Notes under the pieces: generated by a model
What the model saw: the letters and a program-made list of their open reading frames with translations, nothing else
Told to the model about the DNA's origin: nothing
Database searches by the model: none
Position numbers and translations under genes: made by a program
Shown: positions 1 to 64,000 of the stretch, piece by piece
How positions within the stretch are numbered: the stretch's first letter is position 1
Layout: each line of letters begins with the position of its first letter
Source: Chrysophaeum taylorii
Taxonomy: Eukaryota; Sar; Pelagophyceae; Pelagomonadales; Pelagomonadaceae
Assembly: GCA_029834535.1 (NCBI GenBank)
Contig: JAQMWT010000149.1
Span: 62,001 to 126,000 of the forward strand
Direction of reading: 5' to 3'
Length of the DNA stretch: 64,000 bases

Positions 1-337
1 CCTGATACTCAGGGGGCAATTCATCAACAGCTAAACGGAAATCAGCAGCCCTATCGGTCTTCCATTTTAGGAAAACGCGATCGAGAATTTGATTAAGGAG
101 GATCTCGTAGTCCTTGCATGACCGAGTATATGCTTCGTACGAGTCGTACTCGAGGAAAGCATCGGCATGACTAGACCGCAACAATTGCTTAATGTGCTTG
201 ATTTGCAAGGATACCTTGCGAGTTAGAAGCTGAAATCGATTTCCATCGTTAAGAAACTCAACTACAGGAGCTTCGAGCTTCAATATATCCGCACCTGTGA
301 TCGCCTTGGGTGCGGCTCGTGCTGCGTAATCTGCCAT
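1..337 (-). CDS. Partial hypothetical protein, truncated by the window edge
   Basis: An ATG at 337 reads leftward on the minus strand without a stop to base 1, giving at least 112 residues. The start reads MADYAARAAPKAITGADI. The remainder is helical, rich in Lys, Leu and Asp, with no signal peptide or membrane segment. I do not recognise the family. A short alpha-helical N-terminus and an AT-rich, TATA-containing upstream region would fit the Gag-like start of a retroelement, but no reverse transcriptase, integrase or zinc knuckle lies inside the window, so that is only a suggestion. It could equally be the first exon of a host gene. The C-terminal part lies outside the window. Confidence 0.45.
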   Translation of the reverse strand, partial: MADYAARAAPKAITGADILKLEAPVVEFLNDGNRFQLLTRKVSLQIKHIKQLLRSSHADAFLEYDSYEAYTRSCKDYEILLNQILDRVFLKWKTDRAADFRLAVDELPPEYQ

Positions 338-1307
338 AGGAGTTGACGGGAAACCTGTGGGTTCAGTCACGCAGTTGACACTGTCTAGACATTCTAAGGG
401 GGTCTGTTTATCGGTGTCTATGTACACTCATCGTTTTCGATGGAAAGATGTCTATTTGATGACTGTGCAAGCTGTGAGTCCAGAGTAGTGTCGCTAAGCG
501 TAGTCACTCAGGCAGCTGGTTAGTTTTGGTGCTCTCAAGGAGCTTGTTAAGTGCATTGCCATGGAATGTACGAGTGGACGTACCCAAAATATTCCATAAC
601 ATGTGTGCAAGAGTACAGGTTAGCCAATTACACACACATCAACATTGACATGACAATATGATACTATGAACAGGTGCACACAAGGTTACACGATCACGTG
701 TGCAAAAAGTATTATATACAGCCCAATGGTAATGACGTAATATTCACAAGCGTGTTTACGTGACAAGGCTGAACCGGCGCGGTAACGGCCCAATACCCAT
801 AGGTTACGTGCACGTTTTAACACATGGTTTCTCAGGGACCCGCCTGGGCCCATAACCTGCAGAGCATTTAGCAAGAAGTGGTAAGTCACCTGGGAAACCA
901 TCCCGTCTCATCATGAACGTCTGGAAGTATTTAATTCGGGGAATGAAAGGGTATGTTCCCTATATCCTCAGAACACGACAGGCGGCATCTAGAACTACAC
1001 GAGAAAAGGTAAAGTGTATAGTGCTACACACCTCGGGACGCGCTAGACCATGATGATGAGCGTAAGCACAAATCAGAGGACTATTTGATTGTGTAGAAAG
1101 GAAGAAGCAGCGTAAGGAAGAGATCACGTTCTCAACGGACGGATAAGGGTAAGAGGCAGCAGATTTCTCTGTACAAATAAAAACAAATTCAACACCTCAT
1201 ACCTGGCGTCTGCGAAGCTCGGGGTTGCAACCCGGTTGGGGCCGCTTTTCATCGACATTTGTTTGAAGAACTGCGGGGGTCATGATTATTTTCCTTGCCC
1301 ATGCTAA
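338..1307. other. Non-coding stretch, AT-rich
   Basis: No convincing coding frame. Read on the minus strand there is a TATATAATA-like box near 712-720, and a TGTTATGGAATATTTT string starting near 602 that resembles the 5' edge of some LTRs. No second LTR is visible in the window, so an LTR call is not supported. Confidence 0.4.
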
Positions 1308-1520
1308 TACCGTTGGTTGCGATGGTGGACGGTGCCTACCAGCTGGGGTATCAGCCCTCCCGGCGTAGGTTGGCATCTATCTGTTCACCTGCCGGTCGGG
1401 CCAGGGGGGAGCCGGAACCGTTCGCAATGGGACGTGGTATGGCCCGTGGGCGCAGAAGGATGTAAATGGCGAAGTCCTTTGTCATCAGTCAAATCGCGGT
1501 CTCCGCGTCGCATGGCCCCA
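1308..1520 (+). repeat. Diverged third copy of the inverted-repeat arm seen at 47276 and 49126
   Basis: The strings GCGATGGTGGACGGTGCCT, CCCTCCCGGCGTAGGTTGGC and ATCGCGGTCTCCGCGTCGCA recur in the same order at 49074-49275 (plus strand), and the last two recur inverted within the arm at 47276-47564. This copy is clearly more diverged than those two. It marks a dispersed repeat family about 46 kb from the other copies. Confidence 0.7.
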
Positions 1521-1984
1521 GGCGCGAACTCTGCCCCGTCTTTCCTTTTTGCTGTCATTCTGTATTCTGATCCTGCGCGCTGTGGCATTGGTGGGCAGCC
1601 TTTCACTAGATCGTTACTACGTATTCGTTAGTTAGAGTTGAACTCGCGAACGAAGATGACCATCCTCAGGATTTGCTGGATGGACGCAAGGATATGGATC
1701 CACTGCACTGCGATCAGTGGCTGGTGCGTGTCGCCTCCCAGCCGGTGTTGAATATGACGCCGCAGAGATGATGTCGCGCATTCGCGATCGGGTTGCGAGC
1801 TTCGTCGACAGCTGCGTGCTAACCTTGTACGTACAGTGAAAACGCGCAATACAGCATTAACTAACCATGCCCAAGCCACGCTGCTCGCCGCGCACGGCGA
1901 GATGACCTTCACGAATATGATTATTGCCCTGCGTCCAGTTGATGGCATGGATTTGCGGCATGGGATTCTACGTAAATTTGCATA

Positions 1985-2025
1985 AGATATTATGGTTTGC
2001 GACTCCCAAGCTCAAGAGCCACAAT
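1985..2025 (+). repeat. Short dispersed repeat with GGCTC/GAGCC hairpin motif (diverged copy)
   Basis: TATTATGGTTTGCGACTCCC followed by AAGCTCAAGAGCC matches the unit present at about 46310, 46435, 49866 and 50208. Confidence 0.5.
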
Positions 2026-3009
2026 ACAATGGGTGATCCTTGGTAATCCTGGCCGTGTTCAATAGGGTGTAGCCGTGTCAGAAGAGAAAGCGGGCGCCAA
2101 GTGAAGGTCGGAGATGTCTCGTGACTGACGAGGATCGCGATTCCCGCAAATCGTGCGAGATGTTGTTGTCGGACTGCTCGAGTTATAAATAAATTCGAGA
2201 TCATGCTTTGTCAGCCCCGATGCAGCGGCGAGAGAGATGCCACGAATGCGTGCCACGGTACGCCCATATTATTCGAGTTGCAAGGAACCTGCGAATTTCC
2301 GTGAAGTCGGATCCAAGAATGAGCTGCTGCAAGGGAACTTTCGAATTCCCGTGAAGTCGAATTCAATGAAGTAGGTATCGTGGCTAGCCGGGTGGAGAAC
2401 GCCTCGTCGCAGGGTCAAGTCGGAATGCCTCGTATCACGAAAATCGCGCGTGATGGCACCAAACCTCGCGGCCCGAGTGGGACGTCGCGTGTTTTGCCGT
2501 TCAGCTTGTTGTCGAGGGCCTGCTTGAACGGGGCCAGCAGCGTGGCATTCGCGATCACGCGGATTATCGATCGCAACGGCATCAAAATACTTTCCAAACA
2601 CCCGTGATGATGAAGTTTGCAAGGAACTCTCCGCCACTACGGGAGGTGCTTGGAAATTCGGCAACCCCGACTCGATGGCGCCCTTGAACGAGACTGTCTA
2701 CTCCGACAATCACGGACCCACGTGCCCGTTGGCAGAATGAGCACTTATTACTGCGGCGAGCAGGGATGCCGACGATGGCACTCAGAACAACCTGGATCCG
2801 CGCGAGCCTGATAATGCGCTGGCCACGGGGCCGCGAAGGGCGTTGTTACAAACAACAACGTAGTTTTATCAATCGCCTGGTCGACGGAGAGCCTAGTTTT
2901 TTCGACAGCCAGGATCATGGCATCGCGGGGGCCGACCTTCGTGGCGAACTTGACACGGGCTCACTCCCAAACTGAGTGGCTCATAAAATTTCTTTCAGGA
3001 CGATGACAA
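2026..3009. other. No recognisable gene
   Basis: Only short overlapping frames without domains. An imperfect direct duplication is visible at about 2286-2360: GGAACCTGCGAATTTCCGTGAAG and GGAACTTTCGAATTCCCGTGAAG share most bases. The region looks like decayed repeat DNA. Confidence 0.35.
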
Positions 3010-3640
3010 CCGCGTCCACCTCCACATCTTCAAGCAGAGTGACGCCATCGGGGAGAACGATAATGGCGGCAATAGTGGCGCGATCGAAGAAGATCTCGGC
3101 CGAGAGCGTGCCGATAAAGCCACACGAGGCGCGAGCGAGGCGCGGGGTGTAGCCTAGTTTGGAGTCGTTGTCGATCTTCTAGCGACTCCGTGACGTCGTC
3201 CATCTTGACGACCGACATGCTTTCTTCGCGAAGCTTCTTCTCCCACGAGCAGGCTCTTGTATTGGACAAGCTTGTTCGCGGCGTACGAAATGCGCAAAAT
3301 GGCCTCGATCTCGGCAATTCTAGTCCAGTCCTCGTCGCGGAGCTTCCGAGGGACAGTTTTCCAGGGCTGGTAGAGCCGCAGATTTCGATGCAGTCGGAGC
3401 TCCACAGGTTGTTGCGGACTGCCACGCATGTGCCGTCGACTTGGAGTCGGATCGTCGGGAGGTCCTGGAGGACGGTTCGTGCTGCCAGTTTGAGTACGAG
3501 AAGCAGACGGCCACGCATACGCCCTCTTCGTTGTGACTTAGGCTCTTAAGGAACGTGGTCACGTGCTTCTTCTGCTTTGTGTGCACGAGGTCGCCGATGC
3601 AGGACCGCGAGATTTTGCTTATCTTGTGCACATGTCGCAG
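3010..3640 (-). pseudogene. Degenerate coding-like region, possibly transposon-derived
   Basis: On the minus strand several short frames have protein-like composition but sit in different registers. One (about 3175-3429) contains DEDWTRIAEIEAILRISYAA. Another (about 3010-3150) contains CGFIGTLSAEIFFDRATIAA and ends in a stop near 2993. Upstream, around 3500-3631, is a third segment starting MHKISKISRSCIGDLVHTKQ. The pattern is that of an ORF broken by indels. The Trp/Ile/Leu-rich helix is loosely reminiscent of hAT-type transposase cores, but I cannot identify the family. Confidence 0.3.
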
Positions 3641-4071
3641 GCGTTGCCTTCGTAGCCGAGGTCAAGAGGCGGCACCAAGTGCCGGTGAATCCTGGACATA
3701 GTAACGGCGCGCTTGCACTCGATGATTCCCCATGCGCTCGACCGCGAGCGGCCTTGTCGTGGTCGCATGCCGTCAGCGATTCGCGGGAAGTCGAGGCATT
3801 CAGACAGAAATGAAGCTCAAGCCGACATTGTGGTCACCGTTGGCTGCAACGGGATTTTGAGTGGTACAACCACAGTTGGTGTACGAGTCCGCAGCGGCGC
3901 TTATTACGGAGCCTTCTTCTCTTCGACGTCGAACACCACCAGCGCGGAGTCGCAGTGATCCTCAACTGCAGCACTTCGTTTCTATCCGCCCTCGGTCACC
4001 TCATCTGACGGCTGAGTCATTTTGCTGCAGTGTGTGTTCGCAGTGGCAGCGGGACGCCGCGCCTCTCAGTA

Positions 4072-5008
4072 TGGCTGCTTCGAAGTCATGGAAGGACCAA
4101 ATTATTGAGGCCGCATATCAAGTTGACACCGCGGGTCGATGGGTTGTTGATTGGGACTTTGCGGCGCTTGTCTCGAAACGCCAGCCAAAGTCCATCTCAC
4201 AATTCGAGCTGAAGGTAGCCTTTGGGGGGAAAGACCGTCGTAACAATAAGTCGGCATCGGTACCAGAGCGCCGAAGGACAAAGCCACTGGGGCTACATCA
4301 GCAACCCCTCCAAGTTTCAGGGTCGGCCTCTTAGACGCGGCGGCTGCTCGTTGCGCCTTGCCTCGCGACGCCCGCGCTAACGACCACGAGCTCGCCTGCC
4401 CCGGCTGGGACTTTCCCCGGCCGCCTACGTGGGGTGTCATCTCGGGGGCGGCCCGAGAGCCAGACGCTCCGGGATCCCGTGCGTCAACCTCTACCATCAC
4501 CGCCACTCCGGCGTCAACGCGAGAAAATTCTCTGCCGTTGACGAAACCGAGGAAGAAGCGACGCGCGCACTCAACTCCGGCCAAGGGACCCAAGCAGGAT
4601 GCACCGTCGTTGGCGCCTGCTCGTGACCCCAGCGCCGTCCTCAAGAAGGCCAAGATCCCCACCCGCGACCTGTCTTGCCTGGAAAAGGAGAACGAGATCC
4701 TGAAGGGCAGAAATGAGTCCCTAACAGCTAATCTACGACGAGCCGAATCCGCGCTCTCCGAGGTCGAGGCGGCCAACGTCGACCTGCGCAGTCAGATCAA
4801 CAAAGCGCGGCTCATCGCCTACGAGAAGCTCGACGACGTCGACAAAACCCTCGCCAGGCAGCGCGTGGCCATCAGCCTCAACGCCGCGCTGATCGATAAG
4901 CAGCAAAAACAGATAGCTGCGCAACAATCCAAGCTGGACGAGCCGCAGCGTCGTCGAGCCAAAGTGCCTGTCACCATCAACACTGCCAATACCGATTCTA
5001 GCAACTAG
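4072..5008 (+). CDS. Hypothetical protein with C-terminal coiled coil, in two reading frames
   Basis: ATG at 4072 starts MAASKSWKDQIIEAAYQVDT and runs to a stop near 4332. A second frame, open from 4250 to 5008, continues with a Pro/Thr/Arg-rich linker and then a long coiled coil starting at ENEILKGRNESLTANLRRAE. The two overlap at 4250-4332, so joining them needs either a short intron or a frameshift near 4235-4330. The N-terminal part has a compact Trp-containing segment (WVVDWDFAALVSKRQ) resembling a small helical domain. The linker is basic (KPRKKRRAH) and could be a nuclear localisation signal. I do not recognise the family. It may be the ORF of a mobile element, given the decayed repeats to its left. 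Confidence 0.4.
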
Positions 5009-5638
5009 CAACTAGATGTGTGGTGGTGTTTTAATTACTAGCCCACAGTCTAGCCACCTTGCCCAGCACGGCCTGTTTTGGAAGTACGGTATCGTCCTGT
5101 GGCAGTTATCTTTGCGTCGTCTTCTCGTGTCTTTCTTTCTTCTTAGCGACGCCTTCCGCTGGCGCGATTTCTCTCTCGCCCTCTACTCTGCACCCTGCGC
5201 TTCTATAGCCATTCCTTCTACGTATCCGCATACCCCCCCTCTGCCCTCGTTTCCCCGCCTTTCTATTATTAGTTTTGCACGCATATTCGATCCGTGTGCG
5301 TATTTGCTCTATTCCTGCTTCCTCCTTTGTGTTGCAGCCTAATAATTCTCTCTGCTCCGCTTTTTTCTCGATGGCCCCCTGCTTCTGTCGCTCCCCTTTG
5401 CGCTTTCTTGCTTCTTTGTTGCCGTCCTCTCACGCCTTCCTTTATTTGTTTCTCTTCCTCTGCGCCCCTTATTCTGGATCTTCAGGTGTTGCTTACGACC
5501 GTACATTGTGAGCTTGCGCAGGTCGGATATCCTAAATATCGGCGTCGGGTCCCCGACGACAGGAGGTTTGCGCCGAAAAAGAATTTCACACTTCATCACC
5601 ACTAGCTCAGCTCGTTCTTGTAAAACGAAGCGTCTTTC
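5009..5638. other. Pyrimidine-rich intergenic region
   Basis: Strongly C/T-rich on the plus strand, with short frames encoding only low-complexity Ser/Leu/Phe. It contains the 3' flank of the porphobilinogen synthase gene. No gene or RNA is recognised. Confidence 0.5.
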
Positions 5639-6823
5639 CTATGAGGAGGAGGCCTCGGCGTCCCTTAGCCACTGCGCCGCAGTCTTGGCGTAGTAGGTGA
5701 GAATGACGTCGGCGCCGGCGCGGCGGAAGGAGAGGAGAGTCTCGAGGACGACAGCCTTCTCGTCGATCCAGCCCTTCTGCGCGGCGGCCTTGAGCATGGC
5801 GTACTCGCCCGAAACATGGTAGACAGCCATCGGCAGGTCGACCGCATGGCGGATGCGGTAGACGATGTCAAGGTACGGGAGGCCGGGCTTGACCATGAGC
5901 ATGTCGGCGCCCTCGGCAGCGTCGAGGCTCGCCTCGATAAGCGCCTCGCGGCCATTGGCCGGGTCCATCTGGTAGGTCTTCTTGTCGCCAAAGCCAGGAT
6001 GAGAGTCGAGGGCGTCGCGGAACGGGCCATAGAAGGCTGACGCGTATTTGGCCGAGTAGGAGAGAATAGAGACGTGGGTGAAACCAAGGGCATCGAGGGC
6101 TTTTCTGATGGCGCCGATGCGGCCGTCCATCATGTCGCTGGGGGCGACGACGTCGGCGCCGGCGCGCGCGTGGCACACCGCCTGCATGATGAGCTGCTGG
6201 ACGGTTACGTCGTTGAGAATCTCGCCCTCGACCACCACGCCGTCGTGTCCCATGTTGCTGTAGGGGTCGAGGGCGATGTCGGTCACGACAACAGCTTCGG
6301 GGCACTCTTTCTTGAGGAGCTTGACAGCTCGCGGAACGAGACCATGTTCATTGTGCGCCTCCTGGCCGAAGTTTGACTTGAGGTCATCCGCGATCTTGGG
6401 AAAGAGCACGAAGGACTTAACGCCGAGTGCGAGGCTAGACCGCACCTCCTCGACCATCGAGGCGAGCGAGTGCCTGACGCACCCAGGCATCGACTCGATC
6501 TCGGTAACGTGGTCGTCTTCGTGGATAAACAGCGGCTGCAAGAGATTGGCGGCCGTCAGCGACGTCTCGCGCACCATCGCCCGTATCCCCTCGCTCTTCC
6601 GGTTTCGTCTCGGCCTCGCCATCTGCTTCACCCACGGTTTGTCGAAGTCGTTCATCGCAAGGGGAGCGTTTTCGCCAATCCTCGGGTCGTAGTGACCGTG
6701 TATTTTCGTGTCGAGAGGAGGCTCGATCGTCGCCACCCGTTCCGTCCCAACCCTTCCCGTTCCAGCGAAAGGCACAAACCCAAACACAACCTGCGCCGCG
6801 TTGAGGGCGACCAACAGCAGCAT
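5639..6823 (-). CDS. hemB: Delta-aminolevulinic acid dehydratase (porphobilinogen synthase), plastid-targeted
   Basis: 394 residues in one uninterrupted frame from ATG at 6823. The enzyme condenses two 5-aminolevulinate molecules into porphobilinogen for haem and chlorophyll synthesis. Both Schiff-base lysines are present: K259 in SYSAKYASAFYGP and K312 in MLMVKPGLPYLD. The metal loop at 181-195 reads TDIALDPYSNMGHDG, with Asp in place of the zinc-binding Cys residues, which marks the Mg-dependent plastid/bacterial type. Residues 1-16 are hydrophobic and lead into VVFGFVPF, consistent with a signal peptide plus Phe-led transit peptide of secondary plastids. The first roughly 60 residues precede the conserved core. 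No intron is needed. The 364-bp upstream gap to the next minus-strand gene should hold its promoter. Confidence 0.95.
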   Translation of the reverse strand: MLLLVALNAAQVVFGFVPFAGTGRVGTERVATIEPPLDTKIHGHYDPRIGENAPLAMNDFDKPWVKQMARPRRNRKSEGIRAMVRETSLTAANLLQPLFIHEDDHVTEIESMPGCVRHSLASMVEEVRSSLALGVKSFVLFPKIADDLKSNFGQEAHNEHGLVPRAVKLLKKECPEAVVVTDIALDPYSNMGHDGVVVEGEILNDVTVQQLIMQAVCHARAGADVVAPSDMMDGRIGAIRKALDALGFTHVSILSYSAKYASAFYGPFRDALDSHPGFGDKKTYQMDPANGREALIEASLDAAEGADMLMVKPGLPYLDIVYRIRHAVDLPMAVYHVSGEYAMLKAAAQKGWIDEKAVVLETLLSFRRAGADVILTYYAKTAAQWLRDAEASSS

Positions 6824-7187
6824 CTCGGTTGGAGCTATCTACTTCAACCTAGGGTTCTAGAATTCTTCAAGACCGCAGTCGTCGGGTGGGCAAAACTGTT
6901 TTTTTTTGGCACGAACGCGGACGCGGATGATTGGACGGATGGACGTGGCGGGTGGCGTCGGGAAGAGGAGAGACGACGACTCATCCCCGGTGGGCTGCGG
7001 TGCGGTGCGGTGCGTGGGTCTCCTGCTCGGTGGAAAGGGCGAATGAAAGGGGAGGTGCTCCTCATCCTCGAAGGAAAGAGCGAAGGAAAGTGGAAACCGC
7101 GGGCCTTTCTGGATCGTCCTATTTTTTTTTGTTTCACTATATAATATTAGGTGTGATCAACCACGCGCAATGGAGCATGTTGTGCTA
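6824..7187. other. Intergenic spacer, putative hemB promoter region
   Basis: Lies upstream of the minus-strand hemB start and downstream of the 7188-10670 gene. It includes a T-run at 6899-6906, a G-rich tandem GTGCGGTGCGGTGCG near 7000-7014, and an AT-rich TATATAATATTAG near 7138-7150. No coding frame is supported. Confidence 0.35.
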
Positions 7188-10100
7188 CTAAACGAGCAAG
7201 AATGCGCTTCGACGGCGGTCGCGCATTCGCGACGATTGATCAGATACAGTGCTTTGTTTCATGTAGCTCTGGTGCGAGAGTTCTTCGATGATGTACTCGT
7301 TCGTCGGGATGAACGGGCAAGCGCGTCGCAGTTTGCGCAGCCACATACGGCGGAAGAAGGCGGCGTAGTCACCCTCTGGCACGCGAAACCGATGGGCGCC
7401 GCTCCCCGCGACAACGACGCTGATGACTTCGTCGTCGATGTCGAAATCGACGATGATGATGTGCCTGATGTCCATTTCGTGCGAGGGCGTGACTTCGCCG
7501 CGGCCGTTGTAGATCCGGAACATGCCGTCGGCGAGAACCGCCCAAGACAGCTTCCAGGACCTCGTTGTCAGCACAAGCTCGACTTTTCGCATGAGATAAC
7601 CGCACATACTGGTAGGACGCGGGGCGAGGCGGACACTGACGCAGATGTCGCCCGAGGGGCATCGATCGCGGTTTTTGAGGCGGAGAAGTCGCCCGCGCTC
7701 GATTTCGACTTCCTTGGACATTTTCCGGAGCGGCAGACGCAGCCAGTCAATCTGCGCCGTTGTGGGTGCATAGAGGCTCCACCAGACGCCAGTTCGGGCA
7801 AGGCGTCGCGGTGGCGGCGATGGCGGCGATCCAGACGACGACGACGACCTAGAAGAAGAAGATGTTGGAGAGGACGGAGATGACATGTAGCCTGGAGGGG
7901 CGCGAGATAAATTTAACTCTGCCTGCCCAAGGAAGTCGTATTCGCAAGAATTGCCCTTTTTCGCAGGCTGGTTGCCCACAGTGAACGCGAGGCTCGCGCT
8001 GCATTCCACACCATTTATCAGGAGCTCTTCGTTCCATTCTTTCGAGTCCTGGGAACGTGTCCGCACTGCCGGCTGTGTTTGGCCAAAGGCGATTTGGCGA
8101 TGGAGTTGCAACGAGATGCTGCTCGATGACGCGTCGATGTCACTTTGAATCGAGGGAAAGGATCTGAACGTCGAGTCGCGCGTCTCGAGGGCTGTCGAGG
8201 CGGCCGCGGCGGTTGCATCCATACTTCCCGCATCGTCCGTCTCGTGCTCGATCCTGTGGTATGCGGTGACGAAGACACGCGGCGACCCCGAAAGGGCTCC
8301 GGAACGGAGTGACGAGGCGCGATGGACCTTGACGAAGAGAGGACATGCGATGCTCATGAGTGTGTGGATCCGGTCGAGCGTCGAAGTTGGCATCGTGACC
8401 GCCGAGAGCCGGCTCACCAAGTGCATCCGGACGGTAGCCGCAATGCGTCGCTGTGAACGATACTGACGGAGGCCCTCAAGCCAGCATTTGCGCTGTTGAC
8501 GCGACCGCCATTTGTTCTGCAGAATGATAGCGGAGTTCTCGACATCCCTGGCCCGCTGCTGGCGTCGCTCCATGAGGACGCGATTTGCCAGCATGATGCG
8601 GAATTGCAGCTGGATCCGCCTAGCCGAGATGTCTTGGTTCTGGTGGCTTCGAAGATGCGCGAGCTGCTTAATGTGCTGGCGTGCCATCGCGCGCTTCCAC
8701 CAACGCTGCAAGTCGAGCACTGCGTTGAGCAGCTTCAAATCGTAGTCGTGGTGGTACTTGCGTCGTTCGAGCTGTAGGCGGCACTGTGACTGCCACATAC
8801 CCTGAATGGTCAGTGCCGCGAGCGTCCGGAGCTTGAAGGAATAGTTGTAGCCGAGCACGTCCAGGTAGCGTCGCACGACGTCCTGAATGCGCCGTGCGGC
8901 ATTCTCGATGCTCAAATTGCGCAGCTCGGCTTTGAGCTGCGAGATCCGCCGCGCTCGCAATCGTCTCGATGCCCACGCTACTACGCGACTTCCGACCACG
9001 CTGTACGCCTCACGTGTCGCAGGGATGTTATGAAACAGCATGCTGATGGGTACCGCAGGGAGCGTCATGAGATTCTTCCAGTGTGTCACGATCGTGCGAA
9101 TCTGCTCGCGCTCGAGATCTGTCGCACAGCGTCGCTGCTGATTCCCCATGCGCGCCGTGTTGCACCGGTGCGTAGCGATGAGGTCCAAGTCAGGTTTCTT
9201 TCTCGCGCCCTTTTTGTCGTGCAAATTTGCCCAGGCTGCCAGGAACTTTCGACACAGCGCCGACCCATCGTTTCCCCGCACCTGCGCAGTCCACTCACCT
9301 AACGCAGAGCCGTCCTCGGTCGCGTGCTCACACAACTCCATTGCGAGTCGGTGCTTGCGAGAACGTACCTTTGAGCACTCCATTGTTTTCAAAACCAAGT
9401 GTAAGGTCGCGTTCTGCAGCACTTTTTCAGCGAAGGGCGCGACGGTCACGCGATATCGCAGGTTTGTCTCTATCGACTGTCGCAGGCTGTCCACTAACTC
9501 ATTGATGTCGGTGTCTTTCTGGACTAGACATGACTGACTCGTCCCGAGCTTCATCAAGTCAATCGCCTTCAGCGAAGTAAGGTGTTTCATCTTATCTTTG
9601 ATGTTCACCTTCTTGGCTTCAGATACGCGTTCTCGCAAGCCGATGCGCCCGAGCGTGAGGAACTGGTCTCGCAACGCGCGGCCGTCGGCGTGCGACGACT
9701 TTCCAGGGCACGAGAAGCGGCTACAGAGTGCCTTCACTTCGATTTTTGACAAGCGCACGTGAAGAAGATCGACGAGGATGTGAGCGAGCATCGCTTCGGG
9801 GATGGGCGCGTTCAAACTCGCCAGCCGCGACTTGTCTCGAGTAAGGCCGTCGAAGAGACTCGCCGCCGCACAAAGCTTAGTCATCGCCGTCCTGAAGGCA
9901 TCCTTCTCGGCGAGGACCTCGTCGGCGGTGGGTGGTGCGTCCCACAAGAGCGGTACGCCTGCAAACAAAGCGTCCGCTCCCGAAGGTCTGTGTCGACCTC
10001 GATGACTTGCCAGGCGCGTACGTGCACCTCCGCTGACTGTCGACGACTTTCGCCACGAGTCCGAGTCGCGTGACCTCACACGGCTTCGCCCACTCGATGC

Positions 10101-10670
10101 AAAGCAACTTCGGCGCTGCGCTGGGCTGACCAGTACATCATTGGTCCTACCTTGCTTGGGGTTCTCGGTGGCTTTCGGCAATGTCGGGAGTCGTCGAGAT
10201 TTTTTTGCCCTCGTGACCGCAACTGACACCATGCGGTCGCGACGAGCCGCCAATTTGCGGGTCCGCTCGATCGACCCGAGCTCGGAGAAGAAAATTGCAA
10301 ACTCGCGCGTGTCGACCTGTCGACTTGGATTCCCGAAGATGTCGACCAAGGCCCCAAACTCCTTGGGGCTCAGACGACAAGGCACCATTTGGCGCTCCAA
10401 GCAGACTTTGAACTGCCTTGGAGTCAAAGACCGCCTTGCTGCACGCCACGTCGGCGGAAGCTGTTTGGTGGCCGCGACGCCAACGAGCTTTTGCAATGCT
10501 CGCCGTCGATCAAGGCTAGTGTAGGAGAAATTGATCGTCGAAATGCTCAACTCTAAACGATCTAGCTCCTCTAGCACGACCGAGCTAGAGAGTGATATGC
10601 ACGACGGTTCTTCCAGGGTGACGCTTCCCGTCGTCGCCGGCCTCCTCGGATCGAGGCCGACGGCCCTCAT
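7188..10670 (-). CDS. Large EF-hand-like / multi-IQ / C2 / PH domain protein
   Basis: 1160 residues from ATG at 10670 with no intron. Two EF-hand-like helical modules lie at about 83-135 and 290-345, but neither shows a full calcium loop. Residues about 585-750 hold a series of IQ-type calmodulin-binding segments, for example AARRIQDVVRRYLD (591-604) and SAIILQNKWRSRQQRK (713-728). A C2-like beta sandwich at about 778-920 starts LFVKVHRASSLRSG and is interrupted by a long Ser/Thr-rich insert (about 815-850); a further Ser/Pro-rich stretch follows at about 928-955. A C-terminal PH domain at about 1021-1120 has GYLMRK and RSWKLSWAVLADGMFRIY. The combination suggests a calmodulin-responsive, membrane-phospholipid-binding scaffold. 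Substrate and pathway are unknown, and I know no exact homologue with this architecture. Confidence 0.75.
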   Translation of the reverse strand: MRAVGLDPRRPATTGSVTLEEPSCISLSSSVVLEELDRLELSISTINFSYTSLDRRRALQKLVGVAATKQLPPTWRAARRSLTPRQFKVCLERQMVPCRLSPKEFGALVDIFGNPSRQVDTREFAIFFSELGSIERTRKLAARRDRMVSVAVTRAKKSRRLPTLPKATENPKQGRTNDVLVSPAQRRSCFASSGRSRVRSRDSDSWRKSSTVSGGARTRLASHRGRHRPSGADALFAGVPLLWDAPPTADEVLAEKDAFRTAMTKLCAAASLFDGLTRDKSRLASLNAPIPEAMLAHILVDLLHVRLSKIEVKALCSRFSCPGKSSHADGRALRDQFLTLGRIGLRERVSEAKKVNIKDKMKHLTSLKAIDLMKLGTSQSCLVQKDTDINELVDSLRQSIETNLRYRVTVAPFAEKVLQNATLHLVLKTMECSKVRSRKHRLAMELCEHATEDGSALGEWTAQVRGNDGSALCRKFLAAWANLHDKKGARKKPDLDLIATHRCNTARMGNQQRRCATDLEREQIRTIVTHWKNLMTLPAVPISMLFHNIPATREAYSVVGSRVVAWASRRLRARRISQLKAELRNLSIENAARRIQDVVRRYLDVLGYNYSFKLRTLAALTIQGMWQSQCRLQLERRKYHHDYDLKLLNAVLDLQRWWKRAMARQHIKQLAHLRSHQNQDISARRIQLQFRIMLANRVLMERRQQRARDVENSAIILQNKWRSRQQRKCWLEGLRQYRSQRRIAATVRMHLVSRLSAVTMPTSTLDRIHTLMSIACPLFVKVHRASSLRSGALSGSPRVFVTAYHRIEHETDDAGSMDATAAAASTALETRDSTFRSFPSIQSDIDASSSSISLQLHRQIAFGQTQPAVRTRSQDSKEWNEELLINGVECSASLAFTVGNQPAKKGNSCEYDFLGQAELNLSRAPPGYMSSPSSPTSSSSRSSSSSGSPPSPPPRRLARTGVWWSLYAPTTAQIDWLRLPLRKMSKEVEIERGRLLRLKNRDRCPSGDICVSVRLAPRPTSMCGYLMRKVELVLTTRSWKLSWAVLADGMFRIYNGRGEVTPSHEMDIRHIIIVDFDIDDEVISVVVAGSGAHRFRVPEGDYAAFFRRMWLRKLRRACPFIPTNEYIIEELSHQSYMKQSTVSDQSSRMRDRRRSAFLLV

Positions 10671-11243
10671 CCACGCTTCTGAAGCGCTGGAGCTGTGAGA
10701 AGAAGATACCAGTACAATATCTTTTACAGTATGATTGATGACTCATGCCGAATTGCGCCGAATTGAAGTCAAACTCTATCGCTTACCCTCATTTGCTGGC
10801 AAACACCACACACGAAAATCGTGCAACTCTTGGCGCGCGCTTGCCAAACCCCCCTTTGAAGAAGACAACGGGGAGTTGTGCTCTCTGCCGGACCCACTTT
10901 TTGTGTGTGTCAAGATAACCGGCGCGCGTTATGATGGCATGGGGCTGCACCTATCCTGCCTGCTCGGAAGGAGGAAAGAAAAATCTCATCGCACGCTCTC
11001 CTCTCGGAGGAGCGTAAGCCCTTGCTATGCCTGCAAACGCACCCTCTCCTTCATCCCGCGCGCGTAGGTAGGGTCTTCTTTCTTCTTATAAATCTCTTTC
11101 ATCCCGTTCATTTCGGCCTCGGAGGATATGGATCGCACGGGTCTGGGGCAGGCAACGACAGAACACCAAGAATAATGTGCTCTACATCACGAGGCGTCGT
11201 CGTAGCGACCGACGGCGATGATCATGCATGAAGAACATTCCGC

Positions 11244-11316
<73 letters not shown>

Positions 11317-11476
11317 GTACGTGGTTTGTTGCGAAACCATACGCATACGATGGGTCCATCCTCCACGTATCGAAAAACCCCTAGAAAGAGGGAGGTGGTC
11401 CATCACGCACGCACGCACGCTTTAAAATTTACAGAAAGGCCCTGCAGGTGGTCAAACCCAAAGCGATAAAGGCGTA
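10671..11476. other. Intergenic region upstream of the IQ/C2/PH gene
   Basis: No supported coding region. It contains the AAT microsatellite listed separately and ACGC-rich simple sequence near 11405-11420. Confidence 0.5.
11244..11316. repeat. (AAT)n microsatellite, about 24 units
   Basis: An uninterrupted AAT trinucleotide run lying between two minus-strand genes. Confidence 0.98.
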
Positions 11477-13294
11477 TCACGTGGTCTCGGTACCCGCGTC
11501 CGCGAGGCGTGGAGTAGGCGTCGAGCGCGGCGAGAGAGCGTCCGGCGCGACGCGTAGATATCGCGTTATGTGCGCTGGCAGAAGGTCGAAGGGAGCGTGT
11601 CCGGCGGCAGAGCGTTGACGAGGATCGGCCCCCGCTCGGAGGAGGATGTTCGCAACGTCGACCGTCTTGGCGACGTGGAGCGGGGCGTGGCCGTCGCGAT
11701 CTCGCGAGGGCGTTCTATTCGGATCCGCCCCAAAGCTGAGGAGGAGGGAAGTGACGTCGACGCGTCCCGCGGCGCACGCGACGCAAAGCGGTGTTGTCTG
11801 CTCGTCGCCGTCGGGGTCGTCGGGCGGGGCCTTGGCTACCTCGAGGAGGTAACGGACGGCGTCGACCGCCCCGGTCTCGGCCGCGCGGGCGAGGGGCCGG
11901 GCGCCGAGGTCGGGCGCGTCGACGTCGACGCCAGAGGCGACGAGGCGCTCGAGCCAGTCGACGTCGTCCGACTCGGCCGCGAGACGCGCCGCGAGGCGGA
12001 GCTCGGGGAATCGGAGATCGTCGACGAGCAGGCTTTCCGCGCCTCGGACGGCTTGCGCTCGAGCGGAGAATACGGCCGCGGCGACGCGCGCGCGCCACCA
12101 CTCGGCCAGCCCACAAGCCGAGGATCGCTCGACGGCGACAATCCGGCGCGCGAAGCGCACCGTTGCCTCGAGGCGTTCCTTCGAGGCGCGTTTGCTGCCG
12201 AGCGCGGCCGCCGGGGCAAAGGCGCGCTCGACGAGGCCGGCGCGCGCGAGCGATCCGGAACGACCGCTCGGCACCGCCGCCGCCAGCAACGCGCGCGGAA
12301 CGACGTCGCGCGACGACGACGACGACGACTCGGGTCCGAGCGTTTTTTCGAGGAGCGCTTCGACGACCGCAACGGACGACATCGCGGCGAGGAGCCACGG
12401 CTGTTCGCTTCGCCTCGACGGATCTGCCCACGCGTTCGCGATCGCCTCGACCGACCGGCGACCGTCGATTTTTGCCGCACTCGCCCACGGCGGGCGAGAC
12501 TCTGCCTCGGCCGCGACGTCGTTCCTCGTGTATTCGTGCTGATTCTTTGCGACCGGAGGATCCTCCTCCTCTTGGATCATTTCCTCGTCCGGAAGATCGT
12601 AGAGGAACGTACGAGGAGGACTCGCGACCGATCCGGACGGCCTGCCGTCGTCGTCGTCGTCGTCGGGCCGAGCGCTACTTTGGTGGTGGTGGTGGTGCCT
12701 TCCATTTCGTGGATGTGGCTGCTGGTGCACCAACGAGACTGCTGGTTTTGCGCCGTTATCTCTGACGCGGCGGAGCGCGGCTCGCGTCGACGAACCTTGA
12801 CTTCGCCAGCGGGCGACGGCCGCGACTGCCGTCTCGAACGCGAGAGGCGAGGTCGTCGGGTGCGAGAGGCTCGCATCGCTGACGGCGCGGGCTAAATGCT
12901 TCTCGTGAAGCGACTCGTCGAAGCGGAGCGAACACCAAAACGTACGAGGGTCGACCGTCGCCGGGGCGGGCAGCTTCCCGACGTCGACCGCGCGCTCGCG
13001 ATCCAGCCTACCGAGCGCGTCGACGAATCGGTAAAGTTCGCGCTTGTCGACGGCGCGTCGCCAGGCGTGGGCCAGGATGGCCGCGATCGCGAGCGGCGGG
13101 TCGAGGCCGTCCGCGCCGCACTCGCGCAGCGCCGCGACCGCGACGTCCAAGCTCTCTCGGACGCGCGCCGCGTCGCATCGCGAAGCCGCTCGCCAGTCCT
13201 CGAGGAAGCGCTCGACGAATCCCCCTCCCTCGCCCAGCATCAGCGCGTGACACAGTGAAGCCGAGAGCTCGGGCTCGAGCGCGTGCTCCGGCAT
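11477..13294 (-). CDS. Ankyrin-repeat protein with long N-terminal region
   Basis: The first ATG in this frame is at 13294 and gives 605 residues. The frame is open upstream to 13393 but only with a GTG. The C-terminal 150 residues carry degenerate ankyrin repeats, recognisable as DWLERLVASGVDVDAPDLGA, VDVTSLLLSFGADPN and VDVANILLRAGADP, spaced about 33 residues apart. The N-terminal half is Ala/Arg-rich and helical, with His and Asp homopolymer tracts (RHHHHHQ, DDDDDDG) encoded by short trinucleotide repeats near 12650-12700. The repeats suggest a protein-binding role. There is no kinase, membrane or signal segment. Strong codon bias makes the opposite strand open for long stretches (11570-12895), but only this strand gives recognisable repeats. 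Confidence 0.75.
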   Translation of the reverse strand: MPEHALEPELSASLCHALMLGEGGGFVERFLEDWRAASRCDAARVRESLDVAVAALRECGADGLDPPLAIAAILAHAWRRAVDKRELYRFVDALGRLDRERAVDVGKLPAPATVDPRTFWCSLRFDESLHEKHLARAVSDASLSHPTTSPLAFETAVAAVARWRSQGSSTRAALRRVRDNGAKPAVSLVHQQPHPRNGRHHHHHQSSARPDDDDDDGRPSGSVASPPRTFLYDLPDEEMIQEEEDPPVAKNQHEYTRNDVAAEAESRPPWASAAKIDGRRSVEAIANAWADPSRRSEQPWLLAAMSSVAVVEALLEKTLGPESSSSSSRDVVPRALLAAAVPSGRSGSLARAGLVERAFAPAAALGSKRASKERLEATVRFARRIVAVERSSACGLAEWWRARVAAAVFSARAQAVRGAESLLVDDLRFPELRLAARLAAESDDVDWLERLVASGVDVDAPDLGARPLARAAETGAVDAVRYLLEVAKAPPDDPDGDEQTTPLCVACAAGRVDVTSLLLSFGADPNRTPSRDRDGHAPLHVAKTVDVANILLRAGADPRQRSAAGHAPFDLLPAHITRYLRVAPDALSPRSTPTPRLADAGTETT

Positions 13295-14210
13295 GTTCCG
13301 GTTGCTCGTCGCGCGCAACGGCTCCGAGTCGTCGCTCCGCCTCCTCTCGAACAACGAGCGCACCAACGCCGACGTCGCCGAGTACCTGCGCACATCTCAC
13401 GCCGCGCCACCATCACACTTACTCTCCGCCGTGTTGCGCGTGCAAGTTCGGGAGCACCGGCGACGCAAGCAGCGCGGCACCGTGCGCCACGTTTAAAGGT
13501 GACGCCACGCTCCCGGCCTTGGCCCGCATCGTCGTCGCGCACCCAAGGAGCGCGCTCCACCCCTCGCGACCCATCATGTGACGCACGGGCGTCGCTCGCA
13601 TCATCTTATGCCTCCGTCCTGCCACTTGCTCTTCTTCTCCTTGTTGCTGTTGTTGTTGTTGCCACTTCTGCAATCTCTTGCTTCTGACGTGGAAGCGGGT
13701 TTCAGATGGCGACTGCGGCGGAGAAGCGGCTCTCCCGAAGAGCACACCTACAGCACGCGGCGGCGGCGGTCATTCGCTCGCTCGCTAGTAGGGGCTCTGG
13801 ACATGCGCATGTGGTGTGGCATGCTGCTTGGTGCTTCTTTATTACACTCTTGCTTTGCACCCCAAAAACACACGCACGACCTGCGGGTCTCCCTCCTCCT
13901 CCTTCGTGAATGACTGTATTACTAACCAGCCGCCGGGCGCACGACAAGTGCATGCGAGTTTGGTCAGGGGCAAAATCAACGATCTGCGACGAGCACAGCC
14001 AGATCCTGGATTACATGGATGTGACCATCATCACACACAGCGCGATTATTGTTCATAATTAACTCTCCTAGCACAAGAGGCTCGATCGACGTGCTCCATC
14101 CTGGTTTACGGTATTTTTTTGAGCATTCTTTCTTTTGCGGCCTATCATCCACCTCCCATTATATTGGAGGTGTTGCGTGTTCGTGTAGATAGCAAGTCAT
14201 GCTCGAGTTG
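13295..14210. other. Intergenic region between the ankyrin and GH5 genes
   Basis: Several short frames on both strands without domains. It contains a TTGTTGCTGTTG repeat near 13635-13660. This is the putative promoter region of the ankyrin gene and the 3' flank of the GH5 gene. Confidence 0.45.
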
Positions 14211-15801
14211 TTAGCCCGGCGCGTAACTCCCGGTCTCCGAAATGATTTCTCTCGCGAGGAGACCGGAGTCAGTGTAATCTTCTTCAGTCCACACGCCCCT
14301 GATGCTCGACCCAGGCTTCAAAGCCGACGCGCCTACGAGTACAAAAACAACAAAAAAAGGTGAGATCGTGCGGCGGCGGACAGCCAACGCGTTTTTTTTT
14401 TTTTTTTTTCGCGAGGACGCGCTGCTCACCTTCGTTCTTATCGTTGAGAACCCAATTGACGTGGCTGATGCTGCGCTCGTCCATGAAATCAATCCATTCG
14501 CGCACTGAGTCCTCGTCGGGGTTGCCCGAGCCGTCTGCTGAGACCGACCCCCACTCGCTGCAAAACAAAGTGACGTTCGATGCCGCTCGAGCGTAATCGC
14601 GTAGCCATTCGCCGTGGCTAGCAGCGTAGAAGTGGAAGACGTAAGCGATATTGATGTCGTCTATCGGATCTCTGGAGGCCTCGTCGACGCGTTGACTGTA
14701 GGATCTAGTCCCCACGAGAATGAGGTTTTCCGAGCCGGTCCGACGGATGCTCTCGACGACCGTCTCGGCGTACGGTTTGATGGTCAAATCCCACTCGGTC
14801 TCGAGAAGTGGCTCGTTGTAAATCTCGAAAATAACGTTCGGCATGTCGCTGTAGACCGTGGCTACGTCCTGAAAAAAGCGTACCGCCTCGGAGAGATAGT
14901 TCTGGGCGTAGTGCGTGTGCCAGTCGATAATGACGTAGATGCCCATTCTGATCGCCGCGTCGACGACGGTTAAGACGCGCAACTTGTTCGCCGTTTCATA
15001 ATCGATGTATCCACCTTCCTCCTCCACGCCCATCGCGCAGCGGATGATACTGATGTTCCAGTTGTTGACGAGGCTCTCGACGACCCCTTCCGTGTAAAAC
15101 ACGTGGCCTTCCCAGCCCGTGTTCGTCCAAAACAGCGACATCCCTTTCAACTGCACCTCAGTGCCAGTGACTTGACTCACGAGCCGTGTATTACGCGCCT
15201 CGAGAAGACCGTATTTCGCCACGATGGAGCCGGGAGGATTCGCGCGATCCGGGGTCGGAACCGTGGACGGCACTGCCGTAGTTTCGGGCGGCGTCGGAGC
15301 CGGCGTCAACGTTGGCGCCGGCGAAATCGTGGGTGGCATCGACGGCTCGGACGAGGTTGGCTCCACCGTCGACGGGGACAAGGTGGGATACATGGTCACG
15401 TGCCGATTGTCTTTCGGATTGCCGCTCCGCATGTTGTGTCCCACGCGGGCGATCAACGCGACGACGACGATAAAGCTAACCAGCGCGCCCAAGCCGATTG
15501 CAAAGAACGTGCTCCAAGGCATGCGGTTAGACCCATCGTCGCCCCCAAACACGCAGCACCTCGATCGTCGCCGTGGCTTGTACAACACGGGAACGATTGA
15601 CCCATTAGGCGGTGGCACGATCGCATCTTGGAAGAAGGGCCGCTGGACGCGCCCCCGTTGCGTGGCAGCCAAAGAGCCTTTTTTCCACGATTTATCGTCG
15701 ACTGGGGGGTCGTCGCTCTCGCTCGCTACCGTTTCGATAGTCGGCAACGACACCAAGCTCGTCTCGGCCTCGAGCTCCTTGGCTTCCTCAACGGGAGCCA
15801 T
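14211..15801 (-). CDS. Membrane-anchored glycoside hydrolase family 5 (endo-beta-glucanase-like)
   Basis: Two exons, 15801-14430 and 14332-14211, joined across a 97-nt intron (GTGAGC...TCGTAG). The join restores NDKNE-GASALKPG, as expected for the GH5 barrel end. The product is 497 residues. An N-terminal cytosolic tail is followed by one hydrophobic helix (about 98-120, FFAIGLGALVSFIVVVALIA), then a Pro/Thr-rich linker and the catalytic domain, giving type II topology. The general acid/base is E330 in EIYNEP and the nucleophile is E416 in LFCSEWG; IIDWHTHYAQNY is also typical. Family knowledge supports cleavage of beta-1,4-linked or mixed glucans. Exact substrate is not readable. The gene is divergent from the GT2 synthase at 16399. 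The intron contains an 18-A tract on the coding strand. Confidence 0.9.
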
Positions 15802-16398
15802 CCGTCGTAGTAACAATATATCACTTCGCGCCGCTCGCGGCTCAGAAGGGGCAGAACCGTTTTTTTCTACAAGAGAAGATATTATTTTCTATGGCTCAGG
15901 ACTAAAGATGCCTTCAACTATCAACCTGACATCATACCAATAGTTACTTTTTGCCAAAGTCAAGAATTACTAAGAACATTCTCCCAAAAAAATGAAATTG
16001 GGACGAAACAGCAGAATTCTATTGAGATTTTCCAATGGGCAAAAATTATTTGGATCGCCTGCTTACTAAAGGTTGGGCGGGTGACCTGTGTACTAGTCGA
16101 CTCATTTAATAAGAATTTTTGCTGCCAGTCATATTGTTGCAACAAAAAATTCAATACAATGGAAAAGTAAAACAACTCGTGCGTAAGTCTGAATTTTTTT
16201 CGAGTGAGACCACTGACTGGGATATGTCGGGATCCACACCGCCTTTTCTATTGAAGCCACCGAGAGATACCGACGTTAACAAAAAGCGGTAAGAGGCAGA
16301 GGCGCGCAACCACACATTTAGGGCACACGCGGCGTCCTTGAAGGCCGCCTTCACTACGACTAAAGGCGTACGGTAGACCTGCGGGCGACGGCCTTTGG
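15802..16398. promoter_or_regulatory. Shared upstream region of the divergent GH5 and GT2 genes
   Basis: A 597-bp gap between two head-to-head glucan-related genes. It is AT-rich around 15900-16190 compared with the flanking coding sequence. No clear TATA element or operator-like repeat was identified, so the call rests on position only. Confidence 0.35.
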
Positions 16399-19300
16399 AT
16401 GTCGAATGGCCGAGCTGTGGACGTCGTCGACCCGTTGGTGAGATTGGACGACGCAGCGGAGAGCGAGACGATGCACACGGAAAACTCGTCCGAGGGAGAT
16501 CGCGAGTCGGACGACACGCCATTGTCGCCCGTCCCGACGGACAAGAGGATCTATCCTGTGGGAGGTTTGGATGTCACGAATGAGGAGGGCGCACATGCCG
16601 CCGCGCGCAGTCGGCGCGTTGGTTTCCGCGGAGACGACGACCTCGACTCGGAGTACGCCGTCCCGAGCCAGCCGTCGCTTTCCAAGCTGTCGGCGGAGGC
16701 CGTGCTGCGGCCGCGGTCGTACTTCCGCAAGTATACGACGATCACTCCGAGGTCGGCGGCAGCCGAAGAGGATCGGAAGAAGCACGGGGCCGTGCACGTG
16801 GCGACGCGCGCCAATTACACGCTCGTGCGTAAGTCGGGATGCTCGCGAATCAAGTACACCGCGGTCGTCCTCAACTTGGTCTTATGGATCCCGGTCTGGC
16901 TCAAGCTCATCGGTATCGAGCGCCGCGACCCTCTGCCGCGCTTTGGCTCGGTCTACAACCAGTCCGTGTCCATGTCGCTCGAGGTCTCGGCGCTCGAAGG
17001 CGGCGCGTGCTCGATGTGTGACGAGCGCTCGCGCGACGACGACGACAAGCTCGAAGGGGCCACGAGCGCCGAGCAGATCGACGACGAAATGTATGGCGGT
17101 GTTACGTATCCGGTCACGGCCTACTTGGAGAACTTCTACGGCAAGGCTGAAGTCGGGACGCCCTCGTACGTCCTCCTCTTTGGCTCGAACGACTTCGAGC
17201 ACTGGGAGCTCTTCAACTCTCCAGGCGTGTTTACGGGCCTCGAGCAGGGTGACCAGGAAGTCCAAGTGTGCAGCGGAACCCCGATCGGCTGGGGAGACGA
17301 CGACGACGACGAGAGCGTTAAGGCAACCACTTTCACCGATTCGTATCTACAGACCGACTACTTGAAAGAGGAGGACGACCGCAGCAACGGGTACCAGTCC
17401 GAGGTTGGCAGCGAGGAATGGGAAAGCGAGTGGGTAACCAAGGCGCCCGCCTTCTTTCCGCGCACCGAAAAGGCCAAATCATCGACCTGCTGCCTCGGTA
17501 ACCCGGGCTACGTTTACCTCGTCGCCTGCGCCACGCCCTTTGGCGACTTGGACGTCGAACTCAACTCGGAAGTCGCGCCGCCGCCGTTCGACGACCGCTG
17601 TGTGGCCGTGGCCGGCCGTTGCGGATCCGCGTGCGGTGTTGAGGCGCACACGCCCGAAGAAGAAACGTGCCTGCCCGACGGGTCCATTCCGCTCAACAAG
17701 CTCTTACACGTCGAAGTGCTGTCCGGGTACGAGTCGTACAAGGTTCGGTACCATAAGCGGTGGATCGAACGAGAAATCCACTCGACGATAGCTAACATCT
17801 ACCACAAGTTTTTCATCATCTTCGTCATGGTGACGGCTCTTAGCACGTGGATCTCCTTCCTCCCGGGCAACGGTCTCTCACGGAGCGCGCCTAAACCCGG
17901 CATCAACGAGATCGAAGAATACGTGGCGGCCGGCGACCGTGATGCCAAGCCTGTCGTCCTTTGCGTGTTCTCCATCTCAGCCATGGAGCCGCGCATGATG
18001 GTGTTACGGAACATGATTGGCAAGCTCTTGTCGCTCGTCAACCAGCGTAAGTTCACGCTCCAAAGCAGCGCGTCGCGCATGCGGACGAGCGTCACGCCGC
18101 AAGCCAAGTCGATGCCGACGCTGTTTCAAGAAGATGATGGTCAGGCCTCGCTCAACCTCACCAAACGCCGCGACGCATTCCTCGAACGCGCGGACGGTAT
18201 AGACGACGATCGGTCGGAGCTCATCGACATCTTTCAGGACGAAGGACACCGTGTCGGTGCCTACGCGCTATGGGACGCCTTCGTCGATGTCGTCGACGAC
18301 TGCGACCTTCGGTTCGTCGAGGCCCTGGCCAAGGCTATGACAGAGATGCCCTCTGACCGCGACTATCTTACCACCAAGTCTCACGACGATGGGTCGCTTC
18401 TCGACCAAGCCCTGCGCGCCAGCGCGCGTCGCCACGACGTCGACGAGGACGCCCTCGACAAGCTCGAGCTCGCGTTCGCGTGTTTCAACCTTCTCTCTCA
18501 CCTCGGCCACCACGCGTTCTGGCGACCCAGCTCGGCGAGCCACGACGTCCTTGGCTTCCGCGACATTGCTGGCGACGCCGAAGCCGTGGCCGTCCTTAAA
18601 GCGTGGGCCACCAACCACAAGAAAGCCGTCGCGAAAGGCCGCCGCGAATCCGACCCCTTCGATTCGGATATTGTCCCGGCCTCGCCCAACGCGATTCCCC
18701 CGAACGTCTGGTCGAGCTGGTGGTCGCTCTACAGGGAGCTTGGCAGCATCCAGTGGGCCAAGCGCTTCGACTGCATCCGCTTCCGCCTGGCTCGGCTCAA
18801 TTACTACAGCGAAGAGGCCTGTGTGCCCGCTACTGATCGGGTCTCATTCCGCGACCTCATGCTCTGCTACTCGGCGCGCGCCAACCCCGAAGATCTGCGC
18901 GCGAAGCTCGAACCAACGCGACAAGTGAAGGGTATCCGCCCCGGCGTCTTCGTCCGCCTCAAGGAGTGCGATGACAGCACCGCTAGTCTCTTCGCCTCAA
19001 ACATGGTCAAGAAGTTGTCTCGTCCCGAGGCGCGGAGGTGCCACGCGCGCGTGGTCGCCATCGTTCACGACGGGTATCGCACGTACGTCAAGCTCCACGA
19101 GTGCACGCCCGACCTACTCGACGCAATTCCCGTTGCCTGGCTTGCCGCGCGCGGCAACCTCGTGGACAACGAGGGCGACACGTCGCCTTCGGGCTTCGGG
19201 CGCGACGGCGATGGCTTAGAGGACGACCACGAGGCCGGGATTTTGTCAATCTTCCTCGGCGACACCGGTGGTCCAGGGACGCGGCCCGACGACCCCGACT

Positions 19301-21102
19301 ACGCCGGCGAGGAGGCGATCGTTCCGATTGAACTGGTGCAGCCACTCCGCGAATGCCGCGGAAAGTCGGGGGGGATGAATCACGCGATGGAGCTCCTCGA
19401 CACGTACCTGCGCCATCACTCGTCGACGTTTACGCTGATGCGGCAGCGGCACGGGGGCAAGGAAGTTCCCCAAAAGTTCGGTGCTCGCGGCGAGGTCGAT
19501 GCGCACTTGCTCTTCTCAATCTTCGACGCCCGTCACATGGGCCAGAAGGGCTTCTGGGACGCCGTTCTGCCTTATTTTTACCGCTACAAGCACGCCAACA
19601 ATCCCTGGAGCCGCGAGCTCGCGATCGACCGGTCCATCGCGTTTGTGCAGCTACCCCAGACGTTCACAACCCTCTCGCTTGACACCGACATCTTCGACAT
19701 GCGGAACGAGTACGCGTTTCGCATTGCCAACACGGTTCGCAACGGCGTTGGCGCGATCACTTCGTGTGGTACGAACGCGGTTTGGAACTATGACCTCCGC
19801 TACCAGGAGAATCCGCTCGAGCACCGCTTCAACGAGGACACGATGATCGAGGATACTGCCTCGTCGCACGACGTCATCATGGCAGGCCGCAAGGGTGTCT
19901 ACCACTTCGAACGGCTTGTCCTCGGAGCTCGCAAGGGCACGACCGACTATCTCGCCGCCGTTTTCCGTTGGTCTCGCGGTGCCGTCCAGCTCTTCTGGAT
20001 GACGTTTTGGTATCCGCGATACAATTTCGTCTGGCCGTGGGCGTCCCTACTCGCTCACGTCGTGCCAATAGTCGGCTGCATCGTCTACCTCCAAACCCAG
20101 AACATCGACGAATGTCACATGACTCCCCTCGCACGCCGGGCCGGCCTCCTCCCGTGCGGCTCGGGTCCCGTCCTCGGCATCATTGCTGACCCGATATTCA
20201 TCCTGTATGCCGTCACTCTCGTCACGATAGCCGTCGCCAGCTACACCTGGGCAAACATCGGGGCGCACCTCGTCATGTTCGAAAACGTTACCTACTTCTT
20301 CAGCGCTGTCTCGGCGTTCTTCTGGCTCGCGTTGCCGTGCTTCATGTGCATCGCCCGCAACGGCCTTCCGCCAATTCTTGATACCCAACTCGTGACCATC
20401 GGCGGGATCTGGATCCAAGTCCACTACGCGCTCATCATCCAGCAAATTCGCCGTTGGTCTCCGCTAGAAAACGGCAAGCCTCCCTCGAATCAGTCGCTTC
20501 GACGCTCCCAAGAGAAGTTTTTTATCACGGCGCCCCTGCACGTTCTTGCTATGATGTTTGGTATGCGAGACGGAGTCGGCATCATCTTCTTTGGCAAGGA
20601 CGCATCGCGCTGGGCTTCTTTTGACAACATCACTGCTCTGGCAGCCGTCAAGGTCTGGGCCGTCGCTATGATTTGTGGCCTTATCTCGTCTATCACTGTT
20701 GGCATCTTCAATGTTATCTACGTTGACGAAACAGAGGCAGCCAAAGCCACGCGATTCATCGGGATCTTCATGTGTTCTATCATTCTCTTTCTCATCGAAA
20801 GCCCCGTGCGCGCGCTGTTCTTCTTTCACTCGGTGGTCAAGAAGAAAGAAAAGCCGTCGCGCGTCGATCGCGTCACCGCAGCCATCTTCGGCTCGAAACA
20901 AGTCATCACCCCCGATCACTGCTACTTCCTCATGTGGGTCGTGCTCCTCGTCTTCAGCCTCCGATCCGTCGAGCTCGGCGAGAGTTCGAGTGTCATTAAC
21001 TTCCGCAATCGCTGCGAAGTCCACCCGAACGCCGACGGCTGTAAAGATAACACGGGGTACACGAAGTACTTTATCCGACACACAGAACAGTTTCAAGAAT
21101 AA
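16399..21102 (+). CDS. Multi-pass GT2-family polysaccharide synthase (cellulose-synthase-like)
   Basis: 1567 residues, one frame, ATG at 16399. N-terminal cytosolic tail, one membrane segment near 155-172, an acidic Cys-rich extracytosolic domain (about 180-460), a second membrane segment near 475-490, a long cytosolic region, then the GT2 core and about seven C-terminal membrane helices. Core motifs are KSGGMN (989-994), FDAR with D1043 in the DxD position, VQLPQTF, CGTNAVWNYDLR, and IED with D1152 as the likely catalytic base. The usual QxxRW is AVFRW (A1187, R1190, W1191), so the Gln is missing. The family polymerises UDP-sugars and extrudes the chain through its own membrane domain. Cellulose, chitin or another beta-glycan cannot be separated by eye. 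Divergent neighbour of a GH5 glucanase, as expected for wall or extracellular glucan metabolism. Confidence 0.85.
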   Translation: MSNGRAVDVVDPLVRLDDAAESETMHTENSSEGDRESDDTPLSPVPTDKRIYPVGGLDVTNEEGAHAAARSRRVGFRGDDDLDSEYAVPSQPSLSKLSAEAVLRPRSYFRKYTTITPRSAAAEEDRKKHGAVHVATRANYTLVRKSGCSRIKYTAVVLNLVLWIPVWLKLIGIERRDPLPRFGSVYNQSVSMSLEVSALEGGACSMCDERSRDDDDKLEGATSAEQIDDEMYGGVTYPVTAYLENFYGKAEVGTPSYVLLFGSNDFEHWELFNSPGVFTGLEQGDQEVQVCSGTPIGWGDDDDDESVKATTFTDSYLQTDYLKEEDDRSNGYQSEVGSEEWESEWVTKAPAFFPRTEKAKSSTCCLGNPGYVYLVACATPFGDLDVELNSEVAPPPFDDRCVAVAGRCGSACGVEAHTPEEETCLPDGSIPLNKLLHVEVLSGYESYKVRYHKRWIEREIHSTIANIYHKFFIIFVMVTALSTWISFLPGNGLSRSAPKPGINEIEEYVAAGDRDAKPVVLCVFSISAMEPRMMVLRNMIGKLLSLVNQRKFTLQSSASRMRTSVTPQAKSMPTLFQEDDGQASLNLTKRRDAFLERADGIDDDRSELIDIFQDEGHRVGAYALWDAFVDVVDDCDLRFVEALAKAMTEMPSDRDYLTTKSHDDGSLLDQALRASARRHDVDEDALDKLELAFACFNLLSHLGHHAFWRPSSASHDVLGFRDIAGDAEAVAVLKAWATNHKKAVAKGRRESDPFDSDIVPASPNAIPPNVWSSWWSLYRELGSIQWAKRFDCIRFRLARLNYYSEEACVPATDRVSFRDLMLCYSARANPEDLRAKLEPTRQVKGIRPGVFVRLKECDDSTASLFASNMVKKLSRPEARRCHARVVAIVHDGYRTYVKLHECTPDLLDAIPVAWLAARGNLVDNEGDTSPSGFGRDGDGLEDDHEAGILSIFLGDTGGPGTRPDDPDYAGEEAIVPIELVQPLRECRGKSGGMNHAMELLDTYLRHHSSTFTLMRQRHGGKEVPQKFGARGEVDAHLLFSIFDARHMGQKGFWDAVLPYFYRYKHANNPWSRELAIDRSIAFVQLPQTFTTLSLDTDIFDMRNEYAFRIANTVRNGVGAITSCGTNAVWNYDLRYQENPLEHRFNEDTMIEDTASSHDVIMAGRKGVYHFERLVLGARKGTTDYLAAVFRWSRGAVQLFWMTFWYPRYNFVWPWASLLAHVVPIVGCIVYLQTQNIDECHMTPLARRAGLLPCGSGPVLGIIADPIFILYAVTLVTIAVASYTWANIGAHLVMFENVTYFFSAVSAFFWLALPCFMCIARNGLPPILDTQLVTIGGIWIQVHYALIIQQIRRWSPLENGKPPSNQSLRRSQEKFFITAPLHVLAMMFGMRDGVGIIFFGKDASRWASFDNITALAAVKVWAVAMICGLISSITVGIFNVIYVDETEAAKATRFIGIFMCSIILFLIESPVRALFFFHSVVKKKEKPSRVDRVTAAIFGSKQVITPDHCYFLMWVVLLVFSLRSVELGESSSVINFRNRCEVHPNADGCKDNTGYTKYFIRHTEQFQE

Positions 21103-21837
21103 TGCCATTGTCGTACATCATGTAACGAGCAATTTTCCTCCCAATCTCCCTCGACGACCGCCGTCCTCTCCTCGCCACGCAAGTTTTTTGTGGCTTCTAT
21201 CTTAACACTGCGGCATTCTTCTTGGTGCCACGAAGGCTTCTGCGCGGCGCCCCGCCTCCACCTTCACAACCACGACCCTGCCTACCACATGGCCCCCCAT
21301 CCACAGCGCCCCCCAGAGCTCCAATTTGCGCATACACTTATCATTTTGCCATTTTTTGTTCTTTGTTGACATTCCACAATCCACACCAATTGCCAACAAC
21401 ACACGACTTTACTTACTTGACGCCACCACTTCACCACCACTTCACTACGTCACCACTCCACCAAAACCTGGGCTGCGGCGGCGCACTCTTAGACGTGAAG
21501 AGTGCCATAGAGTCTACTTCGGCGTCTTTTCTTTTTCCACAGCGCCCCCTAGAGCTCCATCGCGCACATAATCACCTACATTGCCTAGTTCGCATTGTAT
21601 TTTTTGTTAATTTCTTACTTACAACCAAGCGCCAACAAAGCTCGTCTCGGCGAATCTCGTTGCGGCGTGTCTAATTAAGAAGCCTGTGGTCTGTGGCGCC
21701 TGCAGGCACCACGCCTTTTCTTCAGCGCCTGTATTGCTGACGTTTACCGGGCTCATCATCAGGGCGGCCGCTCCATCTGGCGGCGTAAACTGCTAGTTTG
21801 CGTTCTTCTTTAATCATCCCATGCCCAATCCTGGGCA

Positions 21838-21866
21838 CAAGAAAGAAAGAAAGAAAGAAAGAAAGT
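21838..21866. repeat. (GAAA)n microsatellite
   Basis: Six to seven GAAA units in tandem. Confidence 0.9.
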
Positions 21867-21873
21867 GGCCAAT

Positions 21874-22145
21874 CGTTATCAGGGTCGGATAAGAAAGTTC
21901 GTACGAGCCGTTAACTATGTTTCAGTTTGTACTAAGACATACTCAACGGATCGCTGAGCTATGTTCATTTGTACTCAAGCAGTATGTGCCGCCACGCCGC
22001 GAGATCGTCGCGATGGAGCTAGTCCCCATAGTGAAGTCGGCATCCTTTCGTCCCCTCACGCAAAAAAAGGAAAAAGCCCACGCGTTGTAGGACCCGTCGT
22101 TGCGGCGCGGGCTAGTCTCGTTTTCTTATCCGACCCTATCGTTAT
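21874..22145. repeat. Short inverted repeat pair bounding about 270 bp
   Basis: AGGGTCGGATAAGAAA (about 21883-21898) recurs inverted as TTTCTTATCCGACCCT (about 22123-22138), with similar flanks (CGTTATC and GATAACG). The layout resembles a small MITE-like element. No target-site duplication was established. Confidence 0.45.
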
Positions 22146-22343
22146 GCGAGGACGGGGGGCCTGCCGGGGGTGTGTGTGTGGGGGGGGGGGAAATGATACA
22201 CACACATTGCCTTTTGGGGGCCCCTTCGAGATTGTGTCGGCGAGCGGCATCTTCTGAAGCGCGCGCGTCAAACACCTAGTTGCTTCGACGCACATGCTGG
22301 AAGAAGAGAAGGGTGAGTCGGGGACACTCCTTCTCTGTAGCAT

Positions 22344-24998
22344 TTAAGAAGAAGACGAAGAAGAAGCGGCAGCTGCTGGTTTTGAAGTCCGCCAGGTTCG
22401 CGAGATGGTTGGGAGGTCGGCGGTCCAATCAGGGCATTCGGGGATCGCACGGTTCTCGGCGGCCCTTAGTTTAAATTCGACGTCCTCGCGGTAATCTTCT
22501 GGCCTAGAGAGGACGGGTTTGAGGGGTGGGACGGTCTGTTTGTGTTGGAGGCCGTCCCAGTCGAATCCCGAGAACCAAAAGTGTTTTCGAACGGCTGCCC
22601 ACCCTTCTTTGGAGTTGCCAAGGCGCTTCTTCTGGTGGGTTAGGAGACGCGATATGAGGTCCTTGAGGTGTTTGGAGAAGCGCCGGGGATACTTGGGCCG
22701 CATGCGGAGGATCTGCTCAAAAAGGGCCATCTCGTCCTGAGCAGCGAACGGACCGTTCCCGTTCCCGAGCTCGAAGATCAAGACTCCGAGCATCCAGAAG
22801 TCAACAGAGTGGTTGTGGCCCTCGTTTCGAAGAATTTCGGGGGCGAGGTACTCGGGAGTGCCGCACATCGTCCACGTCTGTGGAAAAGAAAATATAAGAA
22901 AAGAGTCAGGCGAGCTGCAACAGCGCGGCAACAAACCAACGAACAAAAATGGAGCACACGACATGCGTGCGCCACTTTAACATGCGGAGACAACACTTAC
23001 GTTCCACCCGGTGAGAATCTTGGAGAGACCGAAGTCGACGACTTTGAGGTATCCTCTTTCGTCGAGGACGAGATTTTCGGGCTTGAGGTCGCGGTAGACG
23101 ACGCCGTGCTCGTGAAGACACTCGAACGCGAGGATGACTTGGCTCGCGTAAAACCGTAGCATGGGCTCGGCGAAGCATACGAGTTTTTGAAGGTGTGAGT
23201 AGAGTTCGCCGCCTGGGAGCAATTCGAGAACGAGGTAGACGAACTTGTCTGTCTGCATTGCAGCATACAGTCTCAGGATAAACGCGCTGCGACACATCGC
23301 GAGAATGTTACACTCCGTGACGACATAGTCCTGCATACTCTCCTGGATAATTTTGTACTTGGGCTGACATTTGCAGGCGTAGTGGTTACCACTCCGGCTG
23401 TGCCGCACCAGCCGGACGGTACCGAACGAGCCGCGGCCGAGCGTACCGAGGACGTCGAAGTCGTGTATCCCGACGCCGCGATCCTCGTCAATCGTCGTCG
23501 TCGTCGTCGTTTTCCTCGCCTTGGCGACGATGCCGGCGTATGGGTCGTTGTTTTCATGTTCTTCATCTTCCTCCTGGCCGTCGTATTTTTTCTCCGCAAG
23601 CTTGCTCGTTCGCCGGTCCTCGCCGGTGGCCTCGAGGTCGTGCGCCTCCGCCAAGAGCTCGGAGAGAGAGCCAAGGTGCTGGATAAAGTCGGCGCGACTC
23701 AGGGTGAGAAGACGGCAGTCTGTGACGGCCTTGACGGAGGCGGCGCGGACGTCTTCGTTGATGAGCGCGAGCTCGCCAAAGTACCCCCCGGCGGCGATGT
23801 TCGTGACGCGGTTCTCGGCGAGCACGACGGACATGCGGCGACACGAGCTCGGCAGATTCTTGTGGACACTCACTTCACCCGACTCGATGAGATAGAAGTG
23901 GTTGCCGACTTGTCCCTGGCGAATGATGATCTCCGACGCCACGACGCTCTCGGTCTCGAGCGCGCCCGCGAGGCGGTTCAGCTCAATGTCGGTCAGCAGC
24001 TCGCCGAGGGAGATTTTTTTGGCGGTGTCGCCGACGCACACTTCGCGCAAAAAGTCGACTCGCCGTTCCATCTCGTCCCGCTGAATAGTTTGCAGGACCG
24101 CCTTGCACTCGTCGCGCCGAATGGCCCAGAGCTTGCAGTCGGTCACGGCGTGGATCGTCGCGGCGCGAGGCGTGTCGTACATGAGCGCGAGCTCGCCAAA
24201 ACTCGACCCGGGGCCCAGGACGTGAAGGAATTTTCCCAGCGTCGCGTGCGTGCGGAAGAGCCTGATGTCGCTGGGTGAAGTGGAAGTGGCCGCGTCCGCG
24301 CCGTCGTCTTCGTCGTCGTTCTTCACAAAGACGCGGAGCCGGCCAGACTCGACGATGTAGAAGAGATCGCCCGCGTGGCCCTGCGTCACGACGTTGTTCC
24401 CCGCGCTGACCTCGATCGGCGCGAAGGGATCGGTGAGTGCCTGTTTGACGGGCGACTCGAGATCGGCAAAAAGGACGTTGTCCAAACAGACGTTCCATAT
24501 GAGCTCGCGCAATTCGTCCGACTTGGGCACGATCGGCACTTCCTCGAGATTTTGCGCGGTGTCCCGCGGTCCGAGGATCACCTTGCGTTTCTTCGCTTCT
24601 CCCGCTTCGTTGCTCGATTCAACGGGCCTTTCTTCTTCTACTTCTTCTTCTTCTTCTTCTTCTCGGAGGGCGGCCCGTCGTGATTTCGGGTGTTGTTGAA
24701 GCGCGCGTCCGCACTGGTGCTTGAGGACGTCGAGCTCGAGCTCCTTGAGTCTGGCGAGGTGGCGCAAGCGGACGAGCTCTTTCTCCTGCTCGTTCATGAT
24801 GCGTCTCGCCTCCTCGAGGTTGGCGGACTCGACAGTAATGGACAGCTTGGAGGTGCAGCGCTTGGAGATCGACCTCGCGATGACCCGCTGCATATTATTG
24901 TTGTTGTTCCGCGTCTTGTTGCAATGCGGCGGCGAATCGTTTGGCACTCGCGCATGTTCATCGACGACTTTGGTCTTCTTACTCGCGCCGCCTCCCAT
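22344..24998 (-). CDS. Cyclic-nucleotide-dependent protein kinase (PKG-type fusion) with PKA-type binding cassettes
   Basis: Two exons, 24998-23001 and 22877-22344, with a 123-nt GTAAGT...CACAG intron. The product is 843 residues. MGGGASKK at the N-terminus is a plausible myristoylation site. A leucine-rich coiled coil (60-100) could dimerise. CNB-A carries FGELALMYDTPRAAT (267-281) and CNB-B carries FGELALINEDVRAAS (407-421). The AGC kinase domain from 513 has GRGSFG (521-526), K543, YRDLKPEN with D637, DFG (655-657) and GTPEYLAPE encoded at the start of exon 2, followed by an AGC tail. The single-chain layout is that of PKG, but both cassettes have Ala after the phosphate-binding Arg where classical cGMP sites have Thr. 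Nucleotide preference is therefore open. A glutamate tract (about 113-123) comes from a TTC microsatellite. Head-to-head with the EEP gene. Confidence 0.93.
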
Positions 24999-25153
24999 AA
25001 CAACGCGCGCTTTTCTTTCCTTCCCCCTTCCTTCTTCGAGGCAACGAAAGATTCTCGAGGCCCTTGGTGCGGAAAGGCAACAGCCCCGAAAAGTTAACCA
25101 AAACCCTTGTCGACGACGACGATGACGTACATTCGTGGAACGACGACAAAAAA
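24999..25153. promoter_or_regulatory. Short bidirectional upstream region of kinase and EEP genes
   Basis: Only 155 bp separate the two ATG codons of divergent genes, so core promoter elements for both must lie here or inside the coding sequences. TTTCTTTCCTTCCCCC-type pyrimidine sequence is visible near 25012-25037. No TATA box is seen. Confidence 0.4.
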
Positions 25154-26482
25154 ATGCATGCCGTAGTGGAGGAGGAGGTGCTCGAGGAATTGGAGGCGGA
25201 AGTCCAACAGCAGCCCGACTACATGCAGTCCGTTGCGCGGTCGTTTCCCGAGGCGAGCGAGAGTCGGTTCGGTCGGCGGCGGTTCGGCCGCCGCGAGAAG
25301 AGTTGCGGCGCCGCGAGCGATTACGGGCTCGAACTGCGCGAGGCCGAGGAGGCACGGGCGCTGAGCGCGGCCAAGCAGCAAAGGCAGAGCCTGTCGTCGC
25401 GGCGGCACCGGCGCGAGCGATCGGTCGCGCCCTTCCACGAGTCGATAAAGTCGGCGATCATCGACTCCAAGGTCTCGCCTTTCGTCGCGACCGTGCCGCG
25501 CGAGCTCCCGCCGCCACTGGGGCGCGTCGTCGTCCGCGACTTCCGGGCTGTGCGGCACGCCCCCAAGGACTGCGTGCGCGTCGTGACCTGGAACGTCGAA
25601 CGCGGCTACCGCCTCGCCTCGGTCATCGCTTCTCTCCGCTACGAGGACGCCGACGCCGTGCTCCTGAGCGAGGTCGACGTTGGGTGTGACCGCTCGCAGA
25701 TGGTCGACGTCGGCGCAGAGATCGCCGCCGCTCTGGGACTCGTCATCGTCTTCGCGACCGAGAAGATCCACGTCAACGACTGCGCGCGCGACGACCCGAG
25801 CGCGACCGACGCCGACGCGTTCGGAGGCGTCGAGGGCGTCGCCGTCCTCTCGAGGTTCGACGTCCTCGACTTCGAGGCCATCTTCTTGCCCGACGCCTCC
25901 AAAAAAAACGACCCGCGCAAGCAGCGCCTCGCGCTTCGCGTCGCGTGCGCGGCCTTTGATTTTAACCGACCTCCTCTCGACCTCGTCGCCGTCCACCTCG
26001 ACGCCTTCGCCGGCCGCTCGAGCCGCGTCGACCAGTTCCAGCCTGTCATCGACGACTGGCGACGACGCAAAGGAATGCGCGACGACCAACCCGCGCCCTA
26101 CGTCATCGGCGGCGACCTCAACACCCACAACCACGGCGTCGTCGCGCTCCACCCGGGCATGACGGGCGACGACTACTGGGTCACCCGCCTCTGGCGCGGC
26201 AAGGGCTTCCAGACGACGACCTGGGGCCAGACTGAAGCCGAGTGGTGGCAGCAAAACGTCTTCAAAGACACCACCCTTTCCGATCCCTTCGACAAAAACG
26301 CCGACGGCAAGCATAACCCCTCCGTCCACGTCGGCGGCCTCAAGCTCTGGGCCGGCAAACTTGACTGGCTCCTCTTCGACAAAGACGCCCTCGCCTGCGT
26401 CGCAAAGCACGCCTCGCGCGCAAACCAGGCCTCCGACCACCCCTACCTCCGCCTTGACCTCAGACTCAAGCACAGGAGATGA
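25154..26482 (+). CDS. Endonuclease/exonuclease/phosphatase (EEP) family protein
   Basis: 442 residues from the first in-frame ATG at 25154. The frame is open upstream to a TTG at 25064. The C-terminal 300 residues form an EEP fold. Residues matching the active site are N147 in VTWNVERGY, E173 in LLSEVD, H281 in AVHLDAF, D321 and N323 in IGGDLNTH, D404 in GKLDWLLF and D428/H429 in ASDHPYLRL. All Mg-binding and catalytic positions appear intact, so phosphodiester or phosphomonoester hydrolysis is likely. The substrate (nucleic acid, lipid headgroup or other) cannot be read. The N-terminal 120 residues are charged and Arg-rich with no transmembrane segment or signal peptide. Alternative start codons at the downstream Met residues would still keep the domain. 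Confidence 0.85.
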   Translation: MHAVVEEEVLEELEAEVQQQPDYMQSVARSFPEASESRFGRRRFGRREKSCGAASDYGLELREAEEARALSAAKQQRQSLSSRRHRRERSVAPFHESIKSAIIDSKVSPFVATVPRELPPPLGRVVVRDFRAVRHAPKDCVRVVTWNVERGYRLASVIASLRYEDADAVLLSEVDVGCDRSQMVDVGAEIAAALGLVIVFATEKIHVNDCARDDPSATDADAFGGVEGVAVLSRFDVLDFEAIFLPDASKKNDPRKQRLALRVACAAFDFNRPPLDLVAVHLDAFAGRSSRVDQFQPVIDDWRRRKGMRDDQPAPYVIGGDLNTHNHGVVALHPGMTGDDYWVTRLWRGKGFQTTTWGQTEAEWWQQNVFKDTTLSDPFDKNADGKHNPSVHVGGLKLWAGKLDWLLFDKDALACVAKHASRANQASDHPYLRLDLRLKHRR

Positions 26483-26667
26483 TGAGATGAGACGCGAGAT
26501 TAGACGAGATGGGATGTGATGATACCCCCCCCCCCGCGCGGGTGTTTCTATTTGCCGAAATCTCGGGAGGATGGATATTCACGAACGGATCCATAATAAT
26601 AATAACTCGAATTTGGAAGAATCGAATTTGAAGAAGCAGCATCTCAAGGTCGGTCTGTCGTCGGACG
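26483..26667. other. Short spacer between the EEP and oxygenase genes
   Basis: Contains GAGATGAGACGAGATGGGAT-like degenerate repeats and a C8 run near 26526, then ATAATAATAATAAC near 26594. Both flanking genes are on the plus strand. Confidence 0.5.
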
Positions 26668-27900
26668 ATGGATGAGGTCGCAGGTCTGGAATCGTTCGTG
26701 GCCACCGTAAATTTTGGCGGCGGCACGCACCACGAGGAGACGGGTGCCGTCGCGACGCCGATCCGCATCTACGATGGTCGAGGGGACGTGGGTCGATTCA
26801 GCCTGCACGAGAGTGGGTTCGAGCTAATCGAGGCGCCCGCGGTTTCCGCGGCGGCGACCGCGCACGACCTCTACGACGCCGACCAATGCGTCGAGCACCT
26901 GTTCCCCATCGCCGAGGCAATCGCGCTCCGGCACTGCCCGGGCGCGGCGCGCGCGTTGGCGTTCGATCACATTCTACGGAACCCCGCGAGGTTGCACGCC
27001 GAGGCCGAGGCCGCCGAGCACGGTACCCCGCCGACGCCACGGCCCAAAACTGTGCGGCTCGCCTCGGAGCCCGTTATCGCGCACCCCCCACCCGCCGCGG
27101 TCTTACGGACGCTTCGTCGCCAGGGCTCGCTCTCGCTCCGGCCGCGGCTCTCGCGCTGCGGCAGCCACGAACAGGCCTCCCACGAGTTCCTCGCCGTGCT
27201 GGCTCGGCGGGGGAACGTCTGCGCCAAGCAGCTGCTCCACGAGCATGCCGAGCTCGAGGCCCCAGCCCACCTCCGCACGAGGTTCCTCCAGGGCACGCTG
27301 CCGCACGCGCACGGCGACTACACCGCGCGATCGGGACGTACGCGCGCCGAGCAGCTCCTGCGTCCTTTTGTTGCGACCGAGGCCGCGCTTGTTCGAGCCC
27401 TCGCCGAGCGCTTCGCCATCGTCAACCTCTGGATCCCCTTCAAGACGGTCGAGTCGGACCCACTCGCCGTATGCACGTGGTACTCGTGCGGCCCTCGCGA
27501 CGTCCGCACTAACCGACTCACCTTTGCCAAGCGCGTCGGCGAAACCTATAAGGTTGTCGCCCATCCCGACTCGCAGCGCTGGGTCTACTTTTCCCGCATC
27601 ACCCCAAAGGAGGTCCTCCTCCTCAAGACCTTCGACACTAAGGACGACGACGGAGGCCGAACCGCGCGCTTCTGCCTCCACTCCGCCTTCTCGCTCCCCG
27701 GCGACAAAGAAGACCTCCCGCCGCGGGAGTCGATGGAGGTCCGCGTCCTCGTGTTGTATTCCCCAGAGGCCCGCGACTCCAACTTCCTCGTGCGCCCCTT
27801 CGTTCCACCTCACGTCGCCGCCCCCCTCGCCTCCCACACCGAAGGGGTCATCGAAATGCCGGACGCGGTCGAAACACTCCCGTCTTCCGACGACTGGTGA
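26668..27900 (+). CDS. CmcJ/AsaB-family putative Fe(II)/2-oxoglutarate-dependent oxygenase
   Basis: 410 residues from ATG at 26668, one exon. Family landmarks appear in order: an N-terminal IRIYDGRG strand, AFDHILRN (98-105), LPHAHGDYTARSG with H215-x-D217 as likely iron ligands, ERFAIVNLWIPF (247-258), QRWVYFSRITPKEVLLLKTFD, then ARFCLHSAF with H338 as the third ligand and PRESMEVRVLVLY with R353 as a likely cosubstrate anchor. Characterised relatives in fungi and bacteria act in secondary metabolism as hydroxylases or desaturases. The region 110-170 is an extended Pro/Ala/Arg-rich insertion. No signal peptide, so probably cytosolic. The neighbouring genes do not form an obvious biosynthetic cluster, and the substrate is unknown. 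Confidence 0.75.
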   Translation: MDEVAGLESFVATVNFGGGTHHEETGAVATPIRIYDGRGDVGRFSLHESGFELIEAPAVSAAATAHDLYDADQCVEHLFPIAEAIALRHCPGAARALAFDHILRNPARLHAEAEAAEHGTPPTPRPKTVRLASEPVIAHPPPAAVLRTLRRQGSLSLRPRLSRCGSHEQASHEFLAVLARRGNVCAKQLLHEHAELEAPAHLRTRFLQGTLPHAHGDYTARSGRTRAEQLLRPFVATEAALVRALAERFAIVNLWIPFKTVESDPLAVCTWYSCGPRDVRTNRLTFAKRVGETYKVVAHPDSQRWVYFSRITPKEVLLLKTFDTKDDDGGRTARFCLHSAFSLPGDKEDLPPRESMEVRVLVLYSPEARDSNFLVRPFVPPHVAAPLASHTEGVIEMPDAVETLPSSDDW

Positions 27901-28277
27901 TGACGATAGTGATGATGATGATGAGTCGCGTTCGCGCTCGAGCAACGCCGTGCCATGGACGTGGCAATAGACGCCCCGTTCCCGATCACGTTCCCGACCC
28001 AGTTCCGTTCCGTTCCGTTCCTAAGACGCGCGCCGCGCGCGCGCACTCCCTTTGTGTTCGATTGAGCACGTACAACCACGCGGACTCGATGATAATGATG
28101 ATGATGATGATGATGGGCACTTGTAAAGACAATTATAACACGTGACTACTGGTCCCCCGAAAACATAAACTGAAGGGGACTGCAGGGATTCGGCGTGGGG
28201 TAGAAAGGAAGGAGACGCTGCCAGGCAACACCACCAGAGGACGGACGGAGGGAGGGAGGTGTAGATTCATTCTCCTC
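27901..28277. other. Intergenic region with GAT and TTCCG simple repeats
   Basis: Two converging genes flank it. It contains GATGATGATGATGA runs near 27910-27924 and 28088-28113 and a GTTCCGTTCCGTTCC repeat near 28004-28019. No gene seen. Confidence 0.6.
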
Positions 28278-29801
28278 CTATAGGTACGGCGCGTCGTCGT
28301 CGTCGTCGTCGTCGTATTTGGCGACGTCACGACCATTGAATGGTCTAATAGGACGGTAGCGTTCAGCGGCGGGAGGAATGTTTTCAAGCTCGCGCTGAAG
28401 GGCCATCGTAGACCATGTGGTGGCCGCGGCGTCGTGGCCTGGAAGCGGGTCGGCGGGAACTACGCGGCGGTTGGCGGGGTCGGCGGGAACGCGATGGTCG
28501 GGGCTGCAGCGGTGTTGATGCGGTGGCATCGCGGCGAGGCTCGAAGAACTCGCGATGGGGGTGACGACGACCCGTGGTCTGTTTCGCTCGACGAAAAGGA
28601 CGGAGAGGTTCGTCGCGAGGGTCGGGTGAACGTCGCGGACGTCCAAGTTGTTGTCGTTGGCGTAGAGCTCCCGGAGCTGGCCGGAAGGGAGATGGCGATC
28701 GTGGGGCGGCCCGCGACGGTGGTCGTAGCAGAGGGGTGCGAGGACGTCGAGTCTGCCGGTGAGACGGTTGTGGCCGAGAAAGAGGACGCGAAGGGACACG
28801 AGGCAGGCGAGCGAAGCCGGCAATTCGCCCGTGAGCCAGCAGTTGGACGCGTTGAGGACCTCGAGTTTTGAAAGCGCGCCAAGAGAGGGCGGGATGGCAC
28901 CGGTGAAGGAGTTGTGGTCGACGTGGAGGGCCTCGAGGCGCGTTAGGTTGCCGAGGGCCTCGGGAAGCGCGCCGCTGAGTCTGTTCGACGAGACGTTGAG
29001 GTAAACGAGGCGGGTCGCCGCGGCGAGGCTCGCGGGCAGCTCGCCCGAAAAGCGGTTCGCGCTGAGGTCGAGGGTCTCGAGGCACCTGAGGGTACCCAGG
29101 GAGGTCGGAATCTCGCCGACGAGCTGGTTGTGGTGGAGGAGGAGCTCTCGGAGGTTGGCGAGCGAGCCAAGGCTGCGCGGGAGCTCGCCGCGCAGCGAAT
29201 TCGAAAAGAGCGCGAGGCCGACGACCCTCCCCATCTTGGCCGTCACGCCGAACCACCGAGACACGTCGATGTCGCTCGCCGACCACCCCTCGGACCATTC
29301 CCAGGAGTTTTCGCCGTCGGTCGCGCAGTAGAGGTCGTGGAGCACGCACCACGCGGGCGGCGAGCCGATCCACCCCGTCAGCTGCTTCCACGAGGTCTCG
29401 ACTATGCCAAAGTCGGCCGGCAAGCCTTTTTTGGAGTGCCGTCGCATGTTGGCCATGACCATGGCCTTGGAGGCCGTCTCGCACATGCGGGTCCGCGCGA
29501 GGGGCGGACAAGCCGTCTCGAGCCGCGCGAGCTCGATGCCGTTGATGTACGACAGCGTGTGGAGCAAAGGCCCGAAGGGCACGCGCAAGAACGAACACGC
29601 CGAGTCCCAGAGCCCCGAGGCCTGGGCCTTCTCCATCTCCAAAATCGACGACTCCCAGTCGCGCGGATCGCCAGCGCCGTGGAACGACACGTGGTTTCTC
29701 GCGAGGACCCCGCATGATGCTGCTTTTCCCCCTACAACGCCGCCGCAGGGCCGCCGCATGGATCCCTTGTGAATGTCACCGAGCTCATCCGTCGTTTTCA
29801 T
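28278..29801 (-). CDS. Leucine-rich repeat protein, plant-type LRRs
   Basis: 507 residues from the first ATG in frame at 29801. A GTG at 29891 would extend it by 30. About seven to eight LRRs follow the LxGxLPxxLGxLxxLxxLxLxxN pattern, for example LRGELPRSLGSLANLRELLL and FTGAIPPSLGALSKLEVLNA, at about residues 195-400. They are preceded by a Trp/Cys-containing cap (about 135-185, including PPAWCVLHDLYC). No signal peptide, transmembrane helix or kinase domain is present, so this is not a typical receptor kinase. The C-terminal 120 residues are Pro/Arg/His-rich and end in an Asp tract from a GTC microsatellite. A recognition or scaffolding role is likely; the partner is unknown. Confidence 0.8.
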   Translation of the reverse strand: MKTTDELGDIHKGSMRRPCGGVVGGKAASCGVLARNHVSFHGAGDPRDWESSILEMEKAQASGLWDSACSFLRVPFGPLLHTLSYINGIELARLETACPPLARTRMCETASKAMVMANMRRHSKKGLPADFGIVETSWKQLTGWIGSPPAWCVLHDLYCATDGENSWEWSEGWSASDIDVSRWFGVTAKMGRVVGLALFSNSLRGELPRSLGSLANLRELLLHHNQLVGEIPTSLGTLRCLETLDLSANRFSGELPASLAAATRLVYLNVSSNRLSGALPEALGNLTRLEALHVDHNSFTGAIPPSLGALSKLEVLNASNCWLTGELPASLACLVSLRVLFLGHNRLTGRLDVLAPLCYDHRRGPPHDRHLPSGQLRELYANDNNLDVRDVHPTLATNLSVLFVERNRPRVVVTPIASSSSLAAMPPHQHRCSPDHRVPADPANRRVVPADPLPGHDAAATTWSTMALQRELENIPPAAERYRPIRPFNGRDVAKYDDDDDDDAPYL

Positions 29802-30199
29802 GCACCGCACCTCGCGATTCCGATCACGATCTCGAGCGGTCGGCTGTTCCTGCGCATCAACGCCTGCGAGCGAGCGAAACCCTAGGGACACCTACCTACC
29901 AGGTTTTTTGTTTGTTTTTTTTTTCTCGACAACCGTTGTCGGAAGGAAGAAGAAGAAGCATTGACATTTGGAGAAGGGTTTTTTGGTCATCATTTTTGTC
30001 ATGTCCCGTGCGCCGGCGGCGCTGTCGGAAACCACCTTGGATGCCCCATAAGGCGCCCCGAGGTGGTCGAGCCAACCTTCCGAACAAGTAGAAGAAAAAA
30101 GAATAAGTAAACAAGGGGACTGACTGACTAACTAACTCCCGAAGTCCTTTGTTGATTGACAGTGCGGACCGCAGCAGCAGCAGCAATTCTGCAAAAAAA
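29802..30199. other. Intergenic region
   Basis: Shared upstream region of the divergent LRR gene and the first copy of the tandem family. It contains T-runs near 29905-29922 and a CAGCAGCAGCAGCA repeat near 30172-30186. No gene recognised. Confidence 0.5.
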
Positions 30200-30880
30200 A
30201 TGAGCGATGGTGGTGGTCCCCACGGCGACACGTGCTGCTGGCAATCTCTCGCGCTGTGCTTGCAGCCCGTCGTCGCGCAGTGGCGATGCCGCCCCGGTTG
30301 GGAACCCATGCGCCTCGGGTCGTCCTCGCAATCCAGCGACGGCACCGAGGAGGACGACGCGACAACCTATTACGCGGCAGCGACGACGAGGTTGACGGCG
30401 ACGACCAAACGCGCTCCGCGCTGGCATTCGGGGATCGGCGGCCCGCCCCGCTCCGCTCGAGGCCCCGTCTCGCAATTTGCACCGTATTCGCGTCGAAAGC
30501 CGAGCAAATACGAACACTACCACACCGACGCCGAGGGCATCAGCCAAGCCATCGGTCGCCCGCACGATAGCCCTCATAACAACACCCCGCGCTTGCATCT
30601 CAACCTCAAGGTCGACGTCTTCGTTTACGAAAAAGGTCCGTTCGATTCAGTTCCGATCGCGCGGTTGAGAGTGACCGCCCGCGCAGACGATTTCGACGTC
30701 GAAGGCATCACGATCACGCGTGCCGATGTCGAACAAAACCGATCCAAGGTGCGGACCTTACGAAGGATTGTCGGCGAGGATTGGGCCTTCCTCGAAGAAC
30801 GAGATGTCGAAGACATCCTCTTGAAAAATGGCGAGATGCGCCCTTCGAACAGATCTCCGGCTTTCAGATGGAATTTTTGA
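30200..30880 (+). CDS. Tandem-family protein, copy A (unknown function)
   Basis: 226 residues from ATG at 30200. The C-terminal 110 residues define a conserved module shared with the loci at 31540 and 32498. It contains KYEHYHTDAEGISQAIGRPH, then RLHLNLKVDVFVYEKG and LRRIVGEDWAFLEERDVEDIL. Predicted structure is mixed, with an amphipathic strand pair followed by helices. The N-terminal half is Ser/Thr/Arg-rich and not shared with copy C. No signal peptide or membrane helix. I do not recognise the family from elsewhere, so it may be lineage-restricted. Compared with copy C it carries an extra segment of about 20 residues (PFDSVPIARLRVTARADDF region). Confidence 0.7.
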   Translation: MSDGGGPHGDTCCWQSLALCLQPVVAQWRCRPGWEPMRLGSSSQSSDGTEEDDATTYYAAATTRLTATTKRAPRWHSGIGGPPRSARGPVSQFAPYSRRKPSKYEHYHTDAEGISQAIGRPHDSPHNNTPRLHLNLKVDVFVYEKGPFDSVPIARLRVTARADDFDVEGITITRADVEQNRSKVRTLRRIVGEDWAFLEERDVEDILLKNGEMRPSNRSPAFRWNF

Positions 30881-31539
30881 TAATGGCGATGTTATGTTGC
30901 TCTTTCTCTCCGGGCTTGTGTCGGTTTATCGAATGCGCGTCGTGCGAGTATCGTGGCGCCGTGCGTGAGGTGAGGTGAGGTGAGGCGAGATGAGATGAGA
31001 TGGGGGGCACGTGCTAATAAATAGACCCCGCATAAACATTTATATATACAAAATCACCACGGAGCGCAGGCGTCTATAAAAATAGTTTTAGTTTGCAATA
31101 TTTCAGAAAAGTCGCGCACATCCGTAGCAGAACTGTGAGACAAGACGAGGGACCCCGTACTCCGGGGACTGTCCGGCGCGTCGTTGACTGGGCAGGCTCC
31201 CTATATATATATACACCTCGAACTTTCGTTTCTCAAGGTCGCATCCCGCGGGGGGCGTTCTCTGCTGGCGTGTCTCCGCACCTAGCGCGACGTGAAACAC
31301 GCTCGCCGATGGGCGAGCTACACCTCTATAGTATGGTAGGAAGGGGGTCTTCGAGCCTGCTGGCGTGATCAAAACCCTCTCGGGTAGTCACTTGAAGTAA
31401 ATTTGAGGTCAAGGAACTTAAATGCGAGGCGAAGAAAGTCAACAAAGACCTAGAACCGGCCGAAAGCTCGAGAGGAAAGGCATGTGGACAACGCGACGCT
31501 CTCCAAGTTAAGCAAACGGAGCGATCTACGATGGGTAGA
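30881..31539. other. Spacer between tandem-family copies A and B
   Basis: Begins with GAGGTGAGGTGAGGTGAGG and GAGATGAGATGAGATGG runs near 30966-31001. TATATATATATA lies near 31202-31213. No coding region recognised. Confidence 0.5.
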
Positions 31540-31990
31540 TCGCTTGCTGCGGGTGTTGCGACGGTTTCCCGCGCTCCCGGCAGCTTCGCAATTCTCCGCG
31601 CTCAACTCGCATCACGCAAATTCGAGCACTACCTCATGGATTACAGTTGTGAAGGCAGCCAAGCCACCGGTCGCCGCACGACGACCTTCCTCGCTTGAAT
31701 CACAACCTCGAGGGTGACGTTTTTGTGTGTACGAAGAAGGGTCGTCGCGCTCAATATTAAAAGTAAATGAGTGATTGAAATCATCCCGCGCCGACGATCT
31801 TGACGTCCAAGAGGCCTCAAGATCATGCGTTCAATTGTCAAAGAAAAAAAATCGAGTCGGTCTCTTGGATCTGCGAAGGATCGTGGGTGTGAGGCGACTG
31901 AGCTTAAAAAGCGAGACCTCACTTGTTAAAAATGAGTACCGGGGAGATGCAAGTCGCTTGTGGTTCTCGCGCTTTCAAGCGGAATATTAG
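31540..31990 (+). pseudogene. Tandem-family copy B, degraded
   Basis: Segments homologous to copies A and C occur in order but in different frames. They are LRRFPALPAASQFSALNS, then RKFEHYLMDYSCEGSQATGR, LNHNLEGDVFVCTKKG, and finally a piece with DDLDVQEASRS and LLDLRRIVGVRRLSL. At least one in-frame stop and several frameshifts separate them. It lies midway between the intact copies on the same strand, which is the signature of a tandem duplication with one decayed member. Confidence 0.75.
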
Positions 31991-32497
31991 ATAAGACGAG
32001 GCTCGGCCGCTCTTTCTTCTACCGTGCCTCATTCTAATTTCTCGCGCGAGCGTCGTGTGAGTTTGGTAAGCGAGGAGCTACATGTGAATCATTGGGATTC
32101 CACCCACTGTAACGCGCTGCGATGCGCAGGAGCACGTCGAGAAGAAGAGAAAACCGACTTCACCCCCTAATAATTTCCACGTCGATGTGTTGAAAGCGCA
32201 GTACGTGATCTCGCCACTGGCCACCGTATCTACGCCAGCCGGCTTCTCACCCGAACTACGCCCTCTCGAGGGGCTCGCGGCGTTCTACCAGCACAGGCGT
32301 CTTGTTCCTCATATGTCTGTCTTCAATCTCGCGATGATCGACGAACAACCTCTAGGCGCCGGGATGACTGACAACCCTAGCCGAATGTCGATAACCCGGC
32401 GCGCAGCAAAAATGCATAGGTGGCCTTCCAAACAGGGAACAGTCGGGGAGGAGTGACGTTAACGATTTAGGCAGAAAAAAATAGCGCGACGTCCGTC
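31991..32497. other. Spacer between tandem-family copies B and C
   Basis: One 89-codon frame (32187-32456) is present but has no homologue I recognise and no counterpart upstream of copy A. It is left unannotated. Confidence 0.45.
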
Positions 32498-32914
32498 ATG
32501 AACCAGCGCGGCGAGACTGGATGGACAGAGCGCATGCTCCGGATGATTCGGGGACTTCCCAGACTACCGGCGGCTTCGCAGTTCGCCTCGTACGCTTGCC
32601 GCGCGCCTCGCAAGTACGAACACCATCTCTCGGACTCGGAAGGCATAAGCCAAGTCATCGGACGCCAGCACAACGGTCCTCGACTGCATCTCAACCTCAA
32701 GGTCGACGTCTTCGTTTATGAGAAAGCAGACGGCGAGACCCACGGCCGAGGGATTACGCGCCGACAAATCGATTACAACCGGGCCAGCTTGAGGGCCCTA
32801 CGAAGCGTTGTCGGCGAGAATTGGACCTCGCTCGACGAGCGCGACATAGAAGATATTCTTTACCACACCTTGGAATGCCAGCGGCGGTCGATCTTCAGAC
32901 GGATCTTCTGCTAA
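32498..32914 (+). CDS. Tandem-family protein, copy C (unknown function)
   Basis: 138 residues from ATG at 32498. The start MNQRGETGWTERMLRMIRGL leads to PRLPAASQFASYA, matching pseudogene copy B closely, and then the shared module KYEHHLSDSEGISQVIGRQH, RLHLNLKVDVFVYEKAD and LRSVVGENWTSLDERDIEDI. It is shorter than copy A because the Ser/Thr-rich N-terminus and one internal segment are absent. Copies B and C are more similar to each other at the N-terminus than either is to A, which suggests that B/C was the more recent duplication. Function unknown. Confidence 0.7.
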   Translation: MNQRGETGWTERMLRMIRGLPRLPAASQFASYACRAPRKYEHHLSDSEGISQVIGRQHNGPRLHLNLKVDVFVYEKADGETHGRGITRRQIDYNRASLRALRSVVGENWTSLDERDIEDILYHTLECQRRSIFRRIFC

Positions 32915-33758
32915 CGCCGATCGGCACTTCCGCTCTCTATCTGTCATCTGCTGTTCATAGACGGTCATCGCCGAGACAAAAAATCCCAGTGGTGTGTTTA
33001 TACTACGTAGTACTCGAACATAAGAAGCGCGCATATTTTACACGTGGGGCACGAAACGGCGGTTTTCGCGGTTTCTTTTGCTGGGAGTTTGTTTGCTTCT
33101 AAAAAGCGAAGCGTGTTATGTGCTCATCTACCGTCGTTGGCCTCATGCGCTCGGAATGCGCCATCCCACTTGGTAGGAAACCCAGTGTTTGGGCGACCTA
33201 TTGGACTGGCCGCGTGCCCAACGACTGGGAACGTATTCTGCTGCAATCCGCGCAGCTTGGAACTACCTGGCGGGCCAAGCTGGGGACTCTTGAGAATTGT
33301 GCTCATACGTAGAGAGGTCCTGGCGGGCGAAATAAGAAGACACTTCCCCAAATAAGAATCAATGGGGCGGGAGACAGAAAGGCAAGCGCAACGACGCTTG
33401 GCTGGCGATGGATCGTTTCCTAATCATGTGGTAGAGTGTTCCCTCGGCGCGTTATTGAGCGAACTCCCGCGGCCCTAAAGCCAAGACAAGCCTGCGGCCG
33501 AACACGCTGCTGCCCCCAAAGATGAGCCCGCCGAGTCCGCCCCCAACGAGGACGCCGAGAGCCTGGCCGAGAGCGAGATTATCGATTTCTTCGGCGATCT
33601 TGGCGATGACGCCCAAGTCGACACTTCATTCCTGCCCGCGCGCTGCGGGTCCCGTAAACGCCGACCCACGCCAGCTCAGCGCGGGGCACTTTGCGTACCC
33701 GGTCCGTTGTGTATACATTTACTTACCGGATCTGAAGCTTAGCGCCACGAGAAGCACA
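32915..33758. other. Intergenic region with an orphan coding-like segment
   Basis: From 33484 to 33738 the plus strand is open without an ATG. It encodes an acidic segment, including PKDEPAESAPNEDAESLAES and IIDFFGDLGDD, followed by a basic Arg/Lys patch. It could be an unrecognised exon or a gene relic. Nothing else is recognised. Confidence 0.4.
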
Positions 33759-35191
33759 ATGATGGCAAGCGGCTACCGAGGACGCACGAATTCGAGGGGG
33801 GAGCGGCATGGCGATGGGTGCTATACCTTCCCGGGCGGGACCTTCGTATACTCGGGCGAGTGGCAGCACGGACACATGGAGGGACGAGGGAGTTTGACGG
33901 TTTTTGGACCTCTTGACACGCACTCAACAATTGAGGGCGAGTTCGAGGGCGGTGAGATTCGTGGTCAAGGAACTCGAACGTGGTACGAGCAGGGGATACC
34001 GGTGAAACAGTACCGAGGCGAGTTCGATCTTGGCGAGGCATCGGGCAAGGGTGAATTTATGTCGGCGACGGAGCATTACGCGGGCGGCTTCCTCGCGAAC
34101 CTCTACGAGGGCCAGGGAACCAAAATGATTGGCGACGTCGGCGCGAGCTTCATGTCGGCATGGTATGGCGGTGATATCGAGTGTGCTCGCCTCGACGGCG
34201 AGTGGCGGCGGAACAAGCTCCACGGTCGCGGAAGCGAGAAGAGACCAGACGGCCACTCGTTTAACGGGACGTTTGTCGACGGGGTGCGACGACAGGGCGA
34301 TGTAAGGTTGAATAATCTCTCGCTCGCAAAACGAATTAGAACATTGCATGAGTAGGCGACGTGGCTCGGCGGCGCGGTCTACTCCGGCGAGTGGGATGGC
34401 GAAGACCGAAACGGCCGAGGCGAATACCGGTGCGCGCAGTCGGGTGTCTGTTACCACGGCAACTGGTGAGCGCTGCTTTCTGGTCATCCGAAAAAAGTAT
34501 GCGCAGGCTCCGAAACGTCCCAGTCGGCCGAGCCGTAGCGCTATCCGCGGCATTCGAACAGCAGGACAAAGTCGACGCGTCGGGCACCAAGACGGACAAA
34601 AGCTCCAAGGGAAAGAGAGACACGACGGCAGTGACGCTACTCACGGTACGCGCTGGCGCCGAGCTTCCAGGAATCGTGATCGAAGCGCGTCATTCGGATG
34701 CCGGTAGCTTTCCAGCCGAGGAGAGTGCCGGCGAGGCACCAGAACAAACAATGGAGTCTGCTGACGCGCGAGTCGCAACTGGCGAGAGCGGACGAAGGAT
34801 AATCGTGACATTGCTTCGAAAAGAGGAATTGTTGGATGAGGGCACTGCGGCGCTGGACTTCTTTGTGAAGAATCAAATGTCGGAGCGGCAGACTGACGCC
34901 GCGGAGAGCACGCACAAGAAACCGATCATCACAACTGCGCCTGATGTGGACGAAGACGCGCCAGAAACTGTGGAAAATGGTGATCGCGTGGATAAGCTAA
35001 CCGCCACGCTCGAATCCGGTCGAACAAACATCCGAGGAGTCGTCCTCTCGCCTAGACTCGCCGCAGGGTCGTACGTGATCGAAATCACCGACGTCTCGCG
35101 TCAGGAAGTTCAACGCTGGTCGCTGGCTGAAGCGGCCGTCTTTCCTCAAGTACCGAGTGCAATGCTGGCATTTTCAGTCGAGCCGCCGTAA
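33759..35191 (+). CDS. MORN-repeat protein with two very short introns
   Basis: Exons 33759-34301, 34356-34465 and 34507-35191, with introns of 54 nt (GTAAGG...GAGTAG) and 41 nt (GTGAGC...GCGCAG). The joined product is 445 residues. Without the splices the MORN frame stops at 34355, while a further clear MORN unit (VYSGEWDGEDRNGRGEYRC) lies in another frame immediately after, which argues strongly for the first intron. MORN units include GERHGDGCYTFPGGTFVYSG, GGEIRGQGTRTWYEQG and NKLHGRGSEKRPDGHSFNGT. They typically bind membranes or scaffold the cytoskeleton. The C-terminal 220 residues are charged and Thr/Glu/Ala-rich without a recognised domain. The start at 33759 was chosen as the first ATG close to the first repeat. 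Confidence 0.75.
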
Positions 35192-36010
35192 TCACGCTGG
35201 TATTAAGTTGCGATTTATTTCTTTGGAGCTCTGCCGACGACACATGATAGCACGTATATGGGTATCTCCATTCCGGCGACATGAGGAAATGCCATTCCGG
35301 CGACATGAGGAAATTAGGACCTTTCTCATCACGTGGCGACGGCTCTAATGGACTGGGCACACGGCGGACCGGCGCCGAGGAAGGGATCTATTCGGGATCA
35401 AGCTATATCGAGGCTAATAAGTGTCAATCAGTATGCACGCCGTGCGCCAAAAAAAATCGGCAGCTCCCGAAGGGGCCCATCCCCCTTTTTTCGCGTCTCG
35501 AGCCAAAGTACCGCCAGGAGCGTAAAACTACATCATGCGAACACACGTGTGCTCGGTGGCATTGGGTTTGTTTGGATGAGACGGAAACGGAGAAAGCGAG
35601 CCAAGCGTGCTCGGCACACTGCCGTGTGGCACGGTGGTTCGGTGGTGTGTTCGGCGAGGTGTATTGGATCGTCAACTCGGCAATCAATCAATCAAAGGAC
35701 TGATGGCCGGTAAGGTGTGTTGGGCGTCAGCGGTGAGGAGTGCGCGGTTGTGGAACTCGGCCCAGGGACAAACCGTGCTGATTTTGGTGGATCGAATCAC
35801 CGTGGCCGTTACCACCAAGCAGAAACAGGAGATACGCGAACGGTGGGATGGCGGCCGTTGGTGCGGACGGGGGTTTGAGCAAAAAACAAACAGAGCGCAG
35901 CCGGCTCTCGAGCGGGAGCAACGTCGACCGCCACAACGCGGCCTGTGCTGAACGAAACACGCGGGTGCACGCGGTAGGCTCCCGGTTTCCGTGTTACGAG
36001 GCGCTCGATA
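35192..36010. other. Intergenic region between converging genes
   Basis: A 20-bp phrase containing ATTCCGGCGACATGAGGAAAT is repeated in tandem near 35271-35312. TCAATCAATCAATCA lies near 35680-35694. No gene recognised. Confidence 0.5.
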
Positions 36011-38995
36011 CTACTTGCGATGGCTTTTCTTGGACGACTTCTTTTTCCTCTTGGGGCGGCAGAAAATGCCGAGGAATGAGGGCGACTTTTGCCGTTCAAC
36101 TGTAACAGACTTCTGTTTTGACGTTGCCAAGTTAGCTTTTAGTTTGTCACGCAGGAGTTTCGCAGCGCCTTTCACGTGGATCGTGTCGCCGTATTGGACG
36201 TTCCACTCGAGCGTTCGCATCATGTCGCCCATCACGTCTCGTTGCATCCGAATGAACTGTTCATTGTTCGCGTCGTCATTCGCGATGTGGTACAGTAAAC
36301 GGCACGAAGCCTCGTCAGACGCGTTGGTGGCCGTCCGTGCCACGAGCTGCATGAGCGTTTTAATTCCTCGGGGGGAGTTGACAACCATGTTTCGATGTTG
36401 TCTAGAGTCCTTGCAGAGGGCCCATAGAGCAGTAACGGCGGCCTCCTTGGGGTCGTCCTTATTGATGGCGTCGATAAGCCGCACGAGCGACGGAATAGCA
36501 CCTCGCGAGACAATAGCGGACACGTTGGTGCGATTGCTTTCAGCAAGTATCCTGAGCAGGCGCGCGGCTTCTTGCTTGGCGAGCAAGACGCTCTTTTGAG
36601 ACGAGCCATCCACCTCCAGTCGCAACAAATCGACCAGGGGGATGATGGCGCCCTCGTTGGCGATCATCTCCACGATCTCGGGCGCGCTCAGCGACGAATT
36701 CTTTTCAGTGTGCAGGATGAGCTTCCGAAGTGCCTTGGCCGCCTGTTCTTTGATGAACCAGCTGCTCAATCCCCCCTCGGTCGACGTGCTCGTCGCTTCC
36801 GCGGCCTTGACTAGTTGAATGACGATCCCCTTGATCGCAGCAGCGGTCAACAAGGGCGAGTTGGCGGTCTGAGCGACGGTCGCCAGATGGTCGAAGAGAT
36901 AGCGGACGAGTGCAAGCACCGCCTGCGACATGTCTGGGTTGGCCTCGTCGTCGAGGCTGTTGAACGAGGCGATAGTGTTCGAGGCGCCTTCGATCGTAAG
37001 GAGATCCCCACGCATGCGTAGCGCGAGCGGAGAGACGAGGTTAAAGAGGGTGTCGGCGGCGACGGCCTTGGCCGCACCAGCGAGCTCGTCGACCTTCTCG
37101 TCGTTGGGCTGCTCGAGGCGCCGCTCGAGGACGTTGGCGAGGGCCTTAAGCCCGCCTTGGCCCAGGACAAGCAAGCGCCAGTTCCGCGTGGACATCGAGT
37201 CGTCAGCGTAGAGGAGGATGAGAACCGCGCGTGCGGCGAGCAGTTGTTCCTCGGCGTTGTAGCTCGACCGCACAATGAGCAGCAGCGATTCGACGAGCGT
37301 GTCGCCGCTCTGCACCAGACCCCTCGCGTACTGGGACGGAGACTCAGCGTCGAGCGTGCGCCATAGTGGAGTCAGGTACCGATTGTCGCAGTTGTGATCG
37401 GCCACACGCGCTACAACAATTGGTAGTACGCCGTCCTCGATCATGCAGGCCCTGTTATCCTCGTTGTAGCACGCGAGTGCCCAGAGCGCGCGGCCAAACT
37501 GGTCGAGCTCGGGCTGCTTGCAGTGGACGTTCAACATCCCGACGAGGGCGCTAACGCCGCCGGTGCGCCGAATCGTATCCCGATGTTCGCGCTCGGCAGC
37601 GCCATCATCTAGACCGCAGAGATCGGCGATCCGCGACGCCGCGCGCGCACGCTTGGCATTATCGCACGGCTGGTTGGAGAGGAGCGAGGCGAGAATGGTC
37701 GCGTCGGTCGTGCGATGGACCGAGTCGTCGTCTTGAGAGGCGGACTCAGCAGAAGACTCCGAGTCGACGGCTATGTACGAGACGGCTCCTTTTCGCCGCG
37801 CGTCGATCTTGAGCTTGGCGTGCCGTTGCGCATTTAGTGCTTGGTCATAGAGCTGCTTGCGCGCGGTGAATCGGTCGCGCTCGAGTGTCGCGTGCCTGCC
37901 GCCGTCGTGGTGCTCCAACTCGAGGCGTGCCGTCTCCGCGACGAGGCGTGCCGTCTCGGAGTCGAGGCGGTCGGCTTCCAGTCGCAGCTGCAACGAGGTC
38001 GGGTTGCGGCCCATGTTCATGGGTGGTTGTGGTGGTGGTGTTGGGGAGGGGTCTGCAGCAGGCGACGGTGCCGTTCGCGACGTCGGCGTCATACGGGGCG
38101 CGACGATCGGTGGCAAGAACGCCACGGTCCTCTCTCGCATGGGCTGGACAAGTCGAATGGTGGCGCATATTGTGTTGAAGAGGACCTGCTCCGACTCGAG
38201 CTGCTGTCGCAGCTCATCGCGTTCAAGCTGCTGCCGCGCGAGCGCGTCCTCGGGCTCGGCGTGCACGTCGTTGTCGTTCTCGGCGTCGACCATGGCACGC
38301 AGAAATTCCTCGTCGTCGGCCACGTCCTTGCCCGCGGCCGACTTTGCCGCTGCAATACTCTCACGCAGCTCGTCGCGCGACTCTGTGACGAGGAGCATCT
38401 GCCGCATCCAGTCATCGTCGTCGGTCGCGAGATCGGCGATGAACGCTGCCTCTTTCGTCTTCGAAAGAAAATTGGCCGCGTCGTGCGAATCGACGCCACA
38501 GTCACCAAACAACTTTGCTTCCCGAATCATTTCCCCATAGGCTTTTTCAAAGTGCCGGTCGATCTCATCAGGCTTGATCCGGATGGCGAGCTCCCGTTGG
38601 GCTGCCCCGATCCGAACGCAGAACGGGCTAAGGTCGGCCGTCGCGTTGACGGGCTGCGCCCGGATCCACAGCAACCAGGCGTTGTCGACGTTATGAAATG
38701 CGGTGCTCAAACGGCTTCCGTAAGTGTGGAGAAAAAAGCGGGTCTGTAGGGGTCGGCTCTTGCACAAATTCAGAATGGTCCGAATCTCGATCTTGGCGCC
38801 GCGAAAAAGTTGCGTGAGGCGGGCAACTTCCTGTTTGCGTTCTTCGTCTTTGGTCGTCGCTTCGATCTTCGCCGTACACTCGAACATAATTTCGAGGATC
38901 CGGAGGGCGGTCTCGCAGTGCGGTTTCAATTCTTTGAACGACGAGTACCGCATCGCTGAAGCCGCGGTGGCCAAAGTCGACCTAATCTCCCACAT
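36011..38995 (-). CDS. Armadillo-repeat protein with N-terminal helical bundle and basic tail
   Basis: 994 residues from ATG at 38995, one exon. Residues 1-110 look like an amphipathic four-helix bundle (ALRILEIMFECTAKIE, then FHNVDNAWLLWI). A charged region with predicted coiled coil (about 225-300 and 335-400) flanks a Pro-rich linker (PTPPPQPPMN). From about 430 to 930 there are armadillo-type repeats, for example GGVSALVGMLN, EGAIIPLVDLLRLE and RGAIPSLVRLIDA, each followed by a helix with ALWALA or AARLLRILAE. The C-terminus ends in a Lys/Arg cluster (RPKRKKKSSKKSHRK) that could bind membrane or act as a nuclear signal. A protein-interaction scaffold similar in style to Vac8/ARO proteins is likely. 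The N-terminal bundle superficially resembles HeLo/MLKL-type bundles, which is only a suggestion. Confidence 0.8.
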   Translation of the reverse strand: MWEIRSTLATAASAMRYSSFKELKPHCETALRILEIMFECTAKIEATTKDEERKQEVARLTQLFRGAKIEIRTILNLCKSRPLQTRFFLHTYGSRLSTAFHNVDNAWLLWIRAQPVNATADLSPFCVRIGAAQRELAIRIKPDEIDRHFEKAYGEMIREAKLFGDCGVDSHDAANFLSKTKEAAFIADLATDDDDWMRQMLLVTESRDELRESIAAAKSAAGKDVADDEEFLRAMVDAENDNDVHAEPEDALARQQLERDELRQQLESEQVLFNTICATIRLVQPMRERTVAFLPPIVAPRMTPTSRTAPSPAADPSPTPPPQPPMNMGRNPTSLQLRLEADRLDSETARLVAETARLELEHHDGGRHATLERDRFTARKQLYDQALNAQRHAKLKIDARRKGAVSYIAVDSESSAESASQDDDSVHRTTDATILASLLSNQPCDNAKRARAASRIADLCGLDDGAAEREHRDTIRRTGGVSALVGMLNVHCKQPELDQFGRALWALACYNEDNRACMIEDGVLPIVVARVADHNCDNRYLTPLWRTLDAESPSQYARGLVQSGDTLVESLLLIVRSSYNAEEQLLAARAVLILLYADDSMSTRNWRLLVLGQGGLKALANVLERRLEQPNDEKVDELAGAAKAVAADTLFNLVSPLALRMRGDLLTIEGASNTIASFNSLDDEANPDMSQAVLALVRYLFDHLATVAQTANSPLLTAAAIKGIVIQLVKAAEATSTSTEGGLSSWFIKEQAAKALRKLILHTEKNSSLSAPEIVEMIANEGAIIPLVDLLRLEVDGSSQKSVLLAKQEAARLLRILAESNRTNVSAIVSRGAIPSLVRLIDAINKDDPKEAAVTALWALCKDSRQHRNMVVNSPRGIKTLMQLVARTATNASDEASCRLLYHIANDDANNEQFIRMQRDVMGDMMRTLEWNVQYGDTIHVKGAAKLLRDKLKANLATSKQKSVTVERQKSPSFLGIFCRPKRKKKSSKKSHRK

Positions 38996-39790
38996 CTTTC
39001 AGCCGCCCCAATCGCGAGAAACAGGCCGCGCGATAGTGGTCACCTCCACGCGGGGCGCCGGGGTGATGTCAGCGGGTCACGATTGGCCAGGCTCCGGCAC
39101 ACTCATCGAAACCTGCCAACTGGTTCGTTGGCCGACGTTCCTCCTTTCCTGGTACAAAATCGAGTGCCAACTGTTGAATACTGAGTGCGTCCAGGGAGAG
39201 GGCTCTCTTAGCGGAATGCAATGCGAAGGCTTCTTTTTAGAGGGCTTGGAATGACGCAGGATGTATCCGTCGTCGGAAACTAGGAGAAAAACCTTAAAGC
39301 ACAGAGGTGCGCAGGAAATCCAATAGCAGAATTTTTTTCCCATTGAATGCGTCTCTTAAGAGTTTGGGACATGGGATTAGGTCATTCTGACCGGACATCT
39401 TGCAAAAAGAAAAGAAAGGAAAGTATTTGGCGGAATTATTCACCGCGTCACAGCTAACCCCACACTGTCTTCGGAGAACTCAGAACTCAACGGATCTATT
39501 CGGCGTCACTCGCTTAACACTTGCGCAGTCTTGTTGAAGATACATCCCGAAGATACCTTAATAATTTGGAAAAGAAATAAGAACCACGCTAGCACATCGA
39601 GGCTCCCGGAATTCGGAAAAACGATTCTTTCGTGCGTTCGCCCGGATACGAAAGTTGTGGATGTATTCACAACAAAACCCGTACACGGTGGGACGGAGGG
39701 AGGTACCAGAACAAGAGGGGACCCCCAAATTCCATCACTCTATGCTTACGTGGTGCGTCTGTCACTAATCAAAGACCAGTTGGTGTACTA
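38996..39790. other. Intergenic region upstream of the receptor-PARP gene
   Basis: Shared upstream region of two divergent genes. Relatively AT-rich from 39330 to 39620. No gene or clear element recognised. Confidence 0.5.
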
Positions 39791-42700
39791 ATGTTCTTCT
39801 CGCCCAGGGGGCCGGCAGGGAGGACTATGGGAGCGGCGTCTGCGGGAAGCTTCGCCGGGGCCGTCCTCTTCTTGGTGGGCCCTCTTGTGGCCTGGCATGG
39901 CGTGGTTGTCGTTGCGGAGGACCTTCCTCCGTGGGATGTGGAACTCGTCATGTCGTCCTACGTCCTGGGCGCCGCCTACCCCGTCGACGAACGGGCCTCG
40001 GAGTGCAGCTCGGACCAACTGCGATCGAGACCGTGCCAATGCTTTGGCGGTGCCGCTCGTCGCGCCGCGATGATCCAGGACGTCATCGCTGGAAACGCAA
40101 GCGAAAGTGGTGGGGAACGCGCCGCGGTGCCCATCGACCTCGGCGGCTACTTCTTTGGCTCTGGCTCCTTCTACCAAACCTTCAACGGTTCGGCCTCAGC
40201 CCGTCTCTTCGGGTCGGCGGGTTACAAGACGCGAGGTTTGACATTTCGTGATTTCGCCGCCGGCGTGTCGGAGGATGATCCCACTGGCGGTCGGGCACTG
40301 CGGGACAACATACGGCAATCGCAGAAGTTCACCGAGGCAATGGGTGGGGTCGCGCTGCCGGCGGTCTGCCATCCGAGTCCACCTTGCTTGTAACCCATGT
40401 GGTCATACTAATGTTCACTCCTTTCTCGCCCCGTAGGTCGCGACGAACCTTGATTTGAGTGGCGACCCTTACTTGAATGATGAGGATCTCGTCAAAACAT
40501 ACGCGGTGGTGACGTTCGACATCGAGGACAACGGAGCGCTCCAGTGGCAATCGGGTGGTCGGAAAAAAATGGGCGTGTTGTCACTCATTGATAGCAGGGA
40601 TCTCGCCGAGGTCTCGCCGTACTACGCGAACAGGACAATCCCTTACGAGCGGGCTATTACGACCGCGCTCATAACGATGTACCGAAATCTTGAAATACCG
40701 CATTCGGTGGTTCTCTTGGTCCAGGGAGTCCCATTTAGTGACATGCGCGAGCTCCTAACTGATTTCAACGACGATCTCCTACAAGGTATCGCAGAAGAAG
40801 GGTTGCCAGAAGGATTGAGCTTCGAAACGATTGCGGCGAGTCGAGAGCTCTTGGCCGTACACGCCATCGCCGAGAAGTTCTACGAAATCGACTTGATTCT
40901 GCTGACGAATGGCGACGCGAACGTCGCGAGCCTCTTTGCTGCCGAGCATCCCGACGGGATAGCGGAGATCAAGAATTGGGCTGGAGATACGGTCGCCGTC
41001 TCTCTAGTTGGAGGTGAAAGCGGACGCGGGATCGAGTCGACGAGAGTACGGGTGACGTTTGACGACATCGGTTTCTACCAGGCGGGCTCGATACGCCGCG
41101 AGGTTGTTACCCTCGACTGCAACGTGAGCGAGGATGCCCAAATTCGTGAGGAACTCGACGCCTACAAGGTCGAAATCGAAGATAGGGCCGACCACTTCGA
41201 ATACGGGCACGCTGGCTATGTTGCGCGCACCATCGACTCGCGGTTCTACACGGACGGAAATTGCACGACGCCACCCGGCGGCATGTCCTTATGCGGCTGC
41301 TCTGTGGCCGAGTGCGCCGCGGGAAACCTCGTCGCTGACGCGTACATGTGGTATTCGGGCGCGGACGTTGCTCTCGTCGTCGCGGGCGCCTTGACCGATT
41401 CTTCGCTCACTCCCTTTCAAGTTCGACAATCCCACCTCCTTGAGATGTTACCCGACACTGGGGACGAGGTCGTCATCGTCCGAGGCGTCTCGGGCGCCGA
41501 TTTGCGCCAACTGTTGGAAGCTTCGGTCACAACAATTGAAATCAATGAGACGATGGGTGGGCACGGGAGGTGTATATTCTTGCAAGTATCCCACTCGCTC
41601 AAGTTTTATTGGTTTTACGAGTCGATCACGCCGACGCTTGCCGACGATTTCTTTATCAATGGGACGCTCGTCAAAGATGATGACGAGTTCACCGTGGCCG
41701 TCTCGTCTCGCCTGCTGCCAGCGAGGTACGGTACTGGTATTGCAAGTGGTGTTAACACGCGCGAAAATGACATGTACGCCAATTTACTGGTTTCTCAGGA
41801 GAAGCAGAATTCTTATTTGACGACGTGGATTAAGATGCTGGGAGTGTCGGCGCATCAAGTGGTCGCGGCGTACCTCAGTGCAAACTACCCTGATCCAACG
41901 AACGCACTCGATCCCCTCGAGGCCTACGACGAGCCACGTATTGAGCAGACGGCAGACGTCGCACAGATGCATATCGCTGTCCTGTGCGGTTCAACAATCG
42001 CGCGGCGAGAGCAATGCGATCACGCGCGTCACGCCATCGATCTCATCAACAACCACCGCGATGGTTTCTACGACGAGCTTATTCCCCATTCCCGCTTGAT
42101 TGTATACGAGCGCACCGTGGGTTGTGCGATGGGAGGCGCCTTCGACGGCCTGGTCGATATCGCGCAATACTTGCAGCAATTAGAGACACCGGCGCGGCTC
42201 ACGGCGGTCGTGTTGACTTGTAGCGATGACGTCGCTGACGTTGCTTCAGCTGAAGCTCGCCAGTCCTTTTCCGAGTTGTTCCCGTACCAGGGTTCTGATT
42301 ACGTCGTCATCTCACCTTCATCAACCGCGCCTGAACTCGCCGACGAGACCGCGTACCCACTGCTCGCGCGGCTTGCGACGCCTGAGTCCGACATCGCCAG
42401 AGCCAACGAACAGTTGTTGTCACGTTTCCATTGGAATAGGGTTGCTGTCGTCTACGAGGACAGTCTGTGGGGGTACAGCTCTGCCCAGGCCTTTATTGAC
42501 AGTGCTTTTGGCTTCGGGGAGACGGACTATGACGACGACCACAAAGATCACGACGACGACCACGAGCACAGCCGGCGCCTCGATCACGATGATGACTATT
42601 ACTCTTCGAGTGGCCGAGTCGTCCTTGGAGATGCCTGCCTTGCCAGCTGCGCACAGCAGGCAACGAGAGCCTCTGGCGAAAGCGCGGGCGTTTCATTTTC

Positions 42701-45700
42701 GCTCGACGCCTTCGACGCCGGAGAAATTACTGGGCTCGACATCCTCCAGGCCCTCGATGGGACGGACGCGAAGATCATCTTCTTGGCGACGTATCCGCGC
42801 GTCCAACGTTCAATCTTCGCTGCGTCACGAACCAATGACTTGTACAGTGGCACGGGCTTTGGGTGGATCACCAACCTGCCCTCGGAGTCCTCATTCTTTA
42901 CAACCGACGGGATGCTCGACTACGAAGCCGTCTACGGTTCCGAGGGAGTGCTAGGGCTTGTCGAGCACGTGCCCGATTACGAGGGAGGGAACGCAACATC
43001 GTCGTACCTCGACCGTTGGATCAACGTCGCGACACTCGAAGCGTGCCAGGATCGCGAATTGTCAGTTAACGATGCGTCTGTGCGGACGACGTACTGCGAC
43101 ATCGACGACAACGGTCGGACGTTCACCGGGTACTCGGCATTTTGGGTGGACAGTGTTATCGCGCTTGCCAAGGGGCTGGATGCGATCGCAATTAATGGCA
43201 ACGCTGGTCAACCCTCGGCATCACCCGAGGGTGCTGCAATGCTTTACGATACTATCGTGCACCTCGAGCCTTTTAACGGCGTATCTGGCGACGTGGCAAT
43301 GAACGAGGAGACTGGCGATCGTCTCGGCGTTCTCGATCTCGTCAATATGCAGATCCAAATCCCTTCCCCCGACGAGCCAAGCCGCGGCCGTGCTCTACGG
43401 TCGTCATCAAGGGCTGCAGCATCACAAGAGCAGCGGCGTTTGCAGGTGCCTCTCGCGAGCACGTTCGCCGACTTCGTCTCCGTGGGTGTCTATGTCACGT
43501 TTGATTCGGCGGCAGGCCTGCGGGTGTTCTCCGATTCCACAATTATCTTCCCGGGCGCCACGACGGATATTCCGTCCGACGAAAGCGAGGAGGCTAGGAG
43601 TGACACCAACAGGCGTGTGAGCCGCTCGCGGCGGCGAGCAACGATCGCGCTCATTGCAGCCTGTATCTGCTTCGCGGGCGTTCTCGTCTGTGCCTTCCTG
43701 GGCGCGCGTTGGGCCTTTGGTCATTTGAAATCGAGTCATCGGCGAGCGCTCGTGGCTTCACTCAATGCGTACGATGTCATCGAGTCGTTCGATCCCTTCG
43801 CTGACGAAGAGCGCAAGGTACAAGTCCTCCTCAAGAGCGGCGCCGAGGATTCGACAAGCGGAGAGTTCGTGGTATCGCGTGTCCGCGATCTCCCCGAGAG
43901 TAGTGTCGTGTGTCGCCGGTCAAACCTCGACTTCGACGAGGAGGTCAAGACAGAGCAAGGTCCGGCGGTCGAGCTCACGCCGTACGCGCTTGAGCTCTGG
44001 TACTGGGAGGACGATGAGCCGGACTCGGGAAACTGGGTGATCTACGACGAGCTCGTGCAAGACCTCCTCTCAGAAACGTACAATCGCTACATGCAATTGC
44101 CCGGCCACGTGCGCGAGACTCTTGCGCGTATCGGTGACGACGAGGACGAGGACGACGAGACGGATGCTCTCGTGGGTACCGAGGAGAACCTCAGTAGCGG
44201 GCGGGTCTCTTCCGTGGGCACAGATATTGATCCGAAGTGCTACAAACTCCTCTTTTACATGGCTGGGAGTTCTACGTCAATGGCCCCCCCACCGCCCCCT
44301 AGAGGCACCGGAGCAAGCACGAGCCGGAAGCGGTTGGAGATAGATGTCGCCAAGATGCGCCAGACCAACCTCGACACGGGCACCGTCCGGAGCGTGCGAC
44401 CCCGAGTCATATTTCAACGCGTTGTGTGTCACTCGCGGATCTCGCCCTTTTTTGTTTGTTTGTTTGTTGTATCCAAAAGGCGTTTTCAGGTCAAAATGGA
44501 ATCTGGGTCGCGCCGTGTCAACATGACTTGGTTCTGGAGAGAGAACCTGCGGAACATGTCCAAGTGGCGTGATGATGTGCAGAAGGCACAAGGGACGCTT
44601 TGGGTCAAGTATGAACCCGACGTGCAACGGCGACTCTCGGAGTTGTACCTCGCCCACCGAAAAGATGCCTTCTCGCCGGCGAAACTTCGGCTTGACTCGT
44701 ACAATGAGGCTACCACGTCTGAGACTGAATTCAAGTACGAGATCGACATCGGCACAATGTGGCAAACCAAACTTGAGACGGGGTTTCGCCGCCCCGTGTG
44801 TGTGATGATCGAGGCCGTGGACAGACCTAAGAACTCCACCCACGGTGGCATCCAGGTCGTTCGTGGCTACCCAACGGTGCGCAACATGCCCGCCGACATC
44901 CAAGGCCGCGACTGCCTCAAGCTCATTCCTGGCATGGTTGTCTCCGTCGTCTACGAGCACGACAGTGGCGAGTGGGGTTTCGGTCGTGAAATTGGCAAGA
45001 ACGATGTTGTTGGCGATGTCGCCGGGTGGTTTCCCATGAGCTGTGTCCGGCCAGCGCGGCGACTTGAGATGACGGACGCGGTCCTTGACGAGTTCCGCTT
45101 TCTTCTCCCACCACAAACCTGGACTTACAACGCAGATAGCCCAATTGAACACCAGCCGAAGGTTGTGCCTCTAGGCCGCGATGCTGCTAAGGAACGACAA
45201 CTTATCGCCAACCTCTTCGACGCCGACTATTACGACGTCATCTCGGTCGAACGTATCCAAAATGTTTCGCTCTGGCGTCCATACGCCACCAAGCGCATGA
45301 CCACGCTCGAGCGCCAAGACGGCATTCCGGGTAATGCAAAGAAGCTCCAGAAACGCCTTAAGGAGGTCGAAATGTTCCCTGTCTTCCACGGCACGCAGCC
45401 GGATAGCGTTCCGAAGATCATCGAGCAGGGCTTCAACCGCGACTTTTGCAGCTCCAACAATGCTCACGGTCGGGGTGTGAGTGCACTTGTCACATCACTT
45501 CTTCGCGCGTCACCCTTTGTCGTAGGTTTACTTCGCCACCGAGAGCGAGCACAGTTGTTTCCATACGTACTCGAAGCCCGATGCAGATGGCGTCCAGCAT
45601 GTCTTCGTCTGCCGTATCATAGTCGGGAATTACTGCCGGGGGATGCCGGATGCTGTCGTCCCTCCTGCGTTGGAGACTAATCCCAACCAGCGATATGACA

Positions 45701-45807
45701 CGACGGTCGACAATGAGCATAACCCCACCATCTATGTCACGTACAATGACCACCAAGCATACCCGTCGTACCTAGTCAAGTTCAAAGCGCGCAATGACAT
45801 GCATTAG
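39791..45807 (+). CDS. Transmembrane receptor-like protein: pseudo-5'-nucleotidase + ANF-type ligand domain + TM + 2 WWE + SH3 + PARP
   Basis: Four exons (39791-40363, 40437-44393, 44490-45476, 45526-45807) with introns of 73, 96 and 49 nt; 1932 residues. Signal sequence within 1-43. Residues about 50-640 are a 5'-nucleotidase-type module whose metal motifs are lost (Y57/L59 for DxH, G119 for the GD Asp, F152/R153 for GNH), while CFGGAARR and the C-terminal AAGNLVADAYMW region remain. About 702-1200 is a periplasmic-binding/ANF-receptor fold (MHIAVLCGSTIARREQC). One TM helix spans about 1260-1285. The cytosolic part has WWE1 (about 1370-1510, LEIDVAKMRQTNLDTG), WWE2 (about 1518-1620, YEIDIGTMWQTKLETG), an SH3-like domain (about 1651-1700, GDVAGWFPMSCV) and a PARP domain with H1810 (FHGT), Y1841 (VYFATE) and I1908 (TIYVTYND). 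The inferred role is ligand-gated mono-ADP-ribosylation. The intron at 44394 keeps frame if retained. Confidence 0.88.
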
Positions 45808-46300
45808 CCCGTACGAGGCAACTAGACGCCGCGCCCCTGGAATAGATACCTCGCAGCCTCAACGAGCGTCCTCTCTTCCTTTGCTTAGGCCACCCTCGCT
45901 GTGCCGTCGCAATGCGTCATCCCGTTCGCACTCGATATCGCAGCTCTTCGCCCTCGCACCATCACCTTTCGTGCGCAAAGCCTGACAATGCCGAGTAAGA
46001 CGAGATGGGCTTCTGCACGCGCCCCGCACGACGATGCAAGTCTAATAACAAGTCGGCCAGTCCCAACGCCGTTTTAAAGTAGTAGCACTTCGCCCCCTTG
46101 TCACCATCTTCGCCCCCTTCGTTTTCGTATTTCCTGCTAGGTGCGCGTTTGGCTACGACTGTTAACTCTACTGCCCGCGCAATACTCATCTGGCCCACGA
46201 GCCCTCTGGGTCGTGGAATATCGGTGCTTGATAGGGCTGGAAGGGAGCAGGAGGGTTGTAGTGCACGAAGTCAATTGAGCCCGTGGCTCACGGAATTATG
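45808..46300. other. 3' flank of the receptor-PARP gene, no gene seen
   Basis: C/T-rich sequence with only short frames, leading into the repeat island. Confidence 0.5.
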
Positions 46301-46304
46301 ATTA

Positions 46305-46960
46305 TTATTATGGTTTGCAACTCCCAGGCTCGAAGAGCCTGAATGGATGACCGCAAGGAAACAAGGGAGCACCAAGAATACAAAGGATATGCGCGCAGAG
46401 GGGAAGACGGATGAAGCAAGAACGCACATTATTATTATGGTTTGCAACTCTCAGGCTCAAAGAGCTAGAATGGATGAGCGCAGGAAAACAAGGAGCGCAG
46501 GAAAACAAGGAAACAGCAAGAATGCAAAGGAGATGCGCGCAGAGGGAAACAAGGGTAAGAAGCAAGAAAGCAAGCGTAGGAAGAAGGGATCAATGCATAA
46601 AGGAATTACGCAAGAAGCTCCAAAAGAGGGCAAGGGGGAAGGAAAGAAGAAGGGGGAGTAGCGGCAGGCGCGGTGATGCAGAATGAGGAGACAACGCTAA
46701 ACGACGGTTGTAGCATGATGCCAGACCTCCCAAGCAGGCCTTCATGGTTTGGTTCGGGCGAGGCGGCTAAATGTCGCGAGAACACAAGGTAACCACACGT
46801 CTTCAGCATCGACGTCACAAGCTACAGGGATGTCAGTAAGCGTCGCCGGCAAACGACCGCGCTCGAAGTCATAAGCAGCGTCGGTGCCATATGTGACGGG
46901 AAGGACAGACGAACGTCGCGGTCGTAGATCAAGTACAATGGTACAGCTGTATTCATTCAA
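46305..46960. repeat. Direct repeat copy A of the repeat island
   Basis: Begins with two units of TATTATGGTTTGCAACTCYC plus AGGCTC...GAGC (46307-46345 and 46433-46475), followed by purine-rich GGAAAACAAGG sequence. It ends with a segment (about 46670-46815) alignable to 50575-50700. On the minus strand both copies can encode WLPCVL-TF-RLAR (WLPCVLATFSRLART here), suggesting a decayed element-encoded protein. Confidence 0.6.
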
Positions 46961-47275
46961 AGGGAATTGGTATATAAATTAATTTTGCTCGGCGTCGGCC
47001 AATATGAGACCCTAGCTTTTGTTACCCGCGCCTTTCCGGCATCCCTCGCGTCTCCACACAAACCACCAACGCTCACACCCCCCCTCTTAGCTGTCGACTT
47101 TTAAGACCCTGATGTTTCCACTTTCTTCCTTCCATCCGCGCTTTTCCCAAACCCGAGTCTCCTACCCTTACTATTTAAGCCTGGGAGTATTCAAAAGGTG
47201 TGGGTAGGAATGCCGGTCCTGGTGTGTGCGAGTGCCAGGGGCTATATATACCCCTGTGGTATTGACTTTATAGAA

Positions 47276-47564
47276 TAACTAACTAACTAACTTCAGACCT
47301 CACCCGAGCATGGGAGCCAGGCCGGACCGACAGGTGCCAGTCCGGAATCACGGGCCTGTAGACGAGGAGCGCCGAAAGGTCGGTCGGCGGAGAGTGACCA
47401 TCAAGCTTGTCGCCATGCGACGAGGAGACCGCGATGTGACTGACAACCAACTCGTCGATAACCTTCCGTCTTCGCCCCCCGGCCATACCCCGTCCCACTG
47501 CGAACGTTCCGGCTGCCAACCGGCCCGCCCGGGAGGCGAATAGGTGCCAACCTACGCTGGGAGA
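47276..47564 (+). repeat. Left arm of about 290-bp inverted repeat
   Basis: Nearly identical, in inverted orientation, to 49126-49416. The outer end is ACTAACTAACTAACTTCAGA and the inner end is GGTGCCAACCTACGC. The two arms enclose about 1.56 kb holding the helicase relic and minisatellites. A diverged third copy is at 1308-1520. Confidence 0.85.
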
Positions 47565-47654
47565 ATAGCTTAAATAATTCCTAAATGGTAATAGAAATAA
47601 TATATAGTAATATGATAATACAAATTGTAATCATGGTTAGCAATTGACAAGTGC

Positions 47655-48000
47655 AGGCCAGTAAGTTCACCTAGTCCCAATCTCTAACCCCAGTAAGTTC
47701 ACCTGGTCCCATTAAGTTTCATATAACTTCACCTGGTCAGTAAGTTCACCTAGTCCAAATCTCTAACCCCACTAAGTTCGGCGTAAACCCACTCGTGCTC
47801 ACACCCACTTTGAGCTCGTCGCTCTCACCCCCGCCAATCCAAGCTGCTTTGATCCGCACGCGCCGCCAACCCTTGAGTTTAATCTAAAAACCCCAGTAAG
47901 TTCACCTGGTCCCAGTAAGTTCACTTGGTCACTCAGTTCACCTAGTCCCAATCTCGAACCCCAGTAAGTTCACCTGGCCCCAGTAAGTTCACCTACAGTG
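47655..48000. repeat. Dispersed 20-bp CAGTAAGTTCACCTGGTCCC units
   Basis: Seven to eight copies of CAGTAAGTTCACCTRGTCCC, irregularly spaced, with TCTCTAACCCC or TCTCGAACCCC between several of them. The last copies abut the end of the helicase relic. Confidence 0.85.
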
Positions 48001-48600
48001 CGCGTGTAGACGCCGGGAGGGGGCGTATCGGTATTGCGCAGCACGTGTGGGGGAGGGTGGAGTCGTCGACTCAGAAGAGCATATCCTCGGGGTTGCCGAT
48101 CGACAGAGAGCCACGTAGAGCTGGACGTGACAGAAGACGGGCTTGGGCAAGAGGACGCCGACCTCGCGGGGCGTCTGGCCCTGGCTCTTGTTGATCGTTT
48201 GGCGTCGGCGGGCCTTAAGGGATACAGGTTGGAGGAGCCTCGGTGACACGACACGATCGATCATGTATCTGGTACCGTTGCAGTGGCCGTGCGACGGGTC
48301 GAGGTTGCGAAGACTTTAAGCTCGCGATCAAAGTCAGCATGCCGTTGGTTGTCAGGGAGTTGAAAACTCGACTGTAAAGAGCGAGGCGTCGGCTTCCGAC
48401 CCAACCTAGTCGGCCGAAAAGAACTCCGACGCATCGTCTTCGGGAAAAAAAGCCGCGGTCATGCGCGCGTTGTCAGCATCGATAACATCGTTTCGACGGG
48501 GCGTGAGAATGGCGCGCTGAAAGAGCCGCCGCGGGTCGTGGAAACAGTCTGCGAGGTCGCCGTAGACGACTTGGAGGATCACTGCCTGGCTCGCGCCTGC
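47989..48600 (-). pseudogene. Broken Helitron/PIF1-type helicase C-terminal fragment
   Basis: Reading leftward from 48600, three frames give successive helicase motifs: VYGDLADCFHDPRRLFQRAI then LTPRRNDVIDADNARM (the RAILTP region); [20 protein letters not shown] (the LRNLDPxxGLCNGTR block); and [20 protein letters not shown] then [18 protein letters not shown] (motif VI area, usually VALSR). These blocks are diagnostic of PIF1-like helicases in Helitrons and related elements. At least two frameshifts or stops break the ORF (a TAG follows FFSAD), and the upstream helicase and Rep/HUH parts are absent. It sits between the two arms of the inverted repeat, so the element may have been captured inside, or may define, the repeat island. 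Confidence 0.8.
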
Positions 48601-48629
48601 ATGATCCTTACCCTAAATCGGGGGACAAC

Positions 48630-48965
48630 AAACGCGTCAGGCACATCCCTCATACCCCACAAACCCACCCACATCCTTCATGCTCCCCACACACACCCCC
48701 TCTTATTACTGAGTCTTACCAGTCGACATTTAAAGACAACAACGTACTTATCTCCGCCCGTCAGGCACATCCCTCCTACCCCACAAACCCACCCACATCC
48801 TTCATGCTCCCCACACGCACCCCCCTCTTAGCACTCGACATTTAAAGACAACAAACATCCTTCATGCTCCCCACACACACCCCCCTCTTAGCAGTCGACA
48901 TTTAAAGACAACAAACATGCTCCCCACACACACCCCCCTCTTAGCAGTCGACATTCAAAGACAAA
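48630..48965. repeat. Minisatellite of CATGCTCCCCACACACACCC-type units
   Basis: Four successive, progressively shorter units built around CATCCTTCATGCTCCCCACA, CACCCCCCTCTTAGCAGTCG and ACATTTAAAGACAACAAA. A related single unit is present near 47060-47105. Confidence 0.85.
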
Positions 48966-48995
48966 CAAACAGACAGACAGACAGACAGACAAACA
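48966..48995. repeat. (ACAG)n microsatellite
   Basis: Six to seven ACAG units flanked by CAAA. Confidence 0.9.
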
Positions 48996-49125
48996 TCTGT
49001 CGATTAGTAGTAAGGATTCCCTTTAAGTATAGTTTCATAGTCCCTTACCCCTTACCCTGATCGCCGACTGCGGTTGCGATGGAGGACGGTGCCTCATGAA
49101 TCCTGAGCCTTGCGAGGGCATCCGC

Positions 49126-49416
49126 CCTCCCGGCGTAGGTTGGCACCTATTCGCCTCCCGGGCGGGCCGGTTGGCAGCCGGAACGTTCGCAGTGGGACGG
49201 GTATGGCCGGGGGGCGAATACGGAAGGTTATCGACGAGTTGGTTGTCAGTCACATCGCGGTCTCCTCGTCGCATGGCGACAAGCTTGATGGTCACTCTCC
49301 GCCGACCGACCTTTCGGCGCTCCTCGTCGACAGGCCCGTGATTCCGGGCTGGCTCCTGTCGGTCCGGCCTGGCTCCCATGCTCGGGAGAGGTCTGAAGTT
49401 AGTTAGTTAGTTAGTT
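49126..49416 (-). repeat. Right arm of about 290-bp inverted repeat
   Basis: Inverted near-identical copy of 47276-47564, ending outward in GTTAGTTAGTTAGTTAGTTC. The plus-strand sequence just inside (49074-49125) continues to match the diverged copy at 1308-1370, so the family unit extends slightly past the shared arm. Confidence 0.85.
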
Positions 49417-49865
49417 CATAGGGGGGGTGGGGTGCAGAAGTGAGGACGCAGGTGCGCGGAGGGTGTGGCAGTAACGCCCATTCCCCCACTTGCCTGCCTG
49501 CCACATGACTTACCCTGGTTGTTGCCCTGGTACTGACCTTGCAATTATGAGGGGGGGTGTCATCTTGACACCTTCACCTGCGCTTCCACTGAACCCTATG
49601 TACCAGGCATTTGTGTTGCTTTCTTGATGTCTTCTTGATATTACCCTCATTTGATTGTCCGGTTTCGTGATGGCGTGAGGTATTGCGCTGAGATCGGGCG
49701 TGTGGTGGTTTCACCCGCGGTTCGAGTTGGGAGGAAGGGTTGTTGAGGCCTCTGGTCCGGCCAGGAGGGGCGGGTATCTGAGAAATCCACTACAAGGGTG
49801 TAGGGGGTGTGTGGAGGCGTGGGTGTTGCCTAAGGGGTAAAAGGACCCCGAAGCCTAACCTATTA
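49417..49865. other. G-rich spacer, no gene seen
   Basis: Contains GGGGGGG runs near 49420 and 49550, and GGTGTGTGGAGGCGTGGGTG near 49808-49827. Nothing coding is supported. Confidence 0.5.
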
Positions 49866-50830
49866 TTGTGGCTAGCAACTCCCAGGCTCAAAGAGCCAGA
49901 ATGGAAGATCGCCGAGAAAGAGAAAAGAAGAGGGGCAGGCGCAAAGAGCGAGGTGAAAACGCGGAAGGGTAGTCAAAGGAGAGAGAGGGGCGCAGAGATC
50001 GCCACGCGAAAGCAATGAAAGTGCACAGAGAGGTGCACAGAAGAGCAGGAGAGGGCGAAAGTGAAGGCGGCGGCGGCGGCGGCGGCGGCAAAGCGCACGC
50101 TGGATACAAAGTTCGAGGCACAGCGCAGGCGAACGCAGAGACTGGTACGCGAAACAGGACTGAAGTGCAAAGGGAGGTGCATCGAAGAGCACGCGAGGGC
50201 GTGTACTATTGTGATGGCAACTACCAGGCTCAGAGAGCCAGAAATGATGAGCGAATTGATGAGCGCAGAGAAAGAGACAGAATGAAGAAAGACCGCGAAG
50301 GACGTCGAAAAAGGAGCTAGAAAGTGCAAAGGTGACGGCAGAAGCAGGGGCAGAAAGGGCAGGGTAGCACAGAAGGGAGCAGGAAAGGAGCAAATTGAAA
50401 AGAAATAGAACAAAACGGACAGGCCGGAGAAGAAGGGCGAGAAAATTTGCAAGCGGAATGAGCGACTCAAGAAGAGCATACAGGGCAGCAAGGAGCAGAA
50501 AGATAAAGGAGCAGGAAAAAGAAAGTCGACGAGGAAAAGAATCATATTAGTCAACGGAGGGCAATGTTATAATGAAAGACGACGCTATGGAACGGTCGCA
50601 GCACGACGCCAGACATCCAAAACAGACCGCCATAATTAGATCCTGGCGAGGCGGCCAAATGTCCAAAGAACACAGGGTAACCACATGATATCAGCAGTTA
50701 GGGCAACGAGGGTAATGTTCTCCGCCGGCGTGCGAGGTCCGCACATGCGAGAGGCGGCAGGGCTTTGGTTGAAAGTTTATAAATGTTAGAAAGGGGGGGG
50801 AAGCCAACACATGGTCATAGTGCGCCTCAT
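49866..50830. repeat. Direct repeat copy B of the repeat island
   Basis: Has the same organisation as 46305-46960: two CAACTCCCAGGCTCAAAGAG or CAACTACCAGGCTCAGAGAG units (about 49872 and 50218), purine-rich sequence with a GGCGGCGGCGGCGGCGG run near 50070-50090, and a terminal GCGAGGCGGCCAAATGTC segment near 50646. It is in direct orientation relative to copy A, with the inverted repeat and helicase relic between. Confidence 0.6.
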
Positions 50831-51518
50831 CCGCATTGGGCTTGTGACGGAAGTGGTCAAGGACAGGGTCGAGCTGTTTGGGACGCCGGCAGCCTCAATG
50901 TCAATATTGGATAAAAACTCCGCGATCAGCGGCGAAGTTGTCGCCCACAGGGGTTCTGGTCATCCAGAGCTGTCGCCTAGTATAAAAAACGCCCCGCTCT
51001 TCATTCATCCGTTGGAACGGCGGACTAACGAAACACAGGCCACACCTTTGCTTCGCTAGGGATCCGCAGTTCATCGTCCTCACAGGTGACAATCCAAGCT
51101 CTTAATCTCATATGGTGGCAAGCAACTCCCGGGCCCCACCTAGTTCAGCAAAAAAAAAAAAATCTGGATATACATCCGATCGCCGAGCCTATGATGGGCA
51201 CCTCGTTTTAGTGGTCTGTCATCGATAAAGCATTCGCAGATGCTGCGCCAATTTACGTGATGATGGTATGAGATTCAGCGCGCTGTTGCGCGCACGTGCC
51301 TCTGAATGACGGCTACAGATGGCTGCTCACTTCGTGTATTCAAACAGTGCCCCTAGCCAAGGTGGGTGGGCGTCTAAAATCGCAACCAAGTTCCTTCCAT
51401 TTAATTAAAACTTCGTTGGTTATCTAGTATGCCGAGAAACAAGAGTGCATGACAACCGGAGTGGATATGTGGTGCAGTGCGTCCTTTTCGGTGGTCAGTT
51501 CATTTGATTTGTCTGCCT
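50831..51518. other. No recognisable gene
   Basis: Short frames only. A truncated GCAAGCAACTCCCGGGCCC motif near 51117 resembles the dispersed hairpin unit. An A12 run lies near 51152. Confidence 0.45.
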
Positions 51519-52667
51519 TTATTCAAAGATACGAGCGGCTAATCGAACGGCGGCTCCGTTTTGATTGTGGCTCTCGTGTGACGTCTCTGGCTCGAGCTTG
51601 CGTGAGGTCGTGAGTGACGAAATAAGTGATGCCGGCTGGCTCATTGCTTCCCGCAGCTCGGACGACGTCGATAGAGAAAAATCCGGTGTGACGCCGGGCG
51701 CGCTTCTTTCAAACAACGCAGAATCTTCTGTGGTATCGACGGCAATCGGAATATAGGCCGAGTATGGCTTGTGCTTGAGAAGAGCCTGCAGCGCAATAAG
51801 TGCCACCTCCGTGAGTCGACCGGGACTACATTGGTGGCCCGACCCCTTGGACGTACAACTCGGAACAGAGCACCGATCGTCGTCGATGAACTCTCGCACG
51901 TCGAACAAAAGTGGTTCACTGGTTGAATTTGCGTCGAGATGGGGAAGCAAGTTGGTTTCGCACGTGCGAAGTTCGCCGTGCATCAAGTTGGAGCGCGAGA
52001 ACAGGCCAGCCCAGGCTAAGATGTGCATCCACGAACGCCCCTCTACCCCGAAGTGCGTGGCGAAAGCTGCCCGGTACGCACACTGCATGATCAACTCGCC
52101 GAACGCAGGCGCGCGATCAGCAACGACGCCGTCGCCGATGGGAACGCAGCGCTCGTGATTAAAATGGCAGTCAGGGTGCGGTTCCATAAACATACCGTGC
52201 GTGAAGTTGCTCTCGTACACCAGTCTTGGAAAGTTCTTGAAGAATGTCGCGGTCGTCTGGTAGTCTCCGTTGTTCACGACTAGCGTCATCGTCGCATTGT
52301 TCACGAGTCGCGCCACGACGAAGTGGTCTTTCTCCGTCTGTGGCGGCGGTTGGATATCAGCGATGAGATCCGAACTTTGATGCATGCAGGCAATCGCCTT
52401 GAAGATCTGTCCGACGTAGCTTGGGCCGAAGACGAGAAGGTGCACGTTTGAGGGGATCAATGGTGCCGTCAGGGGATCGGGGCACTTGTGCTTTCGGAGG
52501 TAACGGTCGTAGTCTGCGCTCGTACACTTGTAGTGGCTATCGATGTCGCATTTCATGAGCTCCGCCCAACATGCCATATTGTCTCGCACTGCTGGAGGCA
52601 CGGCCCCAAAGCAGCACTTCATAAGAAGAGCCGCAAAGATCGCCATCCAGCCTCGATGAGGTGCCAT
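51519..52667 (-). CDS. Hypothetical secreted or membrane-anchored protein
   Basis: 382 residues from ATG at 52667. A TTG at 52745 would add 26. An N-terminal hydrophobic segment (WMAIFAALLMKCCFGAV) is a likely signal peptide or anchor. The mature part is Cys-rich (for example CWAELMKCDIDSHYKC and CSVPSC) with potential N-glycosylation sites (NNATM, ESNFTHG), which fits an extracytosolic location. The strand VHLLVFGPSYVGQIFKAI loosely resembles the first block of SGNH/PC-esterase enzymes, but GDS and the later DxxH block are not clearly present, so no enzymatic call is made. The C-terminal 60 residues are Ser/Thr/Glu-rich. Other possibilities are a lineage-specific wall protein or glycosyltransferase-like protein. 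Confidence 0.6.
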   Translation of the reverse strand: MAPHRGWMAIFAALLMKCCFGAVPPAVRDNMACWAELMKCDIDSHYKCTSADYDRYLRKHKCPDPLTAPLIPSNVHLLVFGPSYVGQIFKAIACMHQSSDLIADIQPPPQTEKDHFVVARLVNNATMTLVVNNGDYQTTATFFKNFPRLVYESNFTHGMFMEPHPDCHFNHERCVPIGDGVVADRAPAFGELIMQCAYRAAFATHFGVEGRSWMHILAWAGLFSRSNLMHGELRTCETNLLPHLDANSTSEPLLFDVREFIDDDRCSVPSCTSKGSGHQCSPGRLTEVALIALQALLKHKPYSAYIPIAVDTTEDSALFERSAPGVTPDFSLSTSSELREAMSQPASLISSLTTSRKLEPETSHESHNQNGAAVRLAARIFE

Positions 52668-53839
52668 CTTTCTTTCGTCACTGGAGAGAAGTGGCTCGCG
52701 ATTTGCAACACTCTGGTTGGGAGTCTTATTAACGCCTGTTCTCAAGCCTCCATTCGTCGAATACCGTCGCCGTCCATTCTCTGAAACAACAACCTTCTTC
52801 CGAAGAAATAAGCGCTTTTACAAGCAAGTACGCGATTTTTCTTGAACCGACAGTCATCTTCTGCCCCCAGAAAGAAACTGCCTCGATCGAGTCTTGGGAG
52901 AAGAAACGCCGGGCGACCTGCCCACAAGGACTCGCGAAGCGCAAGACCCCCTGATTCGAAGCCTAGATCGCGCGTTGCGAGCGGAGGACAACGTGCCTGC
53001 GACTGCGAAGGCCGCTAGGCGAAAGACCGCAACTCGAATGGCGCAACGTGACGACGTCGCGAGTGAAAGCGATGTCGTGCGACAACCAACAGCGAGGGTG
53101 ACCACCACAAAACTGCTGTCATAAAAAGGGGACTGCTAAGATGGGTCCGAGAGCCGGGGTCATAACGCGCGGCAGGGTCCGGCGTAGTCGTGGAAGTGGA
53201 GAGCCAAGAGCTGGCCGGAGAACCACGGAACGCTCCTCTCTAATGCGACGTATTCTTTCTTGCTTCGGCCACAGTGTCGGTCCTGAGCACGGAGCAATCG
53301 ATATGCTAGATGCAACACATGCGCCAGCATTGGCATATTATAGGTCACCGAAGCAAGATAGAGACAGGTCCGCTGCGCTTGGTTTGGTGTGGCCTTTGAG
53401 ACGACGAACGGGCCACGCCGACGCAGGTTTCCGCGAATCGATCCTTTCCCACCTGCGTAGTAGTGCTGAGAGTCTCCCGCGCTGCAGAATGAGACAGGTC
53501 AGCCAGTTCAGCCGAAGATTCCACCTGTGCAGCGGAGGTGGGCGTAGTGCAAAATGGCGGCATCGAAGAAGACACTTCGCCCGCGCTTGACGTCCTGCTC
53601 ACGATGCCCGACAAGTGACGCGGGACGCGCATCGCCCCGCGTTTATTCTCGCACAATATAGATGGTGACACTTACGATAATACGTCGCCACTAAGCCGAC
53701 GTCTGTCGCGCAATATCACATATTTTTTATTTTATTTTTTTTTCTCGGTAGGATGGGCGTGGAAGCGCCGAGGGACGAGCGTGGTGAGCACGAAGGCGGG
53801 CATCGGGAAATAAAGAAGTATCGAAGAAGAGGAGGAAGG
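52668..53839. other. Long stretch without a convincing gene
   Basis: Frames of 150 codons or fewer at 53141-53590 (+) and 53345-53671 (-) overlap each other and show no domain. The region may include UTRs or an unrecognised small gene. A T-rich tract is at 53720-53745. Confidence 0.4.
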
Positions 53840-54220
53840 CTATCTCTGAATATAGCCGCGACCGATGCAGACGTCGAATATGTATTCGCATTCCTCGAAT
53901 GAGAGCGTTTGCTGGACGTGAGCGTGAGCGCCGAGGCGGTTGACGCGCGCCGCGTAGACGGTGTATGATCCGACTCTGCGCGCGAACGCTCGACACTCGT
54001 CGTCGCTGAATCTTCGGGCAAATAAGCTCTCCAAGAATCGCGGGAGCGATGATACGGGGAGGCGCTGATCTTCGCCCGCGTAGTCCGAAAACGCCTTTGC
54101 GAAGGCGTTTCTCTTAAACGAATCTTGCGATCCGCAGCACGCATCAAAGAAGTATGATCCGGGAGTTCGGACGCAGGACCCGGTGTTGTCGTCCATGCCG
54201 CACCACCGCAGATGTGCCAC
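53840..54220 (-). CDS. Small EF-hand-like protein or 3' exon
   Basis: An ATG at 54220 gives 126 residues, including DSFKRNAFAKAFSDYAGEDQ and RFSDDECRAFARRVG, two helix-loop-helix segments similar in spacing to degenerate EF-hands. Just upstream, the minus strand reads CGGACTGCAG followed by LTKIVAHLRWCG in frame, and a GTGAGTGAG donor sits about 80 nt further up. This could therefore be the last exon of a spliced gene whose first exon lies near 54325-54350. A third possibility is a decayed gene. Function unknown. Confidence 0.4.
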   Translation of the reverse strand: MAHLRWCGMDDNTGSCVRTPGSYFFDACCGSQDSFKRNAFAKAFSDYAGEDQRLPVSSLPRFLESLFARRFSDDECRAFARRVGSYTVYAARVNRLGAHAHVQQTLSFEECEYIFDVCIGRGYIQR

Positions 54221-54744
54221 GATCTTCGTCAGCTGCAGTCCGTTTATTTATTAATCGATGTATTTGTTTATCGATCGATTGATTGATCTCCCCAGGCGTA
54301 GCCAACAAGACGCGCAACTCACTCACGCAGTTGAATTATGTTAGCGGTCGAACGCCGATAGCTATACTTATTACCCTCCTTACCACCTTTGAGTTTAATC
54401 CTAAACCCTAAATTGTCAACGTCCCTCACGCCAGCTCAAATTTTTTTCTCGGACCCAAGTTCGAACCAACCTGAGCCGCTTTTCTCAGCGCCCGCTCTGC
54501 CCATTATATATAGCCGTTGAGTTCATCCCTACAACCTAATAAATAAAGGCTCGCGCTTGGCCATCCCCTTAAAAAAACGGCTTACGTCAACGTCCTTCTT
54601 TCCACTCACCCCAGCTCTCATTTCAACTCGACGCTCGGACCCCCGCCAATCTGAGCTGCGTCCGCTCTGCCCCCTTTAACCCTCAACCTACACCCGACTT
54701 TTTTTGAAAACCCTCAAGCTTTAAGCTTCTCCCTTAAAACCCTA
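54221..54744. other. Upstream region of the nucleotidyltransferase with a degenerate duplication
   Basis: Two related segments (about 54413-54515 and 54585-54680) each contain GTCAACGTCC, a CAGCTC-type block, CTCGGACCC and GCCCGCTCTGCCC or GTCCGCTCTGCCCC. A diverged relative, with CCCCCGCCAATCCAAGCTGC, lies near 47828-47850. Short telomere-like CCTAAACCCTAAA occurs at about 54403. A TATATATAG string is near 54507-54515. No gene. Confidence 0.5.
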
Positions 54745-55276
54745 ATGGAAAACGATGGACCCAAGCGGCGGCGGGGCCGCCGGTTGTCCAAGGCCGAACG
54801 GCTCGCCAAACGAGCCGCGCGCCTCGGGCCTGGAGGAGCGCCGCGCGACGAGATCGCCACGATAGCGAGCCTTATCTCTGACCCGAAACGCTTCGACGAC
54901 GCGGAGAAGGTAGCCGCCGAAGCCGACGCGGCGGCGAGCGTTAGCGGGGTGGCTGTCGGGCACAGGGTCGCGTTCCTCGGCGGCTTATGCCGAACCGAGG
55001 GGCGCCTGCGTGCGGTGTCCCACTACGCGCGGCGCGCGGGGAAGGTGGCCGCCGTCGGTGCCGCGGTCGCGGGCGCGCTCCTCCCCGAGCTGATCGGCGA
55101 GCGTCGAATCGACGCGGCGATACTCGTGGCGCAAGCGCTGTCTGTCCCGGGACGCGGCTCAGTCTACGTGGCCGTCGAGGCGCTCGACGACGCCGCCGCC
55201 AAGAGGAAACGCAAGTGTCGACGGCGCGACGACGCGCGGTGGGGCCTCGGCTCGGCCGCGAGGCTAGCATCTCTCC

Positions 55277-55320
<44 letters not shown>

Positions 55321-56637
55321 AACTCGGACTGGGCTGTGTCGTCCGAAGACGAAGAGGACAACGCGGTCGCTCAAGTGAGCCGGGCCGTCCGCCGCGACGA
55401 GTCTGGCAATCTCGCTCGCGCGCTCGTGGAGGCCGCGGCGGCGCGCGTTCGCGCCCGGGAGTGGCAGCGTATCGTGCGGCAGTGCGCGCTGGTGCTTCGC
55501 GAGAAGTGCAGACCCTCGGCGTCCGAGGCGCTCGGCGCGGCGCTGCGGCGCTTCTGCGTTCCCGTTGATCCGGCGGAGCGAGAAGAACGCGCGGCCGCTG
55601 CGCGACGCGCTGCCGAGCTCGTAGACCGCGCGTGCCCGGCGGGGTCCCGCGCGTTCGTCTTCGGCTCCGCGGCGACTCGTCTCGACGACGACGCCGTGAG
55701 GCCTGACGTCGACGTGGTCGTGATCACGCCCGCCGTGTGTCGGCGGCCGTGGCACCAAGCGAGTAAGGATGGTCATTCCTGCGGCCTCCGCGATGACCTC
55801 GTCACCATCGGGCGTTCTCTTTCCGGCGACGGAACGGACGCGCGCGTCGTCGACCGGGCGCGCGTGCCGACGCTTCGGTGGGTCCTAAACCAAGGCGGCG
55901 ACGGGGGCTTTGAGGTCGACGTCATCCTCGACAATCCCGCGGTACGTTTGCGAGGTTTTTTTTCAAAACTCGAGCGTGCCACGCAGGCGCTGTGCAACAC
56001 GGAAGCGCTCGGCGCTCTGGGCCGGCGGTGTCGGGAGATGGGCCCGCTCGTGCGATTGGCGCGTCGGTTCGCGAGGTCGCGTGGCGTGATCGGGGCTTGC
56101 CGGCACCACATGAGCTCGTACGCGTGGACGCTGCTGTGCGTTCGCGTCCTTCAACGCCGCGGGCGGCTCACCTCCGAGCTCGATCTCGCCACTAGCCGAA
56201 CTCTCGCGACGTCGTCCTCCGAGGCGCGCGATGATCCCGAGGCCTTTGTTTTGGCGCTCCGAGAGGCCGTCAGCTTCGACCTCGCGACCGCGCTCTCGGA
56301 GCGCGACGACAGCGACGCGGCTCTCGCCCAAAATTTCGTCGAGCTCCTGCGCTTGGTCGCCTTCGCCGACTCGGGCAGCGTTATCTCCCTCCGCGGCGCG
56401 ACGTCGTCTCGTCGGCTCGGCCCGCAGCCGCGACGCCAGCGCGACAGGATCCGCCTCGAGGATCCTGTCGAGCTCGATCGCGATCTCGCGGCCGGCCTCA
56501 CTCGCGCCACCATGGCCCGCCTGCGACAAGCTGCACTTGCGGCGCTCATCGACGTGGAGAGAGCAGGAGAGCGAGCTTCTTCATCCGTCGATCCAACGCT
56601 GGTGGCCACTCTCTTCGCCTCCGCGCCGCCAACCTGA
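54745..56637 (+). CDS. Non-canonical terminal nucleotidyltransferase (TUTase / poly(A) polymerase-like)
   Basis: 630 residues from ATG at 54745, one exon. The Pol-beta-type core has the helical-turn motif FVFGSAATRL (about 305-314), the metal-binding pair in RPDVDVVVIT (about 325-330), and the third carboxylate in FEVDVILDN (about 390). The central domain helix MGPLVRLARRFARSRG and HMSSYAWTLLCVRVLQRRG match PAP-associated proteins of the Cid1/Trf4 group. The catalytic triad is intact, so addition of U or A to RNA 3' ends is expected; nucleotide choice cannot be read. The N-terminal 170 residues are basic and Ala-rich (a KRRRGRR nuclear signal at 7-13). An acidic tract of about 15 Asp encoded by (GAC)n precedes the core. 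Confidence 0.85.
55277..55321. repeat. (GAC)n microsatellite inside the coding sequence
   Basis: About 15 GAC units encoding a poly-Asp tract in the terminal nucleotidyltransferase. Length polymorphism would change only the tract length. Confidence 0.95.
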
Positions 56638-56871
56638 TTGTAGTAGCAGCAGCAGCACCTCGCGCGCGGTGTGACCGGGCTCCTCCGCGCTGATCGACGA
56701 CGACGACAATGCCCCCCCCCTGTGCCGTTGGTGCACGCTCCGACTTTACTCCCCCCCCCCCTTGTTTCATGTGTTTGTGTTGTGCTGTTGTTCGTTGTTG
56801 TTGAACAAAAAAACCCTCGCCCGGCGTTGAAGGTGGAACCCCTTTCGTCGCGTCGTCATCGGCGGCGCGCG
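56638..56871. other. Spacer upstream of the SDR gene
   Basis: AGCAGCAGCAGCA near 56643-56656 and C-runs near 56710 and 56750-56761. TTGTTCGTTGTTGTTG lies near 56786-56802. Confidence 0.5.
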
Positions 56872-58561
56872 ATGTTGCGCATCTTGTCGTTGTTGATGTT
56901 GGGCGCGTGCTCTGGCGTCGTCCGAAAGCACGAGCTCGCCGTGGTGCCGTGCAGCGACACCGAGAGTGGCGAGGCGGAGGGAAAAGCGTCGAACGGGTGG
57001 TCGCCGCTCTTCTCGGCGGTACGGGCTGTCTACAATCGGAGCCCCGTGAGCGGCGCAGTGAACGTGGTGACGCCGCAGTTCGCAGTCGTGCGGCGTCAAA
57101 ATCCGACGCACCCCTCACTCGGCTGGTAGGTTGCGAACGCGGTGCGAGTGGGCGTGAATCAGATTCCGCAGCACGTAACGCTTCTGACGGGCGCGGCGAC
57201 GGCCGCGGCGATCCTCCCGGTAGGTACTAGGTGGAGTCCCTTTTAAAATAAAGGGGATTGCGCGCGCGCAGATCGGGCCGCAGCAGCTCCTGGTGAAAAC
57301 TGTCGCGGCGTGCGGCCTCCTGAAAGCGAGCTACTCGATGTATCAAGCGAGCCGACTCGCGCTCGCGCCGCTCGACGATACGGAGGGCCGCTGGGCGGTC
57401 GTGACGGGGTGCGGCGAGATCTCGGGGATCGGAGCGAGCACGGCGCGGAGCCTCGCCGCGCGGGGCTACGACGTCGTGGTCGTCGCCGGCCGCGACGGCG
57501 ACGCGAGGGCCCTCGCCAGGTGCCTCCGCCTCGATTTTGGCACGCAGTGCATCGCCGTAGCGGCCGATTTCGAAACCGACGCCGCCGCCTCCGTTCGCGC
57601 CCTTCGCCGGACGCTTCGGTGCGCGCGACACCCCCACCGTGCTGCACGAACCAACAACAACGTATAGGCGCGCGAATATTACGGGCGCCGTCGACATCAT
57701 GGTTCACTCGCCGCCTCGAGGCGTACTGTTCGAGACGAGAAGTCACAAGAAGAAAAAGCGGCAGCAACGAGAGCCGGCCGTGGATCCCGTGCCAACGAGC
57801 GACACCCCCAGGCAGCCGGCCTTTTTTTCTTCTTCTTCTTCTTCTTCTTCTTCGGAGGCGCCGCCGCCCTCGACGCCGTTTCCATGGTTCCCCGTCCCCG
57901 TACCCGTCCCAGTCCCCGACGCCCCCCCCCCCGCGGTCGAGGAGGAGGATGAGGACGACGAGGAGCGCGACGTTTTGTGGGATACGGCGCTTCAGACCCG
58001 GTGCTCCGCGAGCAGCCACCTCGCGCAGCTCTTCGGCGCGGAGATGGCCTCGCGCGGCCGCGGCCGCTGCGTCTTTGTCGTGGGTGGCGGCACGCTCCTC
58101 GACATGACGCCCGCGACCAACTATGACGCCGTGAGCTTTTCGTTTTTTACCATCCTTCAGACCTTGGTCGGCAGGCGCTCCGCTGTACCGCGCGTTCCAC
58201 CCTCGAGGCCGCCGACGCCTACACGCGCACTCTCGCTTCCTCGTTGCGCGTCGATCTCGCCCGTTACGGCGTCGGCATCACCGTCGCGACCCGCGACGTT
58301 ACCAACTTTCTCACGCCCTTGCGTTCCTGGCGACCCGCGCGCCGCGCCGACCGCCTGTCTCCCGGCGACCGCCTCGTCGACGCCGTTCTTAGAGGCGAAG
58401 ACAAGATTACGCTCTACCGCGGCGACCATCGCGCCGACCGTTTCCCGCCGCTCGCGCCGTGCGAGACCGACGCTTCGTCTTCGGAGATGATATCCGCTCA
58501 CTCCGTTCGACATACGCCACCTCGGTTCACGCCCGCCCGGCACCACGCTCCCCTCCTCTAG
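56872..58561 (+). CDS. Short-chain dehydrogenase/reductase, five exons
   Basis: Inferred exons are 56872-57066, 57130-57219, 57272-57618, 57668-58130 and 58175-58561, with introns of 63, 52, 49 and 44 nt, giving 493 residues. The Rossmann start RWAVVTGCGEISGIGAS (about 136-151) has two extra residues compared with TGxxxGIG. The next landmarks are YDVVVVAGRD, a D in AVAADFET, and GAVDIMVHS in the position of the NNAG strand. The NYDA segment near the end of exon 4 followed by AYTRTLASSLRVDLARYGVG matches the SDR region containing the YxxxK helix, but no clear Lys is present. The N-terminus is hydrophobic, as in membrane-bound 3-ketoacyl-CoA or ketosphinganine reductases. Exon 4 has a Ser/Pro/Glu low-complexity insert. 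The first intron boundary is the least certain. Confidence 0.6.
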
Positions 58562-59024
58562 TCGCTCGCCACGTTTCTTTGTTGATACCCCGTCTATCTC
58601 GAGAGAGGGCGCGATCGTCGACTCGACTCTGGTGGGCTCGCTTCATTTCTCTTCCAAGAGCGGTGCTGTGCTTTTTACAAGGGGGGCGCACTTTTTACTT
58701 GTTCCACTACTCGGTGTGGGCAAAGTCGGCAGCCGGTCGCACGTCGCTCGAATTCCTCTTGCGGGACCGCCTTCCTAATTATAATAATAATAATAATAAT
58801 ATGAACAAGGCCGGACAGTAGTCCCCACATCGTCATGCCATTGTGTGTGTCGCGCTGGAGGGTGCGATTAACGTAGTAGTATCATCATTGCGACGACGAC
58901 GTCAACGCAAACTCCTCTTATTTTTGAAGACCGGGGGTCGATGTCTTCGTTGAAAATCTTAGTCAGAGATACCTAAGATATTCGTTTGCAGTTTTGGCGC
59001 TGTTGGAGAGAAAGCGCCGAAGCG
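58562..59024. other. Intergenic region
   Basis: An AAT microsatellite of about 7 units lies at 58778-58800. GACGACGACGTCAACG lies near 58893-58908. No gene recognised. Confidence 0.6.
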
Positions 59025-59957
59025 ATGCCGCCAAGTAGTCGACCTCGCGGTCGCGCGACGCGCAGGAAGCGCTGTGCGAGCGTTAAACTTGGGGACCCGT
59101 CGCGACGCGTCAGCGTGACGCTACCCCTGACACTCCGCGAATTCCAAAGTCGCGTTGTCCAGCTCTTTGGCGTTGGCAAGACCTTTTCGCTGTGGCTCGA
59201 TCCAGGATCGCAGGGTCGGGCGCCCGGGCGCGGCCGCGTGCGCGTAGTGTCCGAAGCCGACTACTGCCGTATCGCCGACAACGACGTGATCGTGTTGACC
59301 GTCGACGGACGTGAGGTCGATCCCAATGAATTGTGTCGTTCGAGCACGATGCAGCTCGACTTCCGACCGTGGCCATACGTTAAGGAGAAGCCAAGAAAAA
59401 GAGATCCCGCGCTTGACGCGTCCAACGCTCAATTTTGGGGTGAGAGTACGCACAAGCGCGACTTTCTCGAGCCTCCACCAAACCACCCGCGGACGAAAGC
59501 AGCAAAGCCGCGCGAGCGTACGATAGTCCCAAGAAAGTTCACGACGACCACCACTTACGGCGACGATTTCATTGCGCACCCGATCGTCGTATCGGCGAGG
59601 CGTGAGCCCGAGGAAGCTCGTGCGAAGTCGGCGCCCTTCACGCACGTCAGCTCCTACGCCATGGATTACGGTGGAAATCACAAGTCCTTCATAGCACCCA
59701 AGCCCTTCATACCTTCTGACAAGCAGCGCTCCTCGTTTACCGCCAACGGCGGATCCATGATATCGACGTACCAAGCCGAATATCCCGAACATTCCGTGTC
59801 GGATCTGCCCAGAATGCGAAAAAACACGGCGCCAGTCTTTTCCACGCCGTTCAGCGGCCGTTCGACGTATGAAAGAGATTACACCGAAAAGAAGATCAAC
59901 AGATCTCGAACCGTACACCTGGAGCCTCAAGCTACCATGAAGAACAAACCCGCATGA
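59025..59957 (+). CDS. SAXO-like (FAM154-type) axonemal microtubule protein with N-terminal ubiquitin-like/DCX-like domain
   Basis: 310 residues from ATG at 59025. A TTG at 58986 would add 13. Residues about 22-115 form a compact beta-grasp-like domain: RRVSVTLPLTLREFQSRVV, FSLWLDPGSQG, ADNDVIVLTVDG. The remainder contains spaced Mn-type motifs: ESTHKRDFLE, TTTYGDDFIAHP, VSSYAMDYGGNH, ISTYQAEYPEH and RSTYERDYTEK, about 30-40 residues apart with Pro/Lys-rich linkers. SAXO-family repeats of this form bind and stabilise ciliary doublet microtubules from the lumen. This implies a flagellated cell type. The beta-grasp N-terminus is not usual for SAXO proteins and might be a microtubule-binding DCX relative. 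No intron. Confidence 0.7.
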   Translation: MPPSSRPRGRATRRKRCASVKLGDPSRRVSVTLPLTLREFQSRVVQLFGVGKTFSLWLDPGSQGRAPGRGRVRVVSEADYCRIADNDVIVLTVDGREVDPNELCRSSTMQLDFRPWPYVKEKPRKRDPALDASNAQFWGESTHKRDFLEPPPNHPRTKAAKPRERTIVPRKFTTTTTYGDDFIAHPIVVSARREPEEARAKSAPFTHVSSYAMDYGGNHKSFIAPKPFIPSDKQRSSFTANGGSMISTYQAEYPEHSVSDLPRMRKNTAPVFSTPFSGRSTYERDYTEKKINRSRTVHLEPQATMKNKPA

Positions 59958-60772
59958 ATCGCGATGAACGTATGACGTGCTGCTTTCGTGTTCGCTGTCG
60001 TCGCTGCCAACCGGCTCCCAACTCTTGATGAGCGCGAACTTCGAAGCGAAGGAGCTAATATACACTGTGCTGAACTCTCGAGCCCCGACTTGCGTGATGC
60101 CTTTCGACTGTATGTGTGCCTGAAAGAAATTTAACTATATGTCTTCCCATACGGAATCGTGATGATTACTGATGATGTGTCGGGTAGGTCCACGAGTCTT
60201 TGCCGTCGGGCGGGCTATTGCGCGCAAACGCACGATGACTCGATGGACCGCCTAATGCGGCTTGCGGACCACCACGCGCAATAAGCGACTTGTAGTCTTT
60301 CGGATGGTTTCACAGTTTCGGGATTTTTTTTTAATTGCGGCCTATTATACTCCAAGTGCACTCACTACCTAAGTGGTAGCGGATGTTGGGGATTTTGAAT
60401 ATTCAATGGCTTCCTTCCTTCCTTCCTTCCTTCCTTTCCTTCCTTCCTTCCTTCCTTCCTTCCCTCCTTCCTTCCTCCCTTCCTTCCTTCCTTCCTTCCT
60501 CATTTGGCGTTCCATCCACGCCCCCGCTTCGACTCAGGCACCCTGTCGAACGAACCTTTGACTCGCTCTTATCGTCAACACACGTAAGTTCAGCGTTACT
60601 ACTACTCGAGTGGCTGTATCTCGCCCCAGAAGAGCCTTTACTACTGACTTCGAATGGCGTAGGAGTCCACTTCAACCACGCCACCGTCAAAATAGAGCTA
60701 CGTAGCCCCACATTCGACGTAGCACTGGAGTTCGGACGGACGGATGGCCGAAAGTGTACCACACTACATATC
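59958..60772. other. Intergenic region
   Basis: Contains the TTCC microsatellite listed separately. The frame over it encodes only Phe/Leu/Pro/Ser repeats and is not a gene. Confidence 0.6.
60408..60500. repeat. (TTCC)n microsatellite
   Basis: About 22 TTCC units with a few CTCC or TTTCC variants. Confidence 0.97.
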
Positions 60773-61597
60773 TTACCGCTTTAACCGGTAGAATGTGCCC
60801 GCGAGGTGGTCGGGACCTGGGAAGACAATGTTGTAGTTCCCTTTGCCACCGACAGCATGGTGTCCGATATGGTTCGTCAAAAGCCATCGCGCATATCGAT
60901 GACCGGTAGGAACGCCCTCGACGTAGGGCAGGCCGTCATCCCAGCTGATGGTACTTTCGAGGCTATGACTGTCGACATGAAGGCGGTTCCAGAGAACGCC
61001 GTGGTATAGACTGACGAGCGCGGCGGCAAATGGGGTGGGCCAGGCGGGTAGATCAAAACTAGCGAGTTGGCAGACGCTCGAAGAAACGAGGCTGCCGATA
61101 ACAATCGAGAGAGTTGACGTGAGGTAATTAAAGCGAATGCCTTTGTAGTTGTAGCCGTCTTCCATCGTCATGTCGTCCCTTGTATCGACGTGGTGCTGGA
61201 CGTGGAGGCGGTTCCACCGGGCAAATATACGGTCGCGCCACGTTCCGCGCGTGGCGTGCATGCACCAACGATGAAACGTATACTCGAATACCGAGAACGC
61301 AACGTACTGAATGAGAACGAGCCGGACGAAGGCAGGCAAGGCATCCGCAGTGATCGCAACGCCCATAAGACCAAAATACGCGACGCCCAAGGCGCGCGCG
61401 TAAGGCTTGCGCTCGAATGTGGCCCGTGTCGCCAATAGTCGGGGATCGAGCTTCTTGTCTTCCCGAGTGGCGGCGGTCAGAACATCCTCTTCTTGCGCGG
61501 CCGGCGCACCGCGAGTTATTGACATGACGTGCGGGCGCGGAGGGGCGGCGAACGGCTGTACAGCACGTAGGCATAGCGCGAGGAAGATCGACTTCAT
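60773..61597 (-). CDS. Fatty acid hydroxylase/sterol desaturase superfamily enzyme, probably plastid-targeted
   Basis: 274 residues from ATG at 61597. A GTG at 61606 would add three. The leader MKSIFLALCLRAVQPFAAP is hydrophobic and ends in a Phe-Ala-Ala-Pro motif, like the ASAFAP cleavage region of heterokont bipartite plastid signals. The di-iron histidine boxes are HRWCMH (109-114), HVQHH (132-136), a His-containing stretch HVDSHSLE, and HIGHH (243-247). Hydrophobic segments at about 70-108 and 155-205 place it in a membrane. The family hydroxylates or desaturates lipids, sterols or carotenoids; the exact substrate is not readable, and carotenoid or galactolipid substrates would fit a plastid location. 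The gene is divergent from NDUFS6 with 61 bp between the start codons. Confidence 0.8.
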   Translation of the reverse strand: MKSIFLALCLRAVQPFAAPPRPHVMSITRGAPAAQEEDVLTAATREDKKLDPRLLATRATFERKPYARALGVAYFGLMGVAITADALPAFVRLVLIQYVAFSVFEYTFHRWCMHATRGTWRDRIFARWNRLHVQHHVDTRDDMTMEDGYNYKGIRFNYLTSTLSIVIGSLVSSSVCQLASFDLPAWPTPFAAALVSLYHGVLWNRLHVDSHSLESTISWDDGLPYVEGVPTGHRYARWLLTNHIGHHAVGGKGNYNIVFPGPDHLAGTFYRLKR

Positions 61598-61658
61598 CAC
61601 ACCCACGTCAGTGAACTGTAGACGTTGAAACGGCTCTTTTGGCTAGGTCGTCAGCAGC
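61598..61658. promoter_or_regulatory. Very short bidirectional spacer (hydroxylase / NDUFS6)
   Basis: 61 bp between two divergent ATG codons. No TATA element is visible. Confidence 0.4.
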
Positions 61659-62063
61659 ATGAGTGGGTCCGCGATGGTGCTGCGACGCGTCGCGGCGACT
61701 CGAAGCGCCTTCCTGCGCGCGGCGGAACCGCGCTTCTTTACAACTGCTGGCGCGAGTCCGGTGCAGGTTCGTCAGTTGAAAGTCCGGAGTGACGACCGCG
61801 ACCGCGCAGTATGGCCTCGGCCCGCATCGAAGCAACGCCGAGGAGTTGATTAGCGCGGTCCCCGTCATCAAGGTCAAGGGCCACACGGCGATGTGTAACG
61901 GCGGCGGTGGTGCGCTCGGCCATCCTATCGAGTAGGTACCTCCTCGCTCTGCCGCCGCCGACGTGCGCGCAGGTACATCCAACTAAATACCGTGAATCCT
62001 GAGGAGCCGAGCGTCTGCAAGTACTGCGGTCTGCGTTACGTCATGGACCCGGATTTTCATTGA
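61659..62063 (+). CDS. NDUFS6: NADH dehydrogenase (complex I) iron-sulfur protein 6, zinc-finger CHCC subunit
   Basis: Three exons (61659-61760, 61810-61931, 61973-62063) with introns of 49 nt (GTGCAG...GCGCAG) and 41 nt (GTAGGT...GCGCAG); 104 residues. The N-terminus (VLRRVAATRSAFLRAAEPRF) is Arg/Ala-rich without acids, typical of a mitochondrial presequence. The spliced C-terminal half has HTAMCNGGGGALGHPIEY and VCKYCGLRYVMD, which gives the C-x(8)-H-...-C-x2-C zinc site of the CHCC domain with the family's GGGGALGHP signature. The protein is required for late assembly of the matrix arm of complex I. Length matches the family (about 100-125). Splice sites were chosen because they restore the signature in frame. 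Divergent from the hydroxylase gene. Confidence 0.88.
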
Positions 62064-62338
62064 TTCACGACTAGCACCCCGAAGTGAAAAAAAACGCCTA
62101 TGCGCCGTCGATCTTCGGGCCGACGGCCACGTGAAAGGAACAGAGCTGCCGATGCTGCTGAGCGGAGTGCGTCGGTGTGATACGTAGCATGCTTTATTAA
62201 TATGGGTTTGGGATTTATGGCTATCTAACGAGCGTCCAGCTGCGCCGGCGCCCAAATCGTTTGTTGAACTATGCGCAGACACACTCCCCGTTGGGGAAAA
62301 TCGAGACTTTAGGTAGTATAGAGCTTTAATTTGGCCGA

Positions 62339-62386
62339 AGCACCTCTTGGCGCTGCCGTCTGTGTGTCTTTTTGGCAAGAGGTGCT
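62339..62386. repeat. Hairpin, 11-bp stem
   Basis: AGCACCTCTTG (62339-62349) pairs perfectly with CAAGAGGTGCT (62376-62386) around a 26-nt loop. Confidence 0.75.
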
Positions 62387-62421
62387 CCGCTTGACCACGG
62401 CGAGCCGCTATAGACGAAAGG

Positions 62422-62454
62422 CGTGCGGCAGTTTTCAGTGAAAATTGCCGCACG
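62422..62454. repeat. Hairpin, 15-bp stem with 3-nt loop
   Basis: CGTGCGGCAGTTTTC, loop AGT, GAAAATTGCCGCACG. All positions pair except one that would be G-U in RNA. It could be a transcription terminator-like structure, a structured RNA element or a MITE remnant; function unknown. Confidence 0.8.
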
Positions 62455-62642
62455 TCCGATTCGGCGGGATCCCCCCACGTCGTTGGTATGTTGGTGCATT
62501 GGGGCATAGGCTGCTGTTTCGATAGCTTGCGCTTACCCTGCATCTCTCTCTTGTCGTTCTTCTGTAACTCAACATCACTGCGAGACGCACACGAAAGAAT
62601 ATTATTATTCTTTCGCGTTTGAAGCGTTTGTACAGAAAGCTA

Positions 62643-63851
62643 ATGTTGTTGTTCTTGAGTCTCGTTGGATTATGGAGCGTGAGGACGTGGCTTCGGAGGA
62701 GCCCCGTGCTTGGGGCCCACGACGAGTTTAAGGAGATGGTTTCCGCCGCAGGCGAGTGCGCAACGACAATCGAATTCCCGGGGCGCGAGCCTGGTCGCTT
62801 CGAGCTGTTCGCTATGCGACAGTCGATATGCTCTCAAAAGGTCCGGTGCTGCTTGATGCTCAAGGAGAATCAGTTCGTCGAACACGAGATGGTGCCGTTC
62901 AAGAATTATGAGCCCGCTTACGCTAGACTCCGGCAGGCCGCGGGTGCTGCGGTCATGACGCCTCGCGCGTGGGATGGGTCGTCGTCGGCGTCGGTCCACG
63001 GCGTCGATCCGCTCGTCGTGCCAACGCTCGTCGACAACGCTGCGCGCCGTGTTATTGTCGATTCCAAGGCGATTGTGGAGTACATTGATCGGGAAGTCGC
63101 TTCGGACTCGCTGCAAACGTGTAACGACGACGTTCGAACGCACCTCGCCATCGTCGACGAATTTCCACATCCCGGACTATTGTACCACGGCGATCCAGAT
63201 CACGACTCGCGGCCCGAGGCGCTCAAAACTCCCATGGGACACTATGGCGAGCTCATGATCGCCACCCTCGAGGAGTGGTTGAGCCGGGCTGATCTCCCGG
63301 CAGACCTTCGACCGCTCTACGACGTCAAATTGAAAAAAGCAAAAATGATTTGGACTGGAGCTGGTGATACCGCGCCTCTGGGTGACCTCGGCGATTTCCA
63401 TCGCACCTGCATCCGGAAAGCCCGGCGTTGCCTCGATTTCCTCGACGCCGAGCTGCTCGAAGACAAGATGCCGACCGGCCCCAAACCTTCTGCCGCGGAC
63501 GTCGCCTGGTTCGTCACGCTTCTCAGAATCACCGAATTGGGGTTGGCCGAGGAGCTCATCAACCCCCGCGTCGAGGCTTACCTCCACCGGCTCCTCGGCC
63601 ACCCCAAGCTCCTCGACACCTTCATCTGGAGCCACTTGCCCTCGCCTCACTTGACGCCCATTCTCCTGGAACGCGCGGGCAAAGAAGCCGCGCAAGACAA
63701 CGACGCCCAGGTCGCCGCGTGGCAAGTTGGCCGCGTCGACGTCGAGGCGCACGGCACCGACAAAGACGCCCTACGTCGCGCCAGTCAACGCCGCATGGCC
63801 TTTCTTCGCTCCTATGGAACCACTGCAGTCGGCGCCGTTTCCGCCCGATGA
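62643..63851 (+). CDS. Glutathione S-transferase-like protein with N-terminal membrane segment
   Basis: 402 residues from ATG at 62643. A TTG at 62619 would add eight. A short hydrophobic segment at the N-terminus (LLLFLSLVGLWSV) suggests a membrane anchor or targeting signal. A thioredoxin-fold GST-N domain follows (about 45-150): FELFAMRQSICSQKVRCCLM with the CSQKVR catalytic-type loop, DPLVVPTLVD with the cis-Pro, and VIVDSKAIVEYID for glutathione gamma-Glu binding. The all-helical GST-C domain extends to about 335, with PSAADVAWFVTLLRI as the N-capping region. The Cys-containing active-site loop is closer to omega, beta or dehalogenase-type GSTs than to Tyr/Ser classes. The C-terminal 60 residues are a charged extension. 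Role could be glutathione-dependent reduction or conjugation; substrate unknown. Confidence 0.8.
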   Translation: MLLFLSLVGLWSVRTWLRRSPVLGAHDEFKEMVSAAGECATTIEFPGREPGRFELFAMRQSICSQKVRCCLMLKENQFVEHEMVPFKNYEPAYARLRQAAGAAVMTPRAWDGSSSASVHGVDPLVVPTLVDNAARRVIVDSKAIVEYIDREVASDSLQTCNDDVRTHLAIVDEFPHPGLLYHGDPDHDSRPEALKTPMGHYGELMIATLEEWLSRADLPADLRPLYDVKLKKAKMIWTGAGDTAPLGDLGDFHRTCIRKARRCLDFLDAELLEDKMPTGPKPSAADVAWFVTLLRITELGLAEELINPRVEAYLHRLLGHPKLLDTFIWSHLPSPHLTPILLERAGKEAAQDNDAQVAAWQVGRVDVEAHGTDKDALRRASQRRMAFLRSYGTTAVGAVSAR

Positions 63852-64000
63852 TGAGAGGTGCCGCCCTATGTTGCTTCCGAGATGTGGAGGGGCGAGTGCA
63901 TGTGCATGTGAGTGAATGCTGCGGCTGCAGCATTTATGGGGGCTCGGGGTCTTACCCCCGTCCATTGGCACACTCCTTCATCGCGGCCGCAGATGTTTAC
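63852..64000. other. 3' flank of the GST-like gene
   Basis: No coding sequence recognised before the window ends. A TGCTGCGGCTGCAGCA partial palindrome is at about 63917-63932. Confidence 0.5.

Follow-up and report, generated by a model that had tools for sequence, protein, structure and literature searches.

Receptor-like genes with a PARP tail in Chrysophaeum taylorii: candidate single-pass mono-ADP-ribosyltransferase receptors

To our knowledge, PARPs work inside the cell, in DNA repair, stress and immunity, and outside signals reach them only indirectly. A gene of the alga Chrysophaeum taylorii raises the question of whether a PARP can also be the enzymatic tail of a membrane receptor. 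We analyzed it within a window of 64,000 nucleotides (contig JAQMWT010000149.1, positions 62,001 to 126,000, forward strand), where a sequence-only reading had proposed a ligand-responsive ADP-ribosyltransferase receptor.

The window gene and its intronless paralogs

Four exons on the + strand (39791-45807), separated by GT-AG introns, join in frame to encode a protein of 1932 aa, the same exons and product as first proposed. Exon 1 (39791..40363; aa 1-191) encodes a signal-like segment and the start of a pseudo-nucleotidase, exon 2 (40437..44393) aa 192-1510, exon 3 (44490..45476) aa 1511-1839, and exon 4 (45526..45807) aa 1840-1932, the end of the PARP domain, followed by the stop codon. Intron 1 (40364..40436) is 73 nt long, intron 2 (44394..44489) 96 nt and intron 3 (45477..45525), which interrupts HGRGV|YFA, 49 nt. 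All three are absent from intronless paralogs, whose reading continues across the sites. Because intron 2 is in frame and free of stops, a single frame (40437-45680) runs through it, and we considered its retention. The resulting form is open (1964 aa), but against an HMM built from seven paralogs it scored 1751.6 bits with the match broken in two, whereas the spliced protein scored 1785.5 bits in a single match covering aa 49-1929; exons 1 and 2 alone scored 1203.1 bits. The paralog sequences thus favour removal of intron 2.

In the 70.8-Mb genome, ANF and PARP both match within one and the same open frame in eight cases, the frames being 1646-2010 aa long. Six of these were translated and scanned, and all six matched the nucleotidase C-terminal, ANF, PARP and WWE families, the WWE match of one (L042) lying below the cut-off. 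Some copies stand in tandem (three each on C323 and C439), and dN/dS was 0.27-0.45 for four full-length pairs and 0.24-0.43 for the three pairs of C323 copies. As judged from the genome sequence, the receptor-PARP genes form a maintained multigene family with intronless full-length members. In a tree of 15 PARP domains of this genome, nine ANF-type rows split off together (99/99), with seven of the 12 inner branches weak and five rows flagged as long. Six further ANF loci that we examined carried ANF without PARP; ephrin-receptor-like repeats occurred in five of them, in one case below the cut-off. A search of viral contigs with two patterns, both drawn solely from the nucleotidase part, gave 54 matches, none of which was confirmed.

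The host is a photosynthetic alga, with 84 chlorophyll-binding family matches, a count that includes fragments belonging to a single gene. An earlier survey could identify no PARP genes in two diatoms and in Aureococcus (PMC2964712); here, one alga yielded 21 PARP matches, 14 of them at receptor-type loci. Possible ADP-ribose erasers were also seen in the genome, as three macro matches and as ADP-ribosyl-glycohydrolase matches at three places.

The predicted ectodomain and membrane segment

A Pfam search of the spliced protein, which had been suggested as a check, returned ANF_receptor (E 4.8e-19), 5_nucleotid_C (2.2e-14), PARP (1.2e-13) and WWE (6.6e-13), all above the curated cut-offs. The nucleotidase module begins in exon 1; the rest of its metallophosphatase-like half (40437..41273, to about aa 470) matches 5'-nucleotidase 2z1a by family profile (E 4e-15), and the C-terminal domain (41280..41708; aa 473-615) corresponds to PF02872. 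Scanned alone, the N-terminal half had no Pfam match even at E 1, and it is recognized through its family-profile matches to solved 5'-nucleotidases. The module shares the two-domain homology of ecto-5'-nucleotidase (CD73) and the bacterial 5'-nucleotidases outside the cell, but differs from them in the motifs GNHE and DxH, which we take to be the metal-binding motifs of these enzymes. In the alignment to 2z1a, GNHE was missing from all eight aligned copies of the family. The His of DxH, read by eye, was missing from all seven copies that cover the motif, the Asp being retained in L037 and L038. One acidic residue of the module, D116, is retained in every copy. With both metal motifs broken, an active ecto-nucleotidase was rejected, in keeping with the pseudo-nucleotidase originally proposed.

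Downstream lies an ANF, or Venus-flytrap, ligand-binding domain (41961..43403; about aa 700-1180; PF01094). Its closest solved structures by family profile are the ectodomains of GABA-B2 and mGluR5, and the natriuretic peptide clearance receptor is also listed; these matches argue for the ANF-type ligand domain of the sequence-only reading. The flytrap family is common to this protein and the class C GPCRs (GABA-B, mGluR), which differ from it in that the window protein combines a single transmembrane (TM) segment with an enzyme.

Membrane and signal-like segments were called from Kyte-Doolittle-style hydrophobicity (KD) values. A single TM helix is predicted at 43644..43700 (aa 1261-1279, KD 2.89) and a signal-like hydrophobic stretch at aa 24-42 (KD 2.24), matching the one helix and the signal sequence first noticed; beyond these two, no stretch of the window protein attains KD 1.6. 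A TM stretch occurs at the equivalent position in all eight aligned copies (KD 2.31-3.21). Four copies (L035, L038, L040 and L041) have additional body stretches at KD 1.6-1.9, and L042 has no signal-like stretch by hydrophobicity, so that the topology is predicted rather than proven. The invariant cysteines of the aligned copies, eight in number, all lie in the ectodomain; 18 cysteines are retained in at least six of the eight copies, three of them cytosolic. Sequon density was also compared between the two sides to check the topology. The window protein has 0.63 sequons per 100 aa outside versus 0.77 inside and L037 is similar, so that these two of the eight copies lend no support; the remaining six copies are richer outside. 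The flytrap and the catalytic domain lie on opposite sides of the one TM segment, the flytrap on the presumed outer side.

Two more genes carry tandem PstS-like phosphate-binding domains in front of a TM-WWE-PARP unit, and at another locus (L053) an ectodomain of this tandem PstS-like kind is joined to a class C 7TM domain (7tm_3). Since the same type of ectodomain occurs on both, these sequences point to swapping of sensing modules between outputs.

The predicted cytosolic WWE-WWE-SH3-PARP unit

The two WWE domains proposed earlier were both recovered when each part was scanned alone. The first, which contains an acidic insert, spans 43989..44393 and continues into exon 3 as far as about 44495 (about aa 1376-1512; PF02825 E 4.9e-9, in two stretches); its end matches the PARP11 WWE structure 2dk6 (E 0.0014). 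The second (44565..44801; aa 1536-1614; E 4.9e-7) is the best PF02825 stretch, and in all eight copies it retains a Tyr, a Gln and an Arg at positions that presumably correspond to the iso-ADP-ribose contacts of RNF146. For the SH3-like domain (44916..45053; aa 1653-1698), the match was weak: SH3_2 gave E 0.078 in the whole window protein and 0.0013 (18.8 bits) in the region alone, below the cut-off of 21.8 bits. The same region of L036 scored 25.4 bits alone, above the cut-off, and 19.8 bits within the whole protein.

The PARP catalytic domain (PF00644) is split between exon 3 (45102..45476), with His1810 of the catalytic triad at 45387, and exon 4 (45526..45807), with Tyr1841 at 45529 and Ile1908 at 45730. 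By family profile it matches PARP15 (E 2.4e-44), and its nearest solved structures are those of PARP15/14, followed by PARP12/10. His and Tyr of the triad are retained and the third residue, Glu, is replaced by Ile, and on this basis a polymerising PARP was rejected. By nearest solved structures and triad, the domain resembles the clade 3, mono-ADP-ribosyltransferase type. Across the eight aligned copies, the triad is H-Y-I in six, H-Y-V in one and E-Y-L in L038, which has no PARP Pfam match. The triad is intact in the window gene, but one paralog has lost the His, and part of the family may therefore act without catalysis.

A receptor enzyme and its alternatives

Receptor guanylate cyclases, such as the natriuretic peptide receptors, have an ANF-type flytrap outside, one TM helix and a catalytic unit inside. 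The window protein has the same layout but differs in its output, WWE-WWE-SH3-PARP, and in the pseudo-nucleotidase that precedes the flytrap; no guanylate cyclase or kinase domain was matched in the spliced protein by Pfam up to E 0.1. By analogy, it may work like a receptor cyclase, but it is not one. Human clade 3 PARPs are soluble. With the clade 3 mono-ADP-ribosyltransferases (PARP7/10/11/12/14/15) the window protein shares the H-Y-I PARP domain, and WWE domains adjoin the PARP domain as they do in PARP7, 11, 12 and 14, according to the consulted part of PMC10450202; the difference is that here the unit is preceded by a signal-like segment, a large ectodomain and a TM segment. PARP domains joined to a TM segment also occur elsewhere: PARP16 has a C-terminal TM segment and is located in the ER (in the same part of PMC10450202), and the portion of PMC4245714 drawn on here describes a sponge PARP whose TM segment is N-terminal and rhizarian clade 3 PARPs with TM segments. 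The sequence-only view that PARPs are soluble or tail-anchored was therefore too narrow, but that portion mentions no ligand-binding ectodomain for PARP16 or for the sponge and rhizarian membrane PARPs.

Considering this architecture, the gene product is probably a single-pass receptor mono-ADP-ribosyltransferase comparable to the receptor guanylate cyclases. It would be a type I receptor enzyme in which the catalytically dead nucleotidase module and the flytrap bind a small molecule from outside. Flytrap closure or dimerisation would be relayed through the one TM helix to the cytosolic unit, which would move single ADP-ribose units from NAD+ onto nearby proteins or onto itself, and the second WWE domain could read ADP-ribose on modified partners, leading to recruitment or feedback. 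The receptor-like architecture of the original proposal stands, with a multigene family, a TM stretch in every aligned copy and an H-Y-(I/V) triad in seven of eight; from the sequences we infer ligand binding, transmembrane control, mono-ADP-ribosyltransferase activity and the WWE role.

It is unlikely that the protein is instead a receptor scaffold, with a PARP domain that binds but does not catalyse and with signalling via partners recruited by the WWE and SH3 domains. The E-Y-L triad of L038 and its missing Pfam match would fit such a scaffold, as would plant RCD1 and PARP9, reported as inactive in the consulted part of PMC2964712. The other seven aligned copies, however, retain both His and Tyr, the third place being taken by Ile or Val, and PARP10 has Ile there (same part of PMC2964712) yet is a mono-transferase (PMC4245714, in the portion used above). 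Among the cytosolic parts, conservation is highest for PARP in L035 (62%) and L036 (60%), although in L037 it is highest for SH3. Similarly improbable is a constitutive membrane-anchored mono-ADP-ribosyltransferase, or one in an internal membrane, with an ectodomain that functions in adhesion, folding or location instead of controlling catalysis. An ANF type without a known ligand, the broken nucleotidase motifs and the precedent of PARP16 as an ER-anchored PARP (PMC10450202, as far as consulted) would be in line with this, but a second, unrelated ligand-binding ectodomain, the PstS-like one, sits on a similar cytosolic unit. The flytrap, too, is closest to those of GABA-B2 and mGluR5, a type that senses ligands elsewhere.

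By analogy with TIR-domain enzymes, which drain NAD+, activation could drain NAD+ in stress or cell death instead of marking targets, the fold using NAD+ and the family having tandem copies as recognition families do; we regard this as highly improbable, given that clade-3-type PARP domains are transferases and that dN/dS, below 0.5 overall (not site-wise), shows no sign of diversifying selection. Finally, although the window gene contains introns and its model rests on sequence, a false join of separate receptor and WWE-PARP genes is very unlikely and was rejected on the paralog HMM scores and on intronless paralogs with all domains in one frame; these full-length paralogs and the conserved TM stretch contradict the cases named against the original reading, separate genes or no TM helix.

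No description of a receptor design with a PARP tail was found in the open-licence literature, judged mostly by title and abstract opening. Whether receptor ADP-ribosyltransferases are a receptor-enzyme class of their own, alongside the receptor kinases, phosphatases and guanylate cyclases, is, in our judgement, evenly balanced. If so, the alga would have at least two WWE-PARP subclasses, one with pseudo-nucleotidase and flytrap, whose ligand is perhaps nucleotide-like, and one with a PstS-like pair reading phosphate, both turning nutrient and chemical cues directly into mono-ADP-ribosylation at the membrane. The PstS-like subclass names a candidate ligand, phosphate, which makes the idea directly testable. 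If true, one molecule would link a ligand outside the cell with the NAD+-dependent marking of proteins, with a bearing on nutrient sensing in algae.

Receptor and PARP parts in a single gene

The four exons that the sequence-only reading had placed at 39791..45807 (+) joined in frame into a 1932-aa protein with a lone stop at its end; the introns, each GT-AG, measure 73 nt (40364-40436), 96 nt (44394-44489) and 49 nt (45477-45525). ANF_receptor (the Venus-flytrap ligand-binding domain), 5_nucleotid_C, PARP and WWE each exceeded the curated Pfam cut-off, and the two WWE parts scanned separately gave E 4.9e-9 and 4.9e-7. The proposed SH3 domain gave an SH3_2 match that scored under the curated cut-off in the window protein and also when scanned separately (E 0.0013). 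The SH3 part of the paralog L036 passed the cut-off when scanned alone and missed it in the whole-protein scan.

Because intron 2 is in frame and stop-free, the splice model needed testing. The genome holding the window (70.8 Mb, 697 contigs) contained 21 PARP and 34 ANF matches, and the two domains occurred together within one open frame in eight frames of 1646-2010 aa, on C125, C129, C242, C370, C379 and C323 (three tandem copies). Six of the eight, including one of the three C323 copies, were fetched and translated, the L035 region being 24 aa short of its frame length. All six matched 5_nucleotid_C, ANF, WWE and PARP (the WWE of L042 under cut-off), and for each an intronless reading sufficed. 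A seventh paralog, L038 (C606), had the family domain order, with an ANF match under cut-off and no Pfam match for its PARP domain. The window protein was 32-44% identical to these seven copies, which are contiguous across all three window intron sites in the alignment. Against an HMM built from the seven paralogs only, excluding the window protein, the spliced protein scored 1785.5 bits as a single match (aa 49-1929), compared with 1751.6 bits in two pieces when intron 2 was retained, 1412.8 bits in two pieces for the single frame 40437-45680, and 1203.1 bits for exons 1 and 2 only. The intronless paralogs and the best-scoring, unbroken match of the spliced form thus place the extracellular and WWE/PARP parts in one gene, as first read. 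Simple NG86 estimates of dN/dS were 0.30 (L035/L036), 0.27 (window/L035), 0.40 (window/L037) and 0.45 (L040/L042), ratios that are rough for the three distant pairs since their dS is 1.1-2.1; the three pairs of C323 copies gave 0.24, 0.36 and 0.43 (905-915 codons).

The two most hydrophobic 19-residue stretches of the window protein were aa 24-42, a signal-like segment, and aa 1261-1279, following the ANF domain and ahead of the first WWE; all remaining stretches in the whole-protein scan had hydrophobicity scores (KD) below 1.6. The predicted TM stretch between the extracellular and WWE/PARP parts recurred at a common alignment position in 8/8 sequences (KD 2.31-3.21). All eight invariant cysteines (72, 82, 84, 419, 708, 718, 925 and 929) precede it, and 3 of the 18 cysteines conserved in at least 6/8 copies follow it. 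Sequon density showed no outside excess in the window protein (0.63 outside versus 0.77 inside per 100 aa) or in L037, and was raised outside in the remaining six copies. Extra hydrophobic stretches (KD 1.6-1.9) occurred in the body of L035, L038, L040 and L041, and no signal-like stretch was found in L042, whose frame begins inside the first domain. The sequon densities, the extra stretches and the missing signal tell against a simple topology picture.

Elsewhere in the window, a 995-aa armadillo-repeat protein (36011-38998, -) adjoins the receptor gene on the opposite strand. Downstream of that gene, at 46301-46554, lie a 66-nt direct repeat (46301 and 46428, 89% identical) and a second, 62-nt pair (46349 and 46493, 82% identical). 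Other frames encode two cyclic-nucleotide-binding stretches with a protein kinase domain, cGMP/cAMP-dependent kinase-like (22977-25457, -), and a GH5 cellulase (14284-15888, -; E 4.7e-53).

Catalytic and binding modules

The PARP part matched PARP15 (E 2.4e-44), PARP14, PARP12 and PARP10, and its triad is H1810, Y1841 and I1908. This H-Y-I combination was found in 6/8 copies, L042 having H-Y-V and L038 E-Y-L. With its catalytic His replaced, L038 (240-4844 of the locus) is likely a pseudo-enzyme receptor. Excerpts of two broad PARP surveys give PARP10 an isoleucine at the third triad position (PMC2964712) and describe it as a mono-transferase (PMC4245714).

The nucleotidase part matched solved 5'-nucleotidases (2z1a, E 4e-15; CD73, about 1e-9). 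Its metal-site check covered GNHE, DxH and D116: the Asn and His of GNHE were absent in 8/8 copies aligned to 2z1a, by eye, the His of DxH was absent in all seven copies covering the motif (the Asp being retained in L037 and L038), and D116 was retained in 8/8. The ANF part was closest to the GABA-B2 and mGluR5 ectodomains. In WWE2, a Tyr, a Gln and an Arg were conserved in 8/8 copies, at positions that we take to be RNF146 contacts. The end of WWE1 matched the PARP11 WWE (2dk6, E 0.0014), for which a preference for terminal ADP-ribose is reported in an excerpt of PMC10450202.

Family size and alternative outputs

Receptor-type loci held 14 of the 21 PARP matches. Twelve were ANF-type, with ANF and nucleotidase matches alongside (C125, C129, C242, C370, C379, three on C323, three on C439, and C388), and two were PstS-like, that is, with phosphate-binding-protein-like ectodomains (C673 and C389). 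The window gene is not among the 21 because an intron splits its PARP domain. On C323 and C439, the receptor-PARP genes form tandem triplets spaced about 7-12 kb apart. Genes on C439 and C388 were split across frames, and that on C388, with a TGA within its PARP and ANF matches, may be broken. Of the remaining matches, besides those on C474 (two) and C480, the four whose domains were typed were WGR-type PARPs (C360 and C552), a WWE-PARP with its PARP match slightly under cut-off (C122) and a PARP-only locus (C495). A locus on C322 (L039) matched the cytosolic part of the window protein, with WWE and SH3 and no PARP match in the Pfam scan. Fourteen of the genome's 18 5_nucleotid_C matches lay at ANF-PARP loci, counting the window gene (C149) and C606. 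In a PARP-domain tree of 15 rows, all from this genome, a branch with 99/99 support set the nine ANF-type rows apart from the rest; C495 and both PstS-type rows adjoined them, their branching order not separated.

The PstS-like loci L045 (C673, 674-4444, 1257 aa) and L046 (C389, 179-4258, 1360 aa) are single frames that each carry a pair of PBP_like_2 stretches, one hydrophobic stretch around aa 750 (KD 2.6), and WWE and PARP matches; judged by sequence, this tandem ectodomain defines a second receptor-PARP subclass. The L046 ectodomain matched PstS phosphate-binding proteins (8ods, E 8.8e-35; 1ixh, 9.3e-33) and retained serine, aspartate, arginine and SGT stretches, presumably the phosphate contacts of E. 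coli PstS. A further single frame, L053 (C695, 532-4800, 1423 aa), 26% identical to L045 across the alignment, joined tandem PstS-like domains to a class C 7TM domain (7tm_3, E 8e-31), making it a candidate phosphate-sensing GPCR. L055 (C675, 2786-6325) carried the nucleotidase C and ANF pair of the window gene family and after it, on inspection by eye, a stretch rich in cysteine; the next frame, a candidate different output for this pair, had hydrophobic stretches and no Pfam match. Each ectodomain type is therefore also found without PARP. Five loci (L047, L048, L049, L050 and L052, on C366, C682, C529, C28 and C316) combined ANF with ephrin-receptor-like repeats and several hydrophobic stretches, three having weak TRP-channel matches under cut-off; they are candidate large multi-TM receptors.

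A putative ADP-ribosylating receptor

As to ligand, catalysis and control, we infer a scheme modelled on the receptor guanylate cyclases, in which the flytrap would close or dimerise and so draw the PARP units in the cytosol together. The joined units might then mono-ADP-ribosylate partners or the receptor itself; WWE2 could recognise the mark, and macro-domain and ADP-ribosyl-glycohydrolase products (3 matches and matches at 3 places in this genome, respectively) could erase it.

Excerpts of the two surveys (PMC2964712, PMC4245714) mention C-terminal TMs in PARP16 and a rice clade 2 PARP, an N-terminal TM in a sponge PARP, and TMs in rhizarian PARPs, and in those excerpts a receptor-type ectodomain on a PARP goes unmentioned. 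Searching the open-licence literature for receptor-like or transmembrane PARPs by such wording returned no paper, and no receptor-PARP protein was recognised among wider titles and abstract openings. The host, with 84 chlorophyll-binding family matches, is a photosynthetic alga. Since we know of no receptor with a PARP-type output, we rate this as a categorically new kind of receptor; on a stricter view, it could be called a variant of the receptor-enzyme plan.
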